From assembly GCA_947457565.1 (NCBI GenBank), contig CANGWH010000015.1, forward strand, positions 1 to 35,728: a stretch of 35,728 bases of DNA, given 5' to 3'. Positions 1-35,728 of this stretch are shown piece after piece. Position numbers and translations under genes: made by a program. The notes below the pieces were generated by a model. It saw nothing but the letters and a program-made list of their open reading frames with translations. It ran no database searches and was not told the DNA's origin. Positions within the stretch are counted from its first letter, which is position 1. Every line of letters begins with the position of its first letter. This stretch comes from Flavobacteriales bacterium (lineage in GTDB: Bacteria > Bacteroidota > Bacteroidia > NS11-12g > UBA955).

Positions 1-870
1 GTTAGAGATCGGGTGGCCTTTGAACATCTAACGCCGCTGTTTCCCAATGAAAAATTAAATTTAGTTGACAATAACGGAAACTACCCCAATAGAATCATTG
101 ATTTAGTATCCCCCATTGGTAAAGGTCAACGAGGGTTAATTGTGGCCCAACCCAAGACGGGTAAAACTTGGTTATTGAAAGGGATTGCCAATGCAATTGC
201 TAAAAATCACCCAGAAGTTTATATGATTATTTTACTGGTTGATGAAAGGCCAGAAGAAGTAACCGATATGGCAAGAAGTGTTCGAGCGGAAGTGGTGGCA
301 TCTACCTTTGATGAACCCGCGGAAAAGCATGTTCGATTAACCAATATTGTGCTAGAAAAAGCGAAACGACTGGTAGAGTGCGGCCATGATGTTGTGATAT
401 TATTGGATTCAATTACCCGATTAGCAAGAGCATTTAATACCGTTCAACCGGCATCCGGCAAAATCCTTTCTGGGGGAGTAGATGCCAATGCATTGCATAA
501 GCCTAAGCGTTTCTTTGGCGCTGCCAGGAATATAGAAAATGGAGGTTCCTTAACCATAATTGCAACTGCGCTTACCGATACCGGTTCCAAAATGGATGAA
601 GTAATCTTTGAGGAGTTCAAAGGTACTGGTAATATGGAATTGCAATTGGATAGAAGACTATCGAATAAGCGTATTTTCCCGGCAATCGATATTTTAGCTT
701 CAAGTACTCGAAGAGAAGACTTGATTGTTGATAAAGTAACGTTGCAACGAATGTGGGTATTAAGAAATCATTTATCCGACATGAATTCGGAAGAAGCCAT
801 GAATACATTCCTGAAATACATGCAAAACACCAAGGATAATACTGAATTCTTGGTTAGTATGAACGGGTAG
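1..870 (+). CDS. rho: Transcription termination factor Rho, C-terminal part (5' end outside the window)
   Basis: Rho is the hexameric RNA-dependent ATPase that ends transcription of untranslated RNA. The reading frame is open from base 1 and encodes V-R-D-R before the ATFEHLTP-like region, so the GTG at 13 is an internal Val codon and not a start. Seen in the 289-residue fragment: a Walker A motif (QPKTGKT, about residues 49-55), a Walker B region ending in [10 protein letters not shown], and the Q/R-loop segment [18 protein letters not shown]. The [18 protein letters not shown] region and the conserved C-terminal end are also present. The N-terminal RNA-binding domain is missing only because the window starts inside the gene. 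The next gene, pdeM, is convergent, 72 bp away, and I see no clear U-tract terminator between them. Confidence 0.97.
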
Positions 871-942
871 TAATTACAGCTGTCTAAATTCAATTACTAT
901 CCAATAATTGCTATATATACTGTAGCAAAGACATTGGAACAA

Positions 943-1635
943 CTACAATCTATTTTCCGTTTTTATCTCTTGTAGAAATTCTGAGTTAAGAATCGCCCAA
1001 GTACGCGCATCTTTGGGCCATTCCATACCAATAGCCCCCGTTAAATTGCCAAATGAGGGCATGTATAAACAGCAGTTGGATAATCCAAAACAGGGTAGTT
1101 TTATTCGGTTCTTTGCTTTCCCCGTAATCGTTACCCCTGGGTGTAAATGCCCGCAAATGGTAATTGAATTGGGTAGAATTTGACCGTTTGACGGTTCGTG
1201 CACAAAACGTAATTCTCCTACATCATACCATGGTAGGCAGCGTAGGGATAATTGTTGATAATCTTCTTCCGATAAAATATCGTGATTCCCTACAGTAAGA
1301 ATTATGTCGAAATTATGGATCGACTGAAGACGGTTAATCGCAGTTATTAGTAATTCCCATTCATTATTCAGGGTGCTATGGAATAAGTCGCCCAATAGAA
1401 TTAACTGTTTGGGTTTCCGTTTTACAATGGACGCAGAAAATAATTCTAAATTACGCAGAGCTGCTTCCATTGGAATAGGAATTCCATGTTTACGAAAATG
1501 TTGAGCCTTGCCAATATGTAAATCTGAAATTACCAAAATATCATGTTCTGGTAACCATAAAGTTCGATTGGCATCAAGCACTGCGGATGTTTTATTGCTT
1601 AATTCCAATAAGAATTCAGTATTCACTAAGTGCAA
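943..1635 (-). CDS. pdeM: Ligase-associated DNA-damage-response endonuclease PdeM (metallophosphoesterase)
   Basis: This is a calcineurin-type metallophosphoesterase of the PdeM group, annotated in other genomes as working with an ATP-dependent DNA ligase and a DEXH helicase in repair. All metal-binding blocks are visible in 230 residues: DLHIGK (38-43), GDLFH (82-86), GNHD (116-119), His146 in FVHEP, and GHLHPG (162-167). The frame is closed just upstream by a stop, so the start must be the TTG at 1635 or a GTG at 1626; an ATG at 1642 is out of frame. The ligase and helicase partners are not in this window, so the gene stands alone here. Family assignment is strong; the exact start is uncertain. 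Confidence 0.88.
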   Translation of the reverse strand: MHLVNTEFLLELSNKTSAVLDANRTLWLPEHDILVISDLHIGKAQHFRKHGIPIPMEAALRNLELFSASIVKRKPKQLILLGDLFHSTLNNEWELLITAINRLQSIHNFDIILTVGNHDILSEEDYQQLSLRCLPWYDVGELRFVHEPSNGQILPNSITICGHLHPGVTITGKAKNRIKLPCFGLSNCCLYMPSFGNLTGAIGMEWPKDARTWAILNSEFLQEIKTENRL

Positions 1636-1857
1636 AAGTCATGATTAAACCCTTTACTTTATGGTTTTTTCTAATGAATTTTCAACGCCGTTGTTTCCAA
1701 TGCAATTTTAAGCCCTTTATTTTCAATGATTTAATATGACTTATTTTTTAAGTGTATATTAGTTTGAGCAGGGGTTGTTAATTTTGTGATAAATTGTGAA
1801 AATTCTAATTGAAACATCGGAAAATTCATTGTTTTTTTGAGGTACAATATTAGACCA

Positions 1858-2196
1858 ATGGACAAAACCAAAGTTGCAATTGATTACAGCAAGCTGTCGC
1901 CCGAATTGTTAGACTTATTTGATGAGACTTATCCCACCGGAGTTGCAGGTCACACTATTCGTTTTCCAAATTCAAAAGGCGAAATTGTTACATCGGTACG
2001 CCTAGAAACCGAAGACAAAATATATTTGGTGAAGTTATCGGCTAGACCGAAAGAAATACTAACCGAGGAAGATTTGGATGCATTGGTTCGACCATCAGCG
2101 AAGGATAGTGAGATGGAAGAAGAAGAGGAATCCAACGATGAAGAAGAAGAGGATGCCCCAAATAAACGTAGAGATGGTGACGAAGACGACGATTAA
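1858..2196 (+). CDS. Small protein with a highly acidic C-terminal tail, function unknown
   Basis: I do not recognise a named family. The 112-residue product has a compact N-terminal part (IDYSKLSPELLDLFDETYP, then GHTIRFPNSKGEIVTSVRLE) that looks like a small folded domain ending near residue 70. After it comes a low-complexity tail dominated by Glu and Asp (about 75-112), broken by a short basic KRR patch. The ATG at 1858 is preferred over an in-frame TTG at 1837 because the conserved-looking sequence begins there. The gene ends 30 bp before apaG on the same strand and could be co-transcribed with it. The tail suggests a protein that contacts basic partners or nucleic-acid-binding proteins, but that is inference. 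Confidence 0.72.
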   Translation: MDKTKVAIDYSKLSPELLDLFDETYPTGVAGHTIRFPNSKGEIVTSVRLETEDKIYLVKLSARPKEILTEEDLDALVRPSAKDSEMEEEEESNDEEEEDAPNKRRDGDEDDD

Positions 2197-2226
2197 ACAA
2201 TTATAAATTTAAATTGTTATAATCTC

Positions 2227-2613
2227 GTGTTTGCAGAAATAACCAACGATATTCAAGTTAGTGTGATCTCCGAATTTCACACCATCGAAAAAGTGACTTC
2301 GTTGGATCAATATATTTTTCATTACCACATACAAATTGAGAATCAGGGAAATTTCACTGTTCAATTATTGTCTAGGAAGTGGATTATTATAGATGCCCAT
2401 GGAACACAGCGCATCGTTGAGGGGATGGGTGTAGTAGGAGAACAGCCCATTTTAGAGCCAGGCGACAGTCATCGATACTCAAGCAGTTGCCTGCTTCCAT
2501 CGCCCTTTGGGAAAATGTCCGGTTCTTACACCTTTGAAAGACGAATTGATGGAGAACAATTCAACGTTCGAATTCCTGAATTTAGATTAGAGGTTCCATA
2601 CCTTCTAAGTTAA
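2227..2613 (+). CDS. apaG: ApaG domain protein
   Basis: ApaG proteins are about 125-residue fibronectin-III-like beta-sandwich proteins. They are historically linked to diadenosine tetraphosphate and Co2+/Mg2+ phenotypes, but their biochemical role is not settled. The 128-residue product has the typical features: the start ITNDIQVSVI, the strand FHYHIQIENQG, the segment LLSRKWIIIDAHG, and the glycine motif VEGMGVVGEQPILEPG. The closing part also fits, with GSYTFERRIDGEQFNVRIPEF. The start codon is GTG. Its stop is only 2 bp before the ATG of the SDR gene, so the two are almost certainly co-transcribed. Length matches the family. Confidence 0.92.
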   Translation: MFAEITNDIQVSVISEFHTIEKVTSLDQYIFHYHIQIENQGNFTVQLLSRKWIIIDAHGTQRIVEGMGVVGEQPILEPGDSHRYSSSCLLPSPFGKMSGSYTFERRIDGEQFNVRIPEFRLEVPYLLS

Positions 2614-2615
2614 TT

Positions 2616-3320
2616 ATGTATACAGCTTTAATTACGGGTAGTTCAAGAGGTATAGGTAATGCTATCGCCGTTGAATTTGCGCGAAACGGGTTTAATATCA
2701 TCTTGCATGGAAGAGATGCGTTGCGATTAACTGCAGTTAGTAACGAGCTGCTAACGCTGTATCCATCCATAAAAGTGTATTCAATTGCTGCGGATTTATT
2801 AACGGATGAAGGTATTCAGCTCTTTATCGATAAAATTCATGCATTAAATATTTCTTTGGATGTTTTGGTAAATAATGCGGGTTTATTCTTGCCTGGCACG
2901 ATGATGGAGGAATCTATCGATCAATTCCATACATTATGGAATGTAAACATGAGTTCTGCGTATCAAATTACCCGTGCATTATGGGGGAAATTATCCCTGT
3001 CTAGTAGAGCGCATGTATTTAATATGTGCAGTATAGCGAGTATAACCGCATACGAAGCGGGTGGAACCTATTCGCTAGTTAAACATGCATTGCTGGGATT
3101 TAGTAAATCACTGAGAAAGGAAGGAATGTCTAAGGGAATTCGTGTTACAGCAGTGTTGCCTGGGGCAACCCTTACGGATTCTTGGGCGGGTGTTGATTTG
3201 CCTGCAGATAGATTTATGAAACCCGAATCTATTGCCAAAGTTTGTGTTACTGCATTTGCAATTAATCAGGATAGTGTAATGGAAGAGGTACTTATTAGGC
3301 CGTTGTTGGGAGATTTATAA
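2616..3320 (+). CDS. Short-chain dehydrogenase/reductase (SDR) family oxidoreductase
   Basis: This is a classical SDR enzyme using NAD(P)H; the substrate cannot be told from sequence. The 234-residue product shows the cofactor motif TGSSRGIG (7-14), NNAG (86-89), and a complete catalytic tetrad: Asn111, Ser139, Tyr152 and Lys156 (YSLVK). An Arg at the end of the second strand (HGRD) would fit NADPH preference, which is inference. It begins 2 bp after apaG. The short-form length and intact active site argue for a working enzyme, of the kind often annotated as 3-ketoacyl-ACP reductase or sepiapterin-reductase-like, but I would not assign either. Confidence 0.9.
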   Translation: MYTALITGSSRGIGNAIAVEFARNGFNIILHGRDALRLTAVSNELLTLYPSIKVYSIAADLLTDEGIQLFIDKIHALNISLDVLVNNAGLFLPGTMMEESIDQFHTLWNVNMSSAYQITRALWGKLSLSSRAHVFNMCSIASITAYEAGGTYSLVKHALLGFSKSLRKEGMSKGIRVTAVLPGATLTDSWAGVDLPADRFMKPESIAKVCVTAFAINQDSVMEEVLIRPLLGDL

Positions 3321-3376
3321 CAGAAAAATGGCGGAATATCATGAATTTTCCAAATACGCTTATTTAATAAAATCTC

Positions 3377-3384
3377 TATATTTG
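3377..3384 (+). promoter_or_regulatory. Probable -7 promoter element for the T9SS cargo gene
   Basis: TATATTTG is an exact match to the Bacteroidota -7 consensus TAnnTTTG, lying 17 bp before the ATG at 3402. No good -33 TTG is visible at the expected distance, so the call rests on the -7 match and its position. Confidence 0.6.
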
Positions 3385-3401
3385 CAATAAATCAAAATTA
3401 T

Positions 3402-4727
3402 ATGAAGAAGTTTACTACGTTTTTGATTGCTGGGTTTGCTACAATTTCTGCCTTTGCACAAATTTCTGCTCCTGCAATCCCATCCGTGGAGAAGAATCCC
3501 GGTTTGAAAGCTACCGAATTGTCGAAGTTCAACAAAAAAACCAACCGTCGTACTGATTACGGTTCTTGGTACACGTACACCGATGCTTACAAAGAAGGGG
3601 TGCTACTTGGACAAGAATATTCAACGTTTGTGCGTTGGGTTATGCCCGATACAAATGCCGGTTTTGTATACACCGATGGTAATTATGCAAGTATCGGTAT
3701 TCACGTAGTAGGTTCAATGTTCGATCCTAAGGATTCTTTGTTTCAAAGTACAGGTCAGGAGGTTCTAACGAAGTTTAATCCATACACTGTAGATACAATT
3801 GCTTGGACAGAATATTATGTTCGTAATCTTGATTCTATTGATGTTGGTGGTGTTATGACTGAAGTTATTGATACTGTAGTAGTTGAGTATTTTGATTTCA
3901 CAGGAATTCAGTTCCGTGGATTCACTTTCAACAACATGAATCACATCAATGGTAGCCCCAAAACTTCAACATACCAAAAAGGTTCTTTGAGAAATACATC
4001 GGCTATTAAAACTGATTATATCTTATTAGGTACAAAGGATAGAGATAGTCTCGATAGAGCCAATGGTAGATTGTTCGGTTCTGTTGGTTACGTTGTGCCG
4101 GGAATTAAGTCAATGTCAACCTCCGCTGGAACAGACGTTAGAATCAATACTACTTGTTTCTCGTTGGCATTCAAACCCATGGTAAGAGCTAAATTAGGCG
4201 ATACAATTGTTAACTGGAATAATGTACCTACTACAACAAAGGTTAATACTTACGGTGTAAGAATGGCCTACATTGAAAATAATTTCTGGGAAATTACTAG
4301 TCCTTTCCGAGTGAATAATGCTTTTTGGACAAATTCTCAATTGTTATTTGGAGCTACAGTAAACGGTTGGAGTTCTTATTTGCCAACAACTGCCTACAAT
4401 ACTGGTTATTTCTTGCCTTATGACATTCATATTTCAACCCAAAATTTAAAGGCTACCGAAATTCAGCCTATCCAAAACTTGGCTGTTTATCCAAACCCTG
4501 CGAATATTGGAAACAATTTCCATGTAACGTTCAACAGTGCTAGTGTAACTTCAGGAAAGGTTGAAATTATGGATTTGAATGGTAAAGTGATCGTAGCGGG
4601 TGAGTCTCGTAATTTTGCAAACGGTTCAAATACAGTAACAGTAAATGCTACTTTAACGGCTGGAATTTACATGGTAGCTGTAAAAACAGCAAATGGCACT
4701 CAGTCTACCAAATTAATTGTTCAATAA
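3402..4727 (+). CDS. Secreted protein with T9SS type A C-terminal sorting domain
   Basis: The protein begins with a clear signal peptide (MKKFTTFLIAGFATISAFAQ, cleavage around residue 19-20). It ends in an approximately 80-residue type A sorting domain (AVYPNPANIGNNFHVTF, then VEIMDLNGKVI, LTAGIYMVAVKT, and TKLIVQ at the very end). Proteins with this tail cross the outer membrane through the type IX secretion system, where the tail is removed and the cargo is released or anchored. The middle, about residues 25-355, is rich in Thr, Asn and aromatic residues and matches no domain I can name. The gene has its own promoter and is followed by a strong terminator, so it is a single-gene unit. No T9SS machinery genes lie in this window. 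Confidence 0.88.
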   Translation: MKKFTTFLIAGFATISAFAQISAPAIPSVEKNPGLKATELSKFNKKTNRRTDYGSWYTYTDAYKEGVLLGQEYSTFVRWVMPDTNAGFVYTDGNYASIGIHVVGSMFDPKDSLFQSTGQEVLTKFNPYTVDTIAWTEYYVRNLDSIDVGGVMTEVIDTVVVEYFDFTGIQFRGFTFNNMNHINGSPKTSTYQKGSLRNTSAIKTDYILLGTKDRDSLDRANGRLFGSVGYVVPGIKSMSTSAGTDVRINTTCFSLAFKPMVRAKLGDTIVNWNNVPTTTKVNTYGVRMAYIENNFWEITSPFRVNNAFWTNSQLLFGATVNGWSSYLPTTAYNTGYFLPYDIHISTQNLKATEIQPIQNLAVYPNPANIGNNFHVTFNSASVTSGKVEIMDLNGKVIVAGESRNFANGSNTVTVNATLTAGIYMVAVKTANGTQSTKLIVQ

Positions 4728-4732
4728 TTCCC

Positions 4733-4751
4733 TATAGCATTTTATGCTATA
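4733..4751. repeat. Perfect 8-bp inverted repeat just after the T9SS cargo stop codon
   Basis: TATAGCAT, a 3-nt TTT spacer, then ATGCTATA. It can form a small AT-rich hairpin 6 nt after the stop codon and 24 bp before the main terminator. It has no U-tract and may protect the mRNA 3' end; that role is inferred. Confidence 0.5.
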
Positions 4752-4774
4752 ACGATAACCATTGTTTACAAAAG

Positions 4775-4803
4775 AGGCCAGCAGCGATGTTGGCCTTTTT
4801 TTA
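4775..4803 (+). terminator. Rho-independent terminator after the T9SS cargo gene
   Basis: A 9-bp stem, AGGCCAGCA pairing with TGTTGGCCT (one G-U pair), closes a GCGA tetraloop of the stable GNRA type and runs into seven Ts. It lies 48 bp after the stop codon. This is one of the two best intrinsic terminators in the window. Confidence 0.9.
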
Positions 4804-4871
4804 TTCTCCTATTTTCTAACAAATAATTAGGGGAAATAGTCTACTCTACTATCAAAAGCACTATATTCTGT

Positions 4872-4879
4872 TACCTTTG
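4872..4879 (+). promoter_or_regulatory. Probable -7 promoter element for the DUF5723 gene
   Basis: TACCTTTG matches TAnnTTTG exactly, 14 bp before the ATG at 4894 and about 70 bp after the upstream terminator. No clear -33 element is seen. Confidence 0.5.
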
Positions 4880-4893
4880 AAGGTAATTTAACT

Positions 4894-6408
4894 ATGAGAA
4901 TATTCCGATTTTTCAAATTTGTTACGGTGGTTTTATTGATATCGCCTTATTCAATCACAACGGAGTTATCGGCCCAAGGTCTATTTGGATTGCAGAACAG
5001 CAATTTTGCAGGAATACATACTGCATATACCAATCCAGCACATTTAACTACACTGGCCTATCGCAGATATTCAAACCTAAGTACTTTTGCTTTGAGCGTT
5101 GATAATAATTATTATAGTATTGAAACGCCATTCCCATTATTCAAGCTTGCCACTGGAAATGTTCCAGATCAATATAAAAATGACAAAGGTAAAGTTGCCT
5201 GGAATCCTTCATACTTAAGCGCCGATAATGGCGTAAGCAGTGCATGGGGGAATATTAATATGGAATGGAGAGGTCCTTCCTATGCAAAAAGATTAGGCAG
5301 AAGGGTAGTGTTTGGTTACGGAATCCGAACACGAGCCAATATGGCCATAAAAGATGTAAATCCGGCAATGGCTCAGTGGGTAAATAGCTTAGCAGATTCT
5401 ACAAATATTAAAAATGTTCTTGGGGGCACAAATTACCCATTGAATTTTCAAGCTAACGCATATCAAGAAATTTCTAGTAGTTTATCGTTCAATATTATTA
5501 ATATCGGCGGATTTAGGGCGGCTATTGGCGGAACAGCCAAATATCTAATGGGATTGGGTCACATGTCCATGATTAATACAGGAACTGATATTCAAACGTT
5601 TGGAAAAGATTCTATTAGAATTAATCAATCAAATATTCAAATTGCGTATTCGGATCCCCGTTTTATGGATCGTTTTATGAATGGAATAATAAGTGGTTCC
5701 TTGCCTTCCTTAGCTTCCATCTTGGGCGGTGGATTTGGTTTTGATGTTGGAATTCTATTGGAAGGCGGAAATAAAAATAAAGTAGATGGTATAATCGAGA
5801 AATGGATAATTCCAGATGTAAATATCCGGGATTATGCTTGGAAAATTGCAGCTTCAGTTACCGATATAGGGACCATGAATTATGGGCAGGAAATTAGCAG
5901 GTATACCGCTTCAAATTCTACTCCTGTAACGTTGCCGTTAGACACTGAATTGGCTAAGGCGTTCTTGGCAAGTAACGAGGCTGGATTGAACTATTTAGAA
6001 AATTTTGCCGAGAAAAATATGGAGTATAAAAAGGAAACAACAACCATGCCCTTTGCCTTGCCAACTATGTTGCAAGTTCAAGGAGATTTCCGGTTATTGC
6101 CTGCCATTTACTTGGGCGTTCATTGGCAACAGTCGTTAGTAAGTGCAAAGACCTTAGGTTTTAGAAATCCATCATCGGTGGTGGTAATACCTCGCTTGGA
6201 AATGGCCTGGTTTGAATGCTCCATGCCAGTTTCATTAACCCAAGATTACAAGCGCGGAGCTGTTGGCGGTTATTTGCGGGTTGGACCAGTGTTTATTGGC
6301 TCAGACAACTTAGTTACTACGGTCTTAACCAATAAGGCCAAAGGGTTTAATCTCTACTTTGGGGTTAGCGGAGGAATAAAGAATCCCAAGCGCACGGCTC
6401 GCGGATAA
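4894..6408 (+). CDS. DUF5723-type outer membrane beta-barrel-like protein
   Basis: The 504-residue product has an N-terminal signal sequence (hydrophobic stretch about 10-25, ending LSAQG). It then has the pattern seen in Bacteroidota DUF5723 proteins: an early NSNFAGIHTAYTNPA segment, where an N-P-A near the mature start recalls FadL/PorV-like barrels. Many alternating glycine and aromatic strands follow (for example GGFRAAIGGTAKYL and GYLRVGPVFIGSDN). The end region GFNLYFGVSGGIKNPKR suggests a final strand. It is expected in the outer membrane; function unknown. It follows the T9SS cargo gene but behind a terminator, so a functional link is only positional. The family name comes from overall resemblance, not a searched match. 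Confidence 0.75.
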   Translation: MRIFRFFKFVTVVLLISPYSITTELSAQGLFGLQNSNFAGIHTAYTNPAHLTTLAYRRYSNLSTFALSVDNNYYSIETPFPLFKLATGNVPDQYKNDKGKVAWNPSYLSADNGVSSAWGNINMEWRGPSYAKRLGRRVVFGYGIRTRANMAIKDVNPAMAQWVNSLADSTNIKNVLGGTNYPLNFQANAYQEISSSLSFNIINIGGFRAAIGGTAKYLMGLGHMSMINTGTDIQTFGKDSIRINQSNIQIAYSDPRFMDRFMNGIISGSLPSLASILGGGFGFDVGILLEGGNKNKVDGIIEKWIIPDVNIRDYAWKIAASVTDIGTMNYGQEISRYTASNSTPVTLPLDTELAKAFLASNEAGLNYLENFAEKNMEYKKETTTMPFALPTMLQVQGDFRLLPAIYLGVHWQQSLVSAKTLGFRNPSSVVVIPRLEMAWFECSMPVSLTQDYKRGAVGGYLRVGPVFIGSDNLVTTVLTNKAKGFNLYFGVSGGIKNPKRTARG

Positions 6409-6420
6409 TTATACCAATTA

Positions 6421-6467
6421 CACACTTACACCTGAGAGGAAGATACTTTAACTGGGTGCGAAGTGTG
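6421..6467. terminator. Imperfect hairpin in the convergent gap between the DUF5723 gene and murA
   Basis: CACACTT-A-CACC pairs with GGTG-CG-AAGTGTG (7 + 4 bp around a small internal loop, 22-nt apical loop). It is placed where both converging transcripts end, but no T-run follows on either strand, so terminator function is uncertain. Confidence 0.3.
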
Positions 6468-6495
6468 GGATAATAATCTATTTCGGCTGTAAGCG

Positions 6496-7803
6496 TTATT
6501 CGAAGCGAGTAATTCTCGCACCTAATGCATTTAATCGCTCATCGATTCGTTCATAGCCACGATCAATTTGTTCGATATTTTTTATGGTACTTTTACCTTT
6601 GGCGCTCATAGCGGCAATCAGTAGAGCTACACCTGCACGAATATCTGGGGAACTCATGGTAATCCCTTTTAATCGAGTTCTACGATCTAAGCCAATCACA
6701 GTGGCTCTGTGTGGGTCGCACAAAATGATTTGGGCACCCATATCGATAAGATTGTCCACGAAAAACAATCGGCTTTCAAACATCTTTTGATGAATTAAAA
6801 CTGTTCCGCGGGCTTGAGTTGCGGTAACTAGAGCAATAGAAATTAAATCAGGCGTAAATCCAGGCCAAATTTGATCGGAGATGGTTAGGATCGAACCGTC
6901 AATAAACGTGTCGATTTCGTAATGATCTTGAGCGGGTATATGGATGTCGTCGCCTACAATATTTAATTTGATTCCAAGTCGTTGGAAAGTTTTTGGAATG
7001 ATTCCCAACATATCGATCCTACAATTTTTTAGAACGATATCACTTTGAGTTATGGCGGCCATGCCGATAAAACTGCCAATTTCGATCATGTCCGGTAAAC
7101 AGCGATGATTGCATCCTGTTAAATGATCTACCCCTTCAATGGTTAATTTATTGGAACCAATTCCAGCGATTTTAGCACCCATGCTATTTAGCATTAAGCA
7201 CAACTGCTGCAAATAGGGTTCGCAAGCGGCATTGTAAATCTCTGTTTTACCTTCAGCCATAGCCGCTGCCATTACCAAATTTGCGGTACCTGTAACGGAT
7301 GCTTCATCCAGTAACATACTGCATGCTTTTAGTGGCTTCCCTGTTACCTGGTAGAACTGAGTATCGGCTTGATATTCAAATTTAGCCCCCAATTGTATGA
7401 ACCCTTCGAAATGGGTGTCGAGTCTTCTTCTTCCAATTTTATCACCTCCGGGCGATGGGATAAATCCTTTACCAAATCGCGTTAGTAACGGCCCAACAAT
7501 CATAATTGATCCACGCAATGCGGCTCCCATTTTCTTAAATTCTGAACTATTTAGAAAATCTAAGTCAACATGGTCCGCTTGAAAAGTAAAATTCCCTCGG
7601 GCAATACGATTTACTTTAACCCCTAATTTTTCCAATAACTCAATTAACTTGAGTACATCTCTTATTTCAGGTATATTCGTAATTGTTACAACTTCTTCGG
7701 TAAGCAATACGGCGCAAATAACTTGTAGTGCTTCGTTTTTCGCACCTTGAGGGGTAAGCTCTCCTTTAAGTGAGAATCCACCTTCTATTTCAAAATAGGC
7801 CAT
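6496..7803 (-). CDS. murA: UDP-N-acetylglucosamine 1-carboxyvinyltransferase MurA (Asp-type active site)
   Basis: MurA transfers enolpyruvate from PEP to UDP-GlcNAc in the cytoplasm, the first committed step of peptidoglycan synthesis. The 435-residue product has the two-lobed EPSP-synthase-like fold features: GAKNEAL with Lys22 and Asn23 (same numbering as E. coli), Arg97 in ALRGSI, the mobile loop PGGDKIGRRRLDTH, and the Asp in FTPDL. In the loop the usual catalytic Cys (E. coli Cys115) is Asp121. The same change is known to make MurA insensitive to fosfomycin in Mycobacterium and Chlamydia. The gene starts 10 bp after the DUF4290 gene stop, an arrangement common in this phylum, so the two probably form one operon. 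Confidence 0.96.
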   Translation of the reverse strand: MAYFEIEGGFSLKGELTPQGAKNEALQVICAVLLTEEVVTITNIPEIRDVLKLIELLEKLGVKVNRIARGNFTFQADHVDLDFLNSSEFKKMGAALRGSIMIVGPLLTRFGKGFIPSPGGDKIGRRRLDTHFEGFIQLGAKFEYQADTQFYQVTGKPLKACSMLLDEASVTGTANLVMAAAMAEGKTEIYNAACEPYLQQLCLMLNSMGAKIAGIGSNKLTIEGVDHLTGCNHRCLPDMIEIGSFIGMAAITQSDIVLKNCRIDMLGIIPKTFQRLGIKLNIVGDDIHIPAQDHYEIDTFIDGSILTISDQIWPGFTPDLISIALVTATQARGTVLIHQKMFESRLFFVDNLIDMGAQIILCDPHRATVIGLDRRTRLKGITMSSPDIRAGVALLIAAMSAKGKSTIKNIEQIDRGYERIDERLNALGARITRFE

Positions 7804-7813
7804 TGGTAGTTAG

Positions 7814-8494
7814 TTAAAATCGACGGTAATTTTTACCGTTTCGGTTATTATTTCGATTGTTTTTATTGTTTTTATTGTTGCGCTGAAAATTGTTTTTCTT
7901 GCCTTGCTGCCAATTTCTATTGGGTTGTGCTAATTGTGTATCTGCGCTAACTGTAATTTCTTCGCCGCTCAGTTGTAATTTGCCTTTAGAAAGAGTCATT
8001 AAATGATCAGCGATTACTTCATTGCTTAAGTTCTCATTATTCCAAGCTTTGCAGGAATTATACATAAACGAAGCAATCATGTTTACTAAGTCTTGCCTTA
8101 AATCGTTGGCTTCCATAGATGCTGCTTTGTCAATCATCATTTGTAGATTTCTGCCATAAAATCTAAAGCGAATATTAGCATCTGGATACCCTATTGTTGA
8201 CGGCTTGTTGTTGGTAGGGTCAATTTGTATTATTTCGTAAGGACAATCAACGTCGAGGTCAAATTTTGCTAAATGTAAGATGTGAGACCAAAGAATTTCT
8301 TTATAATTAGCCTGAAGTTTAATCTCTGGATTTAATGTTGCCATGATTTGCACCAAATTGTGCGTCCAAGCGGTGCGATCTATTTTTTCTGGCAATTGTT
8401 GAATATGTTGAATGTACTCTTGTACATGCCGTCCATATTCAGATAAATCTAAAGATGTTCGTTGAGTGTTGTAGTCCTCTTGTAAGGTCAGCAT
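7814..8494 (-). CDS. DUF4290 domain-containing protein
   Basis: This is a Bacteroidota-specific protein of unknown function that typically sits directly upstream of murA, as here (10-bp gap). Residues about 1-165 look alpha-helical (YNTQRTSLDLSEYGRHVQEYI, split here as two helices; GYPDANIRFRFYGRNLQ). Residues about 190-226 form a low-complexity tail of Asn, Lys and Arg (NNFQRNNKNNKNNRNNN) ending in NYRRF. The tail is strongly basic and likely disordered, which would suit RNA, DNA or cell-wall-polymer contact; that is inference. The coding DNA of the tail contains a 9-nt tandem repeat. Family call rests on the N-terminal sequence plus the murA linkage. Confidence 0.85.
   Translation of the reverse strand: MLTLQEDYNTQRTSLDLSEYGRHVQEYIQHIQQLPEKIDRTAWTHNLVQIMATLNPEIKLQANYKEILWSHILHLAKFDLDVDCPYEIIQIDPTNNKPSTIGYPDANIRFRFYGRNLQMMIDKAASMEANDLRQDLVNMIASFMYNSCKAWNNENLSNEVIADHLMTLSKGKLQLSGEEITVSADTQLAQPNRNWQQGKKNNFQRNNKNNKNNRNNNRNGKNYRRF
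7823..7839 (-). other. Perfect 7-bp hairpin at the DUF4290 gene end, 19 bp before murA
   Basis: ACGGTAA-TTT-TTACCGT (plus-strand reading) lies in the last codons of the DUF4290 gene. In the mRNA it forms a short stable stem 19 nt upstream of the murA start. No full T-run follows, so it may be an intercistronic RNA element or chance. Confidence 0.35.
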
Positions 8495-8523
8495 CGTATT
8501 GCGAAAATACCAACAAAATCAAT

Positions 8524-8539
8524 AGTTTTAAATAAAACT
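8524..8539. promoter_or_regulatory. Candidate operator palindrome between the DUF4290 and TetR genes
   Basis: AGTTTTA-AA-TAAAACT is a perfect palindrome in the 86-bp divergent gap. A related shorter palindrome AGTTTAAACT (8571-8580) abuts the TetR start codon. TetR proteins often bind palindromes next to their own gene, but the sequence is AT-rich, so chance is a real alternative. Confidence 0.35.
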
Positions 8540-8580
8540 TTCCACCGAGCAAATTGTTGTATTTTAAATTAGTTTAAACT

Positions 8581-9207
8581 ATGAAAACGCAAATAATTCA
8601 AGGGCTGGTGCAGTATTCCTTAGAACACGAGAAATCACCGGTTAACGTCTTTCAGTTAGCGAAGTTTTTATCTATTTCTGAACAAGAGTTCTACCAATAC
8701 TTTAGTTCCATTGAAGCTGTAGAAGAGGCCGTTCTAACCCAAACTTGGATGGAAGCATTTCATGCGTTAACATCCGATAGCACATTCTCTGGATTCACAC
8801 TCAAAGAAAAGCTTATTTCACTTCATTTTGGTTGGGTTGAAAAGTTGCTAGCTATTAGAAGTTATTTACAGTGGAGGATGAAAGATTGGAAGAATCCAAT
8901 GTCTGGGCTAACCTTGCTTAAGTCGTTAAGATCCCAAGTTTTAAACGATTTAGATTCGTTATTTAAAATTGCTCAACAAAATGGAGAGATTCCCGACAGG
9001 AAATTCTTGGATAAACTCTCCAATGAAGCTATTTGGATGAACACGGCATTTATCCTGCATTTTTGGTTAAATGATACCAGTAAAGAATTTGAAAAAACCG
9101 ATGCATGTATCGAAAAATCTATTGGATTAACCATGGATTTAATTGGAAGAAATACGTTGGATCAAGCCATTGATTTCGGTAAATTTTTATTTCAACAATC
9201 CAAATGA
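8581..9207 (+). CDS. TetR/AcrR-family transcriptional regulator
   Basis: The 208-residue product has the all-helical layout of TetR proteins. An N-terminal helix-turn-helix covers about residues 5-55 (VNVFQLAKFLSISEQEFYQYF, read in two parts: the first helices, then the recognition helix with the typical FYQYF in place of the common LYYHF). It is followed by IEAVEEAVLTQTW and a helical ligand or dimer domain rich in Trp. The gene overlaps the next one by 4 bp (ATGA), so translation of the kinase-like protein is coupled to it. This regulator plus ABC1-kinase pairing implies shared control. The effector is unknown. The candidate operator lies just upstream. Confidence 0.82.
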   Translation: MKTQIIQGLVQYSLEHEKSPVNVFQLAKFLSISEQEFYQYFSSIEAVEEAVLTQTWMEAFHALTSDSTFSGFTLKEKLISLHFGWVEKLLAIRSYLQWRMKDWKNPMSGLTLLKSLRSQVLNDLDSLFKIAQQNGEIPDRKFLDKLSNEAIWMNTAFILHFWLNDTSKEFEKTDACIEKSIGLTMDLIGRNTLDQAIDFGKFLFQQSK

Positions 9208-10538
9208 CAACACCAACCCAGGATAAAATTCCAACCGGTAAGGTTGAACGTGCGTTGAAGTTAGTAGGTACGGGTGCAAAAATTGGAACTAATTATTTAA
9301 AATACTACACAAAAAAGACACTCTCAGGAGTAGATAACAAAGAAGAGTTGCATAACAGCAACGCGGAAGATATTTATGATTCGTTGAGTCAACTTAAAGG
9401 CAGTGCGTTAAAAGTGGCGCAAATGTTAAGCATGGATAAAAATCTGCTGCCACGTGCGTACACGCAACAATTTGCCTTAAGTCAGTACTCAGCACCGCCT
9501 ATGTCAGCGCCATTGGTTATTCGTACATTTCAACGGTCCAATGGGAAATCACCCCAAGAAATATTTGATGAATTTTCTTTGCAAAGTAGCGCCGCGGCTA
9601 GTATTGGTCAGGTGCATAAGGCGAGAATAGGGGAACACTGGTTTGCCGTCAAAATCCAATATCCTGGAATAGCCGATTCAATACAAAGTGATTTACGATT
9701 GGTTAAGCCGATGGCGAATGCGATGTTTGGACTGAGTGAAAAGGAAATGAAAAAATATTTCCAAGAAGTAGAGGAAAAATTATTGGAAGAAACCAATTAC
9801 ACGCTGGAATTAAAGCGCTCCAATGAAATGTCGCAACAATGTAAACATTTACCCAATATCATATTTCCGCAATATTATCCTGAGTATAGCTCATCTAAAG
9901 TGTTGGTTATGGACTGGATGCAAGGCCTTCATTTGAAGGAATTTTTAGACACCAACCCTAGCCAAGAAGTAAAAAATAAAATCGCCCAAGCTCTTTGGGA
10001 TTTTTACGAATTTCAACTACATCATCTAAAAGCCATACACGCTGATCCGCACCCCGGTAATTTTTTGTTTCAACCGGATGGTAGGGTAGGGATTATCGAT
10101 TTTGGATGTATTAAAGAAGTTCCAGAAGATTTTTATTTACATTATTTTCCATTACTAATTCCAGTAATTAGAAACAACGAAAATGTTGTAGATAAGCTAA
10201 TGTCTACCATTGAAATTGTATTTCCTGCAGATTCTATGGAAATTAAAAAGCAACTCACGGATGCATTTTTAGCAATGACGGCTTTGTTAAGCAGACCTTT
10301 CGAGTCATCAACATTTCATTTTACAATGGATTTTATCGACTCAATCTATGCTAAAGGGGAAGAAATTTATCAAATTCCAGAGGTAAAAAAGCCTACACAA
10401 CCTCGAGGAAGTAAACATGCCTTATATGTAAATAGAACCTATTTTGGTATTTATTCCATGATGGCCGATTTAAATGCTGAAATTAATACAGCACCCAAAG
10501 ATTGGTCTGATAAGCTTAAAAATTATTGGAATTGTTAA
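9204..10538 (+). CDS. ABC1/UbiB (AarF)-family atypical kinase-like ATPase
   Basis: UbiB-family proteins are atypical protein-kinase-like ATPases linked to isoprenoid quinone or lipid metabolism. In 444 residues the family hallmarks are visible: the KxGQ-type motif as KVAQ (70-73, Ala replacing Gly), the Ala-rich nucleotide loop SAAASIGQVH (119-128), the lysine in AVKIQYPG (Lys140), the catalytic loop HADPHPGN (269-276) and the metal-binding DFG (289-291). No transmembrane helices are obvious at the C-terminus, unlike E. coli UbiB. The gene starts inside the TetR stop (ATGA overlap). Menaquinone metabolism is a plausible field of action but not shown. A strong hairpin follows the gene. Confidence 0.9.
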   Translation: MTTPTQDKIPTGKVERALKLVGTGAKIGTNYLKYYTKKTLSGVDNKEELHNSNAEDIYDSLSQLKGSALKVAQMLSMDKNLLPRAYTQQFALSQYSAPPMSAPLVIRTFQRSNGKSPQEIFDEFSLQSSAAASIGQVHKARIGEHWFAVKIQYPGIADSIQSDLRLVKPMANAMFGLSEKEMKKYFQEVEEKLLEETNYTLELKRSNEMSQQCKHLPNIIFPQYYPEYSSSKVLVMDWMQGLHLKEFLDTNPSQEVKNKIAQALWDFYEFQLHHLKAIHADPHPGNFLFQPDGRVGIIDFGCIKEVPEDFYLHYFPLLIPVIRNNENVVDKLMSTIEIVFPADSMEIKKQLTDAFLAMTALLSRPFESSTFHFTMDFIDSIYAKGEEIYQIPEVKKPTQPRGSKHALYVNRTYFGIYSMMADLNAEINTAPKDWSDKLKNYWNC

Positions 10539-10552
10539 CGGAGCTGGTTTAT

Positions 10553-10589
10553 TTCTCAGTGAGTGTTACAGTGTAACATTCACTGAGAA
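10553..10589. terminator. 17-bp inverted repeat spanning the convergent gene ends (possible bidirectional terminator)
   Basis: Arms 10553-10569 and 10573-10589 pair over 17 positions with one G-U mismatch and a 3-nt loop (core CTCAGTGAGTGTTAC / GTAACATTCACTGAG). It lies 14 bp after the ABC1-kinase stop and overlaps the last eight codons of the TonB receptor on the other strand. No T-run follows on either strand. It could halt transcription from both sides, block 3' exonucleases, or be one copy of a dispersed palindrome. Confidence 0.6.
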
Positions 10590-12884
10590 TAATATGGAGC
10601 GAGCATCCGAAGGCATTAAACCTGGTCCAGGATAACCACCCGCTCTTCGGGTGAAATATCGCTCATTGGTGAGGTTATTGATAGTGGCTTTAAATCGGAT
10701 TGATTTATTAAACTGGTAAGTTGCGTTTAAATCCCAAATTGAGTAAGCGGGGATTAGTCCGTTTTGCCCATTGCTACTTGCTACCACTGTATTTTGTGCA
10801 TCGGTAAAAACATCGCTTACATAACTGTACTGAATTCCAATTTTCAAATGTCTGTCCATTTGCTTCATGCTGTTGATTAACACTGAACTACCAGCCCTAA
10901 TAATCCATTCTGGCGCATTTTCAACACGATTATTTTTTAAGCTGGACGAAACCATTTTACCGTCGCTGCCTTTTACACTAATTAAAAAGTCTTGATAGCG
11001 AGCATCGTTGTATGCTGCAGAGACGAAAACAGGGAAATAGAATTTTGAGTTTTTCTTAGCTCTACGAATTACATCGGCGTCCACCACTAGTTCAGCACCT
11101 TTACTTACACTGCTGCCTACATTTGTTTTTAGGGAATATGATGTACCTTGATCATCGTATTGAGTTAAACGGCCGGGTCTATTATTGTATTGAAGCCGAT
11201 AGATACTTCCATCGATGTATAGCCAATTGCCAAATCTTCCTCGTACCCCTAAATCGCTATTAAATCCAGTAGCATCCTTCATGTTTGCATCCACCACTTC
11301 AATACCAGGAGTAGCTTGCATATCGGAGAATAAAATGGGTCTGTAGGCTTGAGTAATATTGCCGTACATTTCCAGTCCGTTCTTGAAATGATATTCTGAA
11401 GCAATTCCACCAATTAAGAAACTGCGACTTATTGGAGTAGAAACAACATTTACGGCTTCCCCCACACTGTTAAAACTCAATCTTCCATTAACCTCTGATT
11501 GTATATTTTCTGCTCTTACACCGGGAATTAGAGTAAAACTCTTACCAATTCTTATTACCTGTTCTGCAAACCATGCGTAATTAATGGTATTAAAATATAG
11601 TTCCGTAGGGAATTGATTAAACTGATTATCAAAATTAGCATCCGCACCTACTGAACCTATTCCTTTTTGGAAACGCTGAGTTTCGCTATTAAATGCTCTA
11701 ATTCCAGTACTTAATGTCTGTTTAGATCCAGCTATTGTATAGTTAATTAAGTAGGAGGCTTCAATGCCTAAATTTTTATATTTATCGATGGCTAAATCGC
11801 GAGCATTATAATTTCCAGTTAATTTGTTTATAGTATCCTTGGTAGTAATACCATGCATGAATCCCACACTGCTTCTTACCGCTTGCATTCCGAAGGCTTG
11901 CAATTGTAAACGCTGATCTTTATTGATTTCTAATAGATATTTAATATTGCCAGTTTGCCATGGCGTTGAAAACCAGTTTCTATCCCGCAAACTCTGTTGT
12001 GAATTTGCCGAAAACTGGGCTTCGTTTAATCCGCCCGGTTGTTGTGACAACATGTTGTAACGCGTATATTCGGCAGTAATTTGGGATTTCTCCGTTATTC
12101 GATAGGTGATTGATCCAAAATATGTTTGGGTATTGTATTGTGAGTTGGCTCTCCAACCATCGGCCTTTCTTGTATCAACAAAAGCAAAATAATTTACTTT
12201 GCCTTGTTTACCGCCTAACGATAAATAGCTATTGGTCATTCCAAAACTGCCGAGGGTTTGATTCGCCTCTATTTGTAAAGGTTTTCTAAGGTCGGCACCA
12301 TCTTTCATGATGTAATTAATCATTCCACCAAATTGAGAGCCGTATTGCAACGATCCGGCTCCGCGGATAAGTTGAATACGCTGTACCGCTTGCATAGGTG
12401 GATTATAATAGGCCTCGGGATAACCGTACGGATCCGAAGAAATATCGGCACCGTTTTGTCGTACATTAAATTCCCAGCTGCGATTTGGACTCAACCCGCG
12501 AGTGGCAATACCAATCTGAATACCTGAACCGTCGCTTTCCCAAACATGGATGCCAGGAACTTTGGCCATGATTTGTCGCATGTTGTTATTTACTACCACA
12601 GTATTGAGTTCTTCAACTACCACCAAACTGTTTTTTTTGCCGGCATTGATTTTTGTACCAACTACTTCCGGCAACATTAAAATATCTCGTTTTTCTCCTC
12701 TACCAACCAAGGTAATCTCAGGCAAATATTCAATGTGTAAGGCGCTATCGTTATGTATTATACTCTTGTCTTTTAATTTGGGATATTGAGCAATTAGAAT
12801 TTCAGTCAAAAAAATAGACAATAGCAGTAGTAGTCCAGATTTTATTTCACTTGGGAAAGGATAACAGAAACTGTTTTTTCTCAT
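10566..12884 (-). CDS. TonB-dependent outer membrane receptor (FecA-like)
   Basis: This is a ligand-gated outer-membrane transporter energised by TonB. The 772-residue product begins with a signal peptide (hydrophobic stretch about 16-31, cleavage near IAQ). A plug domain follows (about 55-190), with MRQIMAKVPGIHVWE, GIATRGLSPNRSWEFNVRQNG (read as two segments), VQRIQLIRGAGSLQYG and FGGMINYIMKDG. The rest is a long beta-barrel with typical segments such as YRPILFSDM, NLTNERYFTRRAGGYPGPG and a terminal strand ILFSVNVTL. It lacks the carboxypeptidase-like N-terminal domain of SusC types, so a metal-chelate or siderophore substrate is more likely than a glycan; that is inference. Two tandem palindromes cover its promoter, which fits metal-dependent repression. 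Confidence 0.93.
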   Translation of the reverse strand: MRKNSFCYPFPSEIKSGLLLLLSIFLTEILIAQYPKLKDKSIIHNDSALHIEYLPEITLVGRGEKRDILMLPEVVGTKINAGKKNSLVVVEELNTVVVNNNMRQIMAKVPGIHVWESDGSGIQIGIATRGLSPNRSWEFNVRQNGADISSDPYGYPEAYYNPPMQAVQRIQLIRGAGSLQYGSQFGGMINYIMKDGADLRKPLQIEANQTLGSFGMTNSYLSLGGKQGKVNYFAFVDTRKADGWRANSQYNTQTYFGSITYRITEKSQITAEYTRYNMLSQQPGGLNEAQFSANSQQSLRDRNWFSTPWQTGNIKYLLEINKDQRLQLQAFGMQAVRSSVGFMHGITTKDTINKLTGNYNARDLAIDKYKNLGIEASYLINYTIAGSKQTLSTGIRAFNSETQRFQKGIGSVGADANFDNQFNQFPTELYFNTINYAWFAEQVIRIGKSFTLIPGVRAENIQSEVNGRLSFNSVGEAVNVVSTPISRSFLIGGIASEYHFKNGLEMYGNITQAYRPILFSDMQATPGIEVVDANMKDATGFNSDLGVRGRFGNWLYIDGSIYRLQYNNRPGRLTQYDDQGTSYSLKTNVGSSVSKGAELVVDADVIRRAKKNSKFYFPVFVSAAYNDARYQDFLISVKGSDGKMVSSSLKNNRVENAPEWIIRAGSSVLINSMKQMDRHLKIGIQYSYVSDVFTDAQNTVVASSNGQNGLIPAYSIWDLNATYQFNKSIRFKATINNLTNERYFTRRAGGYPGPGLMPSDARSILFSVNVTL

Positions 12885-12892
12885 AGCCGATG

Positions 12893-12924
12893 CAAATATA
12901 GGTGTTATTTAGAACGGTTACAAA
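12893..12924 (-). promoter_or_regulatory. Promoter of the TonB-dependent receptor gene
   Basis: On the minus strand, a -33 TTTG (12921-12924) is separated by 20 bp from a perfect -7 TATATTTG (12893-12900). The ATG at 12884 is only 8 nt further, so the transcript should have almost no leader. Confidence 0.8.
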
Positions 12925-12946
12925 TAAAGTTTAGAACTGTTCTAAA
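12908..12946. promoter_or_regulatory. Two tandem 17-bp palindromic operators over the TonB-receptor promoter
   Basis: Site 1 (12930-12946) is the perfect palindrome TTTAGAAC-T-GTTCTAAA. Site 2 (12908-12924) is TTTAGAAC-G-GTTACAAA, which differs at 2 of 8 positions in one arm. Their centres are 22 bp apart, about two helical turns, and site 2 covers the -33 element and part of the spacer. A repressor dimer on each site would block RNA polymerase. An iron-responsive regulator (Fur or DtxR type) is the likely binder, inferred from the receptor gene. Confidence 0.7.
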
Positions 12947-12961
12947 TAACTATGATATTTA

Positions 12962-14134
12962 TCATGTTGTATAGGCCCTGCCTTTCCAAATGGTTTTTAT
13001 TGGTAGAATGAAAAAAACGGCCGTTGAAAGTGTAATTAATTGAATGAATGGTTCATAGCATATAAGTTTCCACAACGGTGGGCAGGGTGATTGTATATTG
13101 AAATAGATTCTTTTTATCTGTAAACTTTGAAAAAACCACTTTAGAAAAAATAGCAACCCAATCAAAAGAGCACTGGTTTGAGAAATTTTACATACCAACA
13201 AAAGGAATAAAATTAGCGGTATCAATACATGGTATCCTCCGAAAATTCCAAACAATACCCACCAATACCAAGGAAGTTCTTTTCCTCCACTTAACCAACG
13301 TTTTCGTTGATGTAATAAGGGAATAAACCCTTTAGTTTCTGCGGAATAAGCAACTACACCTGGATGCATAACATTGCTCCAACCATAGCCCTTTCCGCAT
13401 ACTTCGCTATATAATTTATAATCTTCTGTAATACTAAATTGGATTTTACTATATCCACCTGTAGCCCAATAGGCTTCTTTTGAAATAATCATATTATTGC
13501 CAACGGCTGTAGCCGGCACGCCAGCATACGAAATAATATTGAGCAAACCCATGAAATAACTCCAATCAATTTCCTGTAACCATCCCCAAGTATTGGGCGA
13601 TTTTACTAATGTTATTCCACTACAAACACCAATGATTTTATTGCTGCCGCCATTGGAGGAATCTGCTTTTTTCCATAAACTTCGCAGCATGGTTTTTGCC
13701 CAATTGGGGTTTACCCAAACATCGGCATCCGTTATTAGGTAATAATCCGCATCGGCATGAATATCCAATTGAGCCATTACTCTAGCTTTGGCTTTTAATC
13801 CATCATTTTTATCTTGAATATCAATGAGTTGTATTTGTGGGTGAAGGTTTGCCAGTTGTAGAACAACTTCTCTGGTGTTATCGATACTTTGGTCGTTTCC
13901 AACAAGAATTTGCATCTTTGCTACCGGATAATCCATCGCTAATAAGGAAGTTAAACAACGTTTTATTGTTGCTTCTTCATCTCGAGCTGCTACCCAAATA
14001 CTGATTTTTGGCCATTCACTGGGTTCATCGGATAGTACGGTCTTATAACCATACAAATACAGCAATTGAGTAAGTTGCACGAGTAAGTAGAATCCGCCAA
14101 CGATACCAAACAACCAGAGTATTATACCAACCAT
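12962..14134 (-). CDS. Membrane-bound family 2 glycosyltransferase
   Basis: This is a processive-type GT2 enzyme with one N-terminal membrane helix (about 3-25), a cytoplasmic GT-A domain, and about three C-terminal membrane helices (about 288-380). Motifs seen: VAARDEEATI (48-57), GND (79-81), the metal- and sugar-binding DAD (136-138), TED (236-238) and QRKRW (276-280, the Q/RxxRW type found in cellulose, chitin and poly-GlcNAc synthases). It follows the polysaccharide deacetylase by 13 bp on the same strand, so they form an operon. The pair recalls NodC-NodB and PgaC-PgaB, where one enzyme makes a GlcNAc polymer and the other deacetylates it. The sugar is not proven by sequence. Confidence 0.9.
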   Translation of the reverse strand: MVGIILWLFGIVGGFYLLVQLTQLLYLYGYKTVLSDEPSEWPKISIWVAARDEEATIKRCLTSLLAMDYPVAKMQILVGNDQSIDNTREVVLQLANLHPQIQLIDIQDKNDGLKAKARVMAQLDIHADADYYLITDADVWVNPNWAKTMLRSLWKKADSSNGGSNKIIGVCSGITLVKSPNTWGWLQEIDWSYFMGLLNIISYAGVPATAVGNNMIISKEAYWATGGYSKIQFSITEDYKLYSEVCGKGYGWSNVMHPGVVAYSAETKGFIPLLHQRKRWLSGGKELPWYWWVLFGIFGGYHVLIPLILFLLLVCKISQTSALLIGLLFFLKWFFQSLQIKRIYFNIQSPCPPLWKLICYEPFIQLITLSTAVFFILPIKTIWKGRAYTT

Positions 14135-14147
14135 ATTTATGTGAATA

Positions 14148-14819
14148 TTACTTGCTCGTTGGTGTTAAATCTGATAATAAACCAAAAGAGTACCCCTGAG
14201 CCACAACATATTCTAAAAACTTGGGCAATAGTTGTTTAAGTTGGTAATATGCTTTTTTACTGTCATGAAATACCACAATACTACCGGGTTGTATGTTTTT
14301 TTCAAGAACCTTTAATGCATGGGTACAATTTAACTTAGGATCATAATCACAGCTCAATAAAGACCACATCACTACGGGGATTTTCATTTGTTTTGCCCAC
14401 TGGAGTTGTGCATGTGATATTCTTCCATACGGAGGTCTAAATGGGGGATGTTTCGGTTTTTCTTTTGTTGTTTGAGCGTATAAATTATTGATTATCAGTT
14501 GTGTTTTTTCGATTTCGTGGAAGTATTCTTGATTTTCGGAACTCCAACCTTTTCGGTGATGGTAGGTATGGTTAGCAATTTGGTGTCCTTGGGTTAGAAT
14601 TTCTAAAGCTAATTGGGGATATTGGGATAAATTATTTCCCACACAGAAAAACGTAGCGTTTGCGTTGTATTTATTTAAAATTTCTAAAACCCAGTTAGTC
14701 ACTTCTGGTTGGGGGCCATCGTCAAAGGTGAGAAAAATCATTTTTTCAGAAGTTCGTATGCGCCAAATTGCACTCGGTACAAGGAAGGGCAAAAGGGCAG
14801 GAACTTTAAAAAAGTGCAT
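14148..14819 (-). CDS. Polysaccharide deacetylase (NodB homology domain, CE4)
   Basis: CE4 enzymes remove N- or O-acetyl groups from chitin-like, poly-GlcNAc or peptidoglycan substrates using a divalent metal. In 223 residues the motifs are complete: TFDDGP (31-36, catalytic base and metal Asp), HTYHH (84-88, metal ligands His84 and His88), RPPYG (128-132) and VFHDS (183-187). The N-terminus is weakly hydrophobic (VPALLPFLVPSAIW) and might act as a membrane anchor rather than a cleaved signal. It is the first gene of a two-gene unit with the GT2 enzyme. The divergent kynurenine monooxygenase gene starts 60 bp away. Confidence 0.93.
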   Translation of the reverse strand: MHFFKVPALLPFLVPSAIWRIRTSEKMIFLTFDDGPQPEVTNWVLEILNKYNANATFFCVGNNLSQYPQLALEILTQGHQIANHTYHHRKGWSSENQEYFHEIEKTQLIINNLYAQTTKEKPKHPPFRPPYGRISHAQLQWAKQMKIPVVMWSLLSCDYDPKLNCTHALKVLEKNIQPGSIVVFHDSKKAYYQLKQLLPKFLEYVVAQGYSFGLLSDLTPTSK

Positions 14820-14865
14820 TGAACAAAGTTCTTATTTTTTCTCAACCTTACCGAATTTATATTGT

Positions 14866-14873
14866 TAATTTTG
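14866..14873 (+). promoter_or_regulatory. Probable -7 promoter element for kynurenine 3-monooxygenase
   Basis: TAATTTTG matches TAnnTTTG exactly and ends only 6 nt before the ATG at 14880, so transcription would start at or next to the start codon. No strong -33 element is visible. Confidence 0.5.
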
Positions 14874-14879
14874 CAACAC

Positions 14880-16220
14880 ATGGGAGAAAAAATCACTTTA
14901 GTAGGCGGCGGCTTGGCCGGGAGTTTATTGTCGATCTATTTAGCAAAACGTGGTTACGATGTTCATTTGTATGAACGTAGGCAAGATATGAGAGATGGAA
15001 AGTACGAAGGTGGTAGAAGTATTAACTTGGCATTAAGTTTACGCGGGATTACGGCATTGGAGCGCGTAGGTTTAGACCGAGATGTTTTAAATATTTCTAT
15101 TCCTATGGCCGGTAGGATGATGCATGATGCAAAAGGCAACACAGCCTATCAACCATACGGAAAAGAGGGTCAGAATATTTACTCAGTTTCTAGATCGCAA
15201 CTTAATGTTAGATTGTTGCAGTTGGCCGATAAATATCCAAATATTACCATGTATTTTAACCATAAATGCGTGGAAGCAGATTTAAAAACCAACGAAACAG
15301 TCTTCCAAAACCAAGCGGGAGAACTGGTTAAAGATAAGGCCGATGTAGTTATTGCTACCGATGGAGCTTTTTCAGCAATAAGGCAAGCTATGATGCACCA
15401 ACCTAGATTTTCTTATTCCCAGACTTACGAAAATTATGGATATAAAGAATTGGAAATTGTACCAGATGCAAACGGTAAATTTCAATTAGACGAAAACTGC
15501 TTGCATATTTGGCCTCGTAAGAGTTTTATGATGATCGCCTTGCCCAATCCTGGTGGGAATTTCACCTGTACGCTGTTTATGCCATTTGATGGAAATCCAG
15601 GGATTGATCAATTGAAAACGGCGGAAGAAATCACAGCATTTTTTAACGAATATTTTGCCGATGCAATGCCGTTAATGCCCAATTTAATAGAGGATTATCA
15701 AAATAATCCAACAGGAATGTTAGTAACGGTTCGTTGCTACCCATGGGCAAAAAACAAGGTGGCTCTATTGGGCGATGCGGCTCATGCGGTGGTTCCATTT
15801 TATGGACAAGGTATGAATTGTTCGTTTGAAGATTGTTTGGTGTTAGATGATTTAATAGGAGCGGGAAGGCCCAATTTACCATGGAACGAAATTTTGCATC
15901 AGTACCAAGAAAAACGAAAGCCCAATGCGGACGCAATCGCCAACTTAGCACTGCAGAACTTTGTAGAAATGCGCGATTTGGTTGGAAGTCCTGAATTCTT
16001 GCATCGTAAAAAGATTGAACATGCGCTAAGCACGCAGTATCCAGATAAATTCACTTCCCAATACGAAAGAACTACATTCTCAACCCGAGATTATGCGGAA
16101 GCTTGGGAATTTGGAGGTAAAAACGATAAAATATTGGATGCAATTATCCAGAATGGATGGGAATCAAAATTGGAAGATTCGTCCTTTATTAATGAACTTT
16201 TGGACGAAATGCTTAGCTAG
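14880..16220 (+). CDS. kmo: Kynurenine 3-monooxygenase
   Basis: This FAD-dependent, NADPH-using hydroxylase converts L-kynurenine to 3-hydroxykynurenine, on the route from tryptophan towards quinolinate and NAD or towards degradation. The 446-residue product has the Rossmann motif VGGGLAGS (8-15), YERR at the end of the second strand, the KMO-characteristic GRSINLALSLRG (45-56), an internal DG motif (ATDGAFSAIR, 159-168) and the second FAD motif LLGDAAHAVVPFYGQGMN (296-313). It lacks the C-terminal membrane helix of eukaryotic KMO, as usual for bacteria. ATG 14880 is preferred over an upstream TTG because the flavin-binding fold starts there. Other kynurenine-pathway genes are not nearby. Confidence 0.95.
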   Translation: MGEKITLVGGGLAGSLLSIYLAKRGYDVHLYERRQDMRDGKYEGGRSINLALSLRGITALERVGLDRDVLNISIPMAGRMMHDAKGNTAYQPYGKEGQNIYSVSRSQLNVRLLQLADKYPNITMYFNHKCVEADLKTNETVFQNQAGELVKDKADVVIATDGAFSAIRQAMMHQPRFSYSQTYENYGYKELEIVPDANGKFQLDENCLHIWPRKSFMMIALPNPGGNFTCTLFMPFDGNPGIDQLKTAEEITAFFNEYFADAMPLMPNLIEDYQNNPTGMLVTVRCYPWAKNKVALLGDAAHAVVPFYGQGMNCSFEDCLVLDDLIGAGRPNLPWNEILHQYQEKRKPNADAIANLALQNFVEMRDLVGSPEFLHRKKIEHALSTQYPDKFTSQYERTTFSTRDYAEAWEFGGKNDKILDAIIQNGWESKLEDSSFINELLDEMLS

Positions 16221-16307
16221 AGAAATTCAAGAATTTAACGTTGATAAACAAATAATTGAGCGGTAGGGTAGCTTGTTAGTGTTTTACAATAACATTCTTT
16301 TAACCAT

Positions 16308-16532
16308 TTACTTTTTACTTTTCTTCTTCTTCGCTTTGTCCAAACTGTCTAAATAGTCGGGATTAAATTGGGTTTTATATCCCTGTTTCATTGTGTATTT
16401 TCCAGCTCTATTGCTTCGATTATCCCTGATGGGTTTTAGAATTTTAATGTATGCAACCACGGAAATTGCAGTAAAGACAACCACAAATCCAATAGCAATC
16501 CATAATTTTAGTTTTTTTTGGTTGTTACTCAT
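16308..16532 (-). CDS. Small single-pass membrane protein with a basic C-terminal tail
   Basis: I do not recognise this 74-residue protein. It has a short polar start (MSNNQKKLK), one clear transmembrane helix (about 10-31, LWIAIGFVVVFTAISVVAYI), and a soluble part rich in Arg, Asn, Tyr and Lys ending in the run KAKKKKSKK. With positive residues on both sides, topology is not obvious. It sits 48 bp upstream of the Ldh-family gene on the same strand. Coding potential is supported by the membrane helix and sensible composition, but the length makes it less certain than its neighbours. Confidence 0.6.
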   Translation of the reverse strand: MSNNQKKLKLWIAIGFVVVFTAISVVAYIKILKPIRDNRSNRAGKYTMKQGYKTQFNPDYLDSLDKAKKKKSKK

Positions 16533-16580
16533 CGCAAACGTTTGTTTAGTGTATTGATAACAGAGATTAGCACGATTGGA

Positions 16581-17675
16581 TTATAAATCAAAAGATACAC
16601 CGGTGTTTTGAGCTAACCCTTCTAAGTCTTTCATTACAGCTTCAACCAGCGGGATACCGCTTTCTAATCGTCTTACATGCTCCTCTCTTTCAGGGGTTCC
16701 TGGAATTATCACCGGTTGACTTGGATTTAAGGGTATAGTGGCTTTAAAGCGTTGAATCCATTGATCCATATTCGCACAGAAATCCTCGTACTCTCTAAAA
16801 CCATCAACTTCCCAACATCCAACAAAATGACCAAGTCCTTGTCCCGGTAAATTGGGTAGAGGTTGAAGAAACGATACAAACGGGGGAACCCAAGGACCGT
16901 AGTTAGCTCCCGTTAATACACCGGAAAAAATATCTACCCAAGCACCTAAGCCATATCCTTTATGTATACCATGTTCATTGTCGGAACCTAAGGGTAATAA
17001 CATTCCACCGCGTTTTAATCCATCGGGTTTAGTATCCATTCTACCATCTTTACCCAATATCCATCCATTGGGAATCGGTTTATCGGTTCTTTCGGCGATT
17101 TCTAATTTACCATTGGCAGCCGCTGATGTTGCCATGTCCAATACAAAGGCGGGTTCTTTTCCCGCAGGAACAGCAATGCAAATGGGATTTGTTCCTAACA
17201 TTCTTTCAGATCCATTAGCCGTTGTAACCAAAGGACTGGCATTGGTCATTGAAAAGCCAATCATTTTATTATCTAAGGCTTTCATTGCATGGTAGGCCGC
17301 GATTCCAAAATGATTGGAATGTTTTATTCCCATCCAGCCGCTACCATATTCTGCACTCATTTCTATCGCTAGGTCCATGGCAAAAGGTGCGGAAATTAAT
17401 CCAATACTACCATCGGCATTTAAATTTGCTATGGTTTTTTTTCTTCTTTCTATCGAAAATTTAGGGGTTGGATTAATTCTTCCAGCATCAATTAATCGAA
17501 GGTATCCACTCAGCCTAGCAACGCCATGACTATCTATACCGCGTAAATCTGCCAACAATAAAACATCGGCAGATAATATGGCGTGCTCTTCGGAAAAACC
17601 TTTTGATAAAAAAACTTCCGTAACAAAGCGTCGCAATCCCGATTCGGAAACAGTAGTATACTGGATAGTTGGCAT
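16581..17675 (-). CDS. Ldh-family (malate/L-lactate-type) NAD(P)-dependent oxidoreductase
   Basis: This belongs to the malate/lactate dehydrogenase 2 family, which is unrelated to classical LDH and reduces various 2-oxo acids. The 364-residue product has GIDSHGVARL (46-55), the catalytic-site segment SNHFG (120-124), GTNPICIAVP (cofactor pocket) and DMATSAAANGKLE. It ends with the usual PGTPEREEHVRRLESGIPL. ATG 17675 is chosen because homologous sequence begins at MPTIQYT; a longer reading frame reaching 17798 would run into the M61 peptidase gene and adds unrelated residues. The exact substrate (malate, lactate, ureidoglycolate, 2,3-diketogulonate or other) cannot be told. Confidence 0.9.
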   Translation of the reverse strand: MPTIQYTTVSESGLRRFVTEVFLSKGFSEEHAILSADVLLLADLRGIDSHGVARLSGYLRLIDAGRINPTPKFSIERRKKTIANLNADGSIGLISAPFAMDLAIEMSAEYGSGWMGIKHSNHFGIAAYHAMKALDNKMIGFSMTNASPLVTTANGSERMLGTNPICIAVPAGKEPAFVLDMATSAAANGKLEIAERTDKPIPNGWILGKDGRMDTKPDGLKRGGMLLPLGSDNEHGIHKGYGLGAWVDIFSGVLTGANYGPWVPPFVSFLQPLPNLPGQGLGHFVGCWEVDGFREYEDFCANMDQWIQRFKATIPLNPSQPVIIPGTPEREEHVRRLESGIPLVEAVMKDLEGLAQNTGVSFDL

Positions 17676-17746
17676 TTTTTTAGGGTTACTTAAAATCAGT
17701 GGAGTAATGCAATTGCTTATGATGAGTAATGACCAAATTGAAGGGA

Positions 17747-19741
17747 TTACTTGCGTTTTCCTCTTAGGAAATGTTGAATTGGACCCTTGGAATTCCAAAA
17801 TTCACTTTCTGATTCTTTAGAGGCTGTTGCTTGATTGGGAAGTTTAATTTTATATTGAATTTCATTCATTGGAGCGAAAGTTCCTGTTAATTCAGCAATA
17901 AGACCTGCTCTAGCAATAATCACAAGAATTACCTGTCCCGATACTTCTTTGGGATTGTTTTCGGGCACAAGCGAGTAGGTTTTATTTAACAAATCATCGA
18001 CGTTGTTTTCAACTCTAAAACCGTTTATTGCAAGAACCTCATCATTGGGTTGGATGCCTATTTGTTCGGCAAAGCTTCCGCGTGTAACAGTTTTTACTAC
18101 TGTTTTACCTCCAGTTAATTCAGTGCTTATTCCCATTACATCTCGAGTCATGGTTGTTTTGCTCACCTCTAATTTTATTCCATCTTTACCCAAACTCTGT
18201 TCAATTTCGGGTTGCAAATCATCGTATCCATGAACTAATTTAGAGAAAAAGGGTTCGCAGCTACTACCAACTGCATTTTCTAGCGCTTTTTTGAAATCCT
18301 GTTCGGTAAATCCTTCTCCGTTTGGATTTTTGGATGTATTGAGGGCGAAATTTTTCCATAAATACTTCATCACATCATCCAGTGATTTAGTGCCTCCGGT
18401 TTTGGAGCAGATCCAAGCATCCAATAATGCACCAATTACTACCCCTTTGGAATAATAACTGTAGGTGCTGTTTTTGCTGTTTTCATTGGGTCGATATTCT
18501 TTAATCCATGCGTCGAAGCTCATTTCACTCACGCTACCAACCCGAGAGCCCGGTCTGTTCTCATGACTATTAATATAGGCGGCCATGGATCCAAGGAATT
18601 CATTGGGTTGGCTGAAACCAGCGCGCATTAAGGCGATTTCATCGTAGTAGCTGGTAATCCCTTCGGCCACCCATAAGAGGGTAGTGTAGTTTTCCTGGTT
18701 ATAATTAAATGGCCCTAATTCTCTGGGTCTAATTCTTTTTACATTCCATAAATGAAAATACTCGTGTGCTACTAAGCCTAAAAATCCTTTATATCTACCA
18801 GGGTCATTGTATCCCAATCGTTGCATCATCAAAACGGAACTGTTTTTGTGCTCCAAACCGCCGCCTCCGTTATCTACATTATGCACGAAGAAAATGTATT
18901 TTTTGCATGGGTGTTCATCTACGATTTGTGTCATAGTTTCACACACTAGCGCCATATCTGTGGTTAGTTTTTGAGCATTTGCATTGTTTATTCCAACCAT
19001 GGCTACGTAATGGGGAATGCCTCTAACCTCAAATTTTAGCATTTCGAAATTGCCTAATTGCAACGGAGCATCTACCAATTCATCGAAATTAGGATAGCTA
19101 AATTTGATGCTTCTAGAGGTTCCAATTTCTGGAACTCCACCGCTGGGTAATTCATCCAAGGTACACGCAAAATTCTGCCACGTTTTTGGGAATGATACCA
19201 GTTCTGTACCGGCTAAATTCTCGTAACCCTTGGCGGTTAACAGCACGGATGCCATGTTTAATAATGCCTGTTGCGATTCGATATAACTGGTTCTTACACT
19301 CAGTTCAAAACAGTACACCCGATAACCAACGGTTATTTTCTTTGTGTTTTTTGGGACTGTAATAACCCAGGTGTTTTTGGATTGTTTTGCTGATTTAACA
19401 GGACTAGTTCCTGATTGATTGGCCGCGATCAAGGCAGATTTGTCGATATTTCCATCGGCAAATGAGTAATAAAACGATTCAATATTTTTAGAAAATTCTC
19501 TAACCAAATAACTGCCTGGCGTCCAAACAGGCATATATAATTCTAGATTTCCTGCCTTGGGATTTGAAATTTCTAAGGTAACTTCTGCGTAGTGATTGTT
19601 GGGATTGGGAATAGAAATTGTGTACTGAATTCCTTTCATGGTTTGTTGGGCCAATTGCGGTGCGTTATTAAGGGTGGTAGTTTGTGCCGATAATGTTGTA
19701 GTTAAAACACTAAGCACAGCAGCTAATATTAAGCGTTGCAT
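17747..19741 (-). CDS. M61-family metallopeptidase with PDZ domain
   Basis: M61 peptidases (glycyl aminopeptidase type) are zinc enzymes. From ATG 19741 the 664-residue product starts with a signal peptide (MQRLILAAVLSVLTTTLSAQ), then an N-terminal beta domain. The gluzincin core has GGGLEHKNS, the zinc motif HEYFH (326-330) and the downstream Glu ligand in WVAEG (Glu360). A PDZ domain lies around residues 530-610 (LTGGKTVVKTVTRGSFAEQ, then GIQPNDEVLAINGF). It is expected in the periplasm or outside. The reading frame is open for 37 codons further upstream but that part has no signal-peptide logic and crosses the promoter. Its stop is 71 bp before the Ldh-family gene on the same strand. Confidence 0.93.
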   Translation of the reverse strand: MQRLILAAVLSVLTTTLSAQTTTLNNAPQLAQQTMKGIQYTISIPNPNNHYAEVTLEISNPKAGNLELYMPVWTPGSYLVREFSKNIESFYYSFADGNIDKSALIAANQSGTSPVKSAKQSKNTWVITVPKNTKKITVGYRVYCFELSVRTSYIESQQALLNMASVLLTAKGYENLAGTELVSFPKTWQNFACTLDELPSGGVPEIGTSRSIKFSYPNFDELVDAPLQLGNFEMLKFEVRGIPHYVAMVGINNANAQKLTTDMALVCETMTQIVDEHPCKKYIFFVHNVDNGGGGLEHKNSSVLMMQRLGYNDPGRYKGFLGLVAHEYFHLWNVKRIRPRELGPFNYNQENYTTLLWVAEGITSYYDEIALMRAGFSQPNEFLGSMAAYINSHENRPGSRVGSVSEMSFDAWIKEYRPNENSKNSTYSYYSKGVVIGALLDAWICSKTGGTKSLDDVMKYLWKNFALNTSKNPNGEGFTEQDFKKALENAVGSSCEPFFSKLVHGYDDLQPEIEQSLGKDGIKLEVSKTTMTRDVMGISTELTGGKTVVKTVTRGSFAEQIGIQPNDEVLAINGFRVENNVDDLLNKTYSLVPENNPKEVSGQVILVIIARAGLIAELTGTFAPMNEIQYKIKLPNQATASKESESEFWNSKGPIQHFLRGKRK

Positions 19742-19746
19742 GGGTA

Positions 19747-19777
19747 CAAAAATCAATCTTTTTAACCATAATCCCAA
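19747..19777 (-). promoter_or_regulatory. Probable promoter of the M61 peptidase gene
   Basis: On the minus strand TTG (19775-19777), 20 bp spacer, then GATTTTTG (19747-19754), which matches 5 of the 6 fixed positions of TAnnTTTG. It ends 5 nt before the ATG at 19741, again implying a leaderless or nearly leaderless mRNA. Confidence 0.5.
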
Positions 19778-19830
19778 TGTTGGGTTGGACTTTAAGGGAT
19801 TTTTTGTAAATTGTGCTGAGAAAGAATAGT

Positions 19831-20310
19831 ATGAAAAAACTAATTGCGGCATTGGGGCTAATCCTTACGGTTGTTTTTCTATTACTTCCATTGTCTGGAT
19901 GCGAAGAAAAGCCACCACCAACACCACCAACAGATTCGGTAGATAATGCTACATCGGCCCAAAAAGCATTTGATTTATTGGTTTTGGGAAAGAAGTTTTT
20001 CATGAAAAAGGGATTGGATTCATTGGGGAACGATATTTCAGCTAATTATTCCGATCAAATTTATATACTCGAGAAGCAGACCTATACAAACGGTCCGGCC
20101 AAGGTGATAATTGGGGGGGATACCTATCTTGGGACTTGGAAATCCAACGACGATTACTCCAAATTAGAACTATCGGTGGAAGGCCGACCAGACTTTGCGT
20201 TTTTTAGTATTCCATGGAGGGTAACCAATAAAACCTATACCGGACTTTCTATGGTTCCGCAGGATGCGGCAAATGCAGGAAGTAAGGCTATGCAATTGGA
20301 AAAAAAGTAA
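19831..20310 (+). CDS. Predicted lipoprotein, function unknown
   Basis: The 159-residue product has a lipoprotein signal peptide with lipobox LSGC (Cys24) followed by EEKPPPTPPT. The acidic residues just after the Cys resemble the surface-export signals described for Bacteroidota lipoproteins, so cell-surface display is possible. The mature part contains VIIGGDTYLGTWKSNDDYSKLE, read here as two strands, which resembles the GxW start of lipocalin-like folds, but no family can be assigned. ATG 19831 is chosen because the signal peptide begins there. It is divergent from the M61 peptidase gene, with 89 bp between the starts. Confidence 0.75.
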   Translation: MKKLIAALGLILTVVFLLLPLSGCEEKPPPTPPTDSVDNATSAQKAFDLLVLGKKFFMKKGLDSLGNDISANYSDQIYILEKQTYTNGPAKVIIGGDTYLGTWKSNDDYSKLELSVEGRPDFAFFSIPWRVTNKTYTGLSMVPQDAANAGSKAMQLEKK

Positions 20311-20432
20311 TCGGAGTATGCACAAGTTTCGTTCGAACTTTGATGAGACTATTTGTTATTAAAACGTTGGATTTTAGTTATGGTTTAACCCCTAAAGGGA
20401 GAACGGAATTACTATCGGTAGCAGGTAATATT

Positions 20433-20939
20433 CTATTTAGCTTTATAAATGGGGACGGTTGAACAAGGTTCTCCGTACATGATACTTTTAACCACGGGTG
20501 TTAATTTTTGGGTAATTAATGAATAAGCAGCAGGGGATACAGGTAATTTTCCGCAGCCTTTAATAACTACACGCTCATCAATAAAATTACTTGGATTTAT
20601 TGATGATAGCGCTTTTTCCCACAATACGGCCTCCAAAGCGATTAAATCACCAAAAACAACCTCAGATGCAATTCCAGATAGCTTACTGGTAATTAGCATA
20701 TAAGCCCATGTAGGCACGATTGCTTCGGCAGAGCAATTAACGGCAACAAAACAATTGCGGTAATCCTCCCATGGATGGTTCTTAACCCATTCGCGAAAAT
20801 CTTTTTCCCTTAGTACCATCCCCATAAACAATACATCCTTGATATCTAGATATTTTCTATCGCCATTGGGATAATAATCTTCTAAGTTTAGGGTGATAAT
20901 TCCACTGTTGGCTACCTTATTAACAAAAATATCTTCCAT
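20433..20939 (-). CDS. DUF2480 family protein
   Basis: The 168-residue product matches my recollection of DUF2480, a Bacteroidota protein of unknown function, with EDIFVNKVANSGIITLNLEDY, read as two parts, at the start, DVLFMGMVLREKDFRE, and WAYMLITSKL. Several conserved-looking Cys residues sit in short motifs (AVNCSAEAIVPTWAY, IKGCGKLPVSPAAY, YGEPCSTVPI) that could bind a metal or Fe-S cluster. In other genomes members are often found near Fe-S assembly genes. Here it is the third gene of a leftward run after pyruvate kinase (22-bp gap). Confidence 0.82.
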   Translation of the reverse strand: MEDIFVNKVANSGIITLNLEDYYPNGDRKYLDIKDVLFMGMVLREKDFREWVKNHPWEDYRNCFVAVNCSAEAIVPTWAYMLITSKLSGIASEVVFGDLIALEAVLWEKALSSINPSNFIDERVVIKGCGKLPVSPAAYSLITQKLTPVVKSIMYGEPCSTVPIYKAK

Positions 20940-20961
20940 CCTAATGCAAAGTTAATACGCC

Positions 20962-22392
20962 TTAATCAACATGCGTTATTTTGATGGTATTGGTACGTTG
21001 CTTTTTATGGATGGGCATGCTCGCACAATTTACTACATAGTCATTCTTACTTACTAGGTGATGTTCCTTAAGGGTATCTATCACGTCTTGAAAGGTTTCA
21101 TCGGTGGATGTAAACTTATCATAATACAGCCCTCTAACCCCCCAAACCAAATTTAATGTTGTTAGCATTTTTTGATTGTCGGTGAATATATAAATATTCG
21201 ATTGAGGCCTGAAACTGGCCACTTTGTATCCCGTATATCCACTTTTTGTCATGGCAACGATGGCTTTTGCTTTCAGGTGATCACTCATCCGAACGGCTGT
21301 AAAGCACACTTCGTCTGAGGCAAACGAAGGCGAAGTTGGATTGGGTTTTACCCCTTTGAAATAGGCCCGTCTATCCAATTCAATCTCATAAATGATGTTT
21401 GACATGGTTTCGATAACCTTCAGAGGATATTTTCCAACGGAGGTTTCTGCCGATAGCATAACGGCATCGGCACCGTCTAAAACGGCATTGGCTACATCGG
21501 TAATTTCGGCGCGTGTAGGCATACTATCGGTGATCATCGTTTCCATCATTTGGGTAGCGATAATTACTGGTTTAGCTGCCGCAAGGCATTTTTCAACAAT
21601 ATCTTTTTGTATCAATGGAACTTTTTGAAGTGGAACTTCAACCGCTAAATCGCCTCGAGCTACCATAATACCATCGGCTACTTTAATGATATCGTCGATA
21701 TTATCTAACGCTTCGGGTTTCTCAATTTTGGCAATTACCTTCATCGTAGATCCTTTTTCGGAAATTATCCGTTTTAAATCCACAATATCCTCGGCTGTAC
21801 GTACGAAACTTAAGGCAACCCAATCCAAATCTTGGGCGATGCCATAATCCAAATCTCTAAGATCTTTTTCGGTTAAACTGGGAACGGAAAGTTTTGAATT
21901 AGGTAGATTAAAGCCCTTATTTGATGATAGAATCCCACCGGCTACAACCTCTGCTTCCATGGTTTGGCTGTCAATTACTTGAGTAAAGGTAAGGGCAACT
22001 TTTCCATCATTAAGTAAAATAGACTCACCAGGTTTGCAATCCTGAATCAGCATAGGATAACTAACAAAAAGGATGTCGGTGGTAGAAAGTTGTTCCACGA
22101 TAGAAACGCGAATAGTTTTTCCTTCTTCCAATACAATTTCACCATCTACTTTGCCTATTCTGAGTTTAGGTCCTTGCAAATCTTGCAATAACGCTACATT
22201 ACACCCAACAGTTTTATTGATGTTTCTAACTCGATCTATAACCTCTTGATGTACTTCGTGGCTCCCGTGAGAAAAATTCAATCTACAAACATCCACCCCG
22301 GCGTGAATTATTTTTTGAAGCATCTCTTCGCTGCTGGTGGCGGGACCTATAGTGGCCACTATTTTTGTTTTGTTAAATTTACCTTTGTACAT
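20962..22392 (-). CDS. pyk: Pyruvate kinase
   Basis: This enzyme makes ATP and pyruvate from PEP and ADP in glycolysis. The 476-residue product has the conserved start TKIVATIGPAT, the substrate- and metal-site blocks NFSHGSHE and LQDLQGPKLRIG. The signature IAKIEKPEALDN contains the catalytic Lys; IMVARGDLAVEVP and AVMLSAETSVGKYP are also present. The C-terminal domain (about 350-476) is complete. The gene starts 10 bp after the upstream IPExxxVDY-like gene and is followed by DUF2480, so a three-gene leftward transcript is likely. The order relative to acpP-fabF-rnc is a familiar Bacteroidota arrangement. Confidence 0.97.
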   Translation of the reverse strand: MYKGKFNKTKIVATIGPATSSEEMLQKIIHAGVDVCRLNFSHGSHEVHQEVIDRVRNINKTVGCNVALLQDLQGPKLRIGKVDGEIVLEEGKTIRVSIVEQLSTTDILFVSYPMLIQDCKPGESILLNDGKVALTFTQVIDSQTMEAEVVAGGILSSNKGFNLPNSKLSVPSLTEKDLRDLDYGIAQDLDWVALSFVRTAEDIVDLKRIISEKGSTMKVIAKIEKPEALDNIDDIIKVADGIMVARGDLAVEVPLQKVPLIQKDIVEKCLAAAKPVIIATQMMETMITDSMPTRAEITDVANAVLDGADAVMLSAETSVGKYPLKVIETMSNIIYEIELDRRAYFKGVKPNPTSPSFASDEVCFTAVRMSDHLKAKAIVAMTKSGYTGYKVASFRPQSNIYIFTDNQKMLTTLNLVWGVRGLYYDKFTSTDETFQDVIDTLKEHHLVSKNDYVVNCASMPIHKKQRTNTIKITHVD

Positions 22393-22402
22393 AATGCTAT
22401 GA

Positions 22403-22843
22403 TCACAAATGACTTAGCTGCTGGAGCCATGTGAGTTTTTCCAACTGCTCGGTGGGGAATTCAAACACCATTTGAACATTATTAATGGCTTTAATTCCTT
22501 GGATCCAATCCGACGTTCCTCCCATGATTTCGGCTTCACGAATGACCAACCAATAATCCGGGGTGGGTTTACCTGAATAAAGTAATCCATGGCTCCCGCG
22601 ATTATTAACTAACCACATTTCCGAATGTGCTTCATCCCCTTGCCAATAGAACTCCGCATGCTCTGACATTGTTTCTTTCAACAAATTTAAGGCAAAAGAA
22701 TGCACATGCAGTTGAAAGTTTGCAGAAAAAGTGTCATTTAGACACCAAGCCATGTAATGAGGGGCGTTTACTGAGTGAATACCAACAACATCGAAGTTGT
22801 ATTCGAACTCTAAAAAATGCGATTTGAGACGTTTTTGAGACAA
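22403..22843 (-). CDS. Probable IPExxxVDY family protein
   Basis: A 146-residue protein in the position where Bacteroidota genomes usually carry the IPExxxVDY protein, between the acpP-fabF-rnc block and pyk. The layout fits: an N-terminal FDVVGIHSVNAPHYMAWCLND block, a central domain, and a C-terminal INNVQMVFEFPTEQLEKL block. However, the name-giving motif is degenerate (YSGKPTPDY, keeping only the final D-Y). The start codon appears to be TTG at 22843; the next Met would remove the conserved N-terminal block. A TATTTTTG -7 element (22854-22861) ends 10 nt before it. Function unknown. Confidence 0.6.
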   Translation of the reverse strand: MSQKRLKSHFLEFEYNFDVVGIHSVNAPHYMAWCLNDTFSANFQLHVHSFALNLLKETMSEHAEFYWQGDEAHSEMWLVNNRGSHGLLYSGKPTPDYWLVIREAEIMGGTSDWIQGIKAINNVQMVFEFPTEQLEKLTWLQQLSHL

Positions 22844-22853
22844 AATTTTACTA

Positions 22854-22900
22854 CAAAAATAATTTTATTGTGGTAGGAGGTGAAAAAAATTGTTTATTTG
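22854..22900. promoter_or_regulatory. Back-to-back promoters for the pyk operon (leftward) and acpP operon (rightward)
   Basis: Leftward: TATTTTTG on the minus strand (22854-22861), an exact TAnnTTTG match. Rightward: TTG (22868-22870), 22-bp spacer, TTTATTTG (22893-22900, one mismatch), 25 bp before the acpP ATG. The rightward -33 lies 6 bp from the leftward -7, so the two promoters probably compete for polymerase. Confidence 0.55.
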
Positions 22901-22925
22901 CATCGCAAAACAAAACCATAACACC

Positions 22926-23159
22926 ATGTCAGAAATTGCAGAAAAAGTTAAAGCTATCATTGTTGACAAGCTTAGCGTTGATGAGTCAGAAGTTACAATG
23001 GAAGCTAGTTTTACTAACGATTTGGGTGCTGATTCCTTGGACACCGTAGAGTTGATCATGGAATTCGAAAAAGAATTCGATATCAGCATTCCCGATGATC
23101 AGGCTGAAAAAATTCAGACTGTAGGAGAAGCAGTACGTTACATCGAGGAAAACAAGTAA
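22926..23159 (+). CDS. acpP: Acyl carrier protein
   Basis: The 77-residue ACP carries growing acyl chains in type II fatty acid synthesis through a 4'-phosphopantetheine arm. The attachment site is Ser37 in [12 protein letters not shown], with the expected acidic helix II after it, and the family end [19 protein letters not shown] 22926 is preferred over an upstream in-frame TTG because canonical ACPs start at MSEIAEKVK. The fabF start codon follows 3 bp after the stop, so the two are co-transcribed and probably translationally coupled. Confidence 0.97.
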
Positions 23160-23162
23160 TTC

Positions 23163-24416
23163 ATGCAACTCCGCAGAGTTGTTGTAACAGGTCTTGGAGC
23201 GGTTACCCCTTTGGGTAATACGCTCCAGGATTATTGGAACGGATTGCGCCAGGGTGTTTCTGGTGCCGGGTTAATCACGCGCTTTGATACCGAAAAGTTC
23301 AAAGTAAAATTTGCGTGCGAAGTAAAAGGTTTTGATGCCACAGCGTACATTGATCGTAAAGAAGCCAGAAAAATGGATCCTTTTACGCATTACGCAATGG
23401 TGGCTGCCGATGAAGCTGTTAATGACAGTGGCATAACCCAAGGCACATACAATCCCGATAGGATTGGTGTAATTTGGGGAGCTGGTATCGGTGGTCTCAC
23501 AACTTTTTTCCAAGAAATTGTAGATTACGCGAAAGGAGACGGTACACCCCGATTTTCTCCTTTTTTCATACCAAAAATGATTGTGGATATAGCACCAGGT
23601 TTCATTTCCATGAGGCATGGCTTCCGAGGCCCCAATTATGCAACTGTTTCCGCTTGTGCATCGTCAACCCATGCCTTAATTGACGCGTTCAATGTAATTC
23701 GATTGGGGAAAGCAGACGCAATCGTTGCCGGTGGATCCGAAGCTTGTATTAACGAACCCTCCGTTGGCGGTTTTAGTAATATGAAAGCTTTAAGTGAGCG
23801 TAACGATGATCCTTTTACCGCCTCAAGACCCTTTGATAAGGATCGCGATGGTTTTGTAATGGGAGAGGGCGGTGCATCATTAATTTTGGAAGAATATGAA
23901 CATGCCAAAGCTCGAGGTGCAAAAATCTATGCCGAAATGGTTGGCGGTGGAATGACCGCCGATGCTTACCATCTAACAGCGCCGCATCCTGAAGGTCTAG
24001 GAGCTTCTAATGTTATGCGAATGGCTTTGGAAGATGCTGGAATGAAGCCGGAAGATATCGACTATATCAACGTTCATGGTACAAGTACACCGTTGGGTGA
24101 TATAGCTGAAACAAAAGCGATTAAAACCGTATTTGGTGAGCATGCTTATAACTTGAATATCTCCAGTACCAAGAGTATGACCGGTCATTTATTGGGCGGA
24201 GCGGGAGCTTTAGAAGCTGTTGCTTGCTTGCTGGCTATCACGGAAGATATAATCCCACCTACCATCAATCACTTCACCGACGACCCAGAAATTGATGCCA
24301 ATCTTAAACTTACCTTTAATTCAGCTGAAAAAAGAACAGTTCGTGCTGCATTAAGCAATACGTTTGGATTTGGTGGACATAATGCTTCGGTAATCTTCAA
24401 AAAATTTGAAGGTTAA
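23163..24416 (+). CDS. fabF: 3-oxoacyl-ACP synthase II (KAS II)
   Basis: FabF condenses malonyl-ACP with acyl-ACP in fatty acid elongation. The 417-residue product has the complete Cys-His-His triad: Cys165 in VSACASSTH, His305 in VHGTSTPLGD and His342 in TGHLLGGAGA. The closing segment SNTFGFGGHN is typical. Gene order acpP-fabF-rnc is widespread in bacteria. The stop is 21 bp before the rnc start codon. Confidence 0.98.
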   Translation: MQLRRVVVTGLGAVTPLGNTLQDYWNGLRQGVSGAGLITRFDTEKFKVKFACEVKGFDATAYIDRKEARKMDPFTHYAMVAADEAVNDSGITQGTYNPDRIGVIWGAGIGGLTTFFQEIVDYAKGDGTPRFSPFFIPKMIVDIAPGFISMRHGFRGPNYATVSACASSTHALIDAFNVIRLGKADAIVAGGSEACINEPSVGGFSNMKALSERNDDPFTASRPFDKDRDGFVMGEGGASLILEEYEHAKARGAKIYAEMVGGGMTADAYHLTAPHPEGLGASNVMRMALEDAGMKPEDIDYINVHGTSTPLGDIAETKAIKTVFGEHAYNLNISSTKSMTGHLLGGAGALEAVACLLAITEDIIPPTINHFTDDPEIDANLKLTFNSAEKRTVRAALSNTFGFGGHNASVIFKKFEG

Positions 24417-24437
24417 TTTATAGAAATCTTTCATCGG

Positions 24438-25163
24438 TTGCTAAATCATTTTTTATTTCGCTCCAAAAAGTCAAAGGACCTAGCCGCAAAGGTGTATCGA
24501 GTTACGGGAGTAAATCCTAGTAAAATACGTATTTACCGTGAGGCTTTGAAGCATTCTTCCACAACTAAACGGGAAGATACGGATAACGTTGTTGACAATG
24601 AGCGATTGGAATTTTTAGGGGATGCAATATTGGATGCTGTAGTTGCCGAGTTGCTTTTTTTACGTTTCCCCAAAAAAGATGAAGGGTTCCTAACAGAAAT
24701 GCGAACTCGTATCGTAAACCGTGAACAAATGGGCGATATGGCTCATAAATTGGGGTTGGTTGAATTTATGGAAGTTAAGCACGATTTGTTAGGCAATAAA
24801 TCGGCCATGAAAACCATTGCTGGGAATGCTTTGGAAGCCTTGATTGGTGCAATCTATTTGGACAAAGGGTATGCCACCGCAAAAAGTTTTATTGTAAAGC
24901 GAATGGTAGCCCAATATTTGGATATCGATAAATTAATGCTAACTACGGTTAGTTATAAAGCGGTATTTATGAAGTGGTTGCAACAACAACGCAAACAAAT
25001 CTCTTGGGAACATGAGGTTGATACATCCAAAAGAACCACCTTACATAAGGTTTCTATGAGTATAGATGGTGAATTATGGTTTGTAGAAGAAAATGCTTCG
25101 CGGAAAAAAGCGGAAGAATTGTGCTGCGAAAAAGCGTGTAGGCGTTTAGACCTCACGACTTAA
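24438..25163 (+). CDS. rnc: Ribonuclease III
   Basis: RNase III cuts double-stranded RNA in rRNA and mRNA processing. The 241-residue product has the signature NERLEFLGDAILD (54-66), with the acidic metal ligands, and the second acidic helix GNALEALIGAIYLD. The C-terminal dsRNA-binding domain (about 165-241) carries LHKVSMSIDGE and ENASRKKAEELCCEKA. No ATG is available between the fabF stop and the conserved region, so TTG at 24438 is the likely start. The last 18 bp overlap the 3' end of the convergent helicase-nuclease gene. Confidence 0.95.
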   Translation: MLNHFLFRSKKSKDLAAKVYRVTGVNPSKIRIYREALKHSSTTKREDTDNVVDNERLEFLGDAILDAVVAELLFLRFPKKDEGFLTEMRTRIVNREQMGDMAHKLGLVEFMEVKHDLLGNKSAMKTIAGNALEALIGAIYLDKGYATAKSFIVKRMVAQYLDIDKLMLTTVSYKAVFMKWLQQQRKQISWEHEVDTSKRTTLHKVSMSIDGELWFVEENASRKKAEELCCEKACRRLDLTT

Positions 25164-28100
25164 TCGTTCCTCACCGTCTGATTCTCCAAGTAAATCTAAG
25201 CTATTATCCAGTGGGTCTTTACCCAAGGCAGTGGGGGTGTTTTTTGCAAAATTGCACCAATAACAATCCGCTTTACCACAGCCGTCTAAAAAGTTTAACC
25301 CATTGAGCTTGGCCATACCCATTCGTATCCAATCCAAAAGAATTTCATTGTCTTCTCTGGTGTAGTAGACTTCTAATTGAGGGTAATCACCATCGGGATT
25401 GCTGTCTACACAATCGATGATCGCTTTATTGCACTGCCATTGTTTCTCCGTTTGTGCGTTAATCATTAACTGATAAATGCCTAATTGAAACCAATAAGAA
25501 TTGGGGAGTTTATCCGAATTTTCTTTAGGTGCGATAAGCTTTTTGCGAGAATTTTCGGGTTTGCCTGTTTTGTAGTCAACAATGGTAACCTGTTTGCCGT
25601 TGAAAATTATTTTATCCAGTCTGCCCGATAATTTTACACCTTCGATGTGCGCATTTATTTGTTTTTCAAAGTGTGTTAAGCCTTCGGATTTAAATATTTC
25701 ACTTCGTTGGGCGTAATATTTGGGTAAATTATCCAATCCCTGCTGTCTTCGAATCGTAAATTGTTTTTCGTTGAATGCAAATCGCAACTTTCGTATTTCC
25801 CATTCAAATTGCTCCAAAACTTCCGATTCTTTCATCCACGACTTATTTTTCTGCCACTGTTCTAACCATTCTTTTAAAGTGTTATGTACGGCTGTACCAT
25901 AACTTGTGGCAGGTCCCGGTACATCGGGAACCCGAACCAATGTGTTGAAGTAGAATTTTATTCCACATTCATGAATGGCATACAACGAAGAAGGTGAAAA
26001 GGTAAAATTGCTAATTCTATGTTTAATCCAATCCAATCGGTGTGGATTTATTTTGGGCTTCTCTGATTTTTGCAGTTCTTGTTTTTTAGTAAACAGTAAA
26101 AATTCCCCGGGAATACTGCTCGGTTTCTCCGGTAATCTATCCGTTAAACCACATTCACCTACGAAAACAGAGGGCAGTTGTTCTGAACTCTTGGTTTCTG
26201 TAATTTTTATTAAATTGTAGCTGATATGTACCGATTTTTTGGCTCGGGTTAACGCAACATAAAATAATCGACGTTTTTCTTCAAATTCTTCTTCTTCCGA
26301 TGCGTGATTTTCTAATTTTATCCGGTGAGCCTGAACCAACGGCTTCAATCGATAGGGAATTCTGCCGGAATCACTCTTTTCCCAATCATCTCGGTTGGCG
26401 CGAATAATAAACACGTGCTCATACTCTAATCCTTTACTGCTATGTGCTGTAATTAACTGGACCCCTTCGGTCATGCCAATTCTCTTTTCAACCGGAATGT
26501 TTAACTTGTTGGCTTGCATTTGTTTTATTAAAGCCACAAAATCGGGTAACGATAAATTAGTGGTTTTGGCACTTTGTCTTTGTGCAAAAGTTAGGAACGT
26601 TTCTAAAACCTCCAGCGTCCATTCCATATCATTGCCTTTCAAGGCTTGCTCTAAATAACCACCTTCTCCATAAATCAAGGCAATTAATTGTGGAACTGTT
26701 CGGTACGCCGCTTCGTGTAACCAGTGTTCGATATTGTTCCAAAGTTTTGTTAGTTCGTCCGAAAGCGGTTTTTCAAACAGACTTCCTTGTTGCGGTTGTT
26801 TGATCAATTCAGCTATATGCTGCCGCCACGAATAAGCATTCCCTGCTTCTTCCGATTTTCTCTTTTTTTGATAAATATCAACCGATAATTGATTGATTTC
26901 AAAAGTGTTAATTTGGTAAATGGGGCTTAATAACAGTCGGTAAATCATGTGCTCACCTGCATTAGGAATGGATAATTCCAACCCTAAATATTCCAACCAA
27001 TTGAGCAGATGTTGGATTATGGGCTCGTCCAAAATATTAGCAGCTCGCTGAATTACAAACGGTATTTGATAGGCGTCTAACGATTTGGTTATGCTATTAG
27101 CGTGTTTGTTAAGCGCATAAATTATGGCAATTTCCTTAGCCTGTACACCCTGATTTAATAAGGATTTTATACTTTCTGCAATACCTACGCCCTCGTGAAA
27201 TTCATTGGTGTATAATTGTATTTTGGGTTTTTCCGATTCCAAATCTTTATTTATCCCAGCGGCAATTAAATCTTTGCTTAATCCTTCAACTTGATGTATT
27301 AGTCGTAATTTGTTGTTGTTGATGAGCGTTTTTGCTGTGTCTAAGATGGCTTGAGAACTGCGGTAGTTTTGCGTTAAGACAACTCGTTTAATGTTTGCTG
27401 CATACTTTTCAGAAAATCGCATCATATTAGAAACTTTTGCCCCTTGAAATGCGTAGATACTTTGATCGTCATCGCCCACAACAAAGCAGTTTGGACTATC
27501 GCCCCAATAGGAAATCAAGTGCATTAATATTCGATTTTGCAATCCTGAAGTATCCTGATATTCATCCACCAATATATATTGATAACGTTCTTGAATGTCT
27601 AGCAAAAGATCTTCGTTTTTATCAAATTCATTGGCCACCCATTCCAACATGTCAGAAAATTCATACAGCCCTTTTTCTTTTTTTATCTGTCGATAAGTAT
27701 CGTGAAGCTTCGCAGCAGCGATGGCTTTTTTCCAAGCTTCATCCATCTTTTTCTTTTCGCTAGGTTTGATATCGCCCGCTTGAAATTCTTTGTATTTGCG
27801 GGTATAAACTAAATCAGGGAACAAAATTTTAAAGTTTTCATCGGGCAAAGAAATAGTTACCCAGTGGTTGATTTCATCGGCGGTTATTCCTTCCAATTGC
27901 ATAAATTCCCACAGCTGGTTCAGCTCTCTGCGTGTACTTTGTGCATCGTCTTGGTAGGTTTTTAAGACTGAGTCGGCGGATAATTGTTCGATAATTCCCT
28001 GCAGAATTTCTATTTTATCCAAATCGTCCATAATTCTCAATTCTCGTTTGGAGAACTTATCGGGATTTTCTTGGATTATTTTATTGCAGAGACCATGAAA

Positions 28101-28370
28101 AGTGTGAATATTAACTTTACCAGCATCAGAACCCATAAATCGATGTAACCGTTTTTGCATGGCAATGGCCCCTGCCTCCGTATACGTTAAGCACAATATA
28201 TTCTGGGGCTGTTGATCGGCTTGTTGCAGGATATTTAAAATTCGGGCGGCTAAAATTTGAGTTTTGCCTGTTCCTGGACCGGCAATAACCATTACAGGAC
28301 CTTCCAATGCATTTACAGCTTCTTGTTGTTCGGCATTCAATTGTTGGTATAATGTTTCAAACGATTCCAT
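25146..28370 (-). CDS. UvrD/PcrA-like SF1 helicase fused to a PD-(D/E)XK nuclease
   Basis: A 1074-residue helicase-nuclease of the kind used in recombinational repair (AddA/AddB/AdnAB-like). Helicase motifs in order: NAEQQEAV (Q-motif region), AGPGTGKT (30-37, Walker A), LVDEYQDT (267-274), VGDDDQSIYAFQGA (298-311), LTQNYRSS, ITAHSSKGLEYEHVF (640-654) and FYVALTRAK. The nuclease domain follows: GTAVHNTLKEW, SGRLDK (Asp919) and VDYKTG (931-936). Four Cys residues flank it (Cys802, and Cys1031, Cys1036, Cys1039), as in nucleases with a 4Fe-4S staple, although the last spacing (C-x4-C-x2-C) is unusual. ATG 28370 is preferred over an adjacent TTG. It overlaps rnc by 18 bp tail to tail. Confidence 0.93.
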   Translation of the reverse strand: MESFETLYQQLNAEQQEAVNALEGPVMVIAGPGTGKTQILAARILNILQQADQQPQNILCLTYTEAGAIAMQKRLHRFMGSDAGKVNIHTFHGLCNKIIQENPDKFSKRELRIMDDLDKIEILQGIIEQLSADSVLKTYQDDAQSTRRELNQLWEFMQLEGITADEINHWVTISLPDENFKILFPDLVYTRKYKEFQAGDIKPSEKKKMDEAWKKAIAAAKLHDTYRQIKKEKGLYEFSDMLEWVANEFDKNEDLLLDIQERYQYILVDEYQDTSGLQNRILMHLISYWGDSPNCFVVGDDDQSIYAFQGAKVSNMMRFSEKYAANIKRVVLTQNYRSSQAILDTAKTLINNNKLRLIHQVEGLSKDLIAAGINKDLESEKPKIQLYTNEFHEGVGIAESIKSLLNQGVQAKEIAIIYALNKHANSITKSLDAYQIPFVIQRAANILDEPIIQHLLNWLEYLGLELSIPNAGEHMIYRLLLSPIYQINTFEINQLSVDIYQKKRKSEEAGNAYSWRQHIAELIKQPQQGSLFEKPLSDELTKLWNNIEHWLHEAAYRTVPQLIALIYGEGGYLEQALKGNDMEWTLEVLETFLTFAQRQSAKTTNLSLPDFVALIKQMQANKLNIPVEKRIGMTEGVQLITAHSSKGLEYEHVFIIRANRDDWEKSDSGRIPYRLKPLVQAHRIKLENHASEEEEFEEKRRLFYVALTRAKKSVHISYNLIKITETKSSEQLPSVFVGECGLTDRLPEKPSSIPGEFLLFTKKQELQKSEKPKINPHRLDWIKHRISNFTFSPSSLYAIHECGIKFYFNTLVRVPDVPGPATSYGTAVHNTLKEWLEQWQKNKSWMKESEVLEQFEWEIRKLRFAFNEKQFTIRRQQGLDNLPKYYAQRSEIFKSEGLTHFEKQINAHIEGVKLSGRLDKIIFNGKQVTIVDYKTGKPENSRKKLIAPKENSDKLPNSYWFQLGIYQLMINAQTEKQWQCNKAIIDCVDSNPDGDYPQLEVYYTREDNEILLDWIRMGMAKLNGLNFLDGCGKADCYWCNFAKNTPTALGKDPLDNSLDLLGESDGEERLSREV

Positions 28371-28412
28371 CAACTACGAACTTACAACGCAAATAGATTT
28401 TACTATTCACAA

Positions 28413-28445
28413 TTTGCAACAACACTTTCGAAAATCGTACCTTCG
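28413..28445 (+). promoter_or_regulatory. Probable promoter of the DUF1599-aroK operon
   Basis: TTTG (28413-28416), 21-bp spacer, TACCTTCG (28438-28445, one mismatch to TAnnTTTG), ending 9 nt before the ATG at 28455. It lies in the 84-bp gap to the divergent helicase-nuclease gene. Confidence 0.5.
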
Positions 28446-28454
28446 TGATCGTAC

Positions 28455-28985
28455 ATGCAAAAAACAAAACAGGAATACAACGCCGTGTTGAATCTATGCA
28501 AAGAGATTTTTGTTAGAAAGAATAACGATTACGGCACCTCCTGGAGGAATTTTAGACCCAGCAGTTTAACCGATCAAATTTTAATCAAAGCACTAAGAAT
28601 CAGGAATATAGAGCAAACTGGAGTGAACAGAGTAGGGGATGATTTGAAGAGTGAATTCAAAGGTATTGTTAATTACGGATTAATCGCTCTGATTCAATTG
28701 CAGGTGGAAGCAGGTGCCACAGAGCCCAAAACCAATGAGGAAATTTTGTCCATGTACGAATCGGCGGCGGCTCAAACCCGCGATTTAATGTTGGTGAAAA
28801 ACGCCGATTACGGTGAAGCTTGGCGGGATATGCGAGTAAGTAGTTTTACCGACATGATTTTAGTGAAAATTGCTAGAATCAAGCAAATTGAAGACAATGC
28901 TGGGCTTACTGAAATATCAGAGGGCGTTGACGCAAATTACCAAGATATTATCAATTATGCTATCTTCGCTCTGATTCGAATGTAA
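28455..28985 (+). CDS. DUF1599 protein with two tandem repeats
   Basis: The 176-residue product is built of two similar halves. Half one has KNNDYGTSW (22-30), DQILIKALRIRNIEQ (40-54) and INYGLIALIQL (71-81). Half two has KNADYGEAW (115-123), DMILVKIARIKQIED (133-147) and INYAIFALIRM (166-176), a period of about 93-95 residues. This is DUF1599 as I know it from Bacteroidota; related domains have been discussed as nucleotide-modification-associated, but the function is not established. The conserved K-N-x-D-Y-G and acidic helices could bind a nucleotide and metal, which is inference. It is the first of four closely spaced genes ending with aroK. Confidence 0.85.
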   Translation: MQKTKQEYNAVLNLCKEIFVRKNNDYGTSWRNFRPSSLTDQILIKALRIRNIEQTGVNRVGDDLKSEFKGIVNYGLIALIQLQVEAGATEPKTNEEILSMYESAAAQTRDLMLVKNADYGEAWRDMRVSSFTDMILVKIARIKQIEDNAGLTEISEGVDANYQDIINYAIFALIRM

Positions 28986-28998
28986 TTCGTTCAAAGCC

Positions 28999-30243
28999 AT
29001 GCAAAGATTATTTTCAGTTATCCGAATTTTGATGGGAGCACTTTTTGTGTTCTCAGGGATGGTTAAACTTAACGACCCCAGTGGATTTGCCTTAAAGTTG
29101 GATGAATATTTTGATGTTTTTTCTGCAGTTTTTTCTGCCGGTGAAACAACGCCAACCACGGCCGCAGCCTTTTTTAAAGCCCTAAAAGAGTACTCTTTAG
29201 TGTTAAGTGGATTCTTCTGTGCCTTAGAAGTTGTGCTCGGCTTTGCTTTATTGCTTGGATGGAAGTTTTCAATAACCCTTGGACTAACGGCGTCCTTGGT
29301 TGTCTTTTTTACTTTTTTAACGTGGTATAGCGCCTTTTACAATAAAGTCACTGATTGTGGTTGTTTTGGTGATTTTATAAAACTAAAACCTTGGCATTCC
29401 TTCTATAAGGACGTGGTATTATCTGTACTAACAGCAGTATTATTTGGATTACGAAAATACAATGTGCCGTTTTTTTCTTCGCCGTTTGGGAATAAAACTA
29501 TGGTTTTATTGTCTGCGTTAACGGTGAGTTTTGGAATTTACTGTTATCATTTTTTACCGGTTTGGGACTTTTTACCCTACAAAATCGGTAATAATATCCA
29601 AGAAATAATGACCTATGTACCGCCAGGACAGAGAGCATCGGATTCTATAGAATTGCGGTGGATATTGAAAAAGGGCAACGATTCTGTTACGGTTTCTACC
29701 GCAGAATACACGAAATATTCGGAAGCCGGATGGGTGTATTCTAGACGCGATCAACGCGTTGTAATTGAAGGATATAAGTCGCCAATCCATGACTTTTCTA
29801 TAGTTGATGCCAACACAGGACAGGACTTAAAAGATAGCTTTTTAAATCATAAAGGCTTGCAATTCGTTTTAGTGGTTCCGTACCTAGATAAAATGGATAC
29901 TAGCCAATTGCAACAATTAATTAATTTAGGTTCCTATGCTTATGGCAATTACAACCAGTATGGTAAAACAAAATTTTGGGCGTTAACAGCAACGGGTCCA
30001 GAGTTTTGTACTCAGTTTGCCGATAGACATAAATTGCCGTTTAAATTTGTTCAGGCCGATCAAAAAATGTTGTTAACTATGGCTAGATATAATCCTACCT
30101 TATACTTGTTTAAAGGGGCCATGGTTTTAAATAAATGGAGCGGTTATTGGTTGCCAGACGATCCCAAAGAGGTAATGGGGGAGGCTTTAGCGGAACTTAA
30201 ATCAGAGTATTTAGTGTTTTTGCGAAAAGATCAAAATAAGTAG
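28999..30243 (+). CDS. BT_3928-type membrane protein with DoxX/MauE-like domain
   Basis: The 414-residue product starts with a DoxX/MauE-like four-helix membrane domain (about 1-160), recognisable by FSGMVKLNDP (18-27) and the loop motif DCGCFGD (119-125), whose two Cys could form a redox-active pair. One further membrane helix (about 165-185) is followed by a soluble C-terminal domain (about 200-414) that may be thioredoxin-like in layout but shows no clear CxxC. Bacteroidota genomes often place this family next to DUF1599, as here (13-bp gap). Role unknown; involvement in envelope redox chemistry is inference. Confidence 0.82.
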   Translation: MQRLFSVIRILMGALFVFSGMVKLNDPSGFALKLDEYFDVFSAVFSAGETTPTTAAAFFKALKEYSLVLSGFFCALEVVLGFALLLGWKFSITLGLTASLVVFFTFLTWYSAFYNKVTDCGCFGDFIKLKPWHSFYKDVVLSVLTAVLFGLRKYNVPFFSSPFGNKTMVLLSALTVSFGIYCYHFLPVWDFLPYKIGNNIQEIMTYVPPGQRASDSIELRWILKKGNDSVTVSTAEYTKYSEAGWVYSRRDQRVVIEGYKSPIHDFSIVDANTGQDLKDSFLNHKGLQFVLVVPYLDKMDTSQLQQLINLGSYAYGNYNQYGKTKFWALTATGPEFCTQFADRHKLPFKFVQADQKMLLTMARYNPTLYLFKGAMVLNKWSGYWLPDDPKEVMGEALAELKSEYLVFLRKDQNK

Positions 30244-30250
30244 AATAGGT

Positions 30251-31291
30251 ATGAGGGGTAAGCTGGCCAATTTCTTTTTCATTTTATTGGGATTGGTTGT
30301 GTTTATATTTTTTTTATTTCAGGCTTTGCCCAATGCGAGTGATAATCTTGTTTCAGACAGAACCGACCCCAAAACTAAAGCAGCCATCGAACAAGAATTG
30401 GGGTTGAATGAACCGTTGCCATTGCAATTGCTCTATTATTTAAATGATTTATCGCCGCTTTCCGTATACAAACAGGGATCGCCCAAATTTCCTTATTTAC
30501 AGGGCGTATTTATTCGTATATCAGCCTACCAATGTTGGCTGAAAGTTCCCTATTTAAGAACCTCATTTCAAACCAAACAACCGGTGTCGCAAACGCTGAT
30601 AGATGCGTTTTGGGGGACCATGGTTTTAGCCATAGCTTCCATGCTATTTGCCTTGATCATTGGAATTCCTGTGGGTGTGTTGGCCGCGGTTAAAAAGGGA
30701 AGCTATTTGGATAATGCATTGGTTTGGATTAGTGCCATTGGAATATCCGTCCCTTCCTTTTTTAGTGCGATGATTTTTTCGTGGCTATTTGGATTTGTGT
30801 GGGCATCCTACACCGGGCTATCCATGACAGGAAGTTTTTGGGAGTTGGATAATTTGGGAGAAAATACAAAAATTCAATGGCATAATTTACTCTTACCTGC
30901 TATTTCTCTGGGGATTAGACCCCTGGCAGTATTTGTTCAATTAACAAGAAATACCATGGTGGATGTACTTGACCAAGATTTTGTACGCACAGCAAGGGCC
31001 AAAGGATTATCGTATGCAAGTTCAGTTTGGAAGCATGCCTTTCCAAATGCACTCAATCCACTAGTTACCAGTGTTGGCGGTTGGTTTAGCAGTTTATTGG
31101 CTGGTTCCTTTTTTACAGAATATATTTTTCAATGGAAAGGCTTAGGTAAAGTTACCATCGAAGCATTGCAACAAAGCGACTTCCCAGTAATAATGGGTGG
31201 AGTTTTATTCACAGCTTGTGTGTTTTTCGTGTTACACTTATTTACAGAACTGTTGTATGTTTGGATAGATCCTCGTATTAAGTATGAATAA
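30251..31291 (+). CDS. ABC transporter permease, DppB/OppB family
   Basis: A 346-residue inner-membrane permease of the dipeptide/oligopeptide/nickel type. It has an N-terminal membrane helix (about 8-27), an extracytoplasmic stretch with the family sequence AIEQELGLNEPLPLQLLYYL, then a block of about five helices (from about 115). The EAA loop that contacts the ATPase is RTARAKGLSYASSVWKHAFP (about 247-266). The C-terminus WIDPRIKY is typical. No partner permease (DppC-like), ATPase or binding protein is within this window, which is unusual for the family. The last 8 bp overlap the start of aroK. Confidence 0.92.
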   Translation: MRGKLANFFFILLGLVVFIFFLFQALPNASDNLVSDRTDPKTKAAIEQELGLNEPLPLQLLYYLNDLSPLSVYKQGSPKFPYLQGVFIRISAYQCWLKVPYLRTSFQTKQPVSQTLIDAFWGTMVLAIASMLFALIIGIPVGVLAAVKKGSYLDNALVWISAIGISVPSFFSAMIFSWLFGFVWASYTGLSMTGSFWELDNLGENTKIQWHNLLLPAISLGIRPLAVFVQLTRNTMVDVLDQDFVRTARAKGLSYASSVWKHAFPNALNPLVTSVGGWFSSLLAGSFFTEYIFQWKGLGKVTIEALQQSDFPVIMGGVLFTACVFFVLHLFTELLYVWIDPRIKYE

Positions 31292-31799
31292 AGTTTATTT
31301 AGTTGGAATGCCTGCATCCGGTAAATCAACCACAGCCCGCTGGTTATCGCGCAAATTGGGTTGGGATTGGTTGGATTTGGATGATGTCTTGGAAAAAAAT
31401 TTAGGCATGACCGTTTCCATGGCTTTTGAATTATTGGGAGAGGATAAATTCAGAGAAGAAGAACATACGGCCCTGCTAAAAACTAAGAATTTGTCTAAGG
31501 TTGTAGTAAGCTGTGGCGGTGGTACTGCGGTACATTTAGACAACATGGATTGGATGAAAAATAATGGTCTAACATTATACTTAAATCCAGAAATAGCCAT
31601 ATTGGCCGATAGAATTGCGGCACAACCCCTGCAAAGACCCTATTTTAAAGGACTATCGGGCGATGATATACTTAACAAATTATTAGAAATGCAGGAAAAT
31701 AGGGCTAATTTTTACTCAGAAGCTAAAATAATTTGGAATAAACCAGAGCCTACAGACTTTTTGTATGTGGCTGTTAATCAATTGATTGACAAGGAATAA
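31284..31799 (+). CDS. aroK: Shikimate kinase
   Basis: This enzyme phosphorylates shikimate, step five of the shikimate pathway to chorismate. The 171-residue product has Walker A GMPASGKST (8-16), the substrate-binding DLDD (31-34) and FREEE (56-60, with the shikimate-contacting Arg). It also has the glycine motif CGGGTA (77-82), the lid Arg-Pro (118-119) and Arg140 in RANFYSEA. All key residues are present and the length is standard. Its start overlaps the permease gene by 8 bp, so it depends on upstream translation. No other aromatic-pathway gene is nearby. Confidence 0.94.
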   Translation: MNKVYLVGMPASGKSTTARWLSRKLGWDWLDLDDVLEKNLGMTVSMAFELLGEDKFREEEHTALLKTKNLSKVVVSCGGGTAVHLDNMDWMKNNGLTLYLNPEIAILADRIAAQPLQRPYFKGLSGDDILNKLLEMQENRANFYSEAKIIWNKPEPTDFLYVAVNQLIDKE

Positions 31800-31866
31800 T
31801 GTAGATTTTCAACAAAAATGTTAATTATTAGTGCATAAGTATGATTGTCATGAGTAATTTCACTAC

Positions 31867-31896
31867 TTGACAAACTGAAATCAATAATTACTTTTG
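31867..31896 (+). promoter_or_regulatory. Promoter of the HU gene
   Basis: TTG (31867-31869), 19-bp spacer, and TACTTTTG (31889-31896, exact TAnnTTTG). It lies 32 bp before the HU start codon, giving a normal short leader of about 25 nt. This is one of the two best full promoter matches in the window. Confidence 0.8.
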
Positions 31897-31928
31897 GAAC
31901 ATAAACTTTAAACGCAAAAACGAAATTC

Positions 31929-32198
31929 ATGAACAAATCAGATTTGATCGGAAAGATGGCCAGCGATGCTGGAATCTCCAAGGCTCAAGCAACTGCTGCT
32001 TTAAACAGCTTTTTAAGCTCTGCTACCAGCGCAATGAAAAGTGGTGACAAAGTAATTTTAGTAGGATTCGGTACTTTCTCTGTAAGCAGCAGAGAGGCTC
32101 GTAAAGGTAGAAACCCACAAACTGGTGCGGAAATCAATATCCCTGCTAAAAAAGTTGTACGTTTCAAAGCAGGTGCTGAATTAAACAGCGCTTTGTAA
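31929..32198 (+). CDS. HU-family DNA-binding protein
   Basis: HU is an abundant dimeric nucleoid protein that bends and compacts DNA. The 89-residue product has the usual MNKSDLIGKMA start, the helical dimer domain, the signature GFGTFSVSSREARKGRNP (47-64) including the DNA-intercalating Asn-Pro of the beta arm, and the closing VVRFKAGAELN. It is a single-gene unit with its own promoter and a strong terminator, consistent with high expression. Confidence 0.96.
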   Translation: MNKSDLIGKMASDAGISKAQATAALNSFLSSATSAMKSGDKVILVGFGTFSVSSREARKGRNPQTGAEINIPAKKVVRFKAGAELNSAL

Positions 32199-32219
32199 TC
32201 GATTTTAAAACCAATAAAG

Positions 32220-32252
32220 AAGGCTGCTTATTTGAGCAGCCTTTTTTATTTT
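32220..32252 (+). terminator. Rho-independent terminator after the HU gene
   Basis: AAGGCTGCT pairs with AGCAGCCTT (9 bp, perfect) around a 6-nt TATTTG loop and runs into six Ts and further T-rich sequence. It starts 21 bp after the HU stop codon. Confidence 0.92.
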
Positions 32253-32295
32253 TCTGCTTTATTCAATTAATTAATTCTAATCGTCAACATCCGTA

Positions 32296-33495
32296 ATGCT
32301 ATCCAATCCTAAAGCCCAATTTTTTCAATATTTAGCGCAAACCAGTCCGGAGCCAATGGCGTTGGAAATTGCCTCGGCTAAGGGGAATTACTTAGTTGAT
32401 ACCCAAGGCAAATCCTACTTAGACCTCATTGCCGGTATTAGTGTATGTAATATCGGACATCAACATCCGCGGGTTGTGCAAGCAATCGAAGCGCAATTGC
32501 ATCAACATCTACATGTTATGGTTTATGGAGAAGTAGTGCAAGGAATCCAGTCGAAATATGGCCAGGCGATCGTAGAAATTCTCCCTCACTCGCTAGACAA
32601 TGTTTATTTTACCAATTCAGGGGCAGAGGCCATAGATGCAGCTATGAAATTAGCTAAACGGGTTACCGGTAAATTCGGATTCGTGGCTCAAAGTAACGCT
32701 TATCATGGATCTACTCAAGCCCCACTTAGCCTAATGAGCGATCCGTACTTCACAGATCCCTACAAACCACTGTTGGGATCTGTTTATTTTATTAACCAAA
32801 ATGATACTGATTCGTTGGATTATATTCCTTGGAATACAATAGCTGGGGTAGTGGTAGAATTAATTCAAGCGGAGAAAGGCACTACCGTTGCTACTGCAGA
32901 GTTTTTAGCCGCTTTACGAAAGCGATGCGATGAACATTGTGCCCTACTTATTTTTGATGAAATACAAACCGGTTTTGGTAGAACGGGTGCGATGTTTGCA
33001 TTTCAACACTATAATATCGTACCGGATGTGCTTGTGTTGGGTAAAGCACTGGGCGGTGGATTACCCATGGGTGCTATGATTGCCGGAAAACATCTTATGC
33101 AGCAGCTGTCGTATAATCCTGTGCTTGGACATATAACTACTTTTGGCGGACATCCACTGTCAGCGGCAGCAGGAAATGCGGCACTTGAAGTACTGCAGTC
33201 CGAAGTTGACATAGAAGAGGTTAAACGGATGGGGTTACTATTTAAACAATTATTAACGCACCCGCTGATTGTATCCGTGGATGGTGTTGGATTATTATTA
33301 TCGGTGAAATTACCTTCCTCTGAATTCGTATTGAAGTTAATAAAACTACTGTTGAAACAAGGAATATTTACAGATTGGTTTTTATTTGCTGCCGATAGAT
33401 TTAGAATATGTCCGCCGTTAACCATTTCAGAAGTAGAAGTTTTAAACTGTTGCCAAGTGATTTTGGCTGAGTTAAATAATATCGATAAAAACTAG
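32296..33495 (+). CDS. Class III PLP-dependent aminotransferase (acetylornithine/ornithine-type)
   Basis: A 399-residue class III aminotransferase. Seen: NSGAEAIDAAMKLA (107-120), YHGST (136-140), the class signature LLIFDEIQTGFGRTGAMFA (218-236) with the cofactor-binding Asp221, and the PLP-binding Lys250 in VLGKALGGGLPMGA. The THP-like phosphate site is TTFGGHPLS. Bacteroidota carry several such genes annotated as aspartate aminotransferase family or acetylornithine transaminase. With no arginine-biosynthesis neighbours I would not choose a substrate. It stands alone behind the HU terminator. Confidence 0.92.
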   Translation: MLSNPKAQFFQYLAQTSPEPMALEIASAKGNYLVDTQGKSYLDLIAGISVCNIGHQHPRVVQAIEAQLHQHLHVMVYGEVVQGIQSKYGQAIVEILPHSLDNVYFTNSGAEAIDAAMKLAKRVTGKFGFVAQSNAYHGSTQAPLSLMSDPYFTDPYKPLLGSVYFINQNDTDSLDYIPWNTIAGVVVELIQAEKGTTVATAEFLAALRKRCDEHCALLIFDEIQTGFGRTGAMFAFQHYNIVPDVLVLGKALGGGLPMGAMIAGKHLMQQLSYNPVLGHITTFGGHPLSAAAGNAALEVLQSEVDIEEVKRMGLLFKQLLTHPLIVSVDGVGLLLSVKLPSSEFVLKLIKLLLKQGIFTDWFLFAADRFRICPPLTISEVEVLNCCQVILAELNNIDKN

Positions 33496-33508
33496 GGGAT
33501 AAACGTTT

Positions 33509-33516
33509 TATATTTG
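33509..33516 (+). promoter_or_regulatory. Probable -7 promoter element for the lipoprotein pair
   Basis: TATATTTG, an exact TAnnTTTG match, lies 26 bp before the ATG at 33543. No clear -33 TTG is seen at the right spacing. Confidence 0.55.
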
Positions 33517-33542
33517 TTCTATCTATTAGTAGATTTTTTCCC

Positions 33543-34442
33543 ATGGGGATAAAAAATATTTTCAACTGTCTTTCCATCGTTTTACTCCTACAGTTAACGC
33601 TGTTAAGTTCGTGCGAAAATATTAATCCTCCCGATAATACAAAGAACAACAACGCCGAATACTTGGAATTAGAACAATGCAACGATTTTTATTCCTTGAT
33701 AGAACTTGCCTTGGATGTATGTGAGCAAATTGAAGGTCCGGGTGTTCCAGCCAATTGGAATGGATTGTCTTTAGGGAAGGTTTTATCGATCGAATCAACA
33801 GATTCGGTATTCTATGATGGGGATGAAATTCGATTCGAACTAAATTTTGGATCCTTAAGTGATTCGAAAATAACAGGGGTCTCCGCCGATGGTCGTTGGC
33901 GATATGGTAAAGTTGAATTTAGAATAGATAAATATTTCAAAGAAATTGGATCACAAGCAGAGGTTAAATTCAATTCTCCATTTTGTTCATCCTTACAAGA
34001 CGATCATTTGTTTACAGGTGAATTATTGTTAACGAGAATTACCTCAAATACAGTGAAAATTGAGGTGAAGTCGATGAAATTATCCGATAATAATGAAACA
34101 AAAATTGAATTTGATGGCCAATTAAATTATCAATGTGTTACTTCAGCCAATGTACTTAAGGTATGGGGGAATGATTTTCAAGTTACCGGCAGTATTATCG
34201 TTACCGCGTTTGATGATAATATTTCTGAGACTGTTGCCCAATACACCGTAGTTAATCCATTATTACGCAAGTTAGAAGCAGGGTGTAATAACTCTCCAAT
34301 TTCAGGTTTGTTAAATTGTAAGTTTACGGACGAAGTGTTAACGGCCACTGTAGAATTTGATCCATTTGAGAATCAAGCTTGTGATAATTTTGTTCGAATA
34401 TCCACAAGGGATAGAGTTTTTGATTATATCATAGAGCCCTAG
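33543..34442 (+). CDS. Predicted lipoprotein A of a tandem paralogous pair
   Basis: The 299-residue product has a lipoprotein signal (lipobox LSSC, Cys24) and a beta-rich mature part of unknown function. Two blocks stand out: FELNFGSLSDSKITGVSADGRWRYG (read in two parts), which fits a D/N-F-G then D-G-R-x-R-x-G pattern I know from uncharacterised Bacteroidota lipoproteins, and the closing TATVEFDPFENQACDNFVRI, with C-D-N. Both blocks recur in the next gene, so the two are probably paralogues. Several Cys (44, 60 and more) may form disulfides. The gap to the next gene is 3 bp, so they are co-transcribed. Confidence 0.78.
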   Translation: MGIKNIFNCLSIVLLLQLTLLSSCENINPPDNTKNNNAEYLELEQCNDFYSLIELALDVCEQIEGPGVPANWNGLSLGKVLSIESTDSVFYDGDEIRFELNFGSLSDSKITGVSADGRWRYGKVEFRIDKYFKEIGSQAEVKFNSPFCSSLQDDHLFTGELLLTRITSNTVKIEVKSMKLSDNNETKIEFDGQLNYQCVTSANVLKVWGNDFQVTGSIIVTAFDDNISETVAQYTVVNPLLRKLEAGCNNSPISGLLNCKFTDEVLTATVEFDPFENQACDNFVRISTRDRVFDYIIEP

Positions 34443-34445
34443 TAT

Positions 34446-35300
34446 ATGCGATGTCTGAGGATATCTATAATTAATCTGCTGGGTATTCTGGTTGTTGTTT
34501 GTGGATTAACAACAATAGCTGCTTGCAAAAATCAAGAGGAGAAACCTAAGGTTTTGGCGGCCGAGAATACCGCTTGCTTAATGCAATTAAATAATGCCTT
34601 AACCTCGCTGGTGTGGGCATTTGCGGAGGGAAAAGAATACCAACACTTATACAATAACCTTCTTGTACAAACAATAGATTCAGGTTCAGTCAATCGAAAT
34701 ACTGTTGTAACGATTGATTTTGGAAAAGGTATTGAATGCTTGGATGGATTTCGGCGTTCGGGTATTTGGCAATTGCAATTCAACCATAGAAGTGCCAATC
34801 TAGCCGATTCTTTTTGGCTTTTTTTACAACAAATACATCCCGATTCCAGTTCAATTAATACCGGCATAGGATGGAAGGGGCAGCAAGTAAATGTTGTTGG
34901 GATAGTTTCATGGGTAAGATTCTCCGATAAATCGAGCCGGGCCAACATAACCGTAGATTGGAAAAGTGATCAGTTTACCATGATTTCTGCTGTTACAATT
35001 AATAGTAAAAGCGATTGGGCTGGTTCTACAGAGGTTGGATTTTTTGACGAAATTTCTGGTAAGATCAGATATATGGGAGAGCAAGGGTTGAGTGCGGATA
35101 TTGGTTCCAATGCACTGTTTCATCGACCATTATGTTGGAAAGGGTTTGAATCAGGTACTCTGAGGATTACGGATCAAAAATCTTCGGAAATAAAACAATA
35201 TACTGTTGATTTTAATCCATTTGGGGCGATTCCCGCAGCGTGCGATGAACACGCTAAATTAAAAATTCAACGGATAGAAAAAATGATTACCCTTTGGTAG
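34446..35300 (+). CDS. Predicted lipoprotein B of a tandem paralogous pair
   Basis: The 284-residue product has a lipoprotein signal peptide (hydrophobic 6-25, lipobox IAAC, Cys27) and then KNQEEKPK. Like lipoprotein A it has an early D-F-G block, TVVTIDFGKGIECLDGFRRSG, here closer to the pattern DFG-x-C-x-DG-x-R-x-G, and a closing block YTVDFNPFGAIPAACDEHAK. Between the two blocks the sequences are only loosely alike, which suggests an old duplication. No known enzyme motif is seen. The last 14 bp overlap the 3' end of the convergent HsdR-N-type gene. Confidence 0.75.
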   Translation: MRCLRISIINLLGILVVVCGLTTIAACKNQEEKPKVLAAENTACLMQLNNALTSLVWAFAEGKEYQHLYNNLLVQTIDSGSVNRNTVVTIDFGKGIECLDGFRRSGIWQLQFNHRSANLADSFWLFLQQIHPDSSSINTGIGWKGQQVNVVGIVSWVRFSDKSSRANITVDWKSDQFTMISAVTINSKSDWAGSTEVGFFDEISGKIRYMGEQGLSADIGSNALFHRPLCWKGFESGTLRITDQKSSEIKQYTVDFNPFGAIPAACDEHAKLKIQRIEKMITLW

Positions 35301-35721
35301 GTAGGGGTATGCGGGTTAATCGACCGTTACTTATTTCTAGCCAAACATGATTATTGCCATTGGTAATCCACAATTTGGAACTGTGTATGGTTTTGTTGTA
35401 TACGGCTGCTTGCAATATGGTTTCTTGTGTGATTTCAATATGCGGCGCTTTGCATTCAACCAAAATATCGGCCTTGCCCAATTGGTTAAATGCCACAATA
35501 TCAAAGCGTTTATTGATGTTAAGGGCCTTTATTCCGCGTTCGATCGCTATGCGACTAATGGGGACTTCTAGTAATTGATGTAAATATTCAACGCAATGCT
35601 GCCTTACCCATTCCTCGGGAGTTAAGGGGATAAATTTTTTTCTAACCTTGTCGAAAATCAGTTTTTTTTGCTCTTGTTCAACAATCTGAAATTCAAATTC
35701 CGGAAAGTTTAATGCTTGCAT
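35287..35721 (-). CDS. Stand-alone HsdR N-terminal (PD-(D/E)XK nuclease fold) domain protein
   Basis: The 144-residue product matches the type I restriction enzyme R-subunit N-terminal domain. It shows ERGIKALNINKRFDIVAF with the first catalytic Asp (Asp74), LVECKAPHIEIT with the E-x-K pair (Glu89, Lys91), and a following Gln104 in ILQAAVYNK. This gives a complete PD-(D/E)XK active site. No helicase part and no methylase or specificity gene is present, so it is not a restriction system by itself. Small proteins of this kind are common in Bacteroidota and probably act in DNA metabolism. It starts 7 bp before the window end and overlaps lipoprotein B by 14 bp at its 3' end. Confidence 0.87.
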   Translation of the reverse strand: MQALNFPEFEFQIVEQEQKKLIFDKVRKKFIPLTPEEWVRQHCVEYLHQLLEVPISRIAIERGIKALNINKRFDIVAFNQLGKADILVECKAPHIEITQETILQAAVYNKTIHSSKLWITNGNNHVWLEISNGRLTRIPLPTKG

Positions 35722-35728
35722 CGCAGTA

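Follow-up and report, generated by a model that had tools for sequence, protein, structure and literature searches.

The classical Fur box of Escherichia coli is a 7-1-7 palindrome, TGATAATnATTATCA, odd-centred and A+T-rich, that overlaps promoters and marks iron uptake targets. Within the Bacteroidota, PgFur of Porphyromonas gingivalis belongs to the Fur family and binds the promoter of hmu (haem uptake), but it is reported to be non-canonical and not to bind the E. coli box (PMC6613475). The closest described counterpart to the motif treated here is the Fur box of Riemerella anatipestifer, ATTTAGAATTATTCTAAAT, for which our literature search found two studies and no others (PMC5609570, PMC10986502). 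Fur binding was reported there for four promoters chosen for gel shifts, and the shifted targets include a receptor annotated as Fe3+-dicitrate type (PMC5609570); the rhuB promoter, carrying ATTTAGAATTATCCTAAAT, was reported to shift in an Mn2+-dependent manner (PMC10986502). Several operators per promoter are described for Helicobacter pylori Fur, whose holo form is reported to make tetramers and to compact DNA at such promoters (PMC5007355).

Against this background we examined a receptor promoter in the genome of a Flavobacteriales bacterium. The window, meaning the whole stretch of DNA analysed, is 35,728 nucleotides long; its relevant features are listed here together with one further gene of the same genome.

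8581 to 9207, plus strand: TetR-type regulator (TetR_C_23, Pfam), rejected below as the binder
9204 to 10538, plus strand: ABC1/UbiB-like kinase (Pfam), convergent with the receptor gene
10566 to 12884, minus strand: TonB-dependent receptor of 772 amino acids, plug and barrel (Pfam, NCBIfam, PDB)
12893 to 12900, minus strand: predicted -7 element TATATTTG, the box being set at -12 to -5 (PMC9723704)
12907 to 12925, minus strand: core Fur-box-like site, ATTTGTAACCGTTCTAAAT, predicted to lie at -37 to -19 from the transcription start
12921 to 12924, minus strand: predicted -33 element TTTG, within the left half of the core site
12929 to 12947, minus strand: upstream Fur-box-like site, ATTTAGAACAGTTCTAAAC, predicted to lie at -59 to -41
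12962 to 14134, minus strand: family 2 glycosyltransferase (Pfam), ending just upstream of the operators
Locus L200 of the same genome, 889 to 1461, minus strand: nfu, with a site near 1501

For the receptor, Pfam lists plug and barrel only; an N-terminal STN signalling domain, as expected under FecI/FecR-type sigma control, is not listed, and that kind of control was rejected. Its match to the NCBIfam TonB-siderophore model falls below the cut-off. The best solved relative in the PDB is FecA, which the Fe3+-dicitrate label of the Riemerella target also suits. The TetR_C_23 gene and then the ABC1/UbiB-like kinase gene (8581-10538) run convergent with the receptor gene, and between kinase and receptor a long inverted repeat, CTCAGTGAGTGTTACA/GTGTAACATTCACTGAG at 10556-10588, spans the receptor stop codon and looks like a two-way terminator. 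On the other side, a small inverted repeat, ATGATA-TT-TATCAT (12952-12965), adjoins the operators and lies over the glycosyltransferase stop codon. Further along, an FAD monooxygenase gene (14862-16220, plus strand) has VioC of violacein synthesis as its best NCBIfam match, far below the cut-off.

A first-pass annotation of the window had described two tandem palindromic operators at this promoter, and the geometry that it gave stands: TTTAGAACTGTTCTAAA is found at 12930-12946 and TTTAGAACGGTTACAAA at 12908-12924, 22 bp apart centre to centre. The outer 12-bp inverted repeat that it pointed out is also present (GTTATTTAGAAC at 12904-12915, GTTCTAAATAAC at 12939-12950), an automatic consequence of a palindrome that is present twice with similar flanks. 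Read along the minus strand, the order is GTTATTTAGAACAGTTCTAAAC TT TATTTGTAACCGTTCTAAATAAC ACC TATATTTG CATCGGCT ATG. The 19-bp palindrome framework is the same as that published for R. anatipestifer, as are the -7/-33 promoter type and the TonB-receptor targets (PMC5609570, PMC10986502). Measured against the Riemerella box, the window sites have 3 and 4 mismatches at 18 specified positions and orthologous sites 1-4; part of the window's difference is the replacement of GAAT by GAAC in all four half-sites (GAAC/GTTC against GAAT/ATTC), and the window has two phased sites, whereas the published Riemerella table gives one per gene. The E. coli box shares with the sites the odd centre, the A+T-rich palindrome, the promoter overlap and the iron uptake targets, but the half-site compared here is TTAGAAT and that of E. 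coli TGATAAT.

The -7 box was placed as mapped in Flavobacterium psychrophilum, at -12 to -5 (PMC9723704). Transcription is then predicted to start at 12888, with a leader of about 4 bases; TTTG falls at -36 to -33, and 20 bases separate it from TATATTTG. As had been claimed, the second palindrome covers the -33 TTTG and the spacer of the TonB-receptor promoter.

Conservation of the sites was examined in orthologous receptor promoters (18 loci, with L013 dropped at a contig end and L027 left out), giving a set of 17 that includes the window's own. In 15 of the 17, a site matches ATTTAGAATnATTCTAAAT with no more than 3 mismatches, and the remaining two have a 4-mismatch site; at the same threshold the reversed motif gave 0/17 and shuffled promoters 2/3400. 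A pair of sites, each with 4 mismatches or fewer, occurs in 12/17. By contrast, more distant receptors (24-39% identity) have a site in 1 of 10 promoters. Positions relative to the -7 box were analysed for 44 sites, omitting L019, L027, L038, L041 and L227 (no usable -7 box, a truncated start, a distant receptor or a near duplicate) and three 5-mismatch overlaps (L017, L029). Fifteen loci have a site 24-25 bases upstream of the box, and 12 have one 46-47 bases upstream; in 12 loci a site begins 12 to 17 bases downstream of the box's first base, across the predicted transcription start, and the other sites lie at -57/-58 (four) and -32 (one). The window occupies the -24/-25 and -46/-47 places. 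In related genera, one of the two, overlapping the promoter or upstream, is retained, and the second is found at a different position; the second site therefore seems to have shifted during evolution while two-site control persisted.

Sites at the core place, 24-25 bases before the -7 box, have TTTG in their left half in 15/15 cases, against 4/29 for sites elsewhere (Fisher 1.7e-8, a value that overstates independence, the sequences being related). Judged by this alignment, the core half-site doubles as the predicted -33 element. Such double duty would explain why the second palindrome, GTTACAAA, is imperfect. If the -33 reading is true, a core site in which TTTGTAAC became TTTAGAAC would make a weaker promoter while keeping or raising Fur binding.

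The consensus of the relatives, ATTTAGAATnATTCTAAAT, is identical to the Fur box of R. anatipestifer. With at most 1 mismatch, it has 26 sites in 22 of 57 related genomes, against 1 site for the reversed control. Judged by coordinates, feoAB follows immediately after 12 of the 26 sites and a TonB receptor gene comes after 7 (in G033 as inferred from contig ends that overlap); HmuY-like or haem oxygenase genes stand downstream of four more, and multihaem cytochrome genes downstream of two. Downstream genes were assigned for 25 of the 26 sites, the second HmuY-like gene and the second cytochrome by eye. Among feoB promoters (30 loci, one dropped where no G1 motif was found), 14/29 match the motif with no more than 3 mismatches, against 0/29 for the reversed motif, and several lack a site. 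In the feoAB promoters of six genomes (L148-L153), the box's right half leads, by eye, into TAAATTTG, so that the -7 element is contained in the box. The motif thus stands upstream of other iron genes in the relatives: feoAB, haem oxygenase, HmuY-like genes and nfu.

The genome of the window has a further good site before nfu (Fe-S assembly), 46 bases upstream of the nfu -7 box. At most 4 mismatches being allowed, 16/29 nfu promoters have a site (30 loci, L271 dropped) and the reversed motif 0/29; 12 of the 16 are at -46/-47. Across the family's nfu loci (L250-L270), these 12 include the window genome's own site. Lying upstream of -33, the nfu box may act in a different way from the boxes at the receptor. 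Upstream of fur, which was located in 18 of 30 loci (the window's genome being among the 12 missed), no box with at most 4 mismatches was found in those 18, and one locus has a 5-mismatch site.

A strong feoB match (E below 1e-40) is present in 53/57 genomes. In the window's genome, whose assembly is 93% complete, feoB was not found; the best FeoB_N matches are weak and fall in a 447-amino-acid two-domain protein that we take to be the GTPase Der. A genome of the same genus (G001) has feoAB with a Fur box and no close relative of the window receptor. With feoB apparently missing, the receptor may be the main iron door of this organism.

We consider it very probable, on these comparisons, that the palindromes form a tandem pair of Fur operators and that the receptor is repressed through them under iron-replete conditions. 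The earlier suggestion that an iron regulator acts through two operators over a TonB-receptor promoter is borne out by the comparative evidence and by the published Fur box. Of the two candidates proposed, Fur, which is encoded in 57/57 genomes, is to be preferred over DtxR, which is missing from genomes that keep the sites. Fur in the window's genome (locus L102, 1429-1923) is a protein of 165 amino acids with no internal stop (PF01475, 103 bits); its NCBIfam matches are all below the cut-off and do not distinguish Fur from PerR.

With ample iron, dimers of Fe-Fur would occupy both sites, and the bound protein would cover the -33 element and the spacer, excluding RNA polymerase; when iron is short, Fur would depart and the receptor would be made. 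The 22-bp spacing is about two helical turns, which would put both dimers on one DNA face, and a spacing of 21-22 bp fits side-by-side dimers arranged in this way. A Fur tetramer or loop at the window sites, by analogy with H. pylori, is possible; the operators reported there span 195 bp (PMC5007355), as compared with two sites 22 bp apart in the window. We infer Fur binding, repression, the direction of the response and the carriage of an iron compound by the receptor. That cargo is likely an iron chelate, judged from the control of the gene and not from the receptor sequence.

Could the linked TetR-type regulator (8581-9207) bind the palindromes instead, and control the receptor in response to the receptor's ligand? 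TetR operators are often odd-centred palindromes, as these are, and tetR and the receptor gene are 1.3-1.5 kb apart in 8 of the 17 genomes listed. However, the linked type occurs in 27/57 genomes and the operator fails to follow it: G012, G030 and G020 keep the sites without any tetR match, and in 6 further site-keeping genomes tetR is on a separate contig. Nor does the motif recur at tetR promoters; it is present in 1 of 27, although TetR proteins usually control their own genes. The motif also stands before feoAB, haem oxygenase and HmuY-like genes, and we regard a TetR operator as improbable.

A DtxR/MntR-family metalloregulator is a very improbable binder. The window's genome does encode a PF02742 protein, and TTTAG...CTAAA resembles the boxes of the DtxR type, but such a protein is present in only 39/57 genomes; the sites are retained in G016, G029, G030, G018, G026, G031 and G034, where it is missing. 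Since sites are kept without DtxR or without TetR, Fur is left as the common factor.

A role of the repeats as hairpins in RNA, such as ending the message of the upstream glycosyltransferase, is highly improbable. Read-through RNA (12885-12965, minus strand) does fold at -18.9 kcal/mol with a z of -5.1, but this fold follows from the presence of two copies of one palindrome, and a single hairpin is weak (z -0.15). Moreover, no terminator-like site was found, the receptor's own message would begin downstream of the repeats, and the relatives also have sites standing alone.

An exact 8-1-8 palindrome occurs once in the window, and 30 shuffled windows gave a mean of 0.77 and a maximum of 5, so that a lone palindrome of this kind is not significant by itself. 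The pair is unusual: with at most 3 mismatches the window has 3 matches, a number reached by 1 of 100 shuffles (mean 0.41), the third match (26591) falling within a helicase gene. At the level of sequence comparison, the decisive evidence beyond chance is conservation in the orthologous promoters. A chance palindrome without function is a negligible prospect, for although about 0.8 lone 8-1-8 palindromes are expected per window, the sites are conserved across genera at fixed positions.

The Fur reading does not extend to the literal motif of the window as the mark of a regulon. A scan of the genome for TTAGAACNGTTCTAA with at most 2 mismatches gave 11 places where the reversed control gave 23, and hence no over-representation. 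The literal GAACNGTTC motif has 9 further places in the genome, of which the 4 checked are intragenic or before a gene without an iron-uptake role; the broader GAAY form is mildly over-represented (53 against 33, at most 3 mismatches). The regulon foreseen in the first-pass annotation is therefore real in the family, with the consensus GAATnATTC, but GAACnGTTC as such defines none in this genome. A species-specific change in Fur specificity was rejected as the reason for GAAC: by eye, G000 and its close relatives share one recognition helix, VSRATVYNTLDLL, and GAAT is retained at the nfu site of this genome.

Control of a receptor promoter by Fur, as proposed here, would be of an ordinary kind in an unusually clear layout; the sharing of letters between operator and promoter is a clear and partly new view. 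Because the letters are shared, deviations from the box can be read as promoter constraint and not as weak binding. With low confidence, we put forward a more general rule for this Bacteroidota order, in which Fur boxes and core promoter elements would be fused and phased: at -33 TTTG in receptor promoters and at -7 TAnnTTTG in some feoAB promoters, with extra boxes only near -58 to -40 and near 0 to +18. Under this rule the nfu box would lie only upstream, where Fur may not simply block but, for example, recruit or release RNA polymerase. The present comparison extends the Riemerella Fur box to uncultured freshwater Bacteroidota and offers a practical search pattern for iron regulons in them.
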